From Brevundimonas bullata (lineage in GTDB: Bacteria > Pseudomonadota > Alphaproteobacteria > Caulobacterales > Caulobacteraceae), in contig NZ_JACHLM010000003.1 of assembly GCF_014207965.1 (NCBI RefSeq), positions 62,001 to 126,000 on the forward strand: 64,000 nucleotides of DNA, given 5' to 3'. Positions 1 to 64,000 of this stretch are shown here, piece after piece. A program made the translations under genes and the position numbers. How positions within the stretch are numbered: position 1 is the first letter of the stretch; each line of letters begins with the position of its first letter. The notes beneath the pieces are model-generated. The model was not told the DNA's origin, made no database searches, and saw only the letters and a program-made list of their open reading frames with translations.

Positions 1-53
1 ACGCTCCGATCCGCCCCCTGCGCGAGGAACGCAGTTTCGCTATCGGCGCCTGA
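1..53 (+). CDS. possible 3' end of an upstream gene
   Basis: Seventeen open codons run from base 3 to a TGA at 51-53, ending with the residues REERSFAIGA. The gene would be co-oriented with the debranching enzyme 68 bases downstream. The stretch is too short to identify a family or to exclude chance. Confidence 0.25.
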   Translation, partial: APIRPLREERSFAIGA

Positions 54-121
54 ACCCTTGGGCCGTTCGGCCATTTCCCTGAGGGGTCCTGAGCGAACTC
101 CGCGCTGAAGCGAGGCAGACC

Positions 122-2269
122 ATGGACGACGCCTATTCGGTCCAGACCACCGCCGCCGACAGCAGCGACCAGGACGGGCTGGAAACCCTGATGGCGCTGA
201 AGGATCGCGACACCTTTCTGGTCGCGGACCACTGGGGCGACGTCAAGAGCGGCGCTGACGGCCTCTTCAATCAGGACACGCGGATGCTGTCGCACTTCGT
301 CCTGACCGTGGGGCGGGCCCGGCCGTCGCGTCTCAGCTCCGGCGTGACCGAGGACAACGTCTTCTTCACCTGCCATTCGACCAACCGGCCCCTGCCGCCG
401 ATGGGCGGGCGCTCGGCCCCGGCGGGGGTGCTGCATCTGGAGCGGCGGCGCTTCCTCTGGGACCAGAGGCTCTTCGAGCGGGTGCGGATGGTCAACCACG
501 GCATCGAGGACATCCTGTTGCCGCTGGCCTTCGAGTTCGGGGCCGACTTCGCTGATATCTTTCAGGTGCGCGGCACGCAGCGCGCGGCGCGCGGCGCGAT
601 ACACGCCCCGGCTATGGACGGGCGTCGCGTCACCTTTGGCTACACCGGGCTGGATGATGTGGTGCGGACTAGTTGCCTGGCATTTTCAGAACCGCCGGCC
701 CGCCTAAGCCCCAACCGGGCGGAGTTCATGTTCAGCCTGCCCAAGGGCAAGCGGCTGGACCTCTATATTGAGTGCGGACTGGACGTCTGCGATGCGCCCG
801 ACAAGGATCGTTGGCGCTGGAACTCGATCCAGGCGCGGCTGGCCATGCGCAAAAGAATGCGTCGAGGCGCCGGGGTGCAGGCCCCGCGCAATCCGCGCGT
901 CAACGACTGGCTGACCCAGTCGCGCACCGATGTCGCGCTGCTGACCACCGACCTGCCGACCGGCCCCTATCCCTATGCCGGCGTTCCCTGGTTCTCGACG
1001 CCGTTCGGACGCGACGGCATCATCACCGCCTGGCAGATGCTGTGGATCGACCCCAGCCTGGCCAAGGGAGTGCTGACCTATCTGGCTTCGCGTCAGGCCA
1101 CCGAGGTCAACGCCTTCATGGACTCCGCGCCGGGCAAGATCATGCACGAGACGCGCGGCGGCGAGATGAGCGCCCTGGGCGAGGTGCCGTTCGGCCTCTA
1201 CTACGGCGGGGTCGACACCACCTGCCTGTTCATCGCCCTGGCCGGCGCCTACGCCAAACGCACCGGCGACATGGAGACGATCCGCGCCCTGTGGCCGAAC
1301 CTCATCGCGGCGGCAGGCTGGATGATCGACTACGGCGACTCGAACGGCGACGGCCTGATCGACTACGCCCGGGCGGCGGATACCGGCCTGTCCAATCAGG
1401 GCTGGAAGGACAGCGAGGACTCGATCTTCTACAGCGACGGGCGCTTTCCCAAGGGGCCCATCGCCCTGCTGGAGGTCCAGGGCTACGCCTTCGCCGCCTG
1501 GAGGGCCCTGGCCGAAATGGGCGAACATCTGGGAGACGAGCGAGCGCCGCAATGGCGGGCGCGGGCGGACGCGGTGCGCGCCCTGGTCGAGGACCGCTTC
1601 TGGATGGAGGATGAAGGCTTCTACGCCATCGCTCTGGACGGCGACGGCGAGCAATGCCGCGCCATCGGCTCGAACGCGGGCCACCTGCTGTTCAGCGGCC
1701 TGCCCTCGCATGAGCGGGCGCGCCGGGTGACGCGGCGGATGCTGACCGCCGAGTTCCGTTCGGGCTGGGGTCTGCGGACCCTGGGCAAGGGCCAGACCCG
1801 CTTCAATCCGATGAGCTATCACAACGGCTCGGTCTGGCCGCACGACACGGCCATCGCGGCGGCGGGCATGGCCCGCTATGGCGAGCGTCGGGCGGTGGCC
1901 ATGCTGCTGGGCGAAGTCTTTGGCGCGGCGGCGCATTTCCAGTTGCGCCTGCCCGAGCTGTTCTGCGGCTTCATCCGCGAAACGGGCGAACCGCCCATCG
2001 CCTATCCGGTCGCCTGCCTGCCCCAGGCCTGGGCGGCGGGGTCGGTCTTCCTGATGCTGCAGTCGGTCCTGGGAATTGACATCAGCGCCGGGGAGAACCT
2101 GGTCGAGGTCTTCACCCCCGCCCTTCCCATCGGCCTCGACCGGCTGAACGTGACCAACCTGGAGGTCGGAGGCGGCGTCATCGACCTGAACTTCCAGCGC
2201 CTGGACGGCCGCGTCGTCGTCATGTCCAGCGAGAAGAGCGGCGTGGTCAACCTGCGGGTGGCGGGCTAG
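122..2269 (+). CDS. amylo-alpha-1,6-glucosidase (glycogen debranching enzyme-like)
   Basis: A 715-residue cytoplasmic glycosidase predicted to hydrolyse alpha-1,6 branch points of glycogen or related glucans. Residues about 25-230 form the N-terminal beta-rich domain of bacterial debranching-type proteins. Residues about 260-690 look like the alpha/alpha toroid catalytic domain, with the conserved WFSTPFGRDG stretch near residue 290 and an acidic DGLIDYARAADTG / GWKDSEDS block near 410-435 that should hold the catalytic carboxylates. The start is the first ATG after an upstream stop; the leader carries weak purine-rich RBS-like sequence. No signal peptide is visible. The family is clear, but substrate (glycogen versus trehalose or maltodextrin-related glucan) is inferred from the family only. 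Confidence 0.9.
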   Translation: MDDAYSVQTTAADSSDQDGLETLMALKDRDTFLVADHWGDVKSGADGLFNQDTRMLSHFVLTVGRARPSRLSSGVTEDNVFFTCHSTNRPLPPMGGRSAPAGVLHLERRRFLWDQRLFERVRMVNHGIEDILLPLAFEFGADFADIFQVRGTQRAARGAIHAPAMDGRRVTFGYTGLDDVVRTSCLAFSEPPARLSPNRAEFMFSLPKGKRLDLYIECGLDVCDAPDKDRWRWNSIQARLAMRKRMRRGAGVQAPRNPRVNDWLTQSRTDVALLTTDLPTGPYPYAGVPWFSTPFGRDGIITAWQMLWIDPSLAKGVLTYLASRQATEVNAFMDSAPGKIMHETRGGEMSALGEVPFGLYYGGVDTTCLFIALAGAYAKRTGDMETIRALWPNLIAAAGWMIDYGDSNGDGLIDYARAADTGLSNQGWKDSEDSIFYSDGRFPKGPIALLEVQGYAFAAWRALAEMGEHLGDERAPQWRARADAVRALVEDRFWMEDEGFYAIALDGDGEQCRAIGSNAGHLLFSGLPSHERARRVTRRMLTAEFRSGWGLRTLGKGQTRFNPMSYHNGSVWPHDTAIAAAGMARYGERRAVAMLLGEVFGAAAHFQLRLPELFCGFIRETGEPPIAYPVACLPQAWAAGSVFLMLQSVLGIDISAGENLVEVFTPALPIGLDRLNVTNLEVGGGVIDLNFQRLDGRVVVMSSEKSGVVNLRVAG

Positions 2270-2304
2270 GCGAGCCTGATCCCCTCCGAGCCGGCAGCGA
2301 GCGC

Positions 2305-3324
2305 TCAGCCGGCCAGACCGCGCTCCAGCGCCTTGCGGAACACGGTCGGCAGGGAGGCCAGGGCCTCGTCCGCCGAGGTCCAGACGAAGTCGCCCTCGCC
2401 TGCGCCGACATGGACGGTCAAGGTCAGGCTGAAGTGGGTGAAGACGTGCTCGACCGCGCCGGCCTCGGACCAGTCGGCGACGACGGGGGCGTGAAACACC
2501 GGCGTCGCGCTCCAGTCCGAGGTCGGCAGACCCAGCATCCCGCCCAGCAGCCCCTTGTCCGGGCGACGCACCAACCCGATCCGCCCCGCCGCGTCGCGCA
2601 GGACGAAGGCGTGGCCGTGGCGATGCGGGCGCTCGGCCTTCTTCGTTTTCAGCGGATAGCGGGCCGGTTCGCCGGTCTTCAGCCCCTCGCAGCCGAAGGC
2701 CAGGGGACAGAGTTCGCACGACGGCGATTTCGGCCGACAGACGCCGGAGCCGAGGTCCATCAGGGCCTGGGGCCAGTCGCCGGGGCGCTCGTCGCTGACG
2801 AAGAGGGCGGCCAGACGCTTCAGCTCGGGTCGGGCGGCGGGCAGCGGCGTCTCGACCGCGAACAGGCGGCTCATGACCCGCTCGACATTGCCGTCCACGA
2901 CATTGGCGGGCCGGTCGAAGGCGATGGCGGCCACGGCGGCGGCGGTATAGGCGCCCACCCCCGGCAGGGCCAGAAGCGCCGCCTCGTTGTCAGGAAAGAC
3001 CCCGCCATGTTCGCTCGCCACAGCGCGAGCGCAGGCCAGCAGATTACGGGCGCGGGCGTAGTAACCCAGCCCCGCCCAGGCGGCCATCAGGTCGGAATCT
3101 TCGACGGCGGCCAGGTTGCTGACCGTCGGCCAGCGGGCGGTGAAACGCTCGAAATAGGGGGCGGCGTGCGGCACCGTGGTCTGTTGGAGCATGACCTCGG
3201 ACAGCCAGACCCGGTAGGGATCGGTGCGCATCCCCGACCCCGGCGGCGCGCGCCACGGCAGGCTGCGCGCATGGGCGTCGTACCAATCAAGCAGGGCGGC
3301 GCGGAGGGAAGAGACGTCAGGCAT
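2305..3324 (-). CDS. mutY: A/G-specific adenine glycosylase MutY
   Basis: A 339-residue base-excision repair enzyme that removes adenine mispaired with 8-oxoguanine. Visible are the SEVMLQQTT catalytic-Glu segment, the helix-hairpin-helix LPGVGAYTAAA, the catalytic Asp in VVDGNVERV near residue 143, and the [4Fe-4S] ligands in the pattern C-x6-C-x2-C-x5-C near residues 195-210. The C-terminal third is the NUDIX-like 8-oxoG recognition domain. The reading frame stays open further upstream, but the ATG at 3324 (MPDVSS) gives the normal family N-terminus. The gene is divergent from the DUF721 gene with only 21 bases between start codons, so both promoters lie in or overlap coding sequence. Confidence 0.95.
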   Translation of the reverse strand: MPDVSSLRAALLDWYDAHARSLPWRAPPGSGMRTDPYRVWLSEVMLQQTTVPHAAPYFERFTARWPTVSNLAAVEDSDLMAAWAGLGYYARARNLLACARAVASEHGGVFPDNEAALLALPGVGAYTAAAVAAIAFDRPANVVDGNVERVMSRLFAVETPLPAARPELKRLAALFVSDERPGDWPQALMDLGSGVCRPKSPSCELCPLAFGCEGLKTGEPARYPLKTKKAERPHRHGHAFVLRDAAGRIGLVRRPDKGLLGGMLGLPTSDWSATPVFHAPVVADWSEAGAVEHVFTHFSLTLTVHVGAGEGDFVWTSADEALASLPTVFRKALERGLAG

Positions 3325-3345
3325 GGGTCGAGCTATATAGGAGGA

Positions 3346-3909
3346 ATGCGTCGTCCTCTGCCCACCGAAAGCGAAGCCCGCGAAATCCTGGCCCGACGCC
3401 GGACGCGCCCGCCGCTGCGCCCGCCGCCCCCGGCCGGGCGATCGCTGGCCCCGCTGATCAAGAAGCTGGACGCCCAGTTCGGACGCGGCGCCGGCGCGCT
3501 GGAGCCGCGCTGGGTCGAGATCGTCGGCGAGCGCCTGGCCCGCGTCACCCGCCCGCAGAAGCTGACCAAGGGCCGCGGAACCGCCGGCGGCACGCTGGAA
3601 CTGCGCGTGGCCGGACCCGCCGCCCTGCTGGTGCAGCATCAGTCCGAGGACATCATCCAGCGCGTGAACCTGTTCCTAGGGGCCGGATCGGTCGAGCGTC
3701 TGCGCATCGCCCAGGGCCCGGTCAAGCCCCTGCCCGTCGCCGGCGCCAAGCCCCGCGCGCGCGGCAAGAGGGTCCTGCCGCCCCTGCCCGCCTCGGTCGA
3801 AGCCGATCTGGCGAACTCTGTCGAAGACGCGCCCGACAGCTTGAAAGCCGCCCTGCGCAAGCTGGGCCGCGCCGTGCTGTCGCAGCCGCCGGAGAATGGA
3901 CGCGGTTGA
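3346..3909 (+). CDS. DUF721 (DciA-like) protein
   Basis: A 187-residue DUF721-family protein. DciA members load or stabilise the replicative helicase DnaB in bacteria lacking DnaC/DnaI. The start is fixed by a strong AGGAGG directly upstream of ATG 3346. Residues about 30-115 (LAPLIKKLDAQFGRG, RWVEIVGERLARVTRP, GTLELRVAGPAALLVQHQ) match the DUF721 KH-like fold. The C-terminus is basic and proline-rich, then ends in a helical segment. The pairing with mutY upstream and DsbA/smc downstream resembles the Caulobacter arrangement. Helicase loading is inferred from the family, not from the sequence. Confidence 0.85.
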   Translation: MRRPLPTESEAREILARRRTRPPLRPPPPAGRSLAPLIKKLDAQFGRGAGALEPRWVEIVGERLARVTRPQKLTKGRGTAGGTLELRVAGPAALLVQHQSEDIIQRVNLFLGAGSVERLRIAQGPVKPLPVAGAKPRARGKRVLPPLPASVEADLANSVEDAPDSLKAALRKLGRAVLSQPPENGRG

Positions 3910-3937
3910 CCGCTTGCGTGAGGACATGGACCGCGCA

Positions 3938-4825
3938 TCAATAGACACGAACGCCGGCGGCTCCACGCTTCCTCATGCCCGGATGCACGAGGGCGCCGCA
4001 ACGTTCAACAAACTGCGTCCGTATCTCCTCGGGGATGATCGGAACGTCCATGGTCGTTCCGTTGAACTTGAACGAAATCGGCGCGCCCAGGGCCAGGGGC
4101 TCAAGCACCTCGTCGGCAATCGCAAACCCATAGCCCAACATCGCCTTCTCTCCGGCGCCGCTCACCTCAGGAGAGCCCGTTCTCTCGGCACTGCCGATCC
4201 GTGTCTCGAGCGCGGGCTGGGGCCACGAATTTGCCGGGTCGAAGCCCCGCACGCTGACGCCGATCGAAACGGACTCACAGGAGAGGATCACCGTCGGCGT
4301 GTAAGCGCCCGGGCTTTGAGACGACGGCACAAGATACGTGATAGCCGGCACGCGGCTGGATAAAGACATGACCTGCCAATGGCTGCCCGCCCCGACGCCG
4401 TTGGCGGCGGGCAAAGGAAGAACAGGAGCCTTGCTCTCGGGCTTGTCCGACACCGCTGCGACCAGGGCAGCGATGCTCGCTGCGATAAGAACTCCAACGA
4501 CCATAGCCGGCCTCCAAACTTTCGATGCCCATGCGCCACCCGCAGGGCGTGGTTCGGAGGGATGATCGCCCAGAGCTCCGCCTTCAATGCCGATTAATTT
4601 GGTTCGATTTTCTTGGGGAAGCCCCTGCTCTTGCTCACCGACCAGACGTGCAAGTTCTCGACTGCTGACCGCACCGGTTTTGCGTCGTGCCGAGCGGAGC
4701 CGCTCATTCACGACGTTCACTGACAGCCCCTCAGAAGTCGCTATCGTTTTCGCGGTGTGACCTTGAGCGAGAAGTCTCAACAGTCGGCGTTCTTGTTCCG
4801 TCAGGCGGACAAGCTGTGGGGTCAC
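3938..4825 (-). CDS. LuxR-type HTH regulator with a transmembrane segment and periplasmic domain
   Basis: A 295-residue protein starting at GTG 4825. Residues 1-65 are a LuxR/GerE helix-turn-helix (LTEQERRLLRLLAQGHTAKTIA, then LSVNVVNERLRSARRKTG) placed at the N-terminus rather than at the usual C-terminal end. A charged linker follows, then one hydrophobic helix at about 104-125, then a soluble region of about 170 residues that would be periplasmic. The topology resembles ToxR/CadC one-component regulators but with a LuxR-type DNA-binding domain. It is inserted antisense between the DUF721 and DsbA genes and converges on DUF721 with a 28-base gap. The sensed signal and targets are unknown. 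Confidence 0.75.
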   Translation of the reverse strand: MTPQLVRLTEQERRLLRLLAQGHTAKTIATSEGLSVNVVNERLRSARRKTGAVSSRELARLVGEQEQGLPQENRTKLIGIEGGALGDHPSEPRPAGGAWASKVWRPAMVVGVLIAASIAALVAAVSDKPESKAPVLPLPAANGVGAGSHWQVMSLSSRVPAITYLVPSSQSPGAYTPTVILSCESVSIGVSVRGFDPANSWPQPALETRIGSAERTGSPEVSGAGEKAMLGYGFAIADEVLEPLALGAPISFKFNGTTMDVPIIPEEIRTQFVERCGALVHPGMRKRGAAGVRVY

Positions 4826-5148
4826 GGCAGAACTACCATAATTTGCATCTCGACTCTTTTAGGTCGCGATCGCCCCCGCTCAATCCAATATCCTTGCGGA
4901 ATGGGTCCGATTTTTTTGTGAGATGGACATGACGAGCTCGTCAAGCCGAGCTTGTCATTCACGAGGTTTCCCCGGCGGCCATAGGTCCCGCCCCGCGCTG
5001 AACGCTTGGCTTTGAGGCCTCCGATAGGATATCCGCGACATTCGCGGCCTAATATGGCCGCATCTGTTTTCGACAAATAACCGGATTGCGCGCGTCCGAT
5101 GGATCGCGTCATTCTTCAACGTCACAGTATCTCGACCAAGGACGATCC
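4826..5148. other. 323-base intergenic region upstream of the DsbA operon
   Basis: No convincing gene is seen. A perfect 12-base palindrome GACGAGCTCGTC lies at 4931-4942, followed by a partial inverted copy, and an A/T-rich stretch occurs near 4908-4917. The region must hold the promoters of the LuxR-type gene (minus) and the DsbA-smc genes (plus). An antisense 96-codon ORF here has unnatural composition and no RBS. Confidence 0.4.
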
Positions 5149-5781
5149 ATGGCTACGTTCCGTTACGCTTCGATGAGCCGCCGCGCGGCCCTGACCGCCG
5201 CCGCCCTGGCCGCCATGGCCACGGTCGCAGGCTGCACCGCCAAGACCGGCGGCGAAGCCAAGGGCGACATGGCCCTGGGCGCCGGGCCGGACGCCAAGGT
5301 CACGGTCGTGGAATACGCCTCGATCACCTGCGGCCACTGCGCCGTCTGGAACGACGAGGTCTGGCCCGAGTTCAAGACCAAGTATGTAGACACCAAGAAG
5401 GTTCGCTACGTCTTCCGCGAATTCCCCACCCCGCCGCAGGACATCGCCGTCGCCGGCTTCCTGATCGCGCGCTGCGCCGGTGAGGACAAATACTTCGACG
5501 TCATGCACGACATCATGGCCAGCCAGAAGGAATGGGCCGCCGGCGTTCCGCCGCGCACCACCCTGTACCGCACCGCCGCCGCCGCCGGCCTGAGCCAGGA
5601 GCAGACCGAGGCCTGCATCACCGACAAGGCGGCTATCGAAGAGATGAGCAACCGCATCAAGGCCGGCATCGACGCCGGCGTGGACAGCACGCCGACCTTC
5701 ATCATCAACGGCGTCAAGGTTCTGGACAGCAGCCTGTCGGGCCTGTCGGAAGCCATCGACGCGGAACTGGCCAAGAAATAA
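5149..5781 (+). CDS. DsbA-family thiol oxidoreductase, lipoprotein, copy 1
   Basis: A 210-residue periplasmic thioredoxin-fold oxidoreductase. The N-terminus has a basic region, a hydrophobic stretch and the lipobox VAGC near residue 28, so it is probably lipid-anchored. The active site is ITCGHCAVW (CGHC, near residues 60-65) and the cis-Pro loop is STPTF near residue 185. The start at ATG 5149 follows AAGGACG at 5138-5144; the open frame upstream lacks a signal sequence. It is first of three tandem paralogues, 24 bases before the next. It should oxidise or isomerise periplasmic cysteines, probably with a membrane DsbB-type partner that is not in this window. Confidence 0.88.
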   Translation: MATFRYASMSRRAALTAAALAAMATVAGCTAKTGGEAKGDMALGAGPDAKVTVVEYASITCGHCAVWNDEVWPEFKTKYVDTKKVRYVFREFPTPPQDIAVAGFLIARCAGEDKYFDVMHDIMASQKEWAAGVPPRTTLYRTAAAAGLSQEQTEACITDKAAIEEMSNRIKAGIDAGVDSTPTFIINGVKVLDSSLSGLSEAIDAELAKK

Positions 5782-5805
5782 TTTCAACCAAGCGGGGGCG
5801 TGGAC

Positions 5806-6408
5806 ATGTTGAGGAAGCTGGCAGGGGCTGCGGCCCTGAGCGTCGTACTGGCGCTGGCGGGCTGTAGCGGCAAGGACGCGGCCCCCGCCGAGGGCGACAT
5901 GGCCCTGGGCGCGCCCGAGGGCGCCAAGGTGACGGTGGTCGAATACGCCTCCGTCACCTGCTCCGGATGCGCCGCCTGGAACGAGCAGGTCTGGCCCCAG
6001 TTCAAGGCCAAGTACGTGGACACCGGCAAGGTGCGCTACGTCTTCCGCGAATTCCCCACCCCGCCGCAGGACGTGGCGGTGGCCGGCTTCCTGGTGGCGC
6101 GCTGCGCCGGCGAGGACAAATACTTCCACGTCATCGACCAGATCATGCGGTCCCTGCCGGAAATGCATGCCGGAACGCCGCCGCGCGACATCCTGCTGCG
6201 CACGGCGCGGGAGGCCGGGTTGAGCGAAGCCCAGTTCCAGACCTGCGTGGCCAACCCCGAGGCCGTCGCCGCGATGGAACAACGCATCAAGGCCGCGCGA
6301 GACGCCGGCGTGACCGGCACCCCGACCTTCATGGTAAACGGCCAAACGGTCGACAGCTCGCTGGACAGCCTGTCGCAACGCATCGATTCCCTTCTGGTGA
6401 CGAAATGA
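5806..6408 (+). CDS. DsbA-family thiol oxidoreductase, lipoprotein, copy 2
   Basis: A 200-residue paralogue of the preceding gene, sharing long near-identical stretches such as VRYVFREFPTPPQD and RCAGEDKYF. It has a short signal with lipobox LAGC near residue 19, the redox motif CSGC instead of CGHC, and the cis-Pro loop GTPTF. ATG 5806 is preferred over an in-frame GTG at 5800 because GGGGGCG lies about seven bases before it. Its last codons overlap the start of copy 3 by four bases (ATGA), so the two are translationally coupled. The changed CxxC dipeptide suggests a different redox potential. Confidence 0.85.
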   Translation: MLRKLAGAAALSVVLALAGCSGKDAAPAEGDMALGAPEGAKVTVVEYASVTCSGCAAWNEQVWPQFKAKYVDTGKVRYVFREFPTPPQDVAVAGFLVARCAGEDKYFHVIDQIMRSLPEMHAGTPPRDILLRTAREAGLSEAQFQTCVANPEAVAAMEQRIKAARDAGVTGTPTFMVNGQTVDSSLDSLSQRIDSLLVTK

Positions 6409-7040
6409 AGATGAAGACCCTGTGGCGCGCCCTGCCTTTGACGGCGGCGCTGATGACCGCCGCGCCGGCCCTGGCCGCTGAACCCGCGCCCGCAGCAGCC
6501 GCCCCGGTCCCCGCTGTGACCGCCGCCGACCGCGTGCTGGGCCGCGCCGACGCGCCGGTGACGGTGATCGAATACGCCTCCTTCACCTGCAGCCACTGCG
6601 CCGACTGGACCAACGACGTCCTGCCGACCTTCAAGGCTCGCTATATCGACACGGGCAAGGTCAGGCTGGTGTTCCGCGACCTGCCGACCCAACCGGCCCA
6701 GGTCGCCGCCACCGCCGCCGCCATCGGCCGCTGCGCCGCGCCGGGCAAGTTCTTCGAGGTGGCTCAGCACTTCATGGCCGGTCAGGCCGCCGCCTTCGCC
6801 AGCGGCGACGCCCGCGACTGGTACATGGGCGCCATCGCCGTCAGCGGCCGCACCCAGCCGCAGATCGAAGCCTGCCTCGCCGACCCCGCCACCCAGCAAA
6901 CCATGCAACGCGACGTTGAAGGCGCCATCGCCGCGGGCGTCGAGGGCACCCCGTCCTTCTTCGTCAACGGCAAGCGTGTCGCGGACCATTCGATCGAAAC
7001 CCTGTCGGCGGCCATAGACCCGCTGCTCAAGGGGCGCTAA
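6405..7040 (+). CDS. DsbA-family thiol oxidoreductase, secreted, copy 3
   Basis: A 211-residue, more divergent paralogue. Instead of a lipobox it has a classical signal peptide ending in APALAAEP (cleavage after ALA, near residue 23), so it should be soluble in the periplasm. The redox motif is CSHC (FTCSHCADW, near residue 64), the cis-Pro loop is GTPSF, and a second Cys pair outside the active site (GRCAAPG, EACLAD) is present. It overlaps copy 2 by four bases and ends ten bases before smc, so smc is probably in the same transcript. Confidence 0.87.
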
Positions 7041-7050
7041 GCCCCCGCCG

Positions 7051-10000
7051 ATGCAGTTCCAGAGACTGAAGCTCGTCGGCTTCAAATCCTTCGTCGACGC
7101 GGCGGAAGTTCAAATCGAGGCCGGCCTGACCGGGGTGGTCGGGCCGAACGGCTGCGGCAAGTCCAACGTGCTGGAAAGCCTGCGCTGGGTCATGGGCGCC
7201 AACTCGGCCAAGGCCATGCGCGGCCAGGGCATGGACGACGTCATCTTCGCCGGGGCCGCAGGCCGTCCGCCGCGCAGCCACGCCGAAGTCGTCCTGACCA
7301 TCGACAACGCCCAGAAGCGCGCGCCCCAGCCCTTTACCGACTCTCCCGTCTTGGAGGTGTCGCGCCGCATCGACCGCGGCCAGGGCTCGACCTATCGCAT
7401 CAACGGCAAGGAGGTCCGCGCTCGCGACGTCCAGCTGCTGTTCGCCGACGCCTCGACCGGGGCCAACAGCCCGGCACTGGTGCGTCAGGGCCAGATTTCC
7501 GAACTGATCGCCGCCAAGCCGCAGAACCGTCGGCGGATTCTGGAAGAGGCCGGCGGCGTGGCGGGTCTGCACACGCGCCGTCACGAGGCCGAGTTGCGCC
7601 TGAAAGCCGCAGAGACCAACCTCGACCGGCTGGACGACATCGGGCGCGAGCTGGAGACGGCGCTGAACCGGCTGAAGCGCGAGGCGCGTCAGGCCGAGAA
7701 GTACAAGAAGATCTCGGCCGAGATCCGCGCCCTGCAGGCCGCCCTTCTCTATGTGCGCTGGAACGACGCCAAGGCCGCGGCCGAGGTCGCGGCTCAGGAA
7801 CTGCGCGACGCCGACCGCGCCGTGGCCGAGGCGGGCGCCGCCGCCACCAAGGCCGAGGCCGAGGCCCTGAAGGCGCAGGAGGCCATGAAGCCCGCGCGCG
7901 AAGAGGACGCCGTCGCCGGCGCCCTGCTGCATCGGGCGACGCTGGAACGCGACCGCCTGGACATGGCCGAACAGGCCGCCCGCGCCGAGGTGGATCGCCT
8001 GAAGGCCGAAGCGGCGCGCATCAGCGCCGATGTCGAGCGCGAAGAGGGCATGGCCGCCGACGCCCGGCGCGAGCTGGACCGGCTGGACCACGAACTGACC
8101 AAGCTGAAGGCTGAGATCGCCGCCGCGCCGGAGCGCGGCCCGGAGCTTGAAAAGGCGCTGCTGGTCGCTGAGGACGCGCGCAAGGCCGCCGACGGCGAGG
8201 TCGAACGGCTGGCCGGGACCCTGGCCGCCGTCGAGGCCCGCGCCAACGCCGAGAGCGCCCGCAAACGCGACGCCGAGGCCCGTCTGGCTCGCGTCGTCGG
8301 CCAGTTCGAGCAGGCCAAGCGCGAACGCGAGGCCCTCGGTTCGCTCGAAACGCCTGAACTGGCCGTCGCCCGCACGGCGCTCGAAACGGCGCAGGCCGAG
8401 CTGACCGCCGCCCGCGAAGCGGTCGAGGCCGCGGAAGCCGCGCGCGGCGATCTGGCCCGCGCCGAGGCCGAGGCCCGCACCCATGCCCGCGCCGCCGAGG
8501 ACCGTCTGGGCCGGTTGCAGACCGAGGCGCGCGGACTGGCCCAGCTGCTGGTCACCGGCAAGCGCGACCACCCGCCCGCGCTGGACAAGGTGTCAGCGGC
8601 CAAGGGCTATGAGGCCGCGCTGGCCGCCGCGCTGGGCGACGATCTGGACGCCGCGCTGGACGCCCGCGCCGCCGCCCACTGGGCCGGGGCCGATGCGCCC
8701 TCGCCGGTCTGGCCCCAGGGCGTAAGCCCGCTGGCCGCCCACGTGACCGCCCCCGCCGAACTGGCCGCACGTCTGGCCCTGTGCGTCGTCGCCAGCCAGG
8801 CCGACGCGCCGCGCCTGGCCAAACAACTGCCCCCAGGCGCCCGCCTGGTGACGGTCGAGGGCGACCTCTATCGCTGGGACGGCTTCGTCAGCCGCGCCGA
8901 GGCCCCGCGCCCCGCCGCCGTGCGACTGGCCCAGCGTACGCGTCTGGCCGAGCTGGAAGCCGAGATCGACACGGGCAAGCCCGCGCTGGAAACCGCGCAA
9001 CTCGCTCAGAAGACCGCGACCGAAGCCTTCCGCGCTGCCGAAGAGGCGGTGAAGACCGCCCGCCTCAAGCCCTTCGCCGCCGACAAGGCCGTGACCGCCG
9101 GACGAGACCGCGTCGAAAGCCTGATGCGCGACCAGACCCGGCGCGAGGCCCGCGCCCAGGCGCTGGACGAGACCGTCGCCCGGCTGGACGGCGAGGTGGC
9201 CGAGGCCAAGGCCGCGCTGGAGGCCGCGCAGTCGGTCGAGGCCCCGTCCGAAACCATCGCCGGCCTGCGCGACGAGCTGGCCGCCGCCCGCGTCGCCGCC
9301 GACGCCGCCCGCCAATCCGCCCAGACCGCCCGCTCGACCCGTGACGAGGAAGCGCGCGACCGCGCCGGACGCGAACAGCGCCTGGGCAGCCTGACCCGCG
9401 CCCACGCCGGCTGGGCCGGGCGCTCCAAGGACAGCGCCGCCCGCGTCGCCGCCCTGGCCAAGGACGCCGACAAAACCTCAGCCCTGCTGAAACAGGCCGA
9501 GATCGCGCCGCAGGGTTTCGCCGAGCAGCGAGGGGCCCTGATGGACGCCCTGATCGCCGCCGAGACGCGCAAGAGCGCCGCCGCCGAGGCCCTGTCTCTG
9601 GCCGAGAGCACGGCGAGCGACAGCGACCGCGCCAGTCGCGCCGCCGAGGCCGCCGCCGGCGCCGCGCGCGAGGCCCGCGCCGGTCTGGCCGTCCGCGCCG
9701 AGGCGGCCTCTGAACGTCTGGTCGAGGCCGAAGCTACCCTGCGCGAGACGGCGCAGATGTCGCCGGATGAGCTGGGCCAGAAGCTGCTCGACGACGCCAT
9801 CGCCCGCCCGCGCGACACCGCCGGCGCCGAGAGCCTGTTGTCCGGGCTGGAGCGCGAGCGCGAGGCCCTGGGCGCGGTGAACCTGCGCGCCGAGGAAGAG
9901 GCCGCCGAATACGGCGAGCGCCTGGGCGCCATGAAGTCCGAACGCATCGACCTGACCCAGGCGATCGCCAAGCTGCGCGACGGCATCGACGAGCTGAACG

Positions 10001-10491
10001 CCGAGGGCCGCGAGCGGCTGGTGGCGGCGTTCGACGTCATCAACGCCAACTTCAAGGCCCTGTTCGAAGCCCTGTTCGGCGGCGGTCAGGCTGAACTGAA
10101 ACTGGTCGAGAGCGACGATCCCCTGGAAGCGGGCCTTGAGATCTACGCCTGCCCGCCCGGCAAGCGGTTGTCGGTCATGAGCCTGATGTCGGGCGGCGAG
10201 CAGGCCCTGACGGCGGCGGCCCTGATCTTCGGCGTCTTCCTGGCCAACCCGGCGCCGGTCTGCGTGCTGGACGAGGTGGACGCGCCGCTGGACGACGCCA
10301 ACGTCGACCGCTTCTGCCGGATGCTGCACGAGATGCGGTCGCGCACCGACACCCGCTTCATCGTCATCACCCACAACCCGGTGACCATGAGCCGGATGGA
10401 CCGCCTCTACGGCGTCACCATGCCCGAACGCGGCATGAGCCAGCTGGTCAGCGTCAACCTGAACCAGGCCGAGCAGATCGTGGCGGGCTAA
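7051..10491 (+). CDS. smc: chromosome segregation protein SMC
   Basis: A 1146-residue SMC ATPase that organises and segregates the chromosome with ScpA/ScpB. The N-terminal head carries LKLVGFKSF and Walker [11 protein letters not shown] (about residues 31-40). Two long Ala/Glu/Arg-rich coiled coils flank a hinge around residues 500-620. The C-terminal head has the signature [10 protein letters not shown] near 1045 and Walker [14 protein letters not shown] near 1072. Length and architecture are normal for alphaproteobacterial SMC. The gene follows the DsbA triplet with a ten-base gap. scpA and scpB are not in the window. Confidence 0.97.
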
Positions 10492-10499
10492 CCTCTCGA

Positions 10500-10672
10500 T
10501 CCTCCCCTGCGCAGCGGGGGAGGGGGACCATGCGCAGCATGGTGGAGGGGGCGAGACTGGGCGCCGAGGATTTTGGGATCAGGGCTGGGGTGGCGAGAAC
10601 GCTTTGCCGAAGAGTTTGTAGCCGCCCCCTCCACCACTTCGTGGTCCCCCTCCCCCGTAAACGGCGGAGGAT
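10500..10672. repeat. paired inverted intergenic repeat (BIME-like)
   Basis: Two GC-rich hairpin units face each other: CCTCCCCTGCGCAGCGGGGG followed by GGGGACCATGCGCAGCATGG on the left, and CCACCACTTCGTGGTCCCCC with a final CCGTAAACGGCGG on the right. Each unit folds by itself and the two can pair with each other. It fills the gap between the convergent smc and wecG-like genes and could stop transcription from both sides. Confidence 0.75.
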
Positions 10673-11539
10673 TCAGTGGGGCTTCTTCCGGCGTCGCATC
10701 GCGTCGCGCACGTCGCCCAGCGCAGGCCCGATCAGGAACCAGGGCTCGACGCAATAACGAGCGAACAGGCGTTTCGGGTCGGAGAACAGGCGGAACAGCC
10801 ATTCGACGCCAAGCCGCCCCATCCAGCGAGGCGCCGCCTTCTGGACGCCGGCCTCATAGTCAAAGGCGGCGCCGACCGGCAGGATGACGGCATGAGGCAG
10901 GGCCTCGATGTTGTCGGCGATCCACAACTCCTGACGCGGCATGCCCATGCCGACGAACAGGACGTTCGGTTGGAACTCGCGCACGGCGGCAAGGATCGCG
11001 GTATTGCCCAGCGATCCCGGCGTGGCGTCGAAATAGCCGGAGAGGCCCTTGATCACGGCCCCCGGATAGCGCGCGCTCAGACGCTCCGCCGCCGTGGTCG
11101 CCACGCCGTCGGCGCCGCCGACATAGAGGACGCGCCAGCCCTTGCGGTTGGCCATGCTCCAGAACTGGTCGCGCCAGTCCAGATAGGTGCAGCGGTGGAA
11201 GGGGCGGCTGTGGAGGCCCAATATGCGGGTAAAGTGGATCAGCGGCGTGGAGTCCAGCTCCACCACATCGGCCATGTCGTACAGCCGCCGCATCCCCGGC
11301 GTGCGCGGCAGCAGATAGAGGCTATGCAGATTGTGGTTGGCGATGATGCTGCGCCGGCCCGCCTCGATGCAGCGTTCGACGTGCAGCAGGACTTCCTCGG
11401 GCCGCATCAGATCGACGGTCTCTCCCAAGATGCGGACGCGCTCTTCGGGGCGGCGTTGCTGCCGGAACGGGCGACGTTCGCGCGCCCGCCGGTCGGGCGG
11501 GGCGATGGCGGCGTCGGCTCCGTGCGGTTCCTGATACAT
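10673..11539 (-). CDS. WecG/TagA/CpsF-family glycosyltransferase
   Basis: A 288-residue GT26-family enzyme, predicted to add a ManNAc-type or similar sugar to a lipid-linked intermediate for a surface polysaccharide. The family block runs from about residue 37 (VRILGETVDLM) with ANHNLHSLYL, the central VLYVGGADGV, and the diagnostic GMGMPRQELWI and LPVGAAFDYEAG segments. The basic C-terminus may contact the membrane. The arginine-rich first 35 residues are poorly conserved in style, so a later start is possible. There is no polysaccharide cluster around it, so the product is unknown. Confidence 0.85.
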   Translation of the reverse strand: MYQEPHGADAAIAPPDRRARERRPFRQQRRPEERVRILGETVDLMRPEEVLLHVERCIEAGRRSIIANHNLHSLYLLPRTPGMRRLYDMADVVELDSTPLIHFTRILGLHSRPFHRCTYLDWRDQFWSMANRKGWRVLYVGGADGVATTAAERLSARYPGAVIKGLSGYFDATPGSLGNTAILAAVREFQPNVLFVGMGMPRQELWIADNIEALPHAVILPVGAAFDYEAGVQKAAPRWMGRLGVEWLFRLFSDPKRLFARYCVEPWFLIGPALGDVRDAMRRRKKPH

Positions 11540-11605
11540 GGCTTGGTTCTAGACGCCGCGTCTCAATACGTGGTTTGCGGATGCGGTTAACGACGGGACC
11601 ATCAA

Positions 11606-12058
11606 ATGCAACGCGCCTTCCTCGCAATTGCGGCCTTCTCCCTACTGGCGACATCCGCCGTAGCCCAGGACCACGCCCTGGTCCTGACCGGGGTCGGGCG
11701 CTTCGCGATCTTCGCCGACGCGGCCTCGATCACACCTGACGGAGACGGCGTGCGGATGCGGTCCCTACAGGTCAGTGAGGAGGACATGGCTATCGGCGAT
11801 GTCGCCTATTCCGGCGGCTGGTCGTGGTGGCGGTTCGATTGCGCGGCCCAGACGGCGGACCGGCTGGACTTCGCCTCGCTGCGCGCGGACGGCGTCGAGG
11901 GGCCGATCACGCCGACAAAGTCGTCGCCCTACGCCATCGCGCCCGGCGGGGATGCGGCGGAACTGGCGGCGGTCGCGTGCGGGGCCGAAGTGGGGTCAGC
12001 GGATGCAACGACCGCCGCCGACGCGGTGCGGATCGGGCGCGAGCGGATGAAGGACTGA
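11606..12058 (+). CDS. small secreted protein of unknown function
   Basis: A 150-residue protein with a signal peptide (hydrophobic residues 4-17, cleavage after AVA at about 20). The mature part contains two Cys (WRFDCAAQ and AVACGAE) that could form a periplasmic disulfide, and a Gly/Trp-rich block YSGGWSWWRF. No catalytic motif is recognised. It is divergent from the wecG-like gene (66-base gap) and ends just before an inverted repeat. Confidence 0.7.
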   Translation: MQRAFLAIAAFSLLATSAVAQDHALVLTGVGRFAIFADAASITPDGDGVRMRSLQVSEEDMAIGDVAYSGGWSWWRFDCAAQTADRLDFASLRADGVEGPITPTKSSPYAIAPGGDAAELAAVACGAEVGSADATTAADAVRIGRERMKD

Positions 12059-12061
12059 AGC

Positions 12062-12212
12062 GCCTCTCCCTCCCCTTCATGGGGAGGGTGGTCGCGGAGC
12101 GACCGGGTGGGGAGGGCGTGGCGATACTGGGCGCGGCGCTTGATTTGCCGAAGCGCCCCCACCCGGCCTCGCCCTTCGGGCTCAGCCACCCTCCCCATGA
12201 AGGGGAGGGAGA
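12062..12212. repeat. paired inverted intergenic repeat
   Basis: The left arm (CTCCCTCCCCTTCATGGGGAGGG, then a GGTCGCGGAGCGACC hairpin) is matched by the right arm ending CACCCTCCCCATGAAGGGGAGGG. The right arm overlaps the 3' end of the MscS gene and supplies its stop codon. A single unit of the same family occurs at 52459-52483. Confidence 0.75.
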
Positions 12213-13312
12213 ATTCGCTGTCCATTCCGATCCAGGTCCACCCGATCCCTCGGCAGGGCCTGGGGACATTCGTCGCGCATGAAGGCCAGCATCTTTTCAC
12301 GCACCTCGCAGCGAAGGTCGAAGGCCAGCGAGGCGTTGCGGGCGCTGGTCAGACAGCGGACCTGGGCGACGCGGGCGGTGATGTCGGTGACCTGTAGCGA
12401 CACCACGTCGCCGTCCCACAGGGGCGAGGCGTGGGCGATGGATTCCAGCTTGACCCGCAAGCGGTCGATCGGCGCCTCATAGTCCACATAGAGGAAGGCG
12501 ACCCCGATCAGGCGGCTGTCGTCGCGAGTCCAATTCTGGAACGGCTTCTGGATGAAATAGGTCAGCGGCAGGATCATCCTGCGCCAGTCCCACAGCTTGA
12601 CCACGACATAGGTCGAGGTGATCTCTTCCACCCGGCCCCACTCTCCCTCGACGATGACGGCGTCGTCCAGCCGGATCGGCTGGGCCGTGGCGATCTGGAT
12701 GCCGGCGATCAGGTTGGTCAGGAAGGGTTGCAGCGCCAGACCGGCGACGATGCCCACGACGCCCGCCGAGGCCAGCAAAGACAGGCCCCACTGCCGCACG
12801 CCGGGAATGGTCATCAGCGCCAGCCCCAGCGTGATCAGGCCGATCAGGATGGCCGCAACCCTTTGCAGGATGCGCGTCTGGGTGATGTGCTTGCGGGCAT
12901 AGAGGTTGTCCTCCGTGTCCATGTTGAACTTCTTCAGATGGACCACCGCGCCCATGTCCACCGCGCCGGCCAGAATCCAGCCGCACACCAGGATGAAGGC
13001 GAACAGCAGGGTCCGCCGGATGAAGAGCGAGGGTTCGGGGTCCAGCGGCGACACCGTGACGGCCAGGGCCAGGGCGATGATCATGACGGCGATGCGGACC
13101 TTGAGCCGGGCGCGGCCCAGCATGCCCTTCCAGAAGACGTCACGATTGCGCACGGCCAGCTTGAGCAGGGCGAACACGACCTGGTTCGCCGCCCAGCCGA
13201 TGAAGACGAAGACGGCGGTGATGATCGAGATCACGGCCCATTCCGGCAGCCAGTAGAACTGGTTCCACAGGGCGAAGACTTTGTTGGTCAGGTTGGTCAC
13301 GAACTGGGGCAT
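12182..13312 (-). CDS. MscS-family mechanosensitive ion channel
   Basis: A 376-residue inner-membrane channel that should open on membrane tension to release solutes during hypo-osmotic shock. Hydrophobic helices occur near residues 18-40, 60-80, 85-110 and 145-165. The pore-lining TM3 is GLSLLASAGVVGIVAGLALQP near residues 175-195, followed by the MscS beta domain (DDAVIVEGEWGRVEEITSTYVVVKLWDWRRMILP) at about 220-255. The final residues (LPPLHGEGG) are encoded by the intergenic repeat, so the native C-terminus was probably shorter. It lies just downstream of murG in the same direction. Confidence 0.9.
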   Translation of the reverse strand: MPQFVTNLTNKVFALWNQFYWLPEWAVISIITAVFVFIGWAANQVVFALLKLAVRNRDVFWKGMLGRARLKVRIAVMIIALALAVTVSPLDPEPSLFIRRTLLFAFILVCGWILAGAVDMGAVVHLKKFNMDTEDNLYARKHITQTRILQRVAAILIGLITLGLALMTIPGVRQWGLSLLASAGVVGIVAGLALQPFLTNLIAGIQIATAQPIRLDDAVIVEGEWGRVEEITSTYVVVKLWDWRRMILPLTYFIQKPFQNWTRDDSRLIGVAFLYVDYEAPIDRLRVKLESIAHASPLWDGDVVSLQVTDITARVAQVRCLTSARNASLAFDLRCEVREKMLAFMRDECPQALPRDRVDLDRNGQRILPPLHGEGG

Positions 13313-13325
13313 GGCTTGACCATAG

Positions 13326-13480
13326 CCCTTCTCCCCGCCGGGGGAGAAGGTGGCTCGCGCAGCGAGACGGATGAGGGGGACGCCAAACGGCGACCACCCA
13401 CGTCAATTCAGGTAGATGAGTACGCGTCCCCCTCATCCGAGCGGCTCTGCCGCCCACCTTCTCCCCCGAGGGGAGAAGGG
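13326..13480. repeat. paired inverted intergenic repeat
   Basis: Left unit CCCTTCTCCCCGCCGGGGGA through GACGGATGAGGGGGACG, right unit CGTCCCCCTCATCCGAGCGG through CCTTCTCCCCCGAGGGGAGAAGGG. The outer ends form their own hairpins and the units are inverted copies of each other. A related pair lies at 44888-45050. It separates murG from the MscS gene. Confidence 0.8.
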
Positions 13481-13482
13481 AT

Positions 13483-14565
13483 TTAGACGGCCGCCTCGAC
13501 CAGATCGGCCAGGCGGGCGGCGGCGTCGGGAATGGCGACGGAGCGGGCGGCGGCGGACATGGCGGTCAGTTGCGCCGGGTCGGACAGGACGTCGTTCAGA
13601 GCGGCGGTCAGGCTGTCCACCGTCACGTCGTCCTCGGCTATCACGCAGGCGGCGCCGGCCTCGGACAGGGCGCGGGCGTTCAGGGTCTGGTGGTCGTCCA
13701 TGGCGATCTTGAGCGGGATCAGGACGGACGGAAGCGCCGCGACGGCCAGTTCCGAACAGGTCGAGGCCCCGGCGCGGCCGATGACCAGATGCGCCCTGGA
13801 CAGGCGGTCGGCCATGTCGCGGAAGAAGGGGGCGACCTCGGCGGCGATGCCGGCCTCCAAGTATATCTGACGCGCGCTTTCCAGGGTTTCGGGGCGCGAC
13901 TGCTGCTGCACCTTCAGACGGCTGCGGATGGCCTCGGGCAATGCCGCAAGCGCGCGGGGGGCCGTTTCGGACAGGATGCGGGCGCCTTGGCTGCCGCCGG
14001 TCACCAGCACATGGATCGGGCCGTCGCCTTCGGGGGCGACATAGGCGCGGTCGAACAGGGCGCGGATATCTGGGCGAACCGGGTTGCCGACGACCTGGGC
14101 GCGGGCCTTCACCGCCTCGGGCGCGCGGCCCAGGGTCGGAAAGGCCGAGGCCACGCCGCCGACGCGCGGCGCCAGCATCCGGTTGGTGCGGCCCAGCACG
14201 GCGTTCTGTTCGTGGATCAGGGTCGGACGCTTCTGGAGGATGGCGGCGACCAGGGCCGGGGCCGACGGATAGCCGCCGAAGCCGACGACGACGTCAGCGC
14301 CGGTGCGGTCAAAGGCCGACCTGGCCTGTCCCACGCCGCGCATGATGGCCAGACCCGCCTTCAGCATCCCGATGGGACCGCTGCCGGTGGCGGCGTCCAG
14401 CGCCAGACGCTCCTCGGCGGGGAAGGCGTGGGCGTATTGCTCGCCGCGCGCGTCGGTGGCCAGAACCACGCGCCACCCGCGCGAGGCCAGTTCGCGGGCC
14501 AAGGCCTCCGCGGGGAACATGTGACCGCCAGTGCCCCCGGCGGCGACGACGCAGACCTTGTTCAT
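13483..14565 (-). CDS. murG: undecaprenyldiphospho-muramoylpentapeptide beta-N-acetylglucosaminyltransferase MurG
   Basis: A 360-residue membrane-associated GT28 enzyme that converts lipid I to lipid II with UDP-GlcNAc. The N-terminal glycine loop GGTGGHMFPA is near residue 10, then GFGGYPSAP and HEQNAVLGRTNR; the C-terminal domain has LVTGGSQGA and the UDP-GlcNAc site RAGASTCSELA. The start at ATG 14565 (MNKVCVV) gives the canonical N-terminus; the frame is open 21 codons further up but that would run through the ftsW end. It lies 13 bases after ftsW and is the last recognisable dcw gene in this cluster. Confidence 0.96.
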   Translation of the reverse strand: MNKVCVVAAGGTGGHMFPAEALARELASRGWRVVLATDARGEQYAHAFPAEERLALDAATGSGPIGMLKAGLAIMRGVGQARSAFDRTGADVVVGFGGYPSAPALVAAILQKRPTLIHEQNAVLGRTNRMLAPRVGGVASAFPTLGRAPEAVKARAQVVGNPVRPDIRALFDRAYVAPEGDGPIHVLVTGGSQGARILSETAPRALAALPEAIRSRLKVQQQSRPETLESARQIYLEAGIAAEVAPFFRDMADRLSRAHLVIGRAGASTCSELAVAALPSVLIPLKIAMDDHQTLNARALSEAGAACVIAEDDVTVDSLTAALNDVLSDPAQLTAMSAAARSVAIPDAAARLADLVEAAV

Positions 14566-14578
14566 GGCGGGTACTCTC

Positions 14579-15760
14579 TTACGGCAGCAGGCGACGACGC
14601 GGCGGGGAAATGTTGGAGCCCGGTTCATAGGCGCCCGGACGGCGCCGCGTCAGGGCCAGGGCGAAGCCCATGGTCAGGCCCATGGCCATCATCGACGAGC
14701 CGCCATAGCTGATGAAGGGAAGCGTCATGCCCTTGGTCGGGATCAGGTTCAGGTTCACCGCCACGTTGATGCAGGCCTGCAGCCCGATCAGCATGAAGAG
14801 GCCCGCCGCCGCCGTCTGCTCGAACGGGTCGTTCAGCTTCATCGCCTTCTTCATCCCGCGGATGACGATGAAGGCGTAGAGGCCGATCATGAACAGCGAC
14901 AGGATCAGGCCGAACTCCTCGGCGCCGACCGAATAGATGAAGTCAGTGTGCAGGTCGGGCACCCGGCGCTTCATCACCCCCTCGCCGATGCCGCGCCCGA
15001 TCAGGCCGCCGGCGCGGATGGCCTCGGAGGCGCGGTCGATCTGGTGGGTGTCGGTCGTCTCGGGCGACAGGAAGCGGCTGAGGCGGTCGCGCATGTGGCT
15101 GAAGGTGAAGTAGAGCGACACCACCCCGCCCGCGCCCATGGCGGCGATGACGGCCACCCATTTCAGCGGCACCCCGGCCATGAAGAAGACGGCCATGAAG
15201 GTGGTGGTGATCAGCAGGGTCTGGCCGATGTCCGGCTGAATCAGCAGCAGGCCGACCGTCAGGGCCCACAGGCCGAAGGCGATGCTGACGCCCGGAACCC
15301 CCTGCCCCTTCTGGGCCTCGGCGAACATCCAGGCGGCGAAGACGATCAGGCCGGGCTTGGCGAACTCGGACGGCTGCAGGCTGAACGGGCCGAGGTTCAC
15401 CCAGCGCGCGGCGCCCTTCACAGTGTCGCCGATGAAGGGCAGGGCCGCCATGACCACGATGGCCCCGAACAGGGCCAGGACCGCGATCCGCCGCACCCCG
15501 CGCGGGGACAGCAGGGAGGTGGTCAGCATCAGGCCCGTGCCCATGCTGGCCCAGACGATCATCCGCCAGGAATAGTGGAAGGGATCGGTGATCGATTCAT
15601 CGGCCAGGATGGCGGCGGGGCTGGAGGCGAAGCTGAGCGACACGCCCAGCGCCACCAGGGTCAGGGCGGCGCCCAGCAGGCCGCGATCCACGGTCCAGAA
15701 CCAGCGCGCGATCAGGCTCTGATCATTGCGCGAGAAGGGATGGCTGTAGCTCTGGCTCAT
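14579..15760 (-). CDS. ftsW: lipid II polymerase / SEDS protein FtsW
   Basis: A 393-residue polytopic SEDS-family septal glycan polymerase working with FtsI. About ten hydrophobic helices are visible. Family hallmarks are ARWVNLGPFSLQPSEFAK (near residues 113-130), LIQPDIGQTLL (near 173) and the C-terminal GLQACINVAVNLNLIPTKG plus FISYGGSSMMA. The first 20 residues are cytoplasmic and polar. Its start overlaps the murD stop by four bases, so the two are translationally coupled. Confidence 0.96.
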   Translation of the reverse strand: MSQSYSHPFSRNDQSLIARWFWTVDRGLLGAALTLVALGVSLSFASSPAAILADESITDPFHYSWRMIVWASMGTGLMLTTSLLSPRGVRRIAVLALFGAIVVMAALPFIGDTVKGAARWVNLGPFSLQPSEFAKPGLIVFAAWMFAEAQKGQGVPGVSIAFGLWALTVGLLLIQPDIGQTLLITTTFMAVFFMAGVPLKWVAVIAAMGAGGVVSLYFTFSHMRDRLSRFLSPETTDTHQIDRASEAIRAGGLIGRGIGEGVMKRRVPDLHTDFIYSVGAEEFGLILSLFMIGLYAFIVIRGMKKAMKLNDPFEQTAAAGLFMLIGLQACINVAVNLNLIPTKGMTLPFISYGGSSMMAMGLTMGFALALTRRRPGAYEPGSNISPPRRRLLP

Positions 15761-17235
15761 GCGGCGGGCTCAGGCTTGGCGCCCAGCGCCAGTACGGCGG
15801 CGCGGAAGGCTTCGCCCCGCACCTCGAAGTCAGGGAACTGGTCGAAGCTGGCGCAGGCGGGCGACAGCAGGACGACCTGCTCGCCGCCGGCTTTAGCGGC
15901 GTCGGCGGCAGCCATTTCGACGGCGCGCTCCATGGTGTGGGCGACGATGTGCGGGGTGTCGCCCAGGGTTTCGGCGAAGGCGTCGGCGGCTTCGCCGATC
16001 AGATAGGCCGTGGCGACGTGGGGGAAGAGGTCGCGCAAGCTGTCGATGCCGCCCTCCTTGGCCTTGCCGCCTGCGATCCAGAAGACGGAGGGATAGGAGG
16101 CCAGGGCCTGACGCGCGGCGTCGGCATTGGTGCCCTTGGAGTCGTTGATGAAGCGGACGCCGTCGAGGCTGCCGACGGCCTCCATGCGGTGCGCCAGACC
16201 GGGGAAGGTCAGCAGGCCCTCGACCGCCGCCTCGTGCGACACGCCGAGCGCGCGGGCGGCGGCGTAGGCGAAGGCGGCGTTCTGGGCGTTGTGACGACCG
16301 GGGAGCGAGCGGGCGGCGGAGAGGTCGACCAACACCTCGCCGTCCGCCGTCAGTACGCCAGGCGCAGCCTCAATCCCGCTCATCCCCGCGGAGGCGGGGA
16401 CCCAGTTCTTTGGCTGCTTAGATTCGGCCAGCGTTGTGGACACGACTCTCACTGGGTCCCCGCCTCCGCGGGGATGAGCGGAGGTGGAAACCGTGCAGAC
16501 CCGCCTTCCCTGCGCCCGCAAGTCCGCCGCGATCCCCTGCCCCCAGGCCTCGTCCACCCCGACCACGGCCAACGCATCCATGCCCTGCGCCTGGAAAATG
16601 CGGTGCTTGGCGGCGACATAGCCCTCCATGCCGCCGTGGCGGTCCAGGTGGTCGGGGCTGATGTTGGTCAGGATGGCGACGTCGGGCGCGAAGCTCGTGG
16701 TCAGGTCCAGCTGATAGGACGACACCTCGATGACATAGACGGCGTCCGGCGTCGGGGCCGGCAGGGCCAGAACGCCGATGCCGATGTTGCCGCCGATGTG
16801 GACGCTCAGACCCGCCGACTTCAGCACCCAGCCGATCAGGGCCGTGGTCGTGGACTTGCCGTTGGTGCCGGTGATGGCGACGACGCGGGGGCGCTGGCCT
16901 TGCGGCAAGGCGTCCAGGGCGCGCGCGAACAGCTCGACGTCGCCGATGACCGGCACGTCCGCCGCATGGGCGCGCTCGACGGTCCAGTGCGGCTTGGGAT
17001 GGGTCAGGGGCGCGCCCGGCGACAGCACCAGGGCGGCGAAGCCCGACCAGTCGGCGCGGGTCAGGTCCTCGACAAGGAAGCCTTCCGCCTCGGCCTGCAT
17101 CCGGCCCGAGACGCCGTCGTCCCACAGGACGGGGACGGCGCCGCCGGCCTGAAGCGCGCGCGCGGCGGTGATCCCGGATCGACCCAGGCCGAAGACCGCG
17201 ACGCGTCTGCCCTCGAAGCCAGGAACCGGGATCAT
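15757..17235 (-). CDS. murD: UDP-N-acetylmuramoyl-L-alanine--D-glutamate ligase MurD with an inserted repeat peptide
   Basis: A 492-residue Mur ligase that adds D-Glu to UDP-MurNAc-L-Ala. The N-terminal Rossmann part is VAVFGLGRSGITAA (residues 11-24), the ATP loop GTNGKSTTTALIG is near 122, the metal/carbamylated-Lys region follows, and the C-terminal ligase domain starts near 345 (FINDSKGTNADA). It is longer than typical MurD (about 440-470) because residues about 252-287 are encoded by a palindromic repeat at 16376-16481. That peptide lies in the central domain where other MurD proteins have a short loop, and the frame is kept on both sides. It starts four bases after the mraY stop. Confidence 0.95.
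   Translation of the reverse strand: MIPVPGFEGRRVAVFGLGRSGITAARALQAGGAVPVLWDDGVSGRMQAEAEGFLVEDLTRADWSGFAALVLSPGAPLTHPKPHWTVERAHAADVPVIGDVELFARALDALPQGQRPRVVAITGTNGKSTTTALIGWVLKSAGLSVHIGGNIGIGVLALPAPTPDAVYVIEVSSYQLDLTTSFAPDVAILTNISPDHLDRHGGMEGYVAAKHRIFQAQGMDALAVVGVDEAWGQGIAADLRAQGRRVCTVSTSAHPRGGGDPVRVVSTTLAESKQPKNWVPASAGMSGIEAAPGVLTADGEVLVDLSAARSLPGRHNAQNAAFAYAAARALGVSHEAAVEGLLTFPGLAHRMEAVGSLDGVRFINDSKGTNADAARQALASYPSVFWIAGGKAKEGGIDSLRDLFPHVATAYLIGEAADAFAETLGDTPHIVAHTMERAVEMAAADAAKAGGEQVVLLSPACASFDQFPDFEVRGEAFRAAVLALGAKPEPAA
16376..16481. repeat. palindromic repeat inserted in frame inside murD
   Basis: Arms 16376-16406 and 16451-16481 are perfect 31-base inverted copies around a 44-base loop. 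On the murD strand the arms encode HPRGGGDP and NWVPASAGM. Peptides of this kind are familiar from dispersed alphaproteobacterial repeats. The sequence has no counterpart in normal MurD. Confidence 0.9.
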
Positions 17236-17239
17236 AGGA

Positions 17240-18349
17240 TCAGCGCAGCTTCAGCGTGGCCAGACCGAGCAGCGCCAGCATGGCGGCGACGATCCAGAAG
17301 CGGATGACCACGGTGGATTCCGGCCAGCCCATCTTTTCGAAATGGTGGTGGATCGGGGCCATCAGGAAGATGCGCTTGCCGGTCAGCTTGAAGTAGCCGA
17401 CCTGGATCATGACCGAGGCCGCCTCGACCACGAACAGGCCGCCGACGATGCCCAGCACCAGTTCGTGCTTGGTGGCCACGGCGATGGAGCCGAGCGCGCC
17501 GCCCAGGGCCAGGGAGCCCGTGTCGCCCATGAAGATCTTGGCCGGGGGGGCGTTGTACCAGAGGAAGCCCATGCCGCCGCCGATCATGGCGGCGCAGAAG
17601 ATGGCGAGCTCGCCCGAGCCTGGCACGTGGTGAACCTGCAGATACTCGGCGAAGACGAAGTTGCCGACCAGATAGGAGATGATGCCGAAGGCGCCCGCCG
17701 CCATCATCACGGGCACGATGGCCAGGCCGTCCAGACCGTCGGTCAGGTTCACGGCGTTGGAGAAGCCGATGATGGTGAAGGCGGCGAAGGCCACATAGAA
17801 CCAGCCGATGTTCAGCAGGACCGCCTTCAGGAAGGGGAAGGCGATCGAGGTCTCAAGCCCCGGAGAGGTCGGGGAATAGGTCATCCACACGACGGTCAGG
17901 ATACCCGCGATCACGGCGACGACCGCCTGGGCCGCCAGCTTCTGTTTCGAGGTCAGGCCCGCCGAGGTCTGCTTGGTCACCTTGGCGTAGTCGTCGATGA
18001 AGCCCAGCACGCCGAACGCCGCCGTCACGCCAGAGACGATCCAGATATAGGGGTTGGTCAGGTCGCCCCAGAGGAAGACGGCGACGCCGATGCCCGCCAG
18101 GATCATCAGCCCGCCCATCGTGGGGGTGCCGACCTTGGACAGGTGCGACACCGGGCCGTCCTCGCGGATCGGCTGGCCGCGCCCCTGCTTGGCGCGGATC
18201 CAGTTAATGAAGCGGCTGCCCATGGCGACCGCGACGATCATGGCCGTGGCCATGGCCAGGGCGACGCGCACCGTCTGATACTGGATCAGGTGCAGCAGCG
18301 GATATTCCTGCGCAATGTCCGCGTAGTAGAGATAGAGCAGGTAGAACAT
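17240..18349 (-). CDS. mraY: phospho-N-acetylmuramoyl-pentapeptide-transferase MraY
   Basis: A 369-residue polytopic inner-membrane enzyme that makes lipid I from UDP-MurNAc-pentapeptide and undecaprenyl phosphate. The family signatures are all present: the cytoplasmic loop [16 protein letters not shown] near residue 65-80, the catalytic [11 protein letters not shown] near 118-128, [13 protein letters not shown] near 200, and [12 protein letters not shown] near 275, plus the terminal HHHFEK motif near 335. About ten transmembrane helices. It lies 12 bases after murF and four before murD. Confidence 0.97.
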
Positions 18350-18361
18350 TCTTGAGTGACC

Positions 18362-19804
18362 CTATCGCGTCGCGCGCGGCGCGCCGCTGCCTGAGGGGTT
18401 GTTGCCTTGATCGGCTGAGCCGAGATTTGCAAGCGCAGCCGCGACCAGCGAGGCCTTTGACCCGTTCGACCCCTTGACCATGACGATGTCGCCGGGGCCG
18501 ACCAGCTTGTTCGCCTCGGCGGCCAGTTCGGCGGCGGTGGCGCGCCACAGGCCGCGTCGCGACGGCGGCAGGGCGTCGTGCAGGCGGCGCATCTCCATGC
18601 CCGCAGCATGGACGACGTCCAGACCGGCGGCGGCGATGGGCTGGATCAGGCCTTCGTGCAGGGCGCGGCTGTGCTCGCCCAGTTCCAGCATGTCGGTCAG
18701 GACGACGATACGGCGACCGCCCTCAGGCACCGGCCTGGCCCCCAGGCTGAGGAAGCCCGCCTTCATCGACAGGGGATTGGCGTTGTAGCTCTCGTCGATC
18801 AGGGTGAAGGCGCCGCCGGGAAGGACGACGGTCTTCAGCTGGCCGCGTCCCGCCAGAGGCTGGAAGCCGGCAAGCGCCTCAAGCGCCGTATCCAGCGACA
18901 CGTCCAGCGCCCGCAGCATCAGGATGACGCAGAGGCTGTTCAGCCCCCAGTGCACGCCCGACTGGGCCAGCCGGTAGTCGAGGCGATGGCCGTCGATCTC
19001 GGCGGTGACGCGCGCGCCCTCGGCGTCGGCCTTGAAGCCCAGCAGACGGGCGTCGGCGCCGGCGCCCGAGCCGAAGGTCTGGACCACAGCGCCAGCCGCG
19101 ACCGCCGCCTGACGCACCAGATCGGCATGGGCGTCAGCGGCGTTGATCACGGCCACGCCGCCGGGAACCAGGCCCTCGAAGATGGTCGCTTTTTCGCGCG
19201 CCACGCCCGCCTCGCCGTCGGCGAAGGCCTCGATATGGACCGGGCCGACCGTGGTGACGCAGGCGGCGTGCGGACGGACGAACTTCGACAGAGGCCCGAT
19301 CTCGCCCGGCGCATTCATGCCGATCTCGAACACGGCGCGATCCGTGCCGTGGGGCATCCGCGCCAGGGTCAGCGGCACGCCGATATGGTTGTTGTAGCTC
19401 TTGATCGAGGCGTGGGCCGTTCCGGCCAAATCAAGGCCCGCCTTGATCGCCTGGGTCACGCTGGTCTTGCCGACGCTGCCGGTGACGGCGCCGCGCAGGC
19501 GGGCGCGGTCGCGGGCGGCGACGCCCATGGCCTCCAGCCCCTTCAGAGTGTCAGGCACCAGAACATAGGGCCCGCCCTCGACCGGACGATCGACCAGGGC
19601 GACGGTCGCGCCCGCGGCGAAGGCGGCGGCGGCGAACTCATGCCCGTCGCGGGCGCCATGCAGGGCCAGGAACAGGTCGCCGGGGGCGATCTCGCGACTG
19701 TTGTAAGTGAGGCCCGAGACAGAGGCGTCGGGTCCGTGAAGTGTCCCCCCGGTCGCCGAGGCGATGGCTTCGGCGGTCCAGAGCGGGGTTTGGATGTCAG
19801 GCAT
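18362..19804 (-). CDS. murF: UDP-N-acetylmuramoyl-tripeptide--D-alanyl-D-alanine ligase MurF
   Basis: A 480-residue Mur ligase that adds D-Ala-D-Ala to the UDP-MurNAc-tripeptide. The N-terminal substrate domain contains LTYNSREIAPGDLFLAL, the ATP loop is TGSVGKTSVTQA near residue 108, and the C-terminal domain has LIDESYNANPLSMKA and MLELGEHS. ATG 19804 (MPDIQ) is chosen because a start further upstream would add residues that are an out-of-frame reading of murE. The start lies inside the last eight bases of murE, so translation is coupled. Confidence 0.96.
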   Translation of the reverse strand: MPDIQTPLWTAEAIASATGGTLHGPDASVSGLTYNSREIAPGDLFLALHGARDGHEFAAAAFAAGATVALVDRPVEGGPYVLVPDTLKGLEAMGVAARDRARLRGAVTGSVGKTSVTQAIKAGLDLAGTAHASIKSYNNHIGVPLTLARMPHGTDRAVFEIGMNAPGEIGPLSKFVRPHAACVTTVGPVHIEAFADGEAGVAREKATIFEGLVPGGVAVINAADAHADLVRQAAVAAGAVVQTFGSGAGADARLLGFKADAEGARVTAEIDGHRLDYRLAQSGVHWGLNSLCVILMLRALDVSLDTALEALAGFQPLAGRGQLKTVVLPGGAFTLIDESYNANPLSMKAGFLSLGARPVPEGGRRIVVLTDMLELGEHSRALHEGLIQPIAAAGLDVVHAAGMEMRRLHDALPPSRRGLWRATAAELAAEANKLVGPGDIVMVKGSNGSKASLVAAALANLGSADQGNNPSGSGAPRATR

Positions 19805-21257
19805 GATCGCGCAGGGCTTCAGTCGCTTCGGTGGCGTCGTCGAAGGGGTGCACCACCCCGGCGACGATCTGTCCCTGTTCATGCCCTTTTCCGGCGATCA
19901 CGACCACATCTCCTTCACGCATCAGCGATACGGCGTGGCGGATGGCCTCGCGGCGGTCGCCGATCTCCAGCGCGTCGGGGCAGCCGGCGCGGACCTGGGC
20001 GCGGATGGCGGCGGGGTCTTCGGAACGCGGATTGTCGTCGGTGACGATGGCCACGTCGGCCAGACGGCCGGCGATCTCGCCCATCATCGGCCGCTTGGCC
20101 CGGTCGCGGTCGCCGCCGGCGCCGAAGACGACGATCAGCCTGCCGGTCGCGTGCGGGCGCAGGGCGTTCAGCACCGTCTCCAGACCGTCAGGCGTGTGGG
20201 CGTAGTCGACATAGACCTCGCCGCCGCGCGAGCCTTCGCCCGGGATGCGCTGCAGACGGCCTTGGGCGCCGCGAATAAACTCCATGGCGGGGATGACGCG
20301 GTCGGGGTCTTCGCCGCCCGCGATGCACAGGCCCGCCGCGACCAGAGCGTTCGAAGCCTGGAAGGCGCCGGCCAGAGGCAGCAGGATGTCGTGGATGCGG
20401 CCGCGCGCGTCGATGGTCAGGCGCTGGCCTTCCGGCGTGGCCCGGCGCGCGATCAGCGACAGGTCGCGCCCGCGCTCGCCCACGCCCATGACGCCCAGTC
20501 CCGCCATGATCGAGGCCGAGGCGAAGGCGGAATAGGCGTCAGAGTCCGCATTCAGCACCGCGGTGCGGCCGCGCGGCAGCAGGGCCTCGAACAGACGCAA
20601 CTTGGCGGCGCGATAGGCAGCCATGTCGCCGTGATAGTCGAGATGGTCCTGGGTCAGGTTGGTGAAGCCGGCGGCGCGGATGGCCACGCCGTCCAGACGG
20701 CGCTGGTCGATGCCGTGCGACGAGGCCTCCAGCGCCAGGTGGGTCACGTCCTTGGCGGCCAGCTCGGCCAGCAGGCGCGCTGCTTCGGCGGCGTCAGGGC
20801 TGGTCAGGCCGGGGCCGGTCAGGGCGTAGGTCTGCTCGCCCTTCTGACCGACCACGCCCAGGGTGCCCATGCTGGCCGACTTGTGGCCGAGGCCCGCCCA
20901 GATCTGGCGGCAGAAGTTGGCCACCGAGGTCTTGCCGTTGGTGCCCGTGATAGCGACGCAGGTCCTGGGTTGGGCGCCGTAGAAGCTTCGCGCGGCCAGG
21001 GCATAGGCGCGGTGCACGTCGCCCGAGGTGACCAGCAGCGGGGCGGCGCCCGCCGGGGTGTCGGACGGGGCCAGGATGGCGGCGGCGCCCTTGGCCAGGG
21101 CCTGAGGAATGAAGGCGCGGCCGTCGGCGGCCGAGCCTGGCAGGGCCACGAACAGGGCGCCCGGCGCGACCTTGCGGCTGTCGGATGTGACCGAGGTGAT
21201 CTCGGGGTCCGAGCTGACGTCGCGCCGCAGGATTTCAGAGAGGCGAAGCGCGCTCAT
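19797..21257 (-). CDS. murE: UDP-N-acetylmuramoyl-L-alanyl-D-glutamate--meso-diaminopimelate ligase MurE
   Basis: A 486-residue Mur ligase adding the third stem-peptide residue. ATP loop TGTNGKTSVANF is near residue 105-115, DYAHTPDGLE near 345, and the specificity motif DNPRSEDP near 405. DNPR is the known mark of meso-diaminopimelate-specific MurE, as expected for a Gram-negative wall. It overlaps ftsI upstream by four bases and murF downstream by eight. Confidence 0.97.
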   Translation of the reverse strand: MSALRLSEILRRDVSSDPEITSVTSDSRKVAPGALFVALPGSAADGRAFIPQALAKGAAAILAPSDTPAGAAPLLVTSGDVHRAYALAARSFYGAQPRTCVAITGTNGKTSVANFCRQIWAGLGHKSASMGTLGVVGQKGEQTYALTGPGLTSPDAAEAARLLAELAAKDVTHLALEASSHGIDQRRLDGVAIRAAGFTNLTQDHLDYHGDMAAYRAAKLRLFEALLPRGRTAVLNADSDAYSAFASASIMAGLGVMGVGERGRDLSLIARRATPEGQRLTIDARGRIHDILLPLAGAFQASNALVAAGLCIAGGEDPDRVIPAMEFIRGAQGRLQRIPGEGSRGGEVYVDYAHTPDGLETVLNALRPHATGRLIVVFGAGGDRDRAKRPMMGEIAGRLADVAIVTDDNPRSEDPAAIRAQVRAGCPDALEIGDRREAIRHAVSLMREGDVVVIAGKGHEQGQIVAGVVHPFDDATEATEALRDHA

Positions 21258-23059
21258 CGGCCGTCGCCCTCGACGTCCTGGAACTCAGGGATCTTCTCAC
21301 CGAGCGCAGTGGACCAGCGGTCGGCCTTGCGCTCGACGCCGAGGAAGGGGGCGATGCGGTCGGCGATCTTGCCGACGGCGGGCGCGGCGACATAGCCGCC
21401 GGTGCGCGGATAGGAGGACGGCTCGTCCACCAGAACGAAGATAGTGTAGCGCTTGGCCGTCACCGGGCCGTCGGCGGGGAAGACGGCGGCGAAGGAGCCG
21501 ACGGCGTGGGTCGGGTCATAGCGGCCGTTGACCAGCTTGTTGGCCGAGCCGGTCTTGCCGCCGACCCGCAGACCCGCCGCATCGGCGAAGCGGCCCGAGC
21601 CGCGCGTTACGTTGCGGCGCATCAGGTCCAGCATGGTCGCCGAGGTTTCCGGCGAGACGACCTGACGGGTGCGGGCGTTGGGCAGGCCGCCCTTGCGCAG
21701 GGTCAGCGGCACATAGCGTCCGCCGTTGGCCAGGGAGGCGTAGGCGGCCACATACTGGATCGGCGTGACCATGACACCGTAGCCGAAGGACAGCGAGGCC
21801 AAGGTGCTGTCGTCCCACTTGCGGATGTGAGACGGACGGGCCGATTCCTTCAGCTCGATCGGGGCGGCGTCCAGCAGGCCCAGCCGCTGGAAGTAGTCGC
21901 GCATCACGTCGCCGCCCATTTCGACGGCCAGGCGCGAGGTGCCGATGTTGGACGAGTGCAGATAGACTTCTTCCAGCGTCAGCACCTTGTTGGTGGCGTG
22001 GAAGTCCTTGATGCGGCGCTTTCCGATCTGCAGGGCCTGGGAAGCGTCGAACAGGGTGTTCATGTCGGCGCGGCCGGTGTCGATGCCGGCGGCGACAGTG
22101 AAGCTCTTGAACACCGAGCCCATTTCATAGTGGGCCGAGGTGACGCGGTTCAGCAGGGCCTCTTCCGGCGCGCTGTTGCGGCGATTGCCGTCGTAGGTCG
22201 GCCAGCTGGCCATGGCCAGAACTTCGCCGGTCTGGACGTCAGTGACCACGGCGACGGCGCCCTTCGCCCCAGCGGCTTCGGCGGCGGCGGCCAGTTCGTT
22301 CTCGACCACGCCCTGGACGCGCAGGTCGATCGACAGCTGGAAGTCCTCGCCCGCGGCGCCCGCGGCACGGATGTCCTTGTCGAAGGCCAGTTCCGAACCG
22401 GACACGCCCTCGCCGCCCGTGTCGGCGCGACCGATCAGGTGCACCGCCGAGGTGCCCAGCGGATAGACGCGGCGATCCTCGGGCTCAAACGAAACGCCGC
22501 CGAGCGCAAGAGCGTGGACCGCGCTGCGCTCAGAAGGGGTCAGGCCGTTCAGGACCAGCAGGCGACGGTCGCCACCCAGCACGCGGTCCAGACGCTTGGC
22601 CGAGACACGCGGCAGGGCACGGCGCAGCTGGGCCTTGGCGCTGGCCGGATCCCAGATCTCGCGCGGGTCGATATAGAGGCCGTAGTGGGTGATGTTGGTG
22701 GCCAGAAGCTGGCCGTTGCGATCCACCAGATCGGCGCGCGTCAGAGCGTTGGCGTTAAAGCCCGAGCCAGCGGCGCCGCGCGGCGCGAACAGGGCCGCGT
22801 GGGCCGCGCCCAGGGCCAGACAGGCGAAGACGGCGCAGAAGACCGCCATGATCAGGAAGATGCGGACGCGGGTGTCTTCTTCCGGGCGACCGTCGGCGCG
22901 GGCGCGCTCGAACGAGTGCTCCATCCACCAGACGCAGGAGGCGACCCAGCGCCCCCAGGCAGCGAACAGACCGCCGACCGACGGCCCCTGCGGGCGCGGT
23001 TGCGGACGCCCCGGCGCGGGGCGACGATAGTCCATGCCGTGGTGATCATGCACGCTCAA
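21254..23059 (-). CDS. ftsI: septal peptidoglycan transpeptidase FtsI (class B PBP)
   Basis: A 601-residue bitopic inner-membrane transpeptidase that crosslinks septal peptidoglycan. A polar N-terminus of about 65 residues precedes one membrane helix (IFLIMAVFCAVFACLALGAA, about residues 67-86). The dimerisation domain starts at LTRADLVDRNGQLLATN. The transpeptidase motifs are SVFK near 315, SSN near 371 and KTGS near 501. It overlaps ftsL upstream and murE downstream by four bases each. The proline-rich tail before the membrane helix (RRPAPGRPQPRPQGP) may bind other divisome parts. Confidence 0.96.
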   Translation of the reverse strand: MSVHDHHGMDYRRPAPGRPQPRPQGPSVGGLFAAWGRWVASCVWWMEHSFERARADGRPEEDTRVRIFLIMAVFCAVFACLALGAAHAALFAPRGAAGSGFNANALTRADLVDRNGQLLATNITHYGLYIDPREIWDPASAKAQLRRALPRVSAKRLDRVLGGDRRLLVLNGLTPSERSAVHALALGGVSFEPEDRRVYPLGTSAVHLIGRADTGGEGVSGSELAFDKDIRAAGAAGEDFQLSIDLRVQGVVENELAAAAEAAGAKGAVAVVTDVQTGEVLAMASWPTYDGNRRNSAPEEALLNRVTSAHYEMGSVFKSFTVAAGIDTGRADMNTLFDASQALQIGKRRIKDFHATNKVLTLEEVYLHSSNIGTSRLAVEMGGDVMRDYFQRLGLLDAAPIELKESARPSHIRKWDDSTLASLSFGYGVMVTPIQYVAAYASLANGGRYVPLTLRKGGLPNARTRQVVSPETSATMLDLMRRNVTRGSGRFADAAGLRVGGKTGSANKLVNGRYDPTHAVGSFAAVFPADGPVTAKRYTIFVLVDEPSSYPRTGGYVAAPAVGKIADRIAPFLGVERKADRWSTALGEKIPEFQDVEGDGR

Positions 23060-23484
23060 TGCAGGCTCTCCCCGGCAAGGGACGGCGCCTCAGGCGCAGC
23101 ATCGACGGGCGCGGCAGCCACGGGCGCAGGCGCCGCGACAACCGGCGGCGGCGGCGGCGGCGCGATGGCGGGCAGACCAGCCTCGACCGCCTGGCGGCGC
23201 ACGTCGACCGGGCCCAGGCCGATTTCACGCGACAGAGCCTCCAGCCGGGCGGGCTGCTCCAGCCGGGTCGCTTCGGCGCGCAGCAGGCGGACCCGCTGGC
23301 GGTTTTCCAGAATGTCGCCTTCAATGCGCGTGATCTCGGCGCTTTCGCGGGCGGCGGCCGCCTTGGCGATATAGACCGAGAAGATCAGGGCGCCGACGCA
23401 GACCACGCCGATAATCTCGACGCAGCGCACGCCGCGGACCTTCCAGTCGAACAGGCGCTTGACCGGAGCGGGCACGGCGATCAT
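23056..23484 (-). CDS. ftsL: cell division protein FtsL-like
   Basis: A 142-residue bitopic protein between rsmH and ftsI, the standard ftsL position. A short basic cytoplasmic part is followed by a membrane helix near residues 22-42 ([20 protein letters not shown]), then a heptad-type coiled coil ([31 protein letters not shown]) at about 48-90. The C-terminal 45 residues are a Pro/Ala-rich low-complexity tail longer than in most FtsL proteins. Identity rests on position and topology, since FtsL sequences are poorly conserved. Confidence 0.87.
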
Positions 23485-24458
23485 CCGCGCTTGCCCTTGC
23501 CGGCCCGACCCTCGATCGCGCCCCAGGCCGGAGCCTCAGTGCGGACAGCGGCGCGCAGCTTGGCCGAACGGGCGCGGGGGTTGGCGGCCAGCTCGGCCTC
23601 GCCCGCCTCGCGCGCGCCCTTGAACATCAGGTCGAAGCTGGGCTTGCGCAGCTCCACCGCGACCGGAGCGTGACGCGAACCGCCCGGCGCATTGCCGGTG
23701 CGCTCGGTCATGAAGGCCTTGACGATGCGGTCTTCCAGCGAATGGAAGGTGACGACGACCAGTCGCCCGCCCGGCGCCAGGGTCGCCTCGGCGGCTTCCA
23801 GGCCGCGCTCCAGCTCGCCCAGCTCGTCGTTGACGGCGATGCGCAGGGCCTGGAATACGCGGGTCGCGGGGTGGATCGGCGCGCCGCGACGCCCGCCCAG
23901 GGCCTTTTCGACCACCTCGGCCAGATCCAGCGTGCGGCTGAAGGGCTGCTCGACGCGGCGGCGCAGGATGGCGGTGGCGACGCGGCCCGACTGACGCTCG
24001 TCGCCGTACTGCTTGAAGATGTGGGCCAGCGGCCCGTGGTCCCAGGTGTTGACGATGTCGGCGGCGGTCGCGCCCTCGTCCGACATCCGCATGTCCAGCG
24101 GACCGTCACGCATGAAGGAGAAGCCGCGCTCGGCCTGATCCAGCTGCATCGACGAGACGCCGATGTCGAAGACAGCGCCGTTCAGTTGCGCCTTGCCGCT
24201 CTCGGCGAAGGCCTCGGACAGACCAGAGAAAGGGGTGCGGATCAGTTGAAACTGGCCGGGATAGGCAGCGGCGACCGCGTCAGCGTGCGGCTGGACGGTC
24301 GGGTCGCGATCCAGGCCGATAACCTGGGCGCCGCGATCCAGAATGGCGCGCGTATAGCCGCCAGCGCCGAAGGTGGCGTCGATGACGACATCGCCGGGTT
24401 GCGGATTCAGGGCTTCGAGGACTTCGGCCAGCAGGACGGGAGCGTGCGGAGAGGTCAT
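23481..24458 (-). CDS. rsmH: 16S rRNA (cytosine1402-N4)-methyltransferase RsmH
   Basis: A 325-residue SAM-dependent methyltransferase modifying C1402 of 16S rRNA. Motif I is [17 protein letters not shown] near residues 24-40. Further family blocks are [20 protein letters not shown], the DGPLDMRM segment near 115, and the C-terminal [17 protein letters not shown] and [16 protein letters not shown] 24458 (MTSPHAP) overlaps the mraZ stop by four bases. The longer open frame upstream only reads mraZ out of frame. Confidence 0.96.
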
Positions 24459-24931
24459 GCTGCGCCCCCCGCCTTGGCGACCGCAGCCTGACGGCGCATC
24501 TCGCCGAACTGCTTCAGGCCTTCGCGCGCCATGCGGCGCTGCTCGGCGCGGTGCGCGGCCCACTTGTCCTTGTTCCAGATCTGGAAGCGCTCGCCGACGC
24601 CGTAGATGACAACCGTATCGGACAGCTCGACCTCGGCGCACAGATGCTCCGGCAGGGTGATGCGGCCGGCGGCATCATAGGACAGCGGCTTCTGCTCGCC
24701 GAAGATCGAGGCTTCCAGCGCCGAGCGGTAGGGATCGCCGAAGGGCAGGCTTTCGATGACGGCGCGGTATTCGGCGAACAGCTTGTCGCCGCCCGCTTCC
24801 AGGCAATCGGCTTCGATGGAGGGGAAGCAGAAGACGCCGTGTTCAGCGCCGTTTTCAGCCGTGCGGAATTCCTGGGGGATCAAGAGACGGCGCTTGCCGT
24901 CCAGCTGCTTCTCGTAGGTCGAGAGAAACAC
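24455..24931 (-). CDS. mraZ: transcriptional regulator MraZ
   Basis: A 158-residue AbrB-like protein that heads the dcw operon and in other bacteria represses it. GTG 24931 gives the canonical start ([22 protein letters not shown]), and the second repeat half has [16 protein letters not shown] near residue 90, each with the DNA-binding R-x-x-[LI]P element. The C-terminal basic tail is normal. Four TGGG boxes at 10-base spacing lie about 90-120 bases upstream, matching the direct-repeat site known for MraZ, so autoregulation is likely. Confidence 0.95.
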
Positions 24932-25018
24932 GCTTTGCCCAATCGAGCCCTGCGGCCCGCCCCTGAAAGTCCGTTGATGACACCACGCGCCGGGCGAGAG
25001 CCCCTACTCATGAGGCTG

Positions 25019-25053
25019 TGGGATAGCATGGGATCAGATGGGCCTCAATGGGA
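25019..25053. promoter_or_regulatory. probable MraZ-binding boxes
   Basis: TGGG(A/C) occurs at 25019, 25029, 25039 and 25049, exactly 10 bases apart, so all fall on one DNA face. In other bacteria MraZ binds TGGGN direct repeats separated by five bases. The boxes sit 88-122 bases upstream of the mraZ GTG and read on the plus strand. A TTAA-N7-TACC element near 25070, a partial CtrA-box match, lies next to them. Confidence 0.65.
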
Positions 25054-25349
25054 TTAGTTGACACCCTTTAACCAAATTTACCGTTCAGCGAACGGCTAAG
25101 ACAGTCAAAAACGAGAACATACAAGCAACAACCAGAGTATTCACAGCCTGTGGACCGCTTTTTCCGCCATGTTTTCAACGCAGGGGTTAATAGGCGCCCC
25201 ATTGGCGCACACCAACGCGCGATCCTCGGGTCAAGCCCGAGGATGACGGCAGAAGTTGAACGGGACACGGCCTCAAGCAGCCCGAAGCGCGATAGGCCAA
25301 ACAACATGGGCCTCAAGTAGGCCGGAGGCCGGTAGGCCCCTTAAAAAAT
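25054..25349. other. intergenic region between mraZ and rnpB
   Basis: No gene is seen. A short hairpin TCCTCGGG-tcaag-CCCGAGGA lies at 25223-25243, followed by ATGACGG, a common alphaproteobacterial dispersed repeat. A GGCC-rich stretch at 25269-25340 repeats GGCCTCAAG. A T-run on the minus strand (25345-25349 region) follows the end of RNase P RNA and may be its terminator. The mraZ promoter should lie at about 25050-25120. Confidence 0.45.
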
Positions 25350-25725
25350 GCCAGACGGCCTGTAAGCCGGGTTCTGTTCCGCCCCGAAAGGCGGCGACGA
25401 TCATTCCTCTGGACCGCCCATTGCTGGACGGTTCTCGCGACCTACCCGGACGCCTCGGGCGGTGAACCCTGCGAGCGAACCCGCGCGACGTCCCTATTCG
25501 GTCTTGCTCCAAGCGGGGCTTGCCATGCCGCCGACGTTGCCGCCGACGCGGTGGGCTCTTACCCCACCCTTTCACCCTTCCCCGGGCCGAAGCCCAGGCG
25601 GTTTGCTTTCTGTGGCGCTATCCCTCGGGTCACCCCGGGCGGGAGTTACCCGCCGCCTCTTCACCGTGGAGCCCGGACTTTCCTCGACAAGAGCAAGCTC
25701 TCGCCGCGACCGCCCGGCCGTCTGA
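25350..25725 (-). ncRNA. rnpB: RNase P RNA (class A)
   Basis: The catalytic RNA of RNase P, which matures tRNA 5' ends. On the minus strand the conserved 5' element GAGGAAAGTCCGGGCTCC is present near 25690, the central GGGTAACTCCCGCCCGGGG and GGGATAGCGCCACAGAAA blocks follow, and the 3' end reads GAACCCGGCTTACAGGCC. The terminal P1 helix closes between GGCCGTCTG at 25716-25724 and CAGACGGCC at 25352-25360. The ends are set from P1 and may be off by several bases. Confidence 0.95.
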
Positions 25726-25757
25726 CGGGGGCTAAGTGCGCGCGAACGGGGCGCGCG

Positions 25758-26519
25758 TCAATCCAGAACGCCGGTGACGCTCTCGACCGAGGCCAACTGA
25801 AGCAGGCCGACCAGACGCGCGCGGGTCTCGCCGTCGGCGACGCCGTCGATACGGTCAGGTCGCCAGTGGCGCTGGAAGGCCTCGACCGTCAGGCGGGTTT
25901 CGTCGTCGTATTCGCCGCCCGGCTTCAACCCATAGCCCAGCCGGTGCAGGCCCGAGCGCAGGACGATGACGCCCAGCCCCTCGTCGCCCGGCGACAGGTC
26001 GGCGCCGAGGGCGGCGACGCGCTCGGGGGCGGGATCGAACCACAGGCCATGCCCCGCCTCGGCCAGACGCTTCCAAGGAAACAACTCGCCCGGGTCCTGC
26101 TTGCGGTCCGGCGCCGTGTCGGAATGGCCGACGATGCGGGCGTCGGGGATAGTCCAGCGCGCACGAATATCGGCGATCAGGGCGATCACGGCTGCGATCT
26201 GCACCTCAGGAAAGGCGCGATAGCCGAACTCGTGGCCCGGATTGACGATCTCTATGCCGATGGAGGCGGCGTTGATGTCGGTCTGGCCCTGCCAAGCGCC
26301 GCGACCGGCATGCCAGGCGCGACGCTCTTCCGGCACCAGGCGCAGGATCACGCCGTTTTCATTGACGACATAGTGGGCCGAGACTTCGGCGGCGGGATCG
26401 CGCAACCGGGCGACCGCCTCATCGGCGGTCTTCATGCCGGTGTAGTGCAGCACCAGCATGTCCGGCGGACCGCGCCGGGCGTTGAAATTAGGCGACGGGG
26501 CGTCGATGAAGCTCGGCAT
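25758..26519 (-). CDS. N-acetylmuramoyl-L-alanine amidase (AmiD/AmpD type) with peptidoglycan-binding domain
   Basis: A 253-residue zinc amidase that cuts between MurNAc and L-Ala. The amidase_2 domain spans about residues 5-160: first zinc His in VLHYTG (25), NENGVILRLVPEERRAWHAGRG, SIGIEIVNPGHE with the conserved Glu, and the second His/Asp set in VGHSDTAPDRKQDPG. A PG_binding_1 domain follows (LRSGLHRLGYGL, TVEAFQRHWRPDRIDGVADGETRARL). No signal peptide is visible, so it may be a cytoplasmic recycling enzyme, although two-domain AmiD proteins are often outer-membrane lipoproteins. Confidence 0.9.
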   Translation of the reverse strand: MPSFIDAPSPNFNARRGPPDMLVLHYTGMKTADEAVARLRDPAAEVSAHYVVNENGVILRLVPEERRAWHAGRGAWQGQTDINAASIGIEIVNPGHEFGYRAFPEVQIAAVIALIADIRARWTIPDARIVGHSDTAPDRKQDPGELFPWKRLAEAGHGLWFDPAPERVAALGADLSPGDEGLGVIVLRSGLHRLGYGLKPGGEYDDETRLTVEAFQRHWRPDRIDGVADGETRARLVGLLQLASVESVTGVLD

Positions 26520-26528
26520 GGCGCTCGA

Positions 26529-26852
26529 TCAGCGCCCTTCGCGTTCCCAGCCGTAGGCGACCCAGGTGTCGCCGACCTTCTGGGCGTCGATCACGCCCTC
26601 GTCGCGATGCGCCTTGGCGGCGCGAGCGCGACGGGCGCGGAAGGCGAAGCCGGCGAAGAAGACGACCACGCCGGCGATCAGGGCGATCACAGCCACGGCG
26701 GCGGCGGTCAGAACGGCAAGCACCGCGCCCACGGTCAGAGCCAGGGCCGTGGCGATCAGTCCGCCAAGCCAGACGAAGGGCGCCATCAGGCCGCCGCCGG
26801 TGCGGCGCCGGGCGTTGAAGCCGATCTGGGCGAAGGGGTCGGACTGAATCAT
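26529..26852 (-). CDS. small two-helix membrane protein of unknown function
   Basis: A 107-residue protein with a hydrophobic block near residues 23-70 (FVWLGGLIATALALTVGAVL and AAAVAVIALIAGVVVFFAGF) that should form two membrane helices. A basic segment RARRARAAKAHRDEG and a hydrophilic C-terminus ending WVAYGWEREGR follow. ATG 26852 has AAGG upstream; a second ATG at 26867 is possible. It stops nine bases upstream of the amidase start, so the two are probably cotranscribed. No known family is recognised. Confidence 0.65.
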   Translation of the reverse strand: MIQSDPFAQIGFNARRRTGGGLMAPFVWLGGLIATALALTVGAVLAVLTAAAVAVIALIAGVVVFFAGFAFRARRARAAKAHRDEGVIDAQKVGDTWVAYGWEREGR

Positions 26853-26961
26853 GGAACTGCCTTTCATGGCGCACCGATGAAGGAACGCCTGAACCTCAAT
26901 GTCGGTCCATCGACCTGAACGGTCAATGGACTGCGACATCACGGCTCAGTCAGGAAACGCC

Positions 26962-28749
26962 TCAGAAGGCCGGCTGGTCGGCCAGCACCACGGCGCCGCG
27001 GCTGCGCATCCGGTCGGCCTCGACCCGATTCAGCACGGCCTGGGCCGCCGGATCGCCCATGACCTGACCGACCGAGACCATGGCCTCGGCCGCCTGGCCC
27101 GAGGCGCCGAAGGCGCTGGCCAGGGCTTCCCACGGCGACTGCGGCGTCGGGAAGCGCTTGAAGCGCACCGATTCGCTGGTCGGGATATTGGCGAGTTGGC
27201 GGGCCTTGATGACAGCCTCGTTCAGACCGCCGAGTTCATCGACCAGACCCAGTTCCTTGGCCTGAGCCCCGGTCCAGACCCGGCCCTTGGCGATCTCGCG
27301 CACCCGCTCGACCGGCAGCTTGCGCCCCGTCGACACGCGGACCACGAACTCCTCATAGACGCGGTCCATCGAGGCGGCGAAGGCGGCGCGTTGGGCCTGG
27401 TCAAAGCCCTGCACCGGCGAGAAGGCGTCGGCGTAGTCGCCGCCGACCGACAGGCCGCGCATGTCCAGGCCGAAGCGGCCCAGGGCGTCGGCCAGCACGA
27501 ACTTGCCGCCGAAGACGCCGATGGAGCCGGTCAGGGTCGAGGGCTGGGCCACGATCCAGTCGGCTTCCGAGCTGATCCAGTAGCCGCCCGAAGCCGCATA
27601 GGCGCCCATGGACACCACCACCGGCTTGCCCGCCGCCTTGGCCGCGCGGACGGCGGCCAGGATCTGTTCCGAGGCCTCGGGCGAACCGCCCGGCGAGGAG
27701 ACGCGGAAGACGATGGCCTTCACGGCCTTGTCCTCGATGGCGTCATAGATGGCCTTGGCCGTGTCGTCCGAACGAATGTCCGAGCCAGAGCCGAAGGGCG
27801 AGGCGCTCTGGCCGCGACCGGTCATGATCGCGCCCTCGCCGCCGACGATGGCGATGGCCGACTTGCCTGAGCCGTTGCGCGCGCCCTGCATCGAGGCGTA
27901 GTCGCCGAAGGCGACGATCTTGGCGTCCTTGCCGGCCTTGGCCTTGGCGGCGGCTTCGGCCTCTTCGACCTGACCGATCTTGTCGACCAGCTTCAGCGAC
28001 AGGGCCTGTTCCGCCGAATAGGGACCGGCCTCGATGACGGCTTTCAGCGCTTCAGGGGTGGTCTTGCGGTCGCGCGCCGTATTGGCCAGGGCGCTGTCGT
28101 AGATGGAGGTCATCCAGGCGACCATCGCCTCGCGGTGCGGGCCGGTATAGTCGCTCTGCGTGTATTCGTTGACGGCGTTCTTGTACTCGTAACGCTGCTC
28201 GAACTCGGCCTGCACCCCGTATTTCTGGAAGGCGCGGCCCAGGAACAGGCTGTCGCTGGCCAGACCCGTGGCCTGGAAGTTGGCGGTGTTCTGCAGCCAC
28301 AGCTGGTCAGCGCTGGCCGCGACCATATAGCTGGACACCACCGCGCCGACGGGCATGAAGCCCTGGCTGTGGGCGATGACCGTCTTGCCCGAGGCGCGGA
28401 AGCGGTGGATCGCCTGGCGCACCTCGTCGGCGGCGGCGGGGGTCATGCCGCCCTCCGGCGCGCGGACCAGCAGCACCTTGACGCTGGCGTCCTTCTCGGC
28501 CTGGGCCAGGGTGTCGACGATGTGGATCACCGACAGGCCCGAACCGCCGAAAGCGGCGAACGGATTGGTCGGCTGCTGGTCGGTCAGCCCCTCGCGCAGG
28601 TCCAGCTCCAGCACCGTATGGGCGGGCGTGGCGGGCTTGGAGGCGCTGGCGGCGGCGGCGAAGAACAGCAGGGCCGCGATCGGCAGGACGATGAAGAAGG
28701 CCACGAGCCCGGCGAAGACGCCCAGCATGGTCAGGAAGAACTGTTTCAT
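26962..28749 (-). CDS. sppA: signal peptide peptidase SppA, long (67K) type
   Basis: A 595-residue inner-membrane serine protease that degrades released signal peptides. One N-terminal membrane helix (residues about 5-35) is followed by two tandem ClpP-like S49 domains. The general-base Lys is in YEYKNAVNEY near residue 188 and the nucleophile Ser is in GAYAASGGYWIS near 383, the normal split of the dyad over the two halves. ATG 28749 (MKQFF) is chosen; an open upstream extension lacks features. The length fits the E. coli-type enzyme rather than short SppA. Confidence 0.93.
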   Translation of the reverse strand: MKQFFLTMLGVFAGLVAFFIVLPIAALLFFAAAASASKPATPAHTVLELDLREGLTDQQPTNPFAAFGGSGLSVIHIVDTLAQAEKDASVKVLLVRAPEGGMTPAAADEVRQAIHRFRASGKTVIAHSQGFMPVGAVVSSYMVAASADQLWLQNTANFQATGLASDSLFLGRAFQKYGVQAEFEQRYEYKNAVNEYTQSDYTGPHREAMVAWMTSIYDSALANTARDRKTTPEALKAVIEAGPYSAEQALSLKLVDKIGQVEEAEAAAKAKAGKDAKIVAFGDYASMQGARNGSGKSAIAIVGGEGAIMTGRGQSASPFGSGSDIRSDDTAKAIYDAIEDKAVKAIVFRVSSPGGSPEASEQILAAVRAAKAAGKPVVVSMGAYAASGGYWISSEADWIVAQPSTLTGSIGVFGGKFVLADALGRFGLDMRGLSVGGDYADAFSPVQGFDQAQRAAFAASMDRVYEEFVVRVSTGRKLPVERVREIAKGRVWTGAQAKELGLVDELGGLNEAVIKARQLANIPTSESVRFKRFPTPQSPWEALASAFGASGQAAEAMVSVGQVMGDPAAQAVLNRVEADRMRSRGAVVLADQPAF

Positions 28750-28841
28750 GAAAAAGGCGGCCGTCCCGTCAGTGGCCACGCGCGGCCTGCCGCGAGCATA
28801 AAGCCCGGATGGTGGCCGTCAAATGAAGGCGCGGTAATGAA

Positions 28842-28875
28842 ATGCAGAAAGGGCCCGCCGTCGCCGGCAGGCCCT
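28842..28875 (-). terminator. Rho-independent terminator after the SIMPL gene
   Basis: On the minus strand AGGGCC-tGCCG-gcga-CGGCg-GGCCCT forms a strong hairpin (28850-28875), followed by TTTCTGCATTT. It starts 23 bases after the stop of the SIMPL-domain gene. Confidence 0.75.
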
Positions 28876-28898
28876 CCCCTCGTCTTCGTTTCAGCCGA

Positions 28899-29657
28899 TC
28901 AGCGACCGATGTCGTAGGTCCCGGTGATGTCGATGCGGACGGTCAGTTCGCCCGCCGACACCGGGGTCGAGGCGTTTCCGGCGTCCATGGCCATGGCGCG
29001 GGCGTACATCGGACGCGGCGGTTCCGGCATGTAGCCGCCGCCCTCGGTCAGGGTGCGGACCCCGCCCAGCTGAACGCCCAGAGCCTGGGCATACAGCCGC
29101 GCCTTGTCCTGCAAGGCGCGCACGGCCAGCTGGCGCGCCTGATCCTCGGCGGCCTTGGCGTCCTTCAGGCCAAAGGCGATGCCGTCGATCTGGTTGACGC
29201 CGGCGGCGACCACGGCGTCGGCGGTCGTGCCGACCTTGGTCAGGTCGTTAATGACCACGGTGACGCGGTTCGTCGCCTGATAGCCGCGCAGCTTGGGCGG
29301 CACGTTCTGCTGATAGTCGTACTGGGCCGACAGGTTCAGACCCGAGGTCTGGATGTCGCGCTCGTTGATCCCGGCGCGGCGCAGGGCGGCGACGACGCGG
29401 GTCATCTGTTGCGCGTTCTGGGTCATGGCCTCCTGGGCCGTGGCGGCCTCGGTGACGACGCCGAAGTTGATCGTCGCCTGATCCGGCGCGACCTTGACCT
29501 CGCCAAAGGCCGACAGATTGAGGGCGGGCTGTTGCGCCATGGCGTGCACCTGCATCGGAGAAGCGCCCGTAGCCTGGGCGGAAGCGACGGCGGGAACCGC
29601 CAGGGTCATCAGGGCCGTGCCCAGCATCAGGGCGCGCGCGGTGCGGGTCATCATCAT
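28899..29657 (-). CDS. SIMPL-domain (DUF541) periplasmic protein
   Basis: A 252-residue secreted protein with a signal peptide ending AVASAQA near residue 28. The mature part starts with LNLSAFGEVKVAPDQATINFGVVTEA, the diagnostic SIMPL/DUF541 beginning, and continues with repeated long helices plus the GYQATNRVTVVINDLTKVG block near 115. The C-terminus ends in a beta-strand TVRIDITGTYDIGR. Family members are periplasmic and linked loosely to oxidative or envelope stress; no enzyme activity is established. Three ATGs in a row (29657, 29654, 29651) make the exact start uncertain by two residues. Confidence 0.88.
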   Translation of the reverse strand: MMMTRTARALMLGTALMTLAVPAVASAQATGASPMQVHAMAQQPALNLSAFGEVKVAPDQATINFGVVTEAATAQEAMTQNAQQMTRVVAALRRAGINERDIQTSGLNLSAQYDYQQNVPPKLRGYQATNRVTVVINDLTKVGTTADAVVAAGVNQIDGIAFGLKDAKAAEDQARQLAVRALQDKARLYAQALGVQLGGVRTLTEGGGYMPEPPRPMYARAMAMDAGNASTPVSAGELTVRIDITGTYDIGR

Positions 29658-29838
29658 CTCCGTCGAAATCCATCGGCCAGGCGTGTTCGCCAGCCACGAC
29701 CCTACCTTGGCCGTTTCAAGCTGAACAAACGCGCAAGACCGGCATGCAGGTTCCGTTCATCGGCATGAAAAGCGCGACAGGTCCGCGGCGGCTTTGCAGC
29801 GGACGCATCCCCTGCTAGGCACAGCGTCCCTCCTTCGG

Positions 29839-29914
29839 GGGCCTGTAGCTCAATGGTTAGAGCCGACCGCTCATAACGGTCTGGTTGGGGGTTCGAGTCC
29901 CTCCAGGCCTACCA
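29839..29914 (+). tRNA. tRNA with CAU anticodon, probably tRNA-Ile2 (lysidine-modified)
   Basis: A 76-base cloverleaf with encoded CCA. Acceptor GGGCCTG pairs with CAGGCCT (G1-T72 wobble), D-arm AGCTCAATGGTTAGAGC, anticodon stem ACCGC-TCATAAC-GGT, T-arm GGGGGTTCGAGTCCCTC. The CAT anticodon could be elongator Met or Ile2. The ACCGCTCATAACGGT anticodon arm is typical of alphaproteobacterial Ile2, whose C34 is changed to lysidine by TilS. Its 3' end is the attachment site of the downstream element. Confidence 0.93.
29898..29914 (+). repeat. attL (tRNA 3' end)
   Basis: TCCCTCCAGGCCTACCA, the T-arm/acceptor end of the tRNA including CCA, is repeated exactly at 39516-39532. Flanking bases differ on both sides (G/C before, A/C after), so the core is 17 bases. 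Confidence 0.9.
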
Positions 29915-29975
29915 AACTCCCTCGGGAGCCAGTGATAGCGGGATTTTCCAGTCTTTTCGGCCTTCTACGACCATG

Positions 29976-29999
29976 GACTGTGACACAAGACTGTGTCAC
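29976..29999. promoter_or_regulatory. putative integrase/Xis arm sites or operator
   Basis: GTGACACA (29980-29987) and its inverted copy TGTGTCAC (29992-29999) flank a four-base spacer just before the likely integrase start. The 12-mer GACTGTGACACA (29976-29987) recurs at 39442-39453 near the other end of the island. Confidence 0.5.
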
Positions 30000-30008
30000 C
30001 AGACGGGA

Positions 30009-31688
30009 ATGGAAGCCGTGCCTGGATGCAACCACCTCTACCGACGCGGAGCCGTTTATTGGTTCCGCCGCAGGGTCCCCGGGGACGTCGCGAAGTCCCT
30101 TGGGACATCACAATGGCGGCTTAGCCTCGGCACGAAGGACTTTGATGAGGCGAAGCGCCTCGCCCGTCTCCGCAGCGTGTCCACGGATCAGCAGATCACC
30201 GTCGTGCGTGCGCGCAACATGGGGAAGGTCTCCCCTCCCCTGTCCAAGCAGGAAGCTGAAAAGCTGGCGCAGTCCTGGATCGCCGACGTGCTGGAGTGGG
30301 ACGAGGCATTCCGCCTCGGTCGGCCGGGCGAAATCAAAAGCGCAGCCCTATGGTTGGAGGAGGAAGCGGCCAACTACCGAGAAACCCTAGGAACCCTCGA
30401 CACCGCCGCCGTCGCTCAGGAGGTGGCCGAGACCCTGGCGAAGGCTGGCCTCTGGTACCCCTCAGGTGACCCAAGTCGAAACCAGATAGCCCTGGCGCTT
30501 CTGAAGGCCCGCGTGCGCCTCGTCGAGCTTATGGAGCGTCGCTTGGGCGGAGAAGTAGTCGAAGTCGCAACCCCCGTTATCATGTCGCCCGCGCCATCCC
30601 TGCCGGTCGGAATGACCGTGGCGGAACTTGTCGCCGCGTTCCGGGCCGAGCGGGTGGCTCGGCACGGCGAGGAATCCACCGACCGGAAGTATTCCCACAT
30701 CTTTTCCGGCCTGGAGGAGGCCTTGGGGAACTCCAAGCCCATCCGATCAATCACGCGGGCCGACATCCGCGAAGTCCGCACCCTACTCCAGCGTGTGCCG
30801 AAGTTTGCCACGCGCCGCTATCCAGGGCTGACGTTGTCGGAGGCGGCCGAACGGGCTGACGAAGACGGCGGCGAACGCATCGCCCCGACCACCGTCAACA
30901 CCTACCTCCAGAACCTCGCCGCCGTGTTTAACTGGGCTGTGGGCGAGGAACTCCTCGACCGGAATCCGGCGCAGGGCATGGCGCTGTCGGCGAGCCCGAA
31001 CGTGCAGCGACGCGGCTTCACGACCGAAGAACTGCAACGCCTATTCAATGGCATGGCCCCGCTAGCTGAAGGGGAACAACCCTGGCGTTTTTGGATACCG
31101 GCTCTAGCCCTCTTCAGTGGAGCACGAGCGGGCGAGTTGGCCGCACTCCGAAAGGCAGACTTCGTCATAATCGACGGCGTCCAGTGCATGCGTTTCACCA
31201 AGTTCGACGACAGGGGTCGCCGCATCGAGGGTCGCAGCCTGAAGACTGAAGCAAGCGCACGCACTGTGCCGATCCATCGCGCCGTCCTGGACGCTGGATT
31301 GATGGACTATGTTGCCACCCTCGCCGATCACTCCGGGCTGGCCTTTCCCTCGCTGCAGCCGGGACCGGACGGCAAAGCCTCGCACTACCTGTCCAAATGG
31401 TTCGGGGACTTCCGCCAGGACATGGGTGTCGGCGATCCAGCCACCCCGTTCCATAGCTTCAGACACGGCTTCCGCGACGCCACCCGAGAGGCGGGTATCC
31501 CCGGCGAAATCGCTGACATGCTAGGGGGTTGGACAACCCAAGGGATCGCAACCCAATATGGCAACAAGGGCCGCGTGGCGCTTCTAAGCCGCGAACTGGC
31601 CAAGGTCTCCTACGCCCCCTTCACACTGCCCCTCCCGGCTCCCCCTAGGACGCCCCTGGACGCCCTTCCAAAGGACCGACGAACTTGA
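30009..31688 (+). CDS. tyrosine site-specific integrase
   Basis: A 559-residue integrase that should integrate and excise the island at the tRNA. The N-terminus (LYRRGAVYWFRRRVPGDVAKSLG) is the DUF6538-type beginning seen in many alphaproteobacterial integrases. A SAM-like core-binding domain follows at about 200-330 (TVAELVAAFRAERVARHGEE). Catalytic residues: Arg in SGARAGELAAL near 373, HSFRHGFR (H-x-x-R) near 481, and Tyr in TQYGNKG near 516. ATG 30009 is preferred; an in-frame ATG at 29973 would translate through the inverted repeat. It is adjacent to attL and reads into the element. Confidence 0.93.
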   Translation: MEAVPGCNHLYRRGAVYWFRRRVPGDVAKSLGTSQWRLSLGTKDFDEAKRLARLRSVSTDQQITVVRARNMGKVSPPLSKQEAEKLAQSWIADVLEWDEAFRLGRPGEIKSAALWLEEEAANYRETLGTLDTAAVAQEVAETLAKAGLWYPSGDPSRNQIALALLKARVRLVELMERRLGGEVVEVATPVIMSPAPSLPVGMTVAELVAAFRAERVARHGEESTDRKYSHIFSGLEEALGNSKPIRSITRADIREVRTLLQRVPKFATRRYPGLTLSEAAERADEDGGERIAPTTVNTYLQNLAAVFNWAVGEELLDRNPAQGMALSASPNVQRRGFTTEELQRLFNGMAPLAEGEQPWRFWIPALALFSGARAGELAALRKADFVIIDGVQCMRFTKFDDRGRRIEGRSLKTEASARTVPIHRAVLDAGLMDYVATLADHSGLAFPSLQPGPDGKASHYLSKWFGDFRQDMGVGDPATPFHSFRHGFRDATREAGIPGEIADMLGGWTTQGIATQYGNKGRVALLSRELAKVSYAPFTLPLPAPPRTPLDALPKDRRT

Positions 31689-31746
31689 CCACCCCGCCAC
31701 GCCTCGAGCCCGCTGACGAGTCCTGCAGGGGCTTCAGAGACCATTC

Positions 31747-31766
31747 GATTAAACTTCCACCCTTGG
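31747..31766. repeat. 20-base direct repeat, copy 1
   Basis: GATTAAACTTCCACCCTTGG is found exactly again at 33275-33294. Here it lies 58 bases after the integrase stop, in a frame that would read IKLPPL, the same peptide copy 2 encodes at the end of the BRO-type gene. Confidence 0.85.
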
Positions 31767-31777
31767 GGCGGGATTAT

Positions 31778-31842
31778 CTCAGGTCTACCTCAGGTAACCC
31801 TCAGGTCCCTCAGGTCCCTCAGGTCCCTCAGGATCACCTGAG
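31778..31842. repeat. iteron-like CTCAGG array
   Basis: CTCAGG starts at 31778, 31789, 31800, 31809, 31818 and 31827, spacing 11, 11, 9, 9, 9. The last units are a perfect 9-base tandem CTCAGGTCC, and an inverted CCTGAG closes the array at 31837-31842. It lies between the integrase and the first cargo gene. Confidence 0.8.
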
Positions 31843-31964
31843 CGTCCGTTGTGATGGCCTTGGCAGGGCGGCCTATCACCATCATGCCTGCTGAAGCCCC
31901 ACCTAGCACGGTGTTCCGCATCGCGAGGAGCACGAGCAACCTCACAGGTCATGTCCTGAGATGG

Positions 31965-32288
31965 ATGGCCAAGACATGCCTCCTGGTCATCGCCGTCGTC
32001 GCGTTCGCACGCTGCACTGCCTTCTTGGAGGGCAGCAGCCTCACCCAAGAGGAGGCACTGTATCAAGCCCATGAACGATACGGGGACGCAGACTATTCGG
32101 ATCTCGGCAAACCGTATCCATGCCTAGGAAGCTGCTCGGGCCAAGATGCTGGCGTGCAATGGGCCAAAGAAAGCAAGATCGTCTATCCCGATGACTGCGG
32201 CGGACGCAGTTCCTCATTCTACGAGGGATGTGTAACTTATGCTGATGCGGTCCAAGAGGCTGCGGCTCAAATCAAGCTCGGCTACTGA
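31965..32288 (+). CDS. small exported Cys-rich protein of unknown function
   Basis: A 107-residue protein with a hydrophobic N-terminus (CLLVIAVVAFARCTAF, residues about 4-19) that is a signal or anchor helix. The Cys before the end of that stretch is preceded by Arg, so it is not a normal lipobox. The mature part has Cys at PCLGSCSGQDAG, DDCGG and EGCVTY. The spacing C-SGQDAGVQWA-C-SSSFYEGC resembles small secreted proteobacterial proteins of unknown role. ATG 31965 is chosen since it starts at the signal; starts at 31851/31854 are possible. Confidence 0.5.
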   Translation: MAKTCLLVIAVVAFARCTAFLEGSSLTQEEALYQAHERYGDADYSDLGKPYPCLGSCSGQDAGVQWAKESKIVYPDDCGGRSSSFYEGCVTYADAVQEAAAQIKLGY

Positions 32289-32708
32289 ACGGCGGACGGA
32301 CAACTGCAGCGCACTCGAGCTGGCCCCAACGACACCAGGGGACAACCGCTCTTAGCTGGGACGTCGAGGAAATACAGTCATCGCAAGAGAGCCGTTCCGT
32401 CAGCCCCCTAGCTGGAGCCGTTCACACGAGGGGACTGTTCCGATGCTCCTCTCTGAGGGCCTGGTCAGCGCCACGACATCGACGCCCGCCCTCCTGAGTG
32501 CCCACGAATCCGCTTCGGGCACACTTGGCGTCCACCTACGGCAGCTTTGTTCAGGAACTGAAACGCTTGGCTTGTCGGACCAGCCTTGCCTCGCAACGTT
32601 ATCCGCGCGCTTAGGCTGATCCGACATGCCGCCACAGTGAACCGCCGCGCCCTGGTGATAGAACGAGGACTTCCACGAAGGGAGCTGTTTGAAACAGCTC
32701 CCCTCTGA
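32289..32708. other. 420-base region without a clear gene
   Basis: No gene is supported. A 75-codon minus-strand ORF (32400-32627) has an ATG but no clear RBS and no recognisable domain. The region ends in a strong 23-base palindrome directly upstream of the BRO-type gene. Inverted pieces near 32350-32420 (CCGTTC, AGCTGG) suggest regulatory structure. Confidence 0.35.
32680..32702. promoter_or_regulatory. 23-base palindrome, candidate operator of the BRO-type gene
   Basis: GGGAGCTGTTT and AAACAGCTCCC are perfect 11-base inverted arms around a single G. It lies six bases before the first possible start (TTG 32709) and about 90-130 bases before other candidate starts. It could be an operator or, with no T-run after it, a weak terminator. 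Confidence 0.5.
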
Positions 32709-33305
32709 TTGCCCTACCTCGGCCCGACGTCGGGGCGACCCAGCCCCTCTCGATTTTGCTCGCGATGCCTGATCGGTCCCCCGCGCATACTGACTGACAC
32801 CACCACCTTAGCCATCGCCCGCGACGCCGACGACGTCGTGAACGTCCGCTCCACCCAGATTGACGGCGAACCTTGGTTCGTTGAGCCGGACGTGTGCCGT
32901 GCCCTGAGCCTTCCCGTGAGCGGCGCTGCCGGTGGCGCATCGCGCTATCTGGGCCGCCTTGTCACCAAGGAGCGCACGGTCATCCGCCGAGGTGAGGCGA
33001 ACGGGTCGCCTCTGTTTGGGAACTCTAACGCTCCCAGCCTGAGCCTCATTTCCAAGTTGGGCCTCTACAAGCTCATCATGCGCTCGGACAAAGCCGAGGC
33101 CGTCGTCTTCCAGCACTGGGTGACTCGGGAGGCCCTGCCGTCCATCCGCAAGACCGGCTCCTACGCCCTGACCGACCACGACAGGGAAGCCATGCCGCTC
33201 CCCATGGACATCCCGGAGTCCTTCGCAACAGCCCTCGGGCACCTCGCGAGGCCCCACGGAGCTCGAAGTGGCCTGATTAAACTTCCACCCTTGGAGCCCG
33301 CGTAG
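32709..33305 (+). CDS. BRO-N domain protein (phage antirepressor-like)
   Basis: A protein of up to 198 residues with a Bro-N domain: VNVRSTQIDGEPWFVEPDVCRALSL, a variable loop, LISKLGLYKLIMRSDKAEAVVFQHWVTREALPSIRKTGSYAL. Such domains bind DNA and occur in antirepressors and other regulators of phages and mobile elements. The start is unclear: TTG 32709 opens the frame, GTG 32838 is inside the domain, and no ATG is available in between. The C-terminal antirepressor domain is replaced by a short tail ending IKLPPLEPA, encoded by the 20-base repeat. Confidence 0.75.
   Translation: MPYLGPTSGRPSPSRFCSRCLIGPPRILTDTTTLAIARDADDVVNVRSTQIDGEPWFVEPDVCRALSLPVSGAAGGASRYLGRLVTKERTVIRRGEANGSPLFGNSNAPSLSLISKLGLYKLIMRSDKAEAVVFQHWVTREALPSIRKTGSYALTDHDREAMPLPMDIPESFATALGHLARPHGARSGLIKLPPLEPA
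33275..33294. repeat. 20-base direct repeat, copy 2
   Basis: Identical to 31747-31766. Here it encodes the last residues (LIKLPPL) of the BRO-type protein. Confidence 0.85.
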
Positions 33306-33423
33306 CTTTTTGCCGTCCTCAGGACCCAGAACGCCGCCACCGCAGGCCCGGGGACACCGCGACACACGCAGTTCCTCTGATGATGACGAGCCGCTGCCTT
33401 GCGGCCCCCAACACTGGAAATCT

Positions 33424-33798
33424 ATGGACCCGAAAATCATCCGCACGGAGGACCGTGACGGCTGCGCCATCGTACGCGTGGAGCTGTCGAACAAGCGCGG
33501 CCTCTTCGTCACTTTGGACGCCGCCGACTACGAATCCTGGATCGTCAGTGGCCGTTCCCGCCGCTTCATACTCAACCAGAACGGCCCGCTAACAGGCACC
33601 TACAGGGTGGTCTACTCCGACCGCACCGTGGCAGGCTCCATCGCTGGCGTTGCTCGTCAGCTACTCCAACCGGGACCCGGGCGGACCACCCACTACCGGG
33701 ACGGTGACCGCCTGAACCTTCGCAGGTCAAACCTGGAAGCCCGGGTAGGCCGCGCGAAGGGACAGACGCCCGCCCCGCCCACTGATCAGCCCGCCTAG
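33424..33798 (+). CDS. HNH/AP2-like DNA-binding protein
   Basis: A 124-residue protein starting at ATG 33424. The layout VTLDAADYESWIVSGRSRRFILNQNGPLTGTYRVVYSDRTVAGSIAGVARQLL then YRDGDRLNLRRSNLEAR matches phage-type proteins where an HNH nuclease is joined to an AP2-like domain. The usual family end is H-x-DGDxLDNRRSNL. The catalytic HNH histidines are not clear: only THYRDGD is present. It may therefore be a DNA-binding remnant or regulator rather than an active nuclease. It follows the BRO-type gene by 118 bases. Confidence 0.5.
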   Translation: MDPKIIRTEDRDGCAIVRVELSNKRGLFVTLDAADYESWIVSGRSRRFILNQNGPLTGTYRVVYSDRTVAGSIAGVARQLLQPGPGRTTHYRDGDRLNLRRSNLEARVGRAKGQTPAPPTDQPA

Positions 33799-33885
33799 CC
33801 GACCACCCACCTTCACTCAGTTGGCCGCCCCTCCCCGACAAGGGGAGCGCCTCCCTGTCCTCAGCGAGCCCTCGGCCGCCCCCAG

Positions 33886-34112
33886 ATGGAGCCTTTGACC
33901 CAGTACGCAAGTCTCGACGAGTTGTACGCAGCCACCGACGCCGAAGGCCCGCGCGCCTCGGCGAGCCACCCAAGCCCCCCGGGGCCGGGGGGCACCACTG
34001 GGGCCGAGCAGGCAACACCCGTGCGGACCAGGAGCGTCAGAGCTTCTGGGACCGCCTGGGCTCCAACCTGTCTGCCCCCGAGGCCCGTAAGAAGGTCGAG
34101 CGGTCCCAATGA
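33886..34112 (+). CDS. small gene split over two frames (possible -1 frameshift)
   Basis: The first part (from ATG 33886, MEPLTQYASLDELYAATDAEGP) has good coding character up to a GC homopolymer tract at 33975-33992. Natural-looking coding then continues in the -1 frame (TRADQERQSFWDRLGSNL, SAPEARKKVERSQ) to TGA 34110-34112. Two slippery-type heptamers, C CCC CCG and G GGG GGC, lie at the junction in the right phase. The joined product would be about 75 residues. It may be programmed frameshifting, a mutation, or a sequence error. No family is recognised. Confidence 0.4.
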
Positions 34113-34294
34113 AACTCGCCGACACCGCCCAGGTGGCAGTCGGGGGCATCCGCGACGCTGCCTACCGGTCGTGTCTGGAGTTCAAATGTTTCCGCGCAGC
34201 TTACCCGCCTACCCATATTTGTAGGGATGGTTGTGGAAATACCCCCATAGGGGGGCCCGTCATTGAGGCGGCGCGGCAGTCCTTCACCCCATGA
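34109..34294 (+). CDS. small Cys-containing ORF of unknown function
   Basis: A 61-codon ORF whose ATG overlaps the preceding gene's TGA (ATGA), suggesting coupling. The first 30 codons use typical high-GC codons (MKLADTAQVAVGGIRDAAYR); the rest is more A/T-rich and contains four Cys (CLEFKC, CRDGC). It may be a real short protein or a gene truncated by rearrangement near 34200. Confidence 0.35.
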   Translation: MKLADTAQVAVGGIRDAAYRSCLEFKCFRAAYPPTHICRDGCGNTPIGGPVIEAARQSFTP

Positions 34295-34406
34295 CATAAG
34301 GGGGCCGCGCCTTTGCCTCTCGCTATAGGGCCGCCAGCGCAACCGCCCCCACGAGAGGAGCGGGCGCACTGTCCATTATGGGTATACCCACAGCGGACAG
34401 CGGGAA

Positions 34407-34479
34407 AGTGTCCGGTATGAGTTGACTTCCTATTTATCAGACAATAAGTCCGGTTTCATTATAGACCTTTTCGGACACT
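34407..34479. promoter_or_regulatory. AT-rich control region with TGTCC dyads
   Basis: AGTGTCCG at 34407-34414 and its inverted copy CGGACACT at 34472-34479 flank an unusually A/T-rich stretch just before ATG 34483. Further TGTCC/GGACA half-sites lie at about 34370-34400. TTGACT at 34432 is a possible -35. This looks like a repressed promoter for the 34483 gene and the downstream resolvase. Confidence 0.4.
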
Positions 34480-34482
34480 CTA

Positions 34483-34989
34483 ATGGCCGACATTCTCGCC
34501 TTCACCGCCCGTCCCGGCACTGCCCGTCGGCCCAGCAAAAACGGCGCATCCGTCCTGCCGCTGGGGCAGTTGGCCGAGCTTCAGGCTCGCCATGCCATCA
34601 ACCTCCTCCTTGCAGCCCAAAATAGGCTCGAGGACTGGAACGCCCACCGCGCCCGCCGACGCGCTGAAGCCGACGCAGCCAAGGCTGCTGCCCGTCGCAT
34701 GGTAGGGCTCACAGGTGCAGGCGACCTGAGCGCGGCCCTACATAGCCGTGCCTTCAAGATGGCGCTTGCCTGCTCTCGCGAGAGCCTCGACCGAACACGT
34801 GCGGTGCAAGACCTCCACGCAGCCCAAAGTGCGGCGGGTGCTGCCCTAGCCCGGCTAACGCGGTGCGAGGCCCGCCGGGTCTACGGCGACGCCTTCCCCG
34901 ACCTAACGCCTCAACGGGTCGGCTCGGCAGTCAGCGCGTTGCTGCGGGACCACCGGGCAGCCCTGCGGTTTGCGCGGGAGGCCCTGTGA
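34483..34989 (+). CDS. helical protein of unknown function, coupled to a resolvase
   Basis: A 168-residue Ala/Arg-rich, mostly helical protein with a disordered start (ADILAFTARPGTARRPSKN). Two long amphipathic helices follow (AELQARHAINLLLAAQNRLEDWNA and about 60-95), with a conserved-looking Cys/Arg segment LTRCEARRVYGDAFPDLTPQRVG near 125-148. No domain is recognised. Its TGA overlaps the ATG of the serine recombinase by one base (TGATG), so both are translated together; it might be a recombination accessory or regulatory protein. Confidence 0.65.
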   Translation: MADILAFTARPGTARRPSKNGASVLPLGQLAELQARHAINLLLAAQNRLEDWNAHRARRRAEADAAKAAARRMVGLTGAGDLSAALHSRAFKMALACSRESLDRTRAVQDLHAAQSAAGAALARLTRCEARRVYGDAFPDLTPQRVGSAVSALLRDHRAALRFAREAL

Positions 34990-35534
34990 TGGCGGTCGTT
35001 GGCTATGCCCGCGTGTCATCCATGGGGCAATCTCTGGAGGTTCAAGAGGAGGCTCTGAAGGCTGCGGGGTGCGAGAAGGTCTTCGCTGAGAAGCGGACGG
35101 GAACAACCCAGGAGGGCCGCGAAGAACTGAGGCGCGCTCTGGAGTATGTGCGTGAGGGCGACACTTTCGTCGTCAGTCGCATCGACCGCCTCGCCCGCTC
35201 GGTGAGCGACCTGGGGGAGATCGTAGCGGTCCTCACCGCCAAGGGCGTGAGTTTCCGCGCTCTCCAGCAAGGAGAGTTCGACACATCTGCCGCGACCGGC
35301 CGGTTCTTCCTCCAGCTTCTCGGTGCGTTCGCAGAGTTCGAGACCTGTCTTCGTCGCGAACGCCAAATGGAGGGGATCGAAAAGGCAAAAGCCGAAGGGC
35401 GCTACAAGGGTCGGCCGAAGAGCGTGGACACAGCCACCATCCGCCGCCTCCATGCCGAGGGAGAGAAGCCTGCGCACATCGCCAAGCGCCTGGGGGTGGC
35501 CCGCTCGACCGTCTACGAGGCCCTGAAGGCCTAG
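34989..35534 (+). CDS. small serine recombinase (resolvase/invertase family)
   Basis: A 181-residue resolvase/invertase. The catalytic domain begins VVGYARVSSMGQSLEVQ (nucleophile Ser 9 or 10) and has VSRIDRLARSVSDLGEIV near 70 and the FLQLLGAFAEFETCLRRERQ E-helix near 115. The C-terminal DNA-binding HTH (TIRRLHAEGEKPAHIAKRLGVARSTVYEAL) is complete. Length and order match Hin/gamma-delta type enzymes, so it is probably active. Its role in the island (dimer resolution or inversion) is not evident, as no clear inverted res/hix sites were found. Confidence 0.9.
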   Translation: MAVVGYARVSSMGQSLEVQEEALKAAGCEKVFAEKRTGTTQEGREELRRALEYVREGDTFVVSRIDRLARSVSDLGEIVAVLTAKGVSFRALQQGEFDTSAATGRFFLQLLGAFAEFETCLRRERQMEGIEKAKAEGRYKGRPKSVDTATIRRLHAEGEKPAHIAKRLGVARSTVYEALKA

Positions 35535-35728
35535 ATGCCTTGCTTCTGGACGTGCTCGTCCTGCCCCCTGCTTTTTTTGCAGTCTCCCCCAAGCATCCCT
35601 TGAGGTTCTCCCCTGGCAACCTGAGACGACTTAGGGCCACGGCGCGGCTCGGCTGAGCTCGGTCGCCAGTTGACCTCGCCCCCTGACCACCGCCCCCCCC
35701 CTGCCGCCCAGTTAGTCAGCAAGTGCCC

Positions 35729-37180
35729 ATGACCCCAGCGACCACCAAACTGCGACCAGCAGCTCAGTACCTACGGATGTCCACAGATGGGCAACAGTAC
35801 TCCCTGGAGCACCAGCAGGCAGTCATCGCGGGTTATGCCCAGTCCGCAGGATTTGAGATCGTTCAGACATACACGGACGCTGGGAAAAGCGGAGTGACCG
35901 CTCAGCGCAGGGAAGGACTCAGTGCGCTTCTCGCTGACGTGGTGACCAAAGAAGCGCCGTACACGACACTATTGGTTTTGGATGTGAGCCGCTGGGGCCG
36001 GTACCAAGACCCCGATGAGGCCGCTCACTACGAGTTCCTATGCCGGTCCTCTGGCGTTGAGGTGCGGTACTGCGCAGAGACTTTCGAACCGGGATTGGCG
36101 GGCTCGGTGTTCAAGGCCCTTAAGCGCGTGATGGCTGGCGAGTACAGCCGCGAGTTGTCCGCTAAAGTCCGAGTGTCGAAACAGCGCCACGCCTTGGCTG
36201 GCAACGCCCCCGGGGGGACCTGTCGCTACGGGTTTGCAAGGCAAATCGTCAATCCAGACGGCAGCTTCGGCAAGGTACTGGAGCGCGGCGAGCGCAAGCA
36301 GCGTCCTGAGCAGACCCTCCAGTTCGTCCCGGAGGGACCGGAGCAAACCTCAGTACTTCGGCGGATATTCCGCCTGTACCTGAATGACCACTTGGCGATG
36401 TCCGAGATTGCCCGCCGCCTGAACGCTGCGGGAAAGTTCTGGCTTGATGGTACGCCCTGGAACAAGACCCGCATTTCCGAGGTCCTCCGGTGCGAACTGG
36501 TGACCGGCCGCCAGCCCTTCGGGAAGACGGCGTGCTTCCTAGGCGAACGCGTCTACCACAATCGCGACACTTGGGGGTCCGTTCAGGTCTTCCCTCCCAT
36601 CGTGCCGGTTAAAACCTACGAACGGGTCCAGGCCCGCTTGGCCGCCCTAAACGGCAGGCCAGGAAAAACCGATGAGGAGATGCTTTCAGACCTACGCGCC
36701 ATTAAGAAAAAACAGGGACGGGTCACGGCAGCTATGATCGATGCTGACCCTCGGTGCAGCGCGAGCGCAACATATTTTAGTCGGTTCGGCACCCTGTCAA
36801 ACGCCTACAAACTCGCAGGCTTCCGCTACGCCCCAAGGGAGAGAGGAAGACGAGAAGACGGGTCTCGCTTGTCGCGAGAAGAAGTCCTTGATCGTCTTCG
36901 CGCGCTTCATGCCGAGAAGGGTCGGATTAACATGCTGCTCTGTCGCGACGACGACAGGCTGCCTCCGCTGGACTGGCTTCGTTGGGAGTTCGGAAGTCTG
37001 AACGAGGCGTTTGACGCCGCAGGGGTGCCTCATAGAAGTAACGGAGGACCTCGGCGAAATCCCGCACATAGTGTGCCCCCAAGGTCACCCGCTGGAAGCG
37101 GACGCTCCGAGGTTTTCTTGGGGCCGCACGGCGGTCGCTACATTATCACCTCAGGAGGGCGCAAAAAGTACGGCTGTTAA
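35729..37180 (+). CDS. serine recombinase with recombinase domain and repeat-type C-terminus
   Basis: A 483-residue recombinase; ATG 35729 is used, with an in-frame GTG at 35723 as alternative. The resolvase domain has YLRMSTDGQQYS (Ser 18) and LDVSRWGRYQDPDEAAHYEF. A Recombinase domain follows (APGGTCRYGFARQI, then RRIFRLYLNDHLAMSEIARRLN and WNKTRISEVLRCELVTGRQP). The C-terminus carries two copies of a unit of about 50 residues at about 317-368 and 380-434, each ending in an FG-x-x-N-x-A-x-x-x-AG pattern, like homing-endonuclease-associated repeats. The Cys-rich zinc ribbon of most large serine integrases is not seen. Confidence 0.85.
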   Translation: MTPATTKLRPAAQYLRMSTDGQQYSLEHQQAVIAGYAQSAGFEIVQTYTDAGKSGVTAQRREGLSALLADVVTKEAPYTTLLVLDVSRWGRYQDPDEAAHYEFLCRSSGVEVRYCAETFEPGLAGSVFKALKRVMAGEYSRELSAKVRVSKQRHALAGNAPGGTCRYGFARQIVNPDGSFGKVLERGERKQRPEQTLQFVPEGPEQTSVLRRIFRLYLNDHLAMSEIARRLNAAGKFWLDGTPWNKTRISEVLRCELVTGRQPFGKTACFLGERVYHNRDTWGSVQVFPPIVPVKTYERVQARLAALNGRPGKTDEEMLSDLRAIKKKQGRVTAAMIDADPRCSASATYFSRFGTLSNAYKLAGFRYAPRERGRREDGSRLSREEVLDRLRALHAEKGRINMLLCRDDDRLPPLDWLRWEFGSLNEAFDAAGVPHRSNGGPRRNPAHSVPPRSPAGSGRSEVFLGPHGGRYIITSGGRKKYGC

Positions 37181-37502
37181 GGAGCCTTCCCCAGTTCTTT
37201 ACAGGCGGACGACTCGGGCCCATCCTCGTCATGCGTTGAGGGGTCCGGCTTGGTCGCCGGGCGTCCCCTAGTCTGCCCGGATGGGATACCAGACACAACG
37301 CGCCCTTGCTGAGCGGTCCTATGCAGTCCCCTAGGGGGACCAAGCGGAATGCCGAACAGGACCACTTGGGGGGCCAGAGGCGTTTCTAGAGCGCGGACGG
37401 CCAGTCGATGATGGGGATAGCGACGGCTTAATATCGCTCCTCCCTGCGCTCCGTCTCTCCTCACGGACAGGCGGCCGGTCGCTGTCCGAAGGAACCCGAG
37501 CC
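37181..37502. other. 322-base region upstream of the small membrane ORF
   Basis: No gene is supported. It holds a perfect palindrome GTCCCCTAGGGGGAC (37326-37340, one mismatch at the centre allowed) and a weak RBS GAAGGAA just before ATG 37503. The promoter for the small ORF and perhaps the kinase pair should be here. Confidence 0.35.
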
Positions 37503-37601
37503 ATGAAAGCTCTCCTTCGTATGACGATTTCGGTGACGCTTAAGGTGAATATCGCAGCCATCCTTCTTGGGGTTGCGGCAATCATCAAGGCGCTTCACTG
37601 A
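37503..37601 (+). CDS. 32-residue hydrophobic peptide
   Basis: ATG 37503 follows GAAGGAA with eight bases between. The peptide has a basic start (MKALLRMTISVTLK) and one membrane helix (VNIAAILLGVAAIIKALH). Five bases after the TGA comes a good hairpin terminator, which supports a real short transcript. Its size and shape are like type I toxins or small membrane regulators. It is the first ORF upstream of the kinase pair. Confidence 0.5.
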   Translation: MKALLRMTISVTLKVNIAAILLGVAAIIKALH

Positions 37602-37605
37602 GACT

Positions 37606-37629
37606 TGGGGAGTCTTTAGGGGCTCCCCA
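37606..37629 (+). terminator. Rho-independent-like terminator
   Basis: TGGGGAG (37606-37612) pairs with CTCCCCA (37623-37629) around a ten-base loop, followed by TTTCT. It separates the 32-residue ORF from the kinase gene, whose GTG lies 17 bases on. Confidence 0.6.
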
Positions 37630-37645
37630 TTTCTCTGGTGCCCCC

Positions 37646-38497
37646 GTGGACACGCTGAGAGGGAACGTCCTATTGCTGTCCGAAGCCTCGGGGGAGAGCG
37701 ACTTGGCCGACATCAATGACACCCATCGCGTTGGACTGGCGCAGGTCTTGGGTGGGGCCGTGGCCTTCAAGGCCGGAAATATTAACGACACCTATAGGGG
37801 CGTTATTCGCACCGACACTGGCGACCGCCCGGCGATTATCAAAGACCTAGCCCCCCGCGAACTAGCCAATGAAGTTCTTGCCGCTGGTTTGGGGCTTTCC
37901 GCCGGTCTTCCAATCCCGCCCGCGTATCTGGCCTTCGCATCCACGGACCGACTATCCACCAAGTACGGGCCGGAACTGGAAGGCGGGCGGCTGGTTTTTG
38001 CCAGCGTCGATGTGGGACAGCCGCAAGTAGCCATGCTGTGCCGTGAGCGAGGCAATGTGGCGGTGTTGGGTCGACTGGCGGCGTGGGCAGAAGCCGGTCG
38101 GCTATATGGCTTCGACGCTCTGGTCGCCAACATCGACCGCCACGCTGGAAACCTCCTATTCAGTGGCGACCAAGAAGTTTGGATGATCGACGACGGCCAC
38201 TGCTTTACCGGCCCCGAATGGGGTCATAGTGACCTCATGCCACCCGACATACGCGTGACAAATCGGCTGACAGAGTGGCTCACACCTGTCCTTGCCGACC
38301 GTCAGCGACAGCTTGCCGCCCATAGGGCTGCGGAACTGGCAGGAGATGTGGGGCTGGACTTCGCCGCCCTGGCGACCGCCAACTACTTGGCCGAGCTTCT
38401 GGACGACGGTGATTTCATGGCGGTAGTCACCTTCCTGCAAGGTCGTCAGCCCCATACTGCCGGGCTTGCGGCCGAAGCTCTGGGAATGCTGGCATGA
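37646..38497 (+). CDS. HipA-like Ser/Thr kinase
   Basis: A 283-residue protein with the kinase core of HipA-type enzymes but without the N-terminal HipA domain. The candidate ATP Lys is in PAIIKDLA near residue 65, a helix-C Glu is in ANEVLAAG near 75, the catalytic loop is ANIDRHAGNLLF near 160-171 (D and N present), and the metal-binding loop is WMIDDGHCF near 179-187. HipA and HipT phosphorylate tRNA synthetases and stop growth; the target here is unknown. GTG 37646 is the only upstream start. The stop overlaps the next gene by four bases (ATGA), so both are made together. Confidence 0.75.
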   Translation: MDTLRGNVLLLSEASGESDLADINDTHRVGLAQVLGGAVAFKAGNINDTYRGVIRTDTGDRPAIIKDLAPRELANEVLAAGLGLSAGLPIPPAYLAFASTDRLSTKYGPELEGGRLVFASVDVGQPQVAMLCRERGNVAVLGRLAAWAEAGRLYGFDALVANIDRHAGNLLFSGDQEVWMIDDGHCFTGPEWGHSDLMPPDIRVTNRLTEWLTPVLADRQRQLAAHRAAELAGDVGLDFAALATANYLAELLDDGDFMAVVTFLQGRQPHTAGLAAEALGMLA

Positions 38498-39417
38498 GAC
38501 GCCCCTTCAGCCTTCACGATTTCCCCTCAGTGGAGGGCACCATCGCCTGCCGCTGGGCTCCCGTATTGCTTTCCCCCATTCTCGACAGCCCCGAGAAGCT
38601 CGTCATCGGCGTGGTGGCCGCGAACGGCGGGGGCTTCCACATCGAACGTGCCAACGCCTTAAATCGTCTCCAGTGCTTGTTCGGCAAGGCCGCTGAGACT
38701 GCCATTTTCGCTGCCGAGGTAGCGTTTGAAGAACTCGCCGAAAACTTGTCGGAAAGCGGCCATGAGGCTCTGAGAGAGCGGGCACTAGTCTTCACCGGCG
38801 TCACTTTGGGGGAGGTGCGGGGCGGAGAAGGCAACTCATTACGGGATGTTGCCCGGACGTGGATGAGCGCACTGTCCTCCCTCTACGAATACCGGGCAGA
38901 CACTGCCGTCGAAGTTGTTGCCATGCAGGAGGCAGCAGAGGAGCTAGGCGCGCGAGGCGGTGATCGCCTTCCGATTATGGTGCTAGAGGACGTGGTCGCT
39001 AGAAATCCAGCATACGGGCACTTCTTCAGTGAGGAAATCCGGATGAAGAGGCAGCGCCGATCTAAAGTCGCGGACATCGGCATCGACTTCTCATCACCGG
39101 ACCTCGTCGCAAATTTTGCCACTCTAGGCCCGTCGGCCCAAGCGAAATCGGTGGACCGCATCAAGCGAAAACTCTTCGATCTGATCGTGCGACGCGACGC
39201 CGAGCAAACGACATTCCTGCCCAGAGCCCACGAAATGATCGTCTACAGCCCTGGCATCATCGACCCGCTCATCTCTGAGAAGCAACGAGATCAGTTGGAT
39301 GAGGTGCATGACGAACTGGGCGAGCAATCAAAGCGAGAAGAGATCGGCTTCCTGCCCGTCACCGGCGTCAGCGACATTACCCAGCGCATCTTGCAGACGG
39401 CGGCCGGACACGCCTAA
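38494..39417 (+). CDS. partner of the HipA-like kinase, unknown function (possible DUF3037-like N-terminus)
   Basis: A 307-residue protein coupled to the kinase by a four-base overlap. The first 110 residues (IACRWAPVLLSPILDSPEKL, VIGVVAANGGGFHI, NALNRLQCLFG) resemble DUF3037-type proteins that often neighbour HipA-like kinases; this is from memory and weak. The middle is helical and acidic; the C-terminal half (VDRIKRKLFDLIVRRDAEQT, EMIVYSPGIIDPLISEKQRD) matches nothing I know. No HTH is visible, so it is not a normal HipB antitoxin. It is the last gene before attR. Confidence 0.7.
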   Translation: MRRPFSLHDFPSVEGTIACRWAPVLLSPILDSPEKLVIGVVAANGGGFHIERANALNRLQCLFGKAAETAIFAAEVAFEELAENLSESGHEALRERALVFTGVTLGEVRGGEGNSLRDVARTWMSALSSLYEYRADTAVEVVAMQEAAEELGARGGDRLPIMVLEDVVARNPAYGHFFSEEIRMKRQRRSKVADIGIDFSSPDLVANFATLGPSAQAKSVDRIKRKLFDLIVRRDAEQTTFLPRAHEMIVYSPGIIDPLISEKQRDQLDEVHDELGEQSKREEIGFLPVTGVSDITQRILQTAAGHA

Positions 39418-39429
39418 TACGGGCCTTGC

Positions 39430-39453
39430 CTGTGACACCCCGACTGTGACACA
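39430..39453. promoter_or_regulatory. putative right integrase arm sites
   Basis: CTGTGACAC at 39430-39438 and GACTGTGACACA at 39442-39453 are two direct copies 14 bases apart, the second identical to 29976-29987 at the left end. They lie about 65-85 bases inside attR, a normal distance for integrase arm sites. Confidence 0.5.
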
Positions 39454-39515
39454 GGCACACTTAGGAGGCCGCTAAAGTCTAGGAAATCCAGCACCTGAGG
39501 CGTCCCTAGAGGCTC

Positions 39516-39532
39516 TCCCTCCAGGCCTACCA
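39516..39532 (+). repeat. attR
   Basis: TCCCTCCAGGCCTACCA, an exact copy of the tRNA 3' end at 29898-29914. No tRNA body precedes it, so it is the remnant left by integration. Confidence 0.9.
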
Positions 39533-39820
39533 CCCTCTCTGTCGAGACCACTTAGAACTGGCTCCAAACCAGCTAAGAGTGGCTCAAACGCAGATTACAC
39601 CCAATCGAGCTCGCCCTAGAAGTGTCGGACTTTGACTCATCTAGGACGTTCAGAAGGTCTGGTTTCCGGAACCGATCTTAAAGCTCAGGATATCGTAAGC
39701 GAGTAGCAGTGTCGGTTCGACTAGGCGTCGCGGCTCCTGCGCGCTTGGTCGGATGCGGCCCGGCGCGCAGGAATGCACGCCGGGCCGAGGCTTGTTCCAA
39801 TGGCAACGGGGGGGGCGTGG

Positions 39821-40708
39821 TCAGAAGGTCAGGGTCTCACCATCGGCGGGGATACGGACCCGCTCTTCAATGCCGTTCTGCGCGACGTAGTCCCGCAGGT
39901 CGGAGCGGCTCAACGTCATGTGGTTGATGGCGTCCATGTGAACGGCCACGATGGTCGCGTCCGGCGCGGCCTGTGCGGCGTGAAGCACGTCGTCCTTGCT
40001 CATGATGATCGAGCCGGTGAAGCCTTTCATGCGGGCCTCGCCGGTGTTCAGGACGATCACGTCGGGCGCGAATTGCTCAAGACTCTGATCAACCTCGCTG
40101 TGCCAGATGGTATCGCCGGCGAAGTAGACGGTGGGCGACCGAGGCGCCTGGAAGACGACCCCCATCGCCTCGCCGAGCCCCGCTTTGAGCGCCTCGTTGG
40201 CATACATGGCGTCGTTGCCGTGCTGTCCGCCGACCTTGGTCAGGTTCACGCCCTTGAAGTCGGTGTTGACGCCCAGGATGCGGACATCGGTGTAGCCCTG
40301 TCTGCGCACCATGGCGGCGTCGGCCTCGTGCTGCACGAATAGGGGAATATCCTTGCGGACAAACTCGTGCTCGCCGCCGTCCCAGTGGTCAAGGTGGGTA
40401 TGGGTTACGATCACCGCGTCGACCCCCGCCATCACCTCCTCCGTCGTCATCGGCAGATCCACTAACGGGTTGCGTTGCTCGCTGTGGAATGTCCCTTCGA
40501 AGCCGGGATAGGCGCCCTTCGGCGCCAGCAGCGGATCGACGAGGAAGGTCTGGCCCGCATAGGTGATCTTCGCCGTGGCGTTGCGGATGTGCTGCATCTG
40601 CACCGGCTCGGCCGCCGGCGCAGGATCGGGGGCGGTCTGTGCCGCGGCGCTTGTCGCCCCGAGGGTCAAAGCGAGCGCGATAGCGCGGATGATTGTCGTG
40701 GGCTGCAT
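39821..40708 (-). CDS. periplasmic metallo-beta-lactamase-fold hydrolase (UlaG-like)
   Basis: A 295-residue secreted metal hydrolase. A signal peptide ends SAAAQTA near residue 25. The MBL signature THTHLDHWDGGE (HxHxDH) is near residue 103, with further metal ligands in GGQHGND, YFAGDTIWHSE and HMDAINH, an intact set. The domain order is of the UlaG/L-ascorbate-6-phosphate lactonase branch, whose members act on varied substrates. ATG 40708 has GGAG upstream. It is divergent from the GlxA-type regulator, which may control it. Confidence 0.88.
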   Translation of the reverse strand: MQPTTIIRAIALALTLGATSAAAQTAPDPAPAAEPVQMQHIRNATAKITYAGQTFLVDPLLAPKGAYPGFEGTFHSEQRNPLVDLPMTTEEVMAGVDAVIVTHTHLDHWDGGEHEFVRKDIPLFVQHEADAAMVRRQGYTDVRILGVNTDFKGVNLTKVGGQHGNDAMYANEALKAGLGEAMGVVFQAPRSPTVYFAGDTIWHSEVDQSLEQFAPDVIVLNTGEARMKGFTGSIIMSKDDVLHAAQAAPDATIVAVHMDAINHMTLSRSDLRDYVAQNGIEERVRIPADGETLTF

Positions 40709-40896
40709 GGTGCTGCTCCGGTCAGATTGCTGATGAGCGCAATCTGGGGCCTGCGAGCCTTCGAAGGGAGTGGCCCGATAGCCATCTAACGAAAGTTTTG
40801 GGCCAACGCGCAGACGCCGACACCCTGGATGGCTTGACCCTCTGTCCACAGCGGGTGCAGTTGGCCCGGAACAATATCATCGTCAGCATCCCTCCC

Positions 40897-41877
40897 ATGA
40901 GCGTCACGCTCCCTCTGCATGTCGCCGTGCTCGCCTTCGACGGCGCCAGCCTGTTCCATCTGGCCGTGCCCGGGAAGGTGTTCGGCATCGCCCGGAACCC
41001 TGACGGCTCTCCCGCCTATGAGGTGCGCCATTGCGCGGTGACGCCGGGCATGATCCGCACCGGCGATGGCGTCGAGGTTCGCGTGAACGACGGCCTCAAT
41101 GTTCTGGCGCGCGCGGACATCGTGGTCGTCCCCGCCTGGAGCGACCCGGACGCCCAGGCGCCCGAAGCTCTAGCCCAGACGCTGCGCGCGGCCCATGCCG
41201 AGGGAAAGACGATCGTCGGGCTGTGCCTCGGTGCGTTCGTGCTTGGGAATGCCGGGCTGCTGGATGGCCGGCAGGCGACCACGCACTGGATGGCGCGGGA
41301 AGCCTTTGCCCAGCGTTTCCCCGACGCGGTCTTCCGGCCGGACGTGCTGTACGTGGAAGACGGCAACATCGTAACCTCGGCCGGGAACGTCGCAGCCATC
41401 GACTGCTGCCTGAACCTGGTCAGGACGCGGTACGGGGCCGAGGAGGCCAACCGGATGGCGCGAATTCTCGTCACGCCGCCGCATAGGCAGGGCGGCCAGG
41501 CGCAGTATATCGAACGGCCGGTGCCGCAGTTCCCCTGCCAGAGCAAGCTTCCCGGCGCGCTGGAATGGGCGCTGGCGCACCTGGCCGAGCCGCTGACGCT
41601 GGACCGGCTGGCGGGGGTCGCGCAGATGAGCCGCCGGTCCTTCACCCGCCATTTCCGTGAGGCGACCGGGATGACCGTCACCCGCTGGCTGAACGCGCAG
41701 CGTGTGGTCCGGGCTCAGCAATTGCTCGAAACGACCGACCTGCCTGTCGAGCGCATCGCCCATGAGGTCGGCTTCGGCGCCGCCCTGTCGCTGCGCCAGC
41801 AGTTCGCCGCCCAACTGGGTGTCACCCCCGCCGATTATCGGCGCAGCTTCCGCGAGGGCGGAGGAGCAGGGCGATAG
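40897..41877 (+). CDS. GlxA-type AraC-family transcriptional regulator
   Basis: A 326-residue regulator with an N-terminal DJ-1/PfpI-like domain (VAVLAFDGASLFHLAVPGKVFG, IVGLCLGAFVLGNAGLL with the nucleophile-elbow Cys, TTHW) at about 1-190. A C-terminal AraC double HTH follows at about 225-320 (LTLDRLAGVAQMSRRSFTRHFREATG and VERIAHEVGFGAALSLRQQFAAQLGVTPADYRR). ATG 40897 (MSVTLPL) is preferred to upstream in-frame starts. The 188-base gap to the divergent MBL-fold gene should contain both promoters. Confidence 0.9.
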   Translation: MSVTLPLHVAVLAFDGASLFHLAVPGKVFGIARNPDGSPAYEVRHCAVTPGMIRTGDGVEVRVNDGLNVLARADIVVVPAWSDPDAQAPEALAQTLRAAHAEGKTIVGLCLGAFVLGNAGLLDGRQATTHWMAREAFAQRFPDAVFRPDVLYVEDGNIVTSAGNVAAIDCCLNLVRTRYGAEEANRMARILVTPPHRQGGQAQYIERPVPQFPCQSKLPGALEWALAHLAEPLTLDRLAGVAQMSRRSFTRHFREATGMTVTRWLNAQRVVRAQQLLETTDLPVERIAHEVGFGAALSLRQQFAAQLGVTPADYRRSFREGGGAGR

Positions 41878-42016
41878 AGGACCGGACGGCGCGGCCTCTC
41901 CAACACGACCTGAGCGAGCAGCTGCATTTTCATCTTTTCGCGATCATCCCCGCAGCGTCACGAATGTCCGATTGTCGAGCGGTCCTGAATACCCGCATCT
42001 GGCGCATTCCTGCACG

Positions 42017-42250
42017 CTAAGGTGCTGGGTGCGATTGAGGCACCGTTAGGTGGTCGGCCAAGTGGTGGTAAGAAAAATCGCGCGGATTTTCAGGCAGGGG
42101 TTGAGCCACTCTTAGGCGGTCTCGACACTCTCCTCGCATAGCGGCCTGGGCCGCGCCTTCGGCCAGTCGGTGCAGGTCCCGCCCTGAACAGCGCGACCAG
42201 TCGACGCCCTCCAGAAGACGCTCCAGCGACGCCTGACGCCTCACGCTCAT
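42017..42250 (-). CDS. small protein of unknown function
   Basis: A 77-codon ORF whose ATG overlaps the stop of the neighbouring small gene by four bases (ATGA), so the pair is probably translated together. It is basic and helical at the start (MSVRRQASLERLLEGVDWSR) with CSGRDLHRLAEGAAQAAMRGECRDRL; the end is poorly ordered. No family is recognised. Confidence 0.5.
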   Translation of the reverse strand: MSVRRQASLERLLEGVDWSRCSGRDLHRLAEGAAQAAMRGECRDRLRVAQPLPENPRDFSYHHLADHLTVPQSHPAP

Positions 42251-42432
42251 GACGGGGTCGACCCGCCCTGCGTCATGCCTGCGACCAGGCCGATCAACAG
42301 ACCCACGGCCAGAGCCCGGTTGCCGGGATCACCGGCGCGCGCCTCCTCGACCCGCAGGGCCAGTTCGCGATCCAACCATGCCATACGCCGCGCGAAGTTC
42401 TCATCCGCCTGCGATGCACTGTTCATCCCCAT
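42247..42432 (-). CDS. small protein with one membrane helix
   Basis: A 61-codon ORF with GGGAG seven bases before ATG 42432. It has a charged helix (ADENFARRMAWLDRELALRVEEARAGD) and a C-terminal hydrophobic segment NRALAVGLLIGLVAGMTQGG, so it is perhaps tail-anchored. First gene of a coupled two-gene unit. Unknown family. Confidence 0.6.
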   Translation of the reverse strand: MGMNSASQADENFARRMAWLDRELALRVEEARAGDPGNRALAVGLLIGLVAGMTQGGSTPS

Positions 42433-42598
42433 TCTCCCGAAACAGCCCGCCTAGGCAGGCTTGAAGGAAGCTACGCACGGCTTGTGACACCCTCAAGTCA
42501 ATTGTTCGCTTTTTGTTCCATTTTCTCGTCGCACGCCGCCCGACCCTTTGTGCCGCGAGGCTGGAGCCTATATGGCGATCTCCCGAAGGAGAGCCGCC

Positions 42599-43093
42599 AT
42601 GTCCTATATCGCCCGCGACGACCGCCCCGCCGACAAGGCCGAACGCTATGCCGAGGTAGAGGCCGAGATTCTGGCGGTGCTGGACGGCGAGCCGAACCGG
42701 ACGGCGCGGATGGCGACCGTGGCGGCCATGTTGGCCGACGCCTTCCCCGCCTTCTTCTGGACCGGGTTCTACGTCGTGGACGAAGCCAAGCCGGGCGAGT
42801 TGGTGGTCGGCCCCTATCAGGGCACGCTGGGCTGCCTGCGCATTCCTTTCGGACGCGGGGTCTGCGGCGCGGCGGCGCGCGACCGGGTGACCCAGGTGGT
42901 CGAGGACGTCCACGCCTTCCCCGGCCACATCGCCTGCGACAGCCGATCGGCCAGCGAGATCGTCGTGCCGGTGCTGGACGCCGCGGGCGAGCTGATCGCC
43001 GTGCTGGACGTGGACGCGACCGAAAAGGCCGCCTTTGACGCCGTGGACGCCGAGGCGCTGGAGCGGCTGATGGCCAGGGTGTTCGCCGCCTGA
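42599..43093 (+). CDS. msrC: free methionine-(R)-sulfoxide reductase (GAF domain)
   Basis: A 164-residue GAF-domain enzyme reducing free methionine-R-sulfoxide. The three Cys of the family are present: GTLGCLRIPF, GRGVCGAAA and HIACDSRS, the last also ending in the conserved D. The fold markers WTGFYVV, VVGPYQG and SEIVVPVLD are intact. AAGGAG lies seven bases before ATG 42599. Its TGA overlaps the ROK kinase ATG by one base, so the two form an operon. Confidence 0.92.
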   Translation: MSYIARDDRPADKAERYAEVEAEILAVLDGEPNRTARMATVAAMLADAFPAFFWTGFYVVDEAKPGELVVGPYQGTLGCLRIPFGRGVCGAAARDRVTQVVEDVHAFPGHIACDSRSASEIVVPVLDAAGELIAVLDVDATEKAAFDAVDAEALERLMARVFAA

Positions 43094-43986
43094 TGCGCAT
43101 CGGGGTCGATTTCGGCGGCACCAAGATCGAGGCGGCCGCGCTGGACGACGCGGGCGCCTTCGCCGCGCGCATCCGCGAGCCCAATCCGGGCGACTATGAC
43201 GCCGCCGTGGCCCTGGTCGCCGACCTGATCGCGCGGGTCGAGGCCGAAGCGGGCCCGACGCGGTCGATCGGCCTGGCCATCCCCGGATCGCCCTCACCGC
43301 GCACCGGCCTGATCCGCAACGCCAACTCGACCTATCTGAACGGTCGCCGTTTCGGCGAGGATCTGGCGTCCGCGCTGGCCCGCCCGGTGCGGCTGGCCAA
43401 CGACGCCAACTGCCTGGCCCTGTCCGAAGCCGTGGACGGGGCGGGCAAGGGCGTGGCCAGCGTCTTCGGCGTCATCGTCGGCACCGGCTGCGGCGGCGGC
43501 CTGATCATCGACGGCAAACTGGTCGAGGGGGCGCACGGCGTGGCGGCCGAGATCGGCCACATCTCCCTGCCCTGGCCCCGCGACGCCGAGGCGCCGGGCC
43601 CGGCCTGCTGGTGCGGTCTGAACGGTTGTCTGGAGACCTGGGTTTCGGGCACCGGCTTCCAGCGTGATCACGAAGCGACCACAGGGCGGGCCTGGAAGGC
43701 CCAGGCGGTCGTCGAGGCCGCTCGCAGGGGCGACGCGGGCGCGGCGGCGGCGCTGGCCCGCTACATCGACCGGCTGGGTCGGGCCCTGGCCATGGTCGTC
43801 AACCTGGCCGACCCCGAGGTCTTCGTCCTGGGCGGCGGGATGTCGAACGTGGCGGAATTGTACGACCGCCTGCCCGAGGTCGTGGAGCGCCATGCCTTCT
43901 CCGACCACTGGGACGGGCGGATCGTTGCAGCAAAATGGGGAGATTCCTCGGGCGTACGCGGGGCGGCGCGGCTCTGGCCCGACTGA
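43093..43986 (+). CDS. ROK-family sugar kinase
   Basis: A 297-residue cytoplasmic kinase. The phosphate loop is GVDFGGTKIEA (residues 4-14), the catalytic region is LANDANCLALSEA near 115 with Asp, and the zinc-binding CWCGLNGCLETWVSG near 172 has the full CxCGxxGCxE set. Substrate is probably fructose or N-acetylglucosamine. No sugar transport genes are adjacent. It shares one base with msrC. Confidence 0.9.
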   Translation: MRIGVDFGGTKIEAAALDDAGAFAARIREPNPGDYDAAVALVADLIARVEAEAGPTRSIGLAIPGSPSPRTGLIRNANSTYLNGRRFGEDLASALARPVRLANDANCLALSEAVDGAGKGVASVFGVIVGTGCGGGLIIDGKLVEGAHGVAAEIGHISLPWPRDAEAPGPACWCGLNGCLETWVSGTGFQRDHEATTGRAWKAQAVVEAARRGDAGAAAALARYIDRLGRALAMVVNLADPEVFVLGGGMSNVAELYDRLPEVVERHAFSDHWDGRIVAAKWGDSSGVRGAARLWPD

Positions 43987-44050
43987 TCCCCAGATTGAAC
44001 GCAGGATCGCGCCCGCTATGGTCCGCGCCGAAACCTTGTGGAAGCGAAGC

Positions 44051-44887
44051 ATGAGCCAGCCCCGTCCGACACGCGCGCGCAGCGTCCTCTACCTGCCCGC
44101 ATCAAATTCGAGGGCGATCGAGAAGGCGCGCGGTCTGACCTGCGACGTGGCAGTGCTGGACCTTGAGGACGCGGTCGCGCCCGAAATGAAGCTTCAGGCG
44201 CGCGCGGCGGCGGTGGCGGCGGCGCGTGAAGGCGGCTTCGGCCCGCGCCTGGGCGTGCGGATCAACGGGCTGGACACCCCCTGGGGCGTCGACGACCTGG
44301 CGGCGCTTCGGGATGCGCCGGTCGATCTGATCGTCGCGCCCAAGGTCGAGAACGCTGCCACGGTTCACGCTCTGTCGGACGGCATGCGTCCCGGCATCGA
44401 GCTGTGGGCCATGATCGAGACGCCGCGCGCCCTGGTGGATTTGCGGGACATCGCCGAGGCGGGCGGCGCCCTGGGCGGGCTGATGCTGGGCGTCAACGAC
44501 CTGGCCAAGGAGCTGAAGACCGGCGCCGCACCCAACCGCGAACCGCTGAAGCCCTGGCTGGCGGCGGTCGTCGCCCATGCACGCGCCAACGGCCTGAGCG
44601 CCATCGACGGGGTGTTCAACCGGATCAAGGACGAGGCGGGCTTTGCGGCCGAGTGCGCGCAGGGGCGTCTCTATGGCTTCGACGGCAAGAGCCTGATCCA
44701 CCCGTCGCAGATCGAGGGGGCCAATGCGGCGTTCGGGGCGTCGGCTGAAGAAGCGGAATGGGCGCGCAAGGTGGTCGCCGCCTTCGCCGCGCCCGAGGCC
44801 GAGGGGCTGGGCGTGATCCGCGTCGAGGGGGAGATGGTGGAGCGACTGCATCTGGAACAGGCACAGGCGGTGCTGGCCGCCCTCTAG
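44051..44887 (+). CDS. HpcH/HpaI- or CitE-like CoA ester lyase
   Basis: A 278-residue TIM-barrel enzyme of the citrate lyase beta/malyl-CoA lyase group. The metal/CoA sites are visible: RSVLYLPASN start, VLDLEDAVAP near residue 36, GVRINGLDTPW, APKVENA, WAMIETPRAL and the C-terminal DGKSLIHPSQI. Substrate (citramalyl-, malyl-CoA or other) cannot be told. It follows the ROK kinase by 64 bases and is upstream of a large inverted repeat. Confidence 0.88.
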   Translation: MSQPRPTRARSVLYLPASNSRAIEKARGLTCDVAVLDLEDAVAPEMKLQARAAAVAAAREGGFGPRLGVRINGLDTPWGVDDLAALRDAPVDLIVAPKVENAATVHALSDGMRPGIELWAMIETPRALVDLRDIAEAGGALGGLMLGVNDLAKELKTGAAPNREPLKPWLAAVVAHARANGLSAIDGVFNRIKDEAGFAAECAQGRLYGFDGKSLIHPSQIEGANAAFGASAEEAEWARKVVAAFAAPEAEGLGVIRVEGEMVERLHLEQAQAVLAAL

Positions 44888-45050
44888 CCCCTTGTGTGAG
44901 AAGGTGGCAGGCGGAGCCTGACGGATGAGGGGTGTGAGCGCGCCCTATCCGAAATGCGCTCCGCACGCAGTCGACAATGGTCCACCGCCGCGCCGACACC
45001 CCTCTTCCGAGCGCCTCCGGCGCCCACCTTCTCCCTCAAGGGGAGAAGGA
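44888..45050. repeat. paired inverted intergenic repeat
   Basis: Left unit (GAGAAGGTGGCAGGCGGAGC, then TGACGGATGAGGGGTG) is mirrored by the right unit (CACCCCTCTTCCGAGCGCCT, then CCACCTTCTCCCTCAAGGGG). It is the same family as 13326-13480 and separates the lyase gene from kpsC. Confidence 0.75.
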
Positions 45051-45094
45051 AGAGCGGGCTGGCGCGGCCACTCTACAAACCCTAGACAAACCCC

Positions 45095-47158
45095 ATGACC
45101 GCACCGCTTCCGACGCTTCAAAAAACCCGCGCCTGGGTCTGCGCGCCCGGCGTGCTGAAGGTCCCCTTCCTGTCGGCCTTCCTGCCCGACTATGACCTGT
45201 CGGCTCTGCCGGGAGCGCAGACCGAGGCCGTGCTGGGTTGGGGCATGAAGCCGACGGCGGCGGCGGGGCGGCGCTGGGCGGAAAAGCACGGCAAACCCTA
45301 TGTGGCGCTGGAGGACGGCTTCCTGCGCTCTGTCGGCATCGGCGAGAGCGGGGCGACCAGCCTGAGCCTGATCGTCGACGACATCGGCGTCTATTACGAC
45401 GCGACGCGGCCCAGTCGGTTGGAGCAACTGATCACGACGGCGCCTGACTGGTGCGACGCCGCACTGCAGGCCCGCGCACGCGGCCTGATAGAGCGTATCG
45501 TCGCCTCGGGTGTGTCCAAGACCAATATGGGCGGGCCGCTGGACGCGGGCCTGCTGAAGCCAGGCCGCCGGGTGCTGATCGTGGATCAGACCTTTGGCGA
45601 CGCCTCCATCGGCTATGGACTGGCCAGCAAGGCCAGTTTCTCGGACATGCTGGCGACGGCTCGGCGGGACGAGCCGGACGCCCAGCTGATCGTCAAGCGC
45701 CACCCGGCCGTGGCGGCTGGGCGCAAACAGGGCTGCATTCCCGCGGACCAGCTGGACGGCGTCACCCTGATCGACACCGACGTGCGGCCCGCGGACCTGC
45801 TGGCGGCAGTGGACGCGGTCTATGTCGTGACCTCGGCCCTGGGGTTCGAGGCCCTGTTGCGCGGCCTGCCGGTGCGCTGCTTCGGCGCCCCCTTCTATTC
45901 GGGCTGGGGGCTGACGACGGATTCGGTCCAGACCGGGCGGCGCGGCACGGCGCGCGATCTGGAGCAGGTCGCGGCGGCGGCGCTGATCGCCTACACCCGC
46001 TATGTCGATCCGGTGACCGGCCAGCGGTGCGAGGCCGAGGCGGCGCTGGAACGGCTGATTGCGCTGCGCGACCGCGCCGACCGGCTGGCGGGCGACTGGG
46101 CCGCCGTCGGCTTCGCCCCAGCCAAGCGGCCGCCGGTGCGCCGCCTGCTGAACTCGCCCAAGGGCCGGGTGCGCTACTTCTGGCGGTCTTCCGCCGCCGT
46201 CGCCCATGCGCGGGCCACGGGCGGCAAGCTGATCTGGTGGGCCGGCAAGGAGACGCCGTCGATCCGCGCCGCCGCCGACGCCTTCGAGGGGCCGGTCGTG
46301 CGCATGGAGGACGGCTTCATCCGTTCGCGCGGCCTGGGCTCCGACTTCTTCGGGGCCCTGTCGGTCGCCCTGGACGATCAGGGCGTCTATTACGACCCCA
46401 CCCGGCCCAGCCGACTGGAGAGCCTGATCGAGGCGGGCGAGCCGTCGCCGGATCAGGCGGCGCGGGCCGAGGCCTTGCGCGTTCGTGTGGTCGAGGCGGG
46501 CCTGTCGAAATACAACCTTAAGGGGGCGGGCGTTCCGGCGCATTGGCCCAAGGATAAACCGATCCTGCTGGTCGTGGGTCAGGTCGAGAATGACCGCTCG
46601 ATCATGATGGGCTGCGGGCCGGACCTGCGCACCAACTCGGGGCTGGTGAAGGCGGCCCGGGCCGACCACCCGGACGCCTTCCTGATCTACCGCAACCACC
46701 CCGACGTGACGGCGGGCAACCGGCCCGGCCTGCTGGACCATGCGGCGATGGAGGAGGTCGACGCCTCCGCCGACGATCTGGACATCATCGACTGCCTGAA
46801 CGCCTGCGACCGGTTGGCGACCCTGACCTCGCTGACCGGGTTCGAAGCCCTGATGCGCGGCAAGGCGGTCAGCGTCTATGGCCGGCCCTTCTATGCCGGC
46901 TGGAGCCTGACCGACGATCAGTTGCCGTTCGAGCGCCGCACGCGTCGCGCCAGCCTGCAAAGCGTCATCCACGCCGCCCTGATCGGCTACCCGGTCTATG
47001 TCACGCCCGAAGGCTGGCCGTGCGAGGCCGAGGACCTGGTCGAGGCCCTGGTCGCGGCGCGCGACCATCCCCTGCCCGCCCCGCCGCGCGGGCGGATCAA
47101 TCGCTGGTGGCGCGGCATAAAAGCCAGTCTCGACCGGAGCCTTCCACCGGCCTATTGA
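45095..47158 (+). CDS. KpsC-like capsular polysaccharide Kdo transferase
   Basis: A 687-residue protein made of two homologous halves. The same blocks occur twice: ALEDGFLRSVGIGESG near residue 72 and RMEDGFIRSRGLGSD near 405; VYYDATRPSRLEQLI near 97 and VYYDPTRPSRLESLI near 430; the first half's FGDASIGYG/FYSGWGLT and the second half's MMGCGPDL/FYAGWSLT. KpsC is a dual beta-Kdo transferase building the linker of exported polysaccharides. No kps/transport genes are near, so its acceptor is unknown. Start: ATG 45095. Confidence 0.9.
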   Translation: MTAPLPTLQKTRAWVCAPGVLKVPFLSAFLPDYDLSALPGAQTEAVLGWGMKPTAAAGRRWAEKHGKPYVALEDGFLRSVGIGESGATSLSLIVDDIGVYYDATRPSRLEQLITTAPDWCDAALQARARGLIERIVASGVSKTNMGGPLDAGLLKPGRRVLIVDQTFGDASIGYGLASKASFSDMLATARRDEPDAQLIVKRHPAVAAGRKQGCIPADQLDGVTLIDTDVRPADLLAAVDAVYVVTSALGFEALLRGLPVRCFGAPFYSGWGLTTDSVQTGRRGTARDLEQVAAAALIAYTRYVDPVTGQRCEAEAALERLIALRDRADRLAGDWAAVGFAPAKRPPVRRLLNSPKGRVRYFWRSSAAVAHARATGGKLIWWAGKETPSIRAAADAFEGPVVRMEDGFIRSRGLGSDFFGALSVALDDQGVYYDPTRPSRLESLIEAGEPSPDQAARAEALRVRVVEAGLSKYNLKGAGVPAHWPKDKPILLVVGQVENDRSIMMGCGPDLRTNSGLVKAARADHPDAFLIYRNHPDVTAGNRPGLLDHAAMEEVDASADDLDIIDCLNACDRLATLTSLTGFEALMRGKAVSVYGRPFYAGWSLTDDQLPFERRTRRASLQSVIHAALIGYPVYVTPEGWPCEAEDLVEALVAARDHPLPAPPRGRINRWWRGIKASLDRSLPPAY

Positions 47159-47190
47159 GGGGGTTCGTCATTGCAACGGACCTTATCCTA

Positions 47191-48336
47191 GTGCCCCAAG
47201 CCGTCATCTCCGCCACCGGCCTGTTCACGCCGGAGCAGTCGATCTCGAACGCCGAGCTGGTCGCCGCCTACAACGCCTGGGCGGAAGGCTGGAACGCCGA
47301 GAACGCCGAGGCCATCGCCGCGGGCGAGCTGGAGCTGAAAACGCCGTCGTCGGAAGCCTTCATCGAGAAGGCCTCGGGCATCCAATCGCGCTTCGTCATG
47401 GACAAGTCGGGCATCATCGACCCCGAGCGGATGCTGCCGCACCTGCCCGCGCGCGGCGACGACGAGCTGTCGATCCTGGCCGAGATGGCCGTGAAGGCGG
47501 CGCAGGACGCCATCCAAGCCTGGGGCAAGCCGGTCAGCGAGATCGGCGCCGTCATCTGCGCCGCGTCCAACATGCAGCGCCCCTACCCCGCCATGGCCAT
47601 CGAGGTGCAGCAGGCGCTGGGCATCGAGGGCTTCGCCTTTGACATGAACGTGGCGTGCAGCTCGGCCACCTTCGGCATCAAGACGGCGGCGGACTTCGTG
47701 GCCTCCGGCTCGGTCAAAGCGGTTCTGATGGTCAACCCCGAGATCTGCTCGGCCCACCTGAACTTCAAGGACCGCGACAGCCACTTCATCTTCGGCGACG
47801 TGGCCACCGCCGTCATCATCGAGGCCGAGGATCAGGCCGGACCGGGCGGCTGGGACATTCTGGGCACGAAGCTGAAGACCAGCTTCTCGAACAATATCCG
47901 CAACAACTTCGGCTTCCTGAACCGCGCCGCCCTGCCGACGGGCGCACATGAGCCGGTCTCGTCCGACGGCCTAAGCGACAAGATGTTCGTCCAGCAGGGC
48001 CGCAAGGTCTTCAAGGAGGTGGTGCCCATGGTCTCGGAGATGATCTTGGACCACGCCGCCGAGCTGAACCTGGACCCGCACGGCCTGAAACGGATGTGGC
48101 TGCACCAGGCCAACATCAACATGAACACCCTGATCGGCAAGAAGGTGTTGGGCCGCGAGCCCGAGCCGGAAGAGAACGTCATCATCCTGGACGACTACGC
48201 CAACACCTCCTCCGCCGGATCGATCATCGCCTTCCACCTGAAGCATGACGGCTTTGCGCCGTGCGACGTCGGCCTGATCTGCAGCTTCGGCGCCGGCTAC
48301 TCGGCAGGCACGGTTTTTGTGCAAAAGCGGCCCTGA
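47191..48336 (+). CDS. 3-oxoacyl-ACP synthase III family protein (FabH-like)
   Basis: A 381-residue thiolase-fold condensing enzyme. The catalytic Cys is in NVACSSATFG near residue 155, the His in LHQANINMN near 304 and the Asn in YANTSSAG near 338, so the triad is intact. An extra N-terminal part (AWAEGWNAENAEAIAAGELE) makes it longer than housekeeping FabH (about 320), as in specialised FabH-like proteins. The start is uncertain: GTG 47191 or TTG 47155. It lies 32 bases after kpsC and may be cotranscribed. Acyl substrate unknown. Confidence 0.85.
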   Translation: MPQAVISATGLFTPEQSISNAELVAAYNAWAEGWNAENAEAIAAGELELKTPSSEAFIEKASGIQSRFVMDKSGIIDPERMLPHLPARGDDELSILAEMAVKAAQDAIQAWGKPVSEIGAVICAASNMQRPYPAMAIEVQQALGIEGFAFDMNVACSSATFGIKTAADFVASGSVKAVLMVNPEICSAHLNFKDRDSHFIFGDVATAVIIEAEDQAGPGGWDILGTKLKTSFSNNIRNNFGFLNRAALPTGAHEPVSSDGLSDKMFVQQGRKVFKEVVPMVSEMILDHAAELNLDPHGLKRMWLHQANINMNTLIGKKVLGREPEPEENVIILDDYANTSSAGSIIAFHLKHDGFAPCDVGLICSFGAGYSAGTVFVQKRP

Positions 48337-48435
48337 AACCAGATAACGGGAATCATTATTTCCGGCGGCGCTTGCACTGTTCGGAAATTTTTGCAAACCG
48401 TTACAGGTGTCGAGACCAAGGGGGATGGCGCCCGA

Positions 48436-48702
48436 ATGACTCAGACGGCTTCACCGTGGGCGGAAACGCTCAACGATCCGCTGGCCCATGACGTGGCCAC
48501 GGTGTTGAAACATATGGGCGGATCCGCCCACCAGGACATCGTGGTCAACTGCGTCGCGGCGCTGAAGCGCCAGCGCGGCGAGTCGGTGACCCAGGACCTG
48601 AAGGCCAAGATCGTCGAGGTCTTCGAACGCTACCGCGACTTCTTCATCAAGCCCTTCGGCGAGAACTCGCTGCGCTGGGCCCTGGCGCCGGGCGTAGCCT
48701 AA
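48436..48702 (+). CDS. small conserved-type protein of unknown function
   Basis: An 88-residue protein, ATG 48436, with a helical, charged core (LAHDVATVLKHMGGSAHQDIVVNCVAALKRQRGESVTQDLKAKIVEVFERYRDFF). One Cys, no signal. No family is recognised. It is followed 25 bases on by a strong bidirectional terminator. A possible longer start at 48391 adds residues without character. Confidence 0.65.
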   Translation: MTQTASPWAETLNDPLAHDVATVLKHMGGSAHQDIVVNCVAALKRQRGESVTQDLKAKIVEVFERYRDFFIKPFGENSLRWALAPGVA

Positions 48703-48727
48703 ACCTCCGCCCTTCCAGGCAAACGAA

Positions 48728-48755
48728 AAGGCCCGCTCCTCTCGGAGCGGGCCTT
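48728..48755. terminator. bidirectional terminator
   Basis: AAGGCCCGCTCC-tctc-GGAGCGGGCCTT, a 12-base stem flanked by A-run on the left and TT on the right, between the convergent 88-residue gene and the outer-membrane protein gene. Confidence 0.85.
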
Positions 48756-48789
48756 CGTCGTATCTAGCGCCAGACTTGAAGGTCAGGCC

Positions 48790-49317
48790 TTAGAAGCGAC
48801 GGATGTAGCTGACCGAATAGGCGTCAGCCTCACCGCCGTTGTCGCGGAAGTCGCGACGGGTCCAATCGGCGCGGACGCCGTTGACGCCGTCGACGTAGTA
48901 GTTGGCGCCGACGCCGTAGTTCCAGCTATCGCCACCCACGTCGGTGTTGGCGCCGGGGAACTCCTGCTTCAGCTCGGTGTGGCCGTAGCCGCCGCGAGCG
49001 AACAGTTCCAGCTTGTCGCTGACCGGGTACTTGCCGACCACGTAACCGGCGGCGTCCCACTCGTGCTTGATCGAGCCGTCGATGCCGGCGACGGTGAAGT
49101 CGTCGTCCTTGACGCCCACCGAGGCTTCGGTCTCGAGCGCCAGGTAACGGTTCAGGTTCACGCCCAGGCGGCCAGTCACGGCGCCGGTCGTGGCGGAGTC
49201 GCCTTCCAGATGCGTGTAACCCAGCGAGCCGTAACCACGGGCGTCAGGACCAGATTGAGCAAATGCCGGAGCGGCGATTGCAGAAATAGCGGCGGCGGCG
49301 AGAAAAATGTTACGCAT
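48790..49317 (-). CDS. outer-membrane beta-barrel protein (porin/OmpA-barrel type)
   Basis: A 175-residue protein with a signal peptide (cleavage after AFA, near residue 20). The mature part is alternating beta-strands typical of an eight-strand barrel: GYGSLGYTHLEGD, TGRLGVNLNRYLALETEASVG, AAGYVVGKYPV, ELFARGGYGHTE, YGVGANYYV, and it ends in the terminal aromatic signature YSVSYIRRF required for outer-membrane assembly. Function is unknown. ATG 49317. Confidence 0.88.
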   Translation of the reverse strand: MRNIFLAAAAISAIAAPAFAQSGPDARGYGSLGYTHLEGDSATTGAVTGRLGVNLNRYLALETEASVGVKDDDFTVAGIDGSIKHEWDAAGYVVGKYPVSDKLELFARGGYGHTELKQEFPGANTDVGGDSWNYGVGANYYVDGVNGVRADWTRRDFRDNGGEADAYSVSYIRRF

Positions 49318-49634
49318 TGTTTCTATAACTCCTAGTAAAACCAGATGTGGTGACTTCTGCGGTCACCGGCCCCATCCAGCGAGGAGTTAAATGGGTATTC
49401 CGCCAAGGCGTTCCATAGGCGGATGAATACACGGTCGCAACCGTGCGCTACCAGACACATACAGCGTTACGCCGATAACGACTTTATTCCGGCACGAAAA
49501 AGGCGGCCCCGAAGGACCGCCTTTGCGCGCTCAGACCTGAAGCGGGGTCCAGAGCCTGACCGGTGTCAGGCTCTGGATTGATACTGGAGCGAATATCTGG
49601 GTTCAGATGCGATCGCATCTGAACCGATTTCGCT
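49318..49634. other. 317-base intergenic region with terminator and nested palindromes
   Basis: No gene is seen. It contains the OMP promoter area (49318-49420), a terminator at 49496-49524, and two palindromes at 49549-49576 and 49587-49635. Confidence 0.6.
49496..49524 (-). terminator. terminator after ppdK
   Basis: AAAGGCGG (49499-49506) pairs with CCGCCTTT (49517-49524). On the minus strand the hairpin is followed by TTTTTCG, so it ends ppdK transcripts. Confidence 0.75.
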
Positions 49635-49635
49635 C
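49549..49635. repeat. nested palindromes overlapping the ppdK stop
   Basis: CCAGAGCCTGAC-cggt-GTCAGGCTCTGG at 49549-49576 is a 12-base stem. A perfect 26-base palindrome (GGTTCAGATGCGA/TCGCATCTGAACC) lies at 49600-49625, framed by GAGCGAA/TTCGCTC at 49587-49593/49629-49635. The outer arm touches the ppdK TAG. A related element follows the lytic transglycosylase stop at 63305. Confidence 0.8.
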
Positions 49636-52325
49636 TAGCGGTCCTTTTCGCGCTCCTCGCCCGAGCGGGCCGCCAGCGCCGCCTGGGCCGCCGCCAGACG
49701 GGCGATGGGCACGCGGTAGGGCGAGCAGGAGACGTAGTCGAGGCCCACGCTCTCGCAGAAGGCGATGGACGAGGGGTCGCCGCCGTGTTCGCCGCAAATG
49801 CCCATCTTCATGTCCGGCTTGACGCCGCGACCGCGCTCGGCGGCGATGCGGATCAAGTCGCCCACGCCGTCCTGATCCAGACGCACGAAGGGATCGGTCT
49901 CGAAGATGCCCTTGTCCAGATAGGCCTGCAGGAAGTGGCCGGAGTCGTCGCGGCTGATGCCGAAGGTCGTCTGGGTCAGGTCGTTGGTGCCGAAGCTGAA
50001 GAACTCGGCGTACTCGGCCAGGTCGGCGGCGCGCAGGGCCGCGCGCGGCAGTTCGATCATGGTGCCGACCAGGTAGTCGACGCTGTCGCCAGCGTCCGCG
50101 AACACGGCCCGCGCGGTGCGGTCGGTCAGTTCGCGCAGGTACTTCATCTCGAGACCCAGCGCGACCAGCGGGTGCATGATCTCGGGGATCGGAGCCAAAC
50201 CAGATGCATGCTTCACCTCCAGCGCCGCCTCCAGGATGGCGCGGACCTGCATCTCGTAGATCTCGGGATAGGCGACGCCCAGGCGGCAGCCGCGGTGGCC
50301 GAGCATGGGGTTGGTCTCGTGCAGTTCCCGCGCGCGACGCTTCAACTTGGCGGCGTCCAGACCCGAACCGGCGGCCAGGGCGTCGATGTCGGCGTCCGTG
50401 TGCGGGATGAACTCGTGCAGCGGCGGGTCCAGCAGGCGGATCGTCACCGGCAGACCGGCCATGATGGTGAACAGGTCGGCGAAGTCGGCCTTCTGGAAGG
50501 GCGCGATCTTGGCCAGGGCGATGCGGCGGCCCTGCTCGTCGTCGGCCAGGATCATCTCGCGCACGGCGGCGATGCGGGCCTCGTCGAAGAACATGTGCTC
50601 GGTGCGCGACAGGCCGATGCCCTCGGCGCCGAAGCCGCGCGCAGTCTTGGCGTCCAGCGGGGTCTCGGCGTTGGCGCGGACCTTCAGACGGCGCACGCCG
50701 TCGGCCCAGGCCATCAGGGTCTGGAAGTCGCCCGTCAGTTCCGGCTCGATCATGGCCACGGCGCCGTCCAGGACCTCGCCCTTGCCGCCGTCGATGGTGA
50801 TGACCTCGCCGGCCTTGAAGGTGCGGCCGCGCGCGGTGAAGGTCCCGGCCTTCTCGTTGATCGAGATTTCACCGGCGCCGGAGACGCAAGGGCGGCCCAT
50901 GCCGCGCGCCACGACAGCCGCGTGGCTGGTCATGCCGCCGCGCGCCGTGACGATGCCGCGCGCCGCGTGCATGCCGTGGATGTCCTCAGGGCTGGTTTCC
51001 TCGCGCACCAGGATGACGGCGTCGCCGACCTGCGACAGGCGCTCGGCCTCGTCGGCGTCGAAGACGATCTTGCCGGTGGCCGCGCCGGGCGAGGCCGGCA
51101 GGCCCGCCGCCACCACGGTGCGGGCGGCGTTGGGGTCCAGCGTCGGGTGCAGCAGTTGGTCGAGCGCGGCTGGCTCGACCCGCGACACGGCCTCTTCCTG
51201 CGAGATCACGCCCTCGGAGGCCAGATCGACGGCAATCTTCAGCGCCGACTTGGCGGTGCGTTTGCCGTTGCGAGTCTGCAGCATCCACAGACGGCCCTGC
51301 TCGACCGTGAACTCGATGTCCTGCATGTCGCGATAGTGGCTTTCCAGCCGCCCGACCACGTCGACGAACTCGGCGAAGACGACCGGCATGGCCTCTTCCA
51401 TCGAGAGGGCGGTCTCGCCCATCTCCTCGCGCCCGGCCTTGGTCAGGGACTGCGGCGTGCGGATGCCCGCGACCACGTCCTCGCCCTGGGCGTTGATCAG
51501 GAACTCGCCGTACAGCTTGGCTTCGCCGGTCGAGGGGTTGCGAGTGAAGGCCACGCCCGTCGCCGAGGTCTCGCCCATGTTGCCGAACACCATCGACTGG
51601 ATGTTGACGGCCGTGCCCCAGCTTTCGGGAATGTCGTGCATCCGGCGATAGAATTTCGCGCGGTCGTTCATCCAGCTGGCGAAGACGGCCGAGACGGCGC
51701 CCCACAACTGATCATGCGGGTCCTGCGGGAAGGGCTGGCCCAGCTCGCGTTCAACCAGGACCTTGTAGTCGGCGACCACTTTTTCCCAGTTCTCGGCGGT
51801 CAGGGCCGTGTCGATCGAGACGCCCAGTCGATCCTTGTGGTCGTCCAGAACCTCTTCGAACTGATCGTGGCCGATGCCCAGGACCACGTTGGAATACATG
51901 GTGATGAAACGACGATAGCTGTCGAAGGCGAAACGGCGGTCGCCGGACAGCTTGGCCAGACCCTCGACCGTCTGGTCGTTCAGGCCCAGGTTCAGCACCG
52001 TGTCCATCATCCCCGGCATCGAGGCCCGCGCGCCCGAGCGCACCGAGACCAGCAGGGGGTTGGACGCATCGCCGAAGGTCTTGCCGACGATGCCCTCGAC
52101 GGTCTTCAGACCGGCGGCGGCCTGTTCAGCCAGCGCGGCCGGATAGGTCTCGCCGTTGGAGTAATAGTGGACGCAGGCTTCCGTCGTGATGGTGAAGCCG
52201 GGCGGCACCGGAAGGCCGAGAGAGGACATCTCGGCCAGGTTCGCACCCTTGCCGCCGAGAAGGTTCTTCATCGACGCGTCGCCGTCAGCAGATCCCCCGC
52301 CGAAGCCGTACACCCACTTGGTCAT
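49635..52325 (-). CDS. ppdK: pyruvate, phosphate dikinase
   Basis: An 896-residue enzyme interconverting pyruvate, ATP and Pi with PEP, AMP and PPi. The ATP-grasp domain starts GGKGANLAEMSSLGLPVPPGF (near residue 25-45). The phosphocarrier His is in GMTSHAAVVARG near 466, and the C-terminal PEP-binding barrel has TNDLTQTTFG near 785 and the catalytic Cys in GICGEHGGDPSS near 842. The length matches bacterial PPDK. It uses its own terminator and stands alone, so regulation (a PPDK regulatory protein) is not seen. Confidence 0.97.
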   Translation of the reverse strand: MTKWVYGFGGGSADGDASMKNLLGGKGANLAEMSSLGLPVPPGFTITTEACVHYYSNGETYPAALAEQAAAGLKTVEGIVGKTFGDASNPLLVSVRSGARASMPGMMDTVLNLGLNDQTVEGLAKLSGDRRFAFDSYRRFITMYSNVVLGIGHDQFEEVLDDHKDRLGVSIDTALTAENWEKVVADYKVLVERELGQPFPQDPHDQLWGAVSAVFASWMNDRAKFYRRMHDIPESWGTAVNIQSMVFGNMGETSATGVAFTRNPSTGEAKLYGEFLINAQGEDVVAGIRTPQSLTKAGREEMGETALSMEEAMPVVFAEFVDVVGRLESHYRDMQDIEFTVEQGRLWMLQTRNGKRTAKSALKIAVDLASEGVISQEEAVSRVEPAALDQLLHPTLDPNAARTVVAAGLPASPGAATGKIVFDADEAERLSQVGDAVILVREETSPEDIHGMHAARGIVTARGGMTSHAAVVARGMGRPCVSGAGEISINEKAGTFTARGRTFKAGEVITIDGGKGEVLDGAVAMIEPELTGDFQTLMAWADGVRRLKVRANAETPLDAKTARGFGAEGIGLSRTEHMFFDEARIAAVREMILADDEQGRRIALAKIAPFQKADFADLFTIMAGLPVTIRLLDPPLHEFIPHTDADIDALAAGSGLDAAKLKRRARELHETNPMLGHRGCRLGVAYPEIYEMQVRAILEAALEVKHASGLAPIPEIMHPLVALGLEMKYLRELTDRTARAVFADAGDSVDYLVGTMIELPRAALRAADLAEYAEFFSFGTNDLTQTTFGISRDDSGHFLQAYLDKGIFETDPFVRLDQDGVGDLIRIAAERGRGVKPDMKMGICGEHGGDPSSIAFCESVGLDYVSCSPYRVPIARLAAAQAALAARSGEEREKDR

Positions 52326-52458
52326 CTTGCAGTCCCTGAGCCGTGGTCAGTCGTCGCAGGATCGAGTCCCGCTTACGGTGGCCCTGACTAGCGTGCTGCA
52401 AGCGCGAAGGCGAGGCCGTGGGTGTAACAATCCGTGTGAGGATGTGTCGAAACCGCCT

Positions 52459-52483
52459 CTCCCTCCCCATGAAGGGGAGGGAG
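52459..52483. repeat. single repeat hairpin
   Basis: CTCCCTCCCC (52459-52468) pairs with GGGGAGGGAG (52474-52483) around ATGAA-type loop. It is the end unit of the 12062-12212 family and lies in the gap downstream of glyS. Confidence 0.7.
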
Positions 52484-52526
52484 AAAGCTCATTCTTGCGC
52501 GCTAACGCCTTCGGCTGCTTGAGCGC

Positions 52527-54596
52527 CTAGCCCGCGATCTGGCCGAAGTCCGCGACCCGGCCCATCACGCCGCGCACCTGACCCAGCAGCTTCAGGCGGT
52601 TCTCACGCTCCTCGGCCACGTCGGAGTTGACCATGACGCCAGTGAAGAAGGCGTCGACCGGGCCGCGCAGGGCGGCGAGCGCCGTCATGGCGGCGGCGAA
52701 GTCTTCGGTCTCCAGCGCGGCGTCCACGGCGGTCGCGGCGGCGGCGGCGGCGAAGGCCAGGGCGGTTTCTTCCGCCGGCTGGTTGGCCAGGCCAGTGGCG
52801 ACGGCTCCTTCCGGCAGCGGGCCTTTCTTTTCCTCGGCCTTGAGGATGTTGGACGCCCGCTTGTAGCCGGCCAGCAGGTTGGCCCCGTCGTCCGTGGCGA
52901 GGAAGGCGGCCAGCGCCTCCACCCGTCGCACGATCCGCACCAGGTCGTCGTCGCCCAGAGCGAAGACGGCGGCGACGAGGTCGTGACGCTGGCCTTGGTC
53001 GCGCAGCAGGACGGTCAGGCGGTCGGCGAAGAAGGCGCTGAGTTCAGTTTCGACCGCGAGCTTGTCGACGGCACGCTGGACATTGCCCCTATCCAAGGCC
53101 GCCATAGCCGCCGAGAAGGCGTCGCCGCGAAGGCCGATACGAGCGCCGCTCTCCAGCACCAGCCGGATCACGCCCAGCGCCGCACGGCGCAGGGCATACG
53201 GGTCGCGCGAGCCGGTGGGCTTTTCGTCGATGGCGAAGAAGCCGACCAGGGTGTCCAGCTTCTCGGCGATGGCGACGGCGACCGTGACCGGGGCGGTCGG
53301 GACGCTGTCGCCCGGACCTTGCGGCTTGTAGTGGTCGCGCACGGCGTCGGCGACGGCGTCGGGGTAGCCGGCCAGACGGGCGTAGTAGCCGCCCATGATC
53401 CCCTGCAATTCGGGGAATTCGCTGACCATGCCAGAGGCCAGATCGGCCTTGGAGAGGCGCGCGGCCTGTTCGGCCTGATCCGCGTCGGCGCCGACCAGAG
53501 GCGCGATCTCGCGCGCCAGGGCGGCGATGCGATCGACGCGTTCAGCCAGTGTGCCGAGCTTGGCGTGGAAGGTGACGCCCTTCAGCTTGTCGTTCCAGGC
53601 GTCGAAGCCGACCTTCTGATCCTCGTCCCAGAAGAAGCGGGCGTCGTTCAGGCGGGCCGACAGGACGCGGCTGTTGCCGGCGGCCAGGGCCTGACCGCCA
53701 TCGGTCGCCTCGACGTTGGCGACGACGAGGAAGTTGGGCGCCAGACCATCCTTGGACGGATCGCGCACGGCGAAATACTTCTGGTGCACCTTCATCGACA
53801 GGCGGACCACTTCGGGCGGCAGCGACAGGAACTGCGGGTCCATGTCGCCCAGGATCGGCGTCGGCCATTCGGCCAGACCGGCGACCTCGTCCAGCAGGCC
53901 GTCGTCATCGACCAGCACCAGACCGCGCGCGGCGCAGGCGGCCTTGGCGGCTTCGAGGATGCGCAGCTTGCGGTCAGCCACGTCGATCAGGACGAAGTCG
54001 CGTTCCAGCTTGGCGCGATAGTCGGCGAAGTCCTTGACCGCGAACGGCTGGCCCGAGCCCATGAAGCGGTGACCCTCGGTCACGTCGCCGGATTGGATGC
54101 CGTCGATCTCGAACGGCACCACCGCCCCGTCGAACAGGGCGATGATGCGCTTGATCGGGCGCACCCAACGCAGGGTTCCGGCGCCCCAGCGCATCGACTT
54201 GGGCCAGGGGAAGCTGCGGACGATCTGATCGACGGCCTCGGCGAAGACCTCGGTCGTCTGGCGGCCCTTGCTGCTGATCTCGGCGAACCAGATCCCATCA
54301 CGCTCGACCAGTTGGTCCTGCGTCAGGCCGGTCTTGCGCAGGAAGCCTTCCAGCGCCTGAGCCGGGGCCGAAGTCTTGGGGCCCTTGACCTCCTCGTTGC
54401 GGTCTTCGGCGGCGACCGGCAGGCCGTCGATGACCAAGGTCAGGCGACGCGGACCGGCGAAGACGTTCAGCGCCTCCCAGGTCAGGCCGGCGGCCTTCAG
54501 ACGGTCCGACACCATGCGCTCCAGGTCGCGCGCGGCGCCCTGCTGCATACGGGCGGGGATTTCTTCGGAGAAGATTTCGAGAAGAAGCTGGGGCAT
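52527..54596 (-). CDS. glyS: glycyl-tRNA synthetase beta subunit
   Basis: A 689-residue beta subunit of the alpha2beta2 GlyRS, with PQLLLEIFSEEIPARMQ start, PRRLTLVIDGLP, the KSMRWGAGTLRWVRPIKRI block near 155-175, and HD-like and anticodon-binding-type C-terminal domains. ATG 54596 gives the canonical start; the open frame above it only reads the preceding gene out of frame. It overlaps the small upstream gene by one base. Confidence 0.95.
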   Translation of the reverse strand: MPQLLLEIFSEEIPARMQQGAARDLERMVSDRLKAAGLTWEALNVFAGPRRLTLVIDGLPVAAEDRNEEVKGPKTSAPAQALEGFLRKTGLTQDQLVERDGIWFAEISSKGRQTTEVFAEAVDQIVRSFPWPKSMRWGAGTLRWVRPIKRIIALFDGAVVPFEIDGIQSGDVTEGHRFMGSGQPFAVKDFADYRAKLERDFVLIDVADRKLRILEAAKAACAARGLVLVDDDGLLDEVAGLAEWPTPILGDMDPQFLSLPPEVVRLSMKVHQKYFAVRDPSKDGLAPNFLVVANVEATDGGQALAAGNSRVLSARLNDARFFWDEDQKVGFDAWNDKLKGVTFHAKLGTLAERVDRIAALAREIAPLVGADADQAEQAARLSKADLASGMVSEFPELQGIMGGYYARLAGYPDAVADAVRDHYKPQGPGDSVPTAPVTVAVAIAEKLDTLVGFFAIDEKPTGSRDPYALRRAALGVIRLVLESGARIGLRGDAFSAAMAALDRGNVQRAVDKLAVETELSAFFADRLTVLLRDQGQRHDLVAAVFALGDDDLVRIVRRVEALAAFLATDDGANLLAGYKRASNILKAEEKKGPLPEGAVATGLANQPAEETALAFAAAAAATAVDAALETEDFAAAMTALAALRGPVDAFFTGVMVNSDVAEERENRLKLLGQVRGVMGRVADFGQIAG

Positions 54597-54976
54597 CAGG
54601 CGGCGGACTCTTCGGTCGTGGCGGCAGACCGCATCAGGGTGAGGGCGATGTCCTTCAGGGCCAAGGGCGCGTCGGCCGCGTCGGTCTCGCCGCTGAAGGC
54701 GATGTTCAGCAGGAAGGACTGCGGGGCCAGGAAAGCGTTCTGCAGAATGCCGAACCATTCTTCGCCGACCACGACCACGCCGCGCCAACCGCCGGGCTGC
54801 GACGCCAGATGGCTGCCTTGGTCATTAGCGTGGCGGACGATGCGCACCTCGGCCCACGACTCCTGGCCTTCGATTTCCACGCGGCCGCTGGAAAACAGAG
54901 AGATCGGCTCGCCGGGGCTCTGTTCCAGATTGGTGTCGGACAGATCGAACGAGAGGATTCCAGTGACAGTGCTCAC
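54596..54976 (-). CDS. unknown protein encoded between glyQ and glyS
   Basis: A 126-residue protein starting at GTG 54976, overlapping glyQ by four bases and glyS by one. It is beta-rich ([62 protein letters not shown]) with no signal peptide, no Cys and no known domain. The tight overlap on both sides shows it is translated with the synthetase subunits. Confidence 0.8.
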
Positions 54977-55860
54977 GACGTCGCCTTCTCATGTTCGACT
55001 TGGGCCAAAGCGCAGGCTTTGCACAGGTCGCGGATGCGGCCGATGTAGCTCTGGCGTTCGGCGACGGCGATGGCGCCGCGGGCGTCCATCAGGTTGAACA
55101 GGTGCGAGGCCTTCAGCACCTGGTCGTAGGCGGGCAGGACCAGCGGCTGGCCCTGCGGACCCTTCATGGTCAGGAAGTGGGCGGCTTCGCGCTCCATGTC
55201 CTCGAAACGGCGCTTCAGCGCGGCGACGTCGTAGCCGTGGAAGTTGGCTTCGGACTGCTGACGCTCGTTCTCGAGGAAGACCTCGCCGTAGGTCAGGCCT
55301 TCCTTGTTGAACTTCAGGTCATAGACGTTGTCGACGCCCTGAACATACATGGCCAGACGCTCCAGCCCGTAGGTCAGCTCGCCCGAGACCACGTCGACCT
55401 CGATGCCGCCGACGCCCTGGAAATAGGTGAACTGCGTCACCTCCATGCCGTCGCACCAGACCTCCCAGCCCAGGCCCCAGGCGCCGACGGTCGGGTTTTC
55501 CCAGTCGTCCTCGACAAAGCGGATGTCGTGCAGTTTCGGATCGATGCCGATGGCGGCCAGCGAGCCGAGATAGAGCTCCTGCAGGTTGTCCGGGTTCGGC
55601 TTCAGGATGACCTGATACTGGTAATAGTGCTGCAGCCGGTTGGGGTTCTCGCCGTAGCGGCCGTCGCCCGGGCGGCGCGAAGGCTGGACGTAGGCAGCCT
55701 TCCACGGCTTGGGTCCCAGCGCGCGCAGGACGGTCGCGGGGTGGAGCGTGCCGGCCCCGACCTCGATGTCATAGGGCTGCAGAATGGCGCAGCCCTGGTC
55801 GCCCCAGTATTTGTGCAGGGTCAGGATCAGGTCCTGGAAGGCGAGGGGTTCGGTGGTCAC
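54973..55860 (-). CDS. glyQ: glycyl-tRNA synthetase alpha subunit
   Basis: A 295-residue class II aminoacylation subunit. Motif-containing regions [58 protein letters not shown] and [24 protein letters not shown] are all present. GTG 55860 gives [12 protein letters not shown]. First gene of the glyQ-unknown-glyS operon. Confidence 0.97.
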
Positions 55861-55940
55861 GTCGGCTCGTTTTCGCAGCGCAAAATTTGAGCGCGGACCC
55901 TAGGGCGCGCGCGCCGGAAACTCAACCGGAGGCGACGGTT

Positions 55941-56045
55941 CCGTCATCCCGGCCAAGCGGCGCAGCCGCGCCGGGCCGGGACCGCCCAAGACGCCGGCGT
56001 TTCCTGCGGTCCCGGACAAGCGCTGCACGCTTTCCGGGATGACGG
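55941..56045. repeat. intergenic palindromic repeat
   Basis: CCGTCATCCCGG (55941-55952) pairs with CCGGGATGACGG (56034-56045); inner parts (GCGCAGCCGCGCC, GCGCTGCACGC) form more stems. It lies between ispE (stop at 56046) and glyQ, and the GTCATCC/GGATGAC ends relate it to the murD insert and the 25223 hairpin. Confidence 0.75.
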
Positions 56046-56903
56046 TCAGTGGAGGGTACAGGGCCGCACCCACCATCCGGGGCGTTGCAGCGCAACCGCC
56101 GCCGCCTTCGCCGCCGCCGCGTCGTCGAACAGGCCGAAGACCGTCGCGCCCGAGCCCGACATCCGCGTCAGACGACAGCCCGGCGCGGCCTGCATGGCCG
56201 ACAGGGCCTCGCCTATGCCCGGCGTGACGCGCAGGGCGGGGGCTTCCAGATCATTGCGCTGCCCCTTCAGCCAGTCGATCACGGCGGCTGGCGACCAGTC
56301 AGCGGGGCCGTCCGGACAATCAGCCCCGCCCGCGGGCGCATCGTCATAGGCGCGATAGACCGCCCCCGTCGGCGACGGCAGACCGGGGTTGAGCAGGACG
56401 GCGTGCAGCGGCGGCAGGCGCGGCTCGTCGTGCAGGTCGTCCCCTCGGCCCGTGGCCCAGGCCGGATGGGCGCGCAGGCACATGGGGCCGTCGGCGCCGA
56501 CCACGCCTGCGACCGCTTCCAGCGCCGCCTCGTCCAGATCGAGGCCCAGCAGTCGCGCCGCCAGACGGATGGCCGTGCCCGCATCCGCCGAACCGCCGCC
56601 CAGACCAGCGGCGATGGGAAGTTGCTTGTCCAGCGTCACCGCCACCGGCGGCGCGCCGATCCCGGCGGCCTCGCTCAGCGCCCGCAAGCCCCGCAGGATC
56701 AGGTTGTCGCCCTCGCCCGCCAGAGCGCCACCGAACGGGCCGGTTACGGTCAGGGACAGGGCGCCGGCGCGGGTCACACTCACGCCGTCGCCCACGTCGG
56801 CGAAGGCCACCAGACTGGCCAGGGGGTGATAGCCGTCGTCCGCCACCGGGCCGACATGCAGGAAGAGGTTGATCTTGGCCGGAGCCAGGCCGTTGAGCGT
56901 CAC
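56046..56903 (-). CDS. ispE: 4-diphosphocytidyl-2-C-methyl-D-erythritol kinase IspE
   Basis: A 285-residue GHMP kinase of the MEP isoprenoid pathway. The start is GTG 56903 (TLNGLAPAKINLFLHV), then the phosphate-binding LPIAAGLGGGSADAGTA near residue 95 and the C-terminal RMSGSGATVFGLFD near 245. It begins four bases after the TPR gene, so the two are cotranscribed. The repeat at 55941 follows it. Confidence 0.93.
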   Translation of the reverse strand: MTLNGLAPAKINLFLHVGPVADDGYHPLASLVAFADVGDGVSVTRAGALSLTVTGPFGGALAGEGDNLILRGLRALSEAAGIGAPPVAVTLDKQLPIAAGLGGGSADAGTAIRLAARLLGLDLDEAALEAVAGVVGADGPMCLRAHPAWATGRGDDLHDEPRLPPLHAVLLNPGLPSPTGAVYRAYDDAPAGGADCPDGPADWSPAAVIDWLKGQRNDLEAPALRVTPGIGEALSAMQAAPGCRLTRMSGSGATVFGLFDDAAAAKAAAVALQRPGWWVRPCTLH

Positions 56904-56907
56904 CGGA

Positions 56908-58791
56908 TCAGCTCTCGGCGCCGAGACCCGCGCCCTTGTCCCCGGTCGGTTCCTGACCCAGCTTGTCACGCAGCTTGGCCTCGACCTCGGCCTTGCGTTC
57001 GGGCTCGACGTCCAGCGTCAGGACCCGGTTCCACTGGAAGCCCGCCTCGCGCTGACGCCCCACGGCCCAGTAGGCGTCGCCCAGATGGTCGTTGATCTCC
57101 GCGTTGGCCGGCTCCTTGGCCACCGCCTGTTCCAGATTGCCCACCGCAAGGTCGAACTGCCCTCGACGATACTGAGCCCAGCCTAGCGAGTCCTGGATAT
57201 TGCCGTCAGACGGGTCGGCGGCGAAGGCCCTGGCGATCATCTCAGCCCCCTGCTCGACCCGCATGCCGGTATCGACCCAGAGATAGCCGAGGTAGTTGAG
57301 CACCGTCGGATCATTGGGCTGTTTCTGTAGCGCCGCCCACAGTTCAGCCTCGGCCTCGGTATTGCGCTTGAGCGCCTCATAGGCCGCGCCGCGCAGGAAA
57401 TGCACCTCGAAGCCCTGATCCGCAGTGGCCAGCAGCGGGCCATTCAGGATCGTCAGCGCCTCGTCGAACCGCTTCATCTGCACCAGTTGCCCCGCCAGCA
57501 GATAGGCGATGCTGGCCTCGTTCGGACGCGCTTCGGCGGCGCGACGCAGCTCGGCCAGGGCGGCGTCGGACTGGCCGTCCTTTTCCAGACTGAGGGCGCT
57601 CTGCACGCGGGCTGCGGCGTAGAGCTCGATGTCTTGCCGCCCGACCTGGGCCAGGGCGGCGCGGGCTGCGGCTTCCAGCTCGGCCTGTTGCAGGGTCTGG
57701 CCGATCAGGAAGCGATTCTCGTCGGTGGGATCGAGATTCAAGGCCAGGCGCAGATAGACGACGCCGAACTCCAGCGCCCGCTGGGCGATGATCTGATCGG
57801 CGGCGGTCTTCAGCGCCAGGGATGCGCCTTTGCGATAATTCGGCGCCGCGGGCGGACGGCCCTTGGCCAGGACGCGGGCGCGGGCCGACATGGTGGCCCG
57901 GTCGCTGGCCCCGGCCGTGACGGCGGCGTCATACTGAACCAGGGCCTCGTCGCGTTTGCCGCGTCGTTCCAGGAACTCGCCATAGGGCAGACGGAACAGA
58001 CGCGAGGCCAGGGCGTGGCTGGTCAGGTCGCGCCACTCGGCGTCGGCCTCGTCATGGCGGCGGCGCAACTCCAGCAATCGGGCGCGGTTGGCGCGCACCA
58101 GAAGGGTGCTGATCGGGTCCAGATCGGTCGGCGCCGGGGCCAGGGCGCGGTCCCAGTCGCCGGCGGCGGCGGCGATCCACGGCTGGACATAGAGGCCGGC
58201 GCGGGCGTGCGGCTCGCCGACAGGCGCAGCCGTCAGCATGGCGTTCGCTTTGCGGGGGTCGCCGCCGACAAAGGTCTGCACCGCCGCGACCAGACGCCCG
58301 GCCTGGACGATGACGGGCGAGACCCCCTCGCCTTCCGGCGCGATGCGGGCGGCGACGTCGAGGTCGCCGGCCAAAAGCGAGGCGGTGAAGGCCTGTTCGC
58401 GCACGCGCGGCTGTTCGGGGGTCAGGGCCTCGACGCGGGCCAGATAGTCGGCGCCCGCCTCGCTCTCGCCGCTGGTCAGGGCGTTGCGGCCCGCGAGGTA
58501 GTAGCCGTAGGCGCTGCGCCCTTCCGCATCGGTCGGGATCGGGGACCAGACGGCGGGGATAGGGTCGACCTTGGGCGCCTCGGCTTCGTCCGTCTCGGTC
58601 GTATCCGCGTCCGGTTCGGCTTGCGGCTCGAGGATCGGCTCAGGAGACGGTTCTGGCTCGACATCCGGCTGCGGCGCGTCCTGGACCGGCGGCGTCGGCG
58701 GGACATCCTGCGCCAGAGACGGCGCGGCCAGACCCAACGCGATCAGCGAGGCGGCGGCGAACAGGGCGGAACGGCGGAAGGCAAAGCGCAT
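56908..58791 (-). CDS. secreted TPR-repeat protein
   Basis: A 627-residue protein with a signal peptide (cleavage after SLA, near residue 28), then a Pro/Glu/Asp-rich acidic linker to about 75, then tetratricopeptide repeats through to the end (for example EASIAYLLAGQLVQMKRFDEAL, GAAYEALKRNTEAEAELWAAL, PTVLNYLGYLWVDTG, GNIQDSLGWAQYRRGQFDLAVGNLEQAV, AEINDHLGDAYWAVGRQREA). Such proteins act as envelope scaffolds. ATG 58791 follows AAGGG. ispE starts four bases later. Partner unknown. Confidence 0.85.
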   Translation of the reverse strand: MRFAFRRSALFAAASLIALGLAAPSLAQDVPPTPPVQDAPQPDVEPEPSPEPILEPQAEPDADTTETDEAEAPKVDPIPAVWSPIPTDAEGRSAYGYYLAGRNALTSGESEAGADYLARVEALTPEQPRVREQAFTASLLAGDLDVAARIAPEGEGVSPVIVQAGRLVAAVQTFVGGDPRKANAMLTAAPVGEPHARAGLYVQPWIAAAAGDWDRALAPAPTDLDPISTLLVRANRARLLELRRRHDEADAEWRDLTSHALASRLFRLPYGEFLERRGKRDEALVQYDAAVTAGASDRATMSARARVLAKGRPPAAPNYRKGASLALKTAADQIIAQRALEFGVVYLRLALNLDPTDENRFLIGQTLQQAELEAAARAALAQVGRQDIELYAAARVQSALSLEKDGQSDAALAELRRAAEARPNEASIAYLLAGQLVQMKRFDEALTILNGPLLATADQGFEVHFLRGAAYEALKRNTEAEAELWAALQKQPNDPTVLNYLGYLWVDTGMRVEQGAEMIARAFAADPSDGNIQDSLGWAQYRRGQFDLAVGNLEQAVAKEPANAEINDHLGDAYWAVGRQREAGFQWNRVLTLDVEPERKAEVEAKLRDKLGQEPTGDKGAGLGAES

Positions 58792-58846
58792 GGGCGGACC
58801 CTTCACGCTTTCCCTTCCGCCCGCAAGAGGCTGAAACCTCTGGCCC

Positions 58847-60601
58847 TTACATGTTCGGGTAGTTGGGGCCGCCGCCGCCTTCGGGCGTGGTCCAGACGAT
58901 GTTCTGCGACGGGTCCTTGATGTCGCAGGTTTTGCAGTGAACGCAGTTCTGGGCGTTGATCTGGAAGCGCGGGTTCTGGCCCTGCTCGTCAGTCAGCACC
59001 TCATAGACGCCCGCCGGGCAATAGAGCCGCGCCGGTTCGCCGTACTTGGGCAGGTTGACGTTGATCGGCACGCTGGGGTCCAGCAGCTTCAGGTGGGCCG
59101 GCTGGTCCTCGGCGTGGTTGGTGTTCGAAATGAAGACCGACGACAGCTTGTCGAACGACAGCTTGCCGTCCGGCTTGGGATAGGTGATCGGCTTGAAGTC
59201 CTTGGCCAGACCGGTCGAGGCCGCGTCCGTCTTGGTGTGCCTCATGGTGCCGAAGAAGGAGAAGCCGCCGGTCAGGTGGTTGACCCACATGTCGAACATG
59301 CTGACCGCCCCGCCCATCATGGTGCCCAGCTTGGACAGCATGGGCTTGGCGTTACGGACGACCTTCAGCTCCTTATAGACCCACGACGTCTTGTAGGCGG
59401 CCTCATAGGCCTCCAGCACGTCGCCCGCGCGCCCCGCGATGACGGCCTCATAGGCGGCGTCGGCGGCCAGCATGCCGGTCTTCATGGCGTTGTGGCTGCC
59501 CTTGATGCGCGGCACGTTCACGAAGCCCGCCGAGCAGCCGATCAGGGCGCCGCCGGGGAAGGCCAGCTTGGGCACCGACTGGAAACCGCCCTCGGTGATG
59601 GCGCGAGCGCCGTAGGAGATGCGCGTGCCGCCCTCCAGATGCTCGGCGATGGCCGGGTGGTGCTTGAACTGCTGGAACTCGTCGAACGGCGACAGATAGG
59701 GGTTCTGATAGTTCAGGTGCACGACGAAGCCGACGGACACGTAGCGGTCGCCGAAGTGGTACAGGAAGGACCCGCCGCCCGTCTTGTCGTCCAGCGGCCA
59801 GCCGGTGGTGTGCTGGACCAGGCCGGGCTGGTGCTTGTCGGCCGGGATCTGCCACAGCTCCTTCAGGCCGATGCCGAACTTCTGCGGGTCCGAGTTCGCG
59901 GTCAGGTCGTGACGGGCCATGATGGTCTTGGCCAGCGAGCCGCGCACGCCCTCGGCGATGAAGACATACTTGCCGTGCAGTTCCAGACCGGGCTGGAAGT
60001 CGCCGGTCGGCTTGCCCTCGCGGTCGATGCCGAAGACGCCGGCGACGACGCCCTTCACCCGGCCAGTGGGTTCATCCCAGACCACATGGCTGGCGGCCAT
60101 GCCGGGATAGACCTCGACGCCCAGGGCCTCTGCCTGCTCGGCCAGCCAGCGCGACACATTGCCCAGGGAGGCGATGTAGCAGCCGTGGTTGTGCATAAAG
60201 GGCGGCATGGCGAACATCGGCAGCGAGGCCTGGCCCTGCGGACCCAGCACCAGGAACTTGTCCTTGGTCACCGGGGTCTCCAGCGGGGCGCCGCGTTCCT
60301 TCCAGTCGGGGAAGAGCTCGTTCAGGGCCTTGGGATCGATCACGGCGCCCGACAGGATATGGCCGCCGATCTCGGCCGACTTCTCCAGAACGGCGACGGA
60401 AATCTCTTTCCCGTCCTTCTCGGCGCGCTGCTTCAGGCGGATGGCGGCGGACAGGCCGGCGGGGCCGCCGCCGACGATGACGACGTCATATTCCATGACC
60501 TCGCGCTCGACGCCTTCCAGCGCTTCCGCCGGCGGCAGCTTGTCGATGACGGCTTCCTGCCACGCGTTGATCGCGCCGCCTTCGATCGCTTGCTCGCCCA
60601 T
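58847..60601 (-). CDS. electron transfer flavoprotein-ubiquinone oxidoreductase
   Basis: A 584-residue FAD and [4Fe-4S] protein passing electrons from ETF to ubiquinone. FAD loop VVIVGGGPAGLSAAIRL near residue 41, AEIGGHILSGAVI near 77, and the C-terminal ferredoxin-like cluster RLYCPAGVYEV, NCVHCKTCDIKDPSQNI supply the four Cys. The first about 35 residues (GEQAIEGGAINAWQ) are extra compared with usual ETF-QO and have no clear signal. etfA/etfB are not in the window. Confidence 0.95.
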   Translation of the reverse strand: MGEQAIEGGAINAWQEAVIDKLPPAEALEGVEREVMEYDVVIVGGGPAGLSAAIRLKQRAEKDGKEISVAVLEKSAEIGGHILSGAVIDPKALNELFPDWKERGAPLETPVTKDKFLVLGPQGQASLPMFAMPPFMHNHGCYIASLGNVSRWLAEQAEALGVEVYPGMAASHVVWDEPTGRVKGVVAGVFGIDREGKPTGDFQPGLELHGKYVFIAEGVRGSLAKTIMARHDLTANSDPQKFGIGLKELWQIPADKHQPGLVQHTTGWPLDDKTGGGSFLYHFGDRYVSVGFVVHLNYQNPYLSPFDEFQQFKHHPAIAEHLEGGTRISYGARAITEGGFQSVPKLAFPGGALIGCSAGFVNVPRIKGSHNAMKTGMLAADAAYEAVIAGRAGDVLEAYEAAYKTSWVYKELKVVRNAKPMLSKLGTMMGGAVSMFDMWVNHLTGGFSFFGTMRHTKTDAASTGLAKDFKPITYPKPDGKLSFDKLSSVFISNTNHAEDQPAHLKLLDPSVPINVNLPKYGEPARLYCPAGVYEVLTDEQGQNPRFQINAQNCVHCKTCDIKDPSQNIVWTTPEGGGGPNYPNM

Positions 60602-60687
60602 GATCCCCTGAATCCTCGTTATCGTCGTGGTTATCCGTCTTATCGTGAGGTGACGCAGCGGCGGTCAAGGCTTATCCCTGTCACGGA

Positions 60688-61512
60688 ATGACGCCCCAGC
60701 CCCTCGACACCGCCGCAACCGAAGCCCTGCTCGCCTTCTGGCGCGATGCGGGGGTGGACGCCTGCTATCTGGACGCGCCGGTCGACCGCACGGTCTTTGT
60801 CGCCCCACCCGCGCCGCAGATGCTGCAGAAGGCCTCGGCCACGATCACGGCTCTCCATGGCGGCCAGCATGGTGGAATGTCCGGCGCCGACGCTGTGAAC
60901 GAGGCGCGCAGGCTCTCCGCCGCCGCCACGACCATGGACGAACTGGCGGAGGCGGTCGCCGCCTTCCAGGGCTGCCCCTTGCGGGCCATGGGAGCCAAGC
61001 AGGCCGTCTTCGCGCGCGGCAATCCCAAGGGCTCCATCCTGCTGATCGGCGAATCGCCCGGCGAGACCGAGGACCTGCGCGGCGAGCCCTTCGTCGGACA
61101 GCCCGGTCAGTTGCTGGACCGGATGCTGGCGACGGCGGGTCTGGCGGATCAGGCCTTCATGACCAACACCGTCTTCTGGAAGCCCCCCGGCGACCGCCCG
61201 CCTTCGCCGCAGGAGCAGGCTGCCTGCGCCCCCTTCCTGGAACGCGCCTTTGCCCTGATGCAGCCGAAGGCGGTGTTGCTGGTGGGGGCAGCCGCGGCGA
61301 AATCGGTGCTGAACACCGAAGAGGGCCTGATGAAAATTCGCGGCCAATGGCGCGAATGGCGGCTGGACGACGGGGCGGCTGCGGCTCCCGCCATGGCCAC
61401 CCTGCACCCCGCTTTCCTGCTGCGCCAGCCGCAGGCCAAGCGGGTCGCCTGGGCCGACATCCTGTCGCTGGCGGCGCATTTGGATACGGCCCAGGTTGAG
61501 CCGAAAGCCTGA
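60688..61512 (+). CDS. uracil-DNA glycosylase, family 4-like
   Basis: A 274-residue UDG-superfamily repair enzyme. Motif A is LLIGESPGETEDLRGEPFVG near residue 115, the RPP-like block is FWKPPGDRPPSPQEQ, and motif B is LHPAFLLRQP near 232. Family 4 enzymes hold a [4Fe-4S] cluster with four Cys; here only FQGCPL and QAACAPF remain in the expected places, and the other two positions are Phe-region and Trp. An N-terminal extension of about 85 residues is typical of alphaproteobacterial members. It is divergent from the ETF-QO gene. Confidence 0.85.
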   Translation: MTPQPLDTAATEALLAFWRDAGVDACYLDAPVDRTVFVAPPAPQMLQKASATITALHGGQHGGMSGADAVNEARRLSAAATTMDELAEAVAAFQGCPLRAMGAKQAVFARGNPKGSILLIGESPGETEDLRGEPFVGQPGQLLDRMLATAGLADQAFMTNTVFWKPPGDRPPSPQEQAACAPFLERAFALMQPKAVLLVGAAAAKSVLNTEEGLMKIRGQWREWRLDDGAAAAPAMATLHPAFLLRQPQAKRVAWADILSLAAHLDTAQVEPKA

Positions 61513-61606
61513 CTGGGGCATGTTAGGCGGCTGACGACCAGTCCACAGAGCGCTGACAATCCCTACGTCGAGAAGGGAGCCGCGCCGACGAAGGGGGCCG
61601 CCGCGT

Positions 61607-63307
61607 ATGTACCTTTTCCGCCGCGCGATCCTCGCGCCCCTGTTCGCTGCTGCGCTCTGCGCCACCGTTGCGCCCGCCGCCCTGGCGGCATCCGGGACGG
61701 CTGAAGGCGGCGCCGATGACGGCGGAACGCTCTATGTCGCGAATGACTCTGACAGAACCCCCACAGCCCTGAGCAGTTCCGATCGGCTCAGCTACACCAC
61801 CGCCTTCGACGCCCTGCGCCGCGGCGATCTGGAGCTGGCGCGCAGCGCCGCCCGTCAGGCCCAGGACCGCGTCCTGCTGGGTCAGGTCGAGTTCGAGCGC
61901 CTGTTCCACCCCACCCATGTCGCCACCTATGACGAACTGGCGGCCTGGCTGGAGACCTACTCCGACCTGCCGATGGCGCAGCGCGTCTATACCCTGGCCA
62001 TGCGCCGCCTGCCCGACGGTGCGGTCGAGCCCAAACGCCCCGGCAATCTGCTGGAACGCACCTGGGCCAGCGTGACCGGCGCCAACGACGGCGGCGTCAC
62101 CGATCCGGCCAAGGCCGCCCGCGTGGCGCTGAACAACGACGATCTGGCGGGCGCCTATCGCACCGGGGCCGAGATGGGCGACTGGTGGAGCGCCGGTCTG
62201 GCCGCCTGGCGCCTGCGTGAATATTCGGACGCCTATCGCGCCTTCGAGCGCGTGGCCCAGGACCCGACCGAGGACCCTTGGGTCCGCGCCGGCGCCGCTT
62301 TCTGGACCGCCCGCGCCGCCGCCCAATCCGGGCGTCAGGACAAGGTGGGCGAAAACCTGCGCCTCGCCGCGCGCTGGCCCGCCACCTTCTACGGCCAGAT
62401 CGCCCTGCGCCAGTTGGGCGAAGAGCCGGTGATCGAGAACATGGGGCCGCGCGCCTATGGGGCGACGCTGCAACGCGCCGCCTTCACGCCCGAGCCCACC
62501 GGGGTGGACGCGCGCGAACTGAACGCCTTCATCCGCTCCGACGAAACCGCACGCCGCACCGTCGCCCTCTATGAAGTCGGTCGCCGTAAGGATGCGGAAG
62601 AAGCCGCTCGCACCGGGATGCGTACCGCCGACGGCGATACCGCGCGGCGGCTCTGGGCCGGCCTCTATCGCACCGTGGCCCCCAACCGCGCGGCCCAGGC
62701 CGAGGCCAGCCGCATCGACGCCACCCGCTATCCCATGCCGGTGCTGGAGCCCGAGGGCGGCTTCACCATCGAGAAGGCGCTGGTTTACGCCATCGCCCGC
62801 AAGGAAACCGACTTCAACGCCAGCGCCCGCTCCGGGGCCGGCGCCTATGGCATGATGCAGGTCATGCCGGCGACCGCCGCCTATATGACCGGGGATCAGG
62901 GCTATGTGCGCAATCCCGAGCGGCTCTACGTCCCTGCGACCAATCTGAAGCTGGGTCAGGACTATGTGAACCGCCTGTTCCAGATCGAGTCCTTCCAGGG
63001 CGACCTGCTGAAGGCCGTGGCCTCCTATAACGCCGGGCCGGGGCCCATGCTGGCGGCGGTGCGCAAGCTGGGGCCGGACGCCGATCCCCTGCTGCTGATC
63101 GAGACCATCGACGTGCCGCAGGCACGCGAATATGTGGAAAAGGTCGTGGCGGCCTACTGGATCTATCAGCGCATGCTGGGCGCGCCGCTGAAGACGCTGG
63201 ACGCGGTGGCCTCGGGCGCCAAGGCCGTGCCGATCCGTCTGGACTATGTGGCCCCGGTCGCGCCGATGCAGGTGGCCGAGGCCGCCCCGGTCGCCGGCAC
63301 GCGCTAG
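61607..63307 (+). CDS. soluble lytic transglycosylase (SLT family)
   Basis: A 566-residue periplasmic muramidase that cuts peptidoglycan to anhydroMurNAc ends. Signal peptide cleaved after ALA near residue 28, then a helical superhelix (about 60-370) of the Slt70 type, then the catalytic domain: Glu in YAIARKETDFNASARSGAGAYGMMQVMPATA near residue 400, with LGQDYVNRLF and AVASYNAGPGPML near 475. The C-terminal tail is Ala/Pro-rich. Its TAG is part of a dispersed repeat. Confidence 0.92.
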   Translation: MYLFRRAILAPLFAAALCATVAPAALAASGTAEGGADDGGTLYVANDSDRTPTALSSSDRLSYTTAFDALRRGDLELARSAARQAQDRVLLGQVEFERLFHPTHVATYDELAAWLETYSDLPMAQRVYTLAMRRLPDGAVEPKRPGNLLERTWASVTGANDGGVTDPAKAARVALNNDDLAGAYRTGAEMGDWWSAGLAAWRLREYSDAYRAFERVAQDPTEDPWVRAGAAFWTARAAAQSGRQDKVGENLRLAARWPATFYGQIALRQLGEEPVIENMGPRAYGATLQRAAFTPEPTGVDARELNAFIRSDETARRTVALYEVGRRKDAEEAARTGMRTADGDTARRLWAGLYRTVAPNRAAQAEASRIDATRYPMPVLEPEGGFTIEKALVYAIARKETDFNASARSGAGAYGMMQVMPATAAYMTGDQGYVRNPERLYVPATNLKLGQDYVNRLFQIESFQGDLLKAVASYNAGPGPMLAAVRKLGPDADPLLLIETIDVPQAREYVEKVVAAYWIYQRMLGAPLKTLDAVASGAKAVPIRLDYVAPVAPMQVAEAAPVAGTR

Positions 63308-63345
63308 AGAGCAAAATCGGTTCTGACGCAGTCAGTCAGAGCTCA
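63305..63345. repeat. repeat overlapping the transglycosylase stop codon
   Basis: CGCTAGAG then AAAATCGGTTCTGAC here compares with CGCTAGAG then AAATCGGTTCAGA at the ppdK end (minus strand, 49638 downward). TCTGAC-gcagtca-GTCAGA forms a short stem. In both genes the repeat supplies the TAG. Confidence 0.6.
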
Positions 63346-63373
63346 GATCTTCTGCTCCAACCTGAAAGCCTCT

Positions 63374-63484
63374 TCAGACCAGGCTGGACAGCAGCATGGC
63401 CCAGACAAAGGCGAAGGCCAGGGCCGCCAGGAAATAGCCTCGCGCCGTCTTGCCCCAGTTGGTGTTTCGGCTGATCGTCCGCAT
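63374..63484 (-). CDS. 36-residue small membrane protein
   Basis: ATG 63484 follows GGGGGA seven bases upstream. The peptide MRTISRNTNWGKTARGYFLA has a polar, basic start and then one membrane helix (ALAFAFVWAMLLSSLV). Codon use is GC-rich like chromosomal genes. It lies between the transglycosylase and GST genes. No family assigned. Confidence 0.55.
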   Translation of the reverse strand: MRTISRNTNWGKTARGYFLAALAFAFVWAMLLSSLV

Positions 63485-63559
63485 CGCCCGTCCCCCACGG
63501 CCCGACGCCGTGAAGGCAGATTGTAACATCACTCGTTAATCGCCGGTTTTCGGCTGCGG

Positions 63560-64000
63560 TTAAGCCGCGTTAGCCAGAGCCTGACGCTCCCACTCGCGGA
63601 AATCCGGCTGGGCCAGCAGGGCGTCGATGTAGGCGCGGGCCACGCCGTCCTTATCGCCGTGCGCCGCCAGGTCGATCTGATAGTGCCGCACCCGCGCCGC
63701 GACCGGGGTGAAGAAGGCGTCGGCGATCGACCATTCGCCATACAGATACGCCCCGCCCGCCCCAAAGCGCCCGCGCGCCTCACGGAAGATCTGCACCAGA
63801 CGGCGGATGTCGGCGGCGACCGCTTCGCTGGCCGGGGCCGGACAGCGGCCGGGACCAACCATGGAATGGTCCGGCGCCATGCCGCATTCAGTGCGCAGGG
63901 CCATGAAGCCTGAATGCATTTCGCAGACCACCGACCGGGCCTGCCAGCGCGCAGGGGCGTCAGCGGGCCACAGCCGGGCCTCGGGATAGCGCTCGGCGCA
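63560..64000 (-). CDS. glutathione S-transferase family protein, 5' end cut by the window
   Basis: 147 codons are visible and the frame continues past the window end. The sequence (ERYPEARLWPADAPARWQAR, SVVCEMHSGFMALRTECGM, GAYLYGEWSIADAFFTPVAARVRHYQI) is the all-helical C-terminal domain of GSTs, with the SIADAF N-capping motif. The N-terminal thioredoxin-fold, which holds the catalytic residue, lies outside. Class and substrate are unknown. Confidence 0.88.
   Translation of the reverse strand, partial: CAERYPEARLWPADAPARWQARSVVCEMHSGFMALRTECGMAPDHSMVGPGRCPAPASEAVAADIRRLVQIFREARGRFGAGGAYLYGEWSIADAFFTPVAARVRHYQIDLAAHGDKDGVARAYIDALLAQPDFREWERQALANAA

Follow-up and report, generated by a model that had tools for sequence, protein, structure and literature searches.

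A HipA_2-type kinase and its partner in a tRNA-Met island of Brevundimonas bullata, a likely new lineage of the HipAD system

Modules made of a HipA-like kinase and a DUF3037 protein have already been published as defence systems (PMC12548924, PMC13092281), which makes the gene pair described here less strange. For the Retron-Sda1 operon, defence against Bas51 is reported to be lost once the HipA kinase is deleted, whereas removal of DUF3037 was toxic and neither the RT nor the ncRNA was needed; HipA + DUF3037 pairs are named PDC-M66 in PADLOC (PMC12548924). DS-6 (DefensePredictor), renamed HipAD, consists of a HipA-like kinase and a DUF3037+DUF1829 protein, for which binding to one another and to DNA is predicted, and defence is reported to require a predicted catalytic residue (PMC13092281). 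The small kinases of hipBST, hipIN, hipJS, hipMP and hipRF come with varied, often DNA-binding, putative antitoxins, and the main text of that report does not mention DUF3037 (PMC8262856). Among the matches listed in the HipA/DUF3037/HipAD literature, with few subscription papers covered, we recognised no title describing the partner lineage studied here.

The pair lies within a 64,000-nt stretch of Brevundimonas bullata DNA (the window; Table 1). Its closest known system is HipAD/DS-6, which is of the PDC-M66 type of PADLOC and corresponds to the HipA + DUF3037 pair of Retron-Sda1. As in HipAD/DS-6, a HipA-like kinase is accompanied by a partner unlike HipB, the location is an island, and the partner has a predicted N-terminal DUF3037-like domain followed by a C-terminal domain. 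Of the HipAD-type layout, our pair shows the gene order and overlap; that its partner is built of DUF3037 plus a C-terminal domain is a prediction from models. Unlike HipAD/DS-6, the window partner does not reach the DUF3037 and PDC-M66B models and the kinase is marginal to PDC-M66A; the C-terminal domain is ERCC1/XPF-like in prediction, with no DUF1829 match, and the loci found for this lineage are mostly alphaproteobacterial. The kinase motifs and the two-gene organization are shared with hipBA, from which the pair differs in a partner without a recognised HTH, a kinase of just 274–283 aa and a kinase gene that precedes the partner gene. In contrast to the hipBST, hipIN, hipJS, hipMP and hipRF partners, that of the window carries neither HIRAN nor resolvase nor any other domain known to Pfam, and where hipBST has three genes (HipB-HipS-HipT), only two are conserved here.

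Table 1. Features of the locus (window positions, or residues of the partner protein)
Feature	Position	Strand	Basis or remark
tRNA-Met (CAT), island integration site	29839..29914	+	
attL-side repeat, 3′ end of tRNA	29898..29922	+	
Island integrase	29973..31688	+	DUF6538 + Phage_integrase match below cut-off
HipA_2-type Ser/Thr kinase core	37646..38497	+	motifs K66, E76, N162-x-D164-R165-H166, N169, D182
Kinase stop/partner start overlap (ATGA), 4 nt	38494..38497	+	sequence
Partner, 307 aa	38494..39417	+	overlaps kinase gene; predicted two-domain model
Partner N-terminal DUF3037-like domain	about residues 17–126		predicted model
Partner linker, low confidence	residues 131–154		predicted model
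Partner C-terminal ERCC1/XPF-like domain, nuclease motif not visible	about residues 156–307		predicted model
attR-side repeat, about 100 nt past partner gene	39516..39540	+	

The kinase ORF opens with a GTG and encodes 283 aa. An alternative TTG start at 37673, 9 nt downstream of an AGGG and thus with better ribosome-binding spacing, would give 274 aa, the length of database entry P0121. The translation contains ANIDRHAGNLLF and WMIDDGHCF, and the kinase motifs are intact: K66, E76, D164, N169 and D182 are invariant in 31 of 31 aligned kinases (the window's among them), and the FD, DR, N and D columns are kept in ten kinases, namely the window's and nine with other partner types. Where the majority of relatives read IDHGHCF, the window kinase has IDDGHCF, retaining the Asp that we take to be a putative metal-binding residue. 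The match to Pfam HipA_2 (PF20613) had an E-value of 5.8e-5 and, at 22.9 bits, lay below the gathering score of 27; a HipA_2 match at E ≤ 0.01 was found for all but one of the 31 kinases in the alignment, the window's counted. PADLOC PDC-M66A gave a marginal E-value of 0.015. A sequence search for solved relatives of the kinase gave a photosystem protein at E 0.47 and HipT at E 0.77. Judged by codon-position mismatches against Brevundimonas vesicularis (22/17/62% for the kinase, 31/22/63% for the partner), both genes look to be under purifying selection.

The initial annotation had placed the pair in a tRNA island, at the end that is farthest from the integrase and often holds cargo, and this was right. 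The repeats are imperfect (22 of 25 positions identical) and enclose a 9.6-kb island, whose other contents include the integrase, a Bro-N protein, a resolvase and a serine recombinase; kinase and partner are the final gene pair ahead of the right repeat, away from the integrase. When 11 loci in other genomes of the genus were inspected, four (L087, L095, L096 and L097) proved to be empty sites, with right-flank-like sequence directly after the tRNA over 71–134 nt. Since the tRNA is joined to such sequence in these four loci, the island is an insertion. The G+C content is 61.6% for the kinase gene and 59.3% for the partner gene, and higher (68.1%) in window positions 40000–64000. The serine recombinase (35723–37180) carries two HNH_repeat (homing-endonuclease-associated) stretches, and the resolvase-type recombinase at 34863–35534, with a helix-turn-helix end, brings the island to three recombinases. 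A short 9-nt tandem repeat (CCCTCAGGT units) lies immediately past the integrase, at 31798–31832. The 32-aa membrane peptide noted upstream of the kinase is present as an ORF (37503–37601), but a place for it in the system is not supported: tblastn against the 36 related loci gave no credible homologue, the best E-value being 5.7.

These 36 loci, alphaproteobacterial by their titles, were obtained by a genome-contig search and each contain a relative of the partner. Linkage of the two genes is tight: a kinase lies directly upstream of the partner in 34 of them, which settles the doubt, raised at the outset, that homologues might never co-occur. The upstream kinase is full-length in 32 loci, split over two frames in L020 and represented by its 3′ part alone in L022. 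As for the two exceptions, the L018 contig begins 250 nt ahead of the partner frame, and in L029 the kinase is absent, with the 700 nt before the partner holding what reads as a transposase-like frame. Each of the 34 pairs has a possible partner start at −4 to +7 nt relative to the end of the kinase frame (for L033 by reading the sequence directly), and 26 have one that would permit a 4-nt overlap like the window's. Both genes also occur in all five loci from a viral collection and on plasmid PRA1 of Rahnella aquatilis HX2 (kinase E 2e-28, partner E 2.8e-34, both small-set E-values); the partner had no match at E ≤ 0.001 in annotated phage genomes. A DNA search showed the pair to be single-copy in its own genome, and the module is rare, the partner being found in one of 142 class genomes, its own. 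HipA_2 was detected in 6 of the 385 genomes searched for the class and in 31 of the 398 searched for the phylum, the own genome counted in each.

Apart from the pair, no family was common to more than five of the 36 loci among 218 predicted neighbour ORFs (≥100 aa, within 4 kb, crude gene calling); the largest neighbour clusters span just five loci, which speaks against a third conserved gene. Pfam matches of 135 neighbour ORFs included Phage_integrase (9) and GmrSD_N (3) among the 25 of 132 families listed, as raw counts without background control. The PADLOC matches listed (25 of 68 families, again raw counts) comprised HEC-05 (3), E1-E2 (2), capP (2) and, once each, HmaB and several methyltransferase models. 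Six long neighbour ORFs were scanned separately and four of them matched HmaC or type IIG/DrmMI models. In the window's own island, the four proteins scanned gave no PADLOC hit at E < 0.01. The initial annotation had also kept in view that the partner might belong to a housekeeping family. Such an origin is disfavoured by the rarity of the partner and by its neighbours: the family is patchy, with mobile and defence genes nearby.

At E ≤ 1 the partner matched nothing in Pfam or PADLOC, and its single NCBIfam match was at chance level (E 0.073). Because the Pfam and NCBIfam scans returned no significant family, and none with an HTH, we regard the partner as lacking a recognised HTH, in agreement with the original reading of the ORFs and motifs as a kinase with a partner of this kind. 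A protein search found 159 relatives at E ≤ 0.001, of which 120 were listed. The AlphaFold2 model, built from 38 sequences, had a mean pLDDT of 84 and a pTM of 0.50, and is composed of two parts with a low-confidence join. The C-terminal half has an ERCC1/FAAP24-like predicted fold, in which no catalytic ERK-type nuclease motif was visible. Foldseek against the PDB found nothing at E ≤ 0.001, with Hef as the best match (0.035), and solved relatives by sequence were unconvincing (best E 0.18). VIA rows for Rab GTPases, response regulators and CdiA-CT/CdiI were set aside as generic matches outside the XPF and restriction-enzyme groups.

The N-terminus of the partner had been described as weakly DUF3037-like. 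Pfam lends this no score: DUF3037 (PF11236) matched none of the 38 aligned partners, the window's included, at its gathering score, nor the divergent relatives of the family. PADLOC PDC-M66B did not match the partner either, so that by the PDC-M66 models it is not a member. As a scale, these models gave 3.2e-23 for the DUF3037 partner of L009, 1.6e-14 and 2.6e-14 for L064, and only 8e-6 and 0.015 for the alphaproteobacterial DUF3037 pair of L015. Because our pair fails the published family models, we do not file it as a PDC-M66 or DUF3037 member.

The likeness drew some support from profile and structure comparison. The partner-family profile aligned with that of the alphaproteobacterial DUF3037 family over only about 60 N-terminal columns, residues 21–81 on 7–66, the DUF3037 core. 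Unextended, this match was weak (E 0.0032, probability 10%); extension of the partner profile with two divergent relatives gave an E-value of 6.5e-4, and with four 1e-4. The scores of 29.3 (unextended) and 39.5 (extended) compare with 26.7 and 20.2, respectively, for the best of 60 shuffles. By sequence, the C-terminal domains of partner and DUF3037 proteins did not align, nor did canonical DUF3037 (A3) align with the partner family (E 0.56). Intermediates from L080 and L083 join the window partner family over 262 columns (E 4e-8), and the bridge from them to all DUF3037 proteins was dropped as evidence, as it was beaten by two of 60 shuffles. A long DUF3037 protein from the alphaproteobacteria was modelled as well (mean pLDDT 88, pTM 0.54); its model runs through three strands, two or three helices, a strand, a helix and a low-confidence stretch in its first part, and helix, strands, helix, strand, helix, strand, helix in its second. 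The order of elements in the partner model is the same over both domains, with small differences. The two best viral-library matches were identical for both models (all four E ≤ 7.6e-6), at low whole-chain TM-scores of 0.33–0.39 and an rmsd of 10–14 Å. For the C-terminal domain of the DUF3037 protein itself, restriction enzymes ranked above ERCC1. On this remote evidence of profile and predicted fold, the partner is probably a strongly diverged DUF3037-type protein.

Sister kinases were compared by their partners. In 33 loci with HipA_2, fetched from the class and phylum genome searches, the gene adjoining the kinase was a DUF3037 protein in 22 and a relative of the window partner in four (L076, L078, L080 and L083). 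The remaining seven (L054–L057, L079, L082 and L085) had neither, and in L057 the kinase was likewise not detected by the kinase profile. Eight of the 22 DUF3037 loci supplied alignments A3 and A4 and so match by construction, having originally been found by Pfam's model. Nine of the 22 partners (L067–L075) are frames of 131–233 aa in which only the first domain was matched. In a reverse search, whose sample overlaps the forward one, 12 of 13 DUF3037 genes had a HipA_2-type kinase beside them (nine by the kinase profile, L015 by Pfam, L008 and L016 via the phylum HipA_2 loci), L014 being unconfirmed.

We consider it fairly probable that the pair is a diverged relative of HipAD/DS-6 (PDC-M66), with the kinase as a toxin and a disguised DUF3037-type partner restraining it until infection. 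It is likely homologous to HipAD, would likely function like it, and likely constitutes a lineage new to the system, one that escapes the models of PADLOC and Pfam. In the mechanism that we infer, the N-terminal DUF3037-like domain would bind and silence the kinase, as suggested by those sister kinases whose partner is that domain alone and also by Sda1. The C-terminal ERCC1-like domain, its nuclease motif lost, would bind DNA for autoregulation or for sensing of phage DNA. Upon infection the kinase would be released from the partner and phosphorylate a host protein, perhaps of translation, and growth would stop before the phage multiplies. If this is true, the recent kinase-based phage defence reaches mostly alphaproteobacterial loci overlooked by the PADLOC/Pfam models, DUF3037-type partners are broader than the Pfam model, and a split of labour can be proposed in which the N-terminal domain silences the kinase and a C-terminal pseudonuclease reads DNA; the trigger of HipA-type defence kinases would become a testable question. 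More tentatively, and with a rather small chance of being right, the partner may be a two-headed guard, its DUF3037-like head clamping the kinase and its ERCC1/FAAP24-like pseudonuclease tail recognising branched or replicating phage DNA and thereby opening the clamp, so that the freed kinase could shut down the cell. A HipA-type kinase would then be coupled directly to a sensor of DNA structure, in a lineage undetected by PADLOC models.

One alternative is addiction, in which the pair kills or arrests cells that lose the tRNA island and phage defence is incidental. The location between att repeats with an integrase and the rank of Phage_integrase as the commonest neighbour family among the matches listed point this way, as does a HipAB system that, going by the title of the paper, is reported to stabilise a genomic island (PMC8978831). 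We nevertheless think it unlikely as the main role, given that the closest characterised relatives are reported to protect against phage (PMC12548924, PMC13092281) and that several defence genes are among the neighbours in related loci; the two roles are mutually compatible. Broken copies are too few and too balanced to speak for or against a toxin-antitoxin signature: the kinase is damaged in L020 and L022 and absent in L029, and the partner is interrupted by a stop in L028 and by a transposase-like insert in L052 (4595–5962), which falls between residues 128 and 152, near the predicted linker, and leaves the kinase frame intact. To accommodate L052, a strict toxin-antitoxin reading must invoke a working N-terminal fragment; this copy could reflect a self-sufficient N-terminal domain and equally a dead locus.

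The intact kinase beside a split partner in L052 would also fit a partner that is an adaptor or activator, whose ERCC1-like domain recognises DNA and brings in or switches on the kinase, which then phosphorylates a phage or repair protein. The predicted fold of the C-terminal half agrees with such a role, which we still find quite improbable, because the sister system that has been characterised is reported to become toxic when its DUF3037 gene is deleted, the behaviour of an antitoxin (PMC12548924), and because the partner frames of nine sister kinases match the first domain alone. We give similarly little credence to an unrelated partner, that is, a separate fold family that replaced DUF3037 and resembles it through a generic alpha/beta order. 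Such a replacement would explain why Pfam DUF3037 is unmatched in the family and its divergent relatives, why the primary profile score is weak and why the bridge control failed; against it stand the collinear elements over both domains, the common top viral-library matches and the shuffle control of the extended profile. A diverged HipAD relative remains the reading that we prefer.

In two of the sister loci with neither partner type, L054 and L056, the gene after the HipA_2-matching kinase is of yet another type, and its N-terminal region is similar between the two loci. In the A4 family of DUF3037 proteins (L015, 1483–2295), the C-terminal domain has an invariant D168 and D183-L-R185 and a restriction-enzyme-like predicted fold, so some DUF3037 proteins may be active nucleases.
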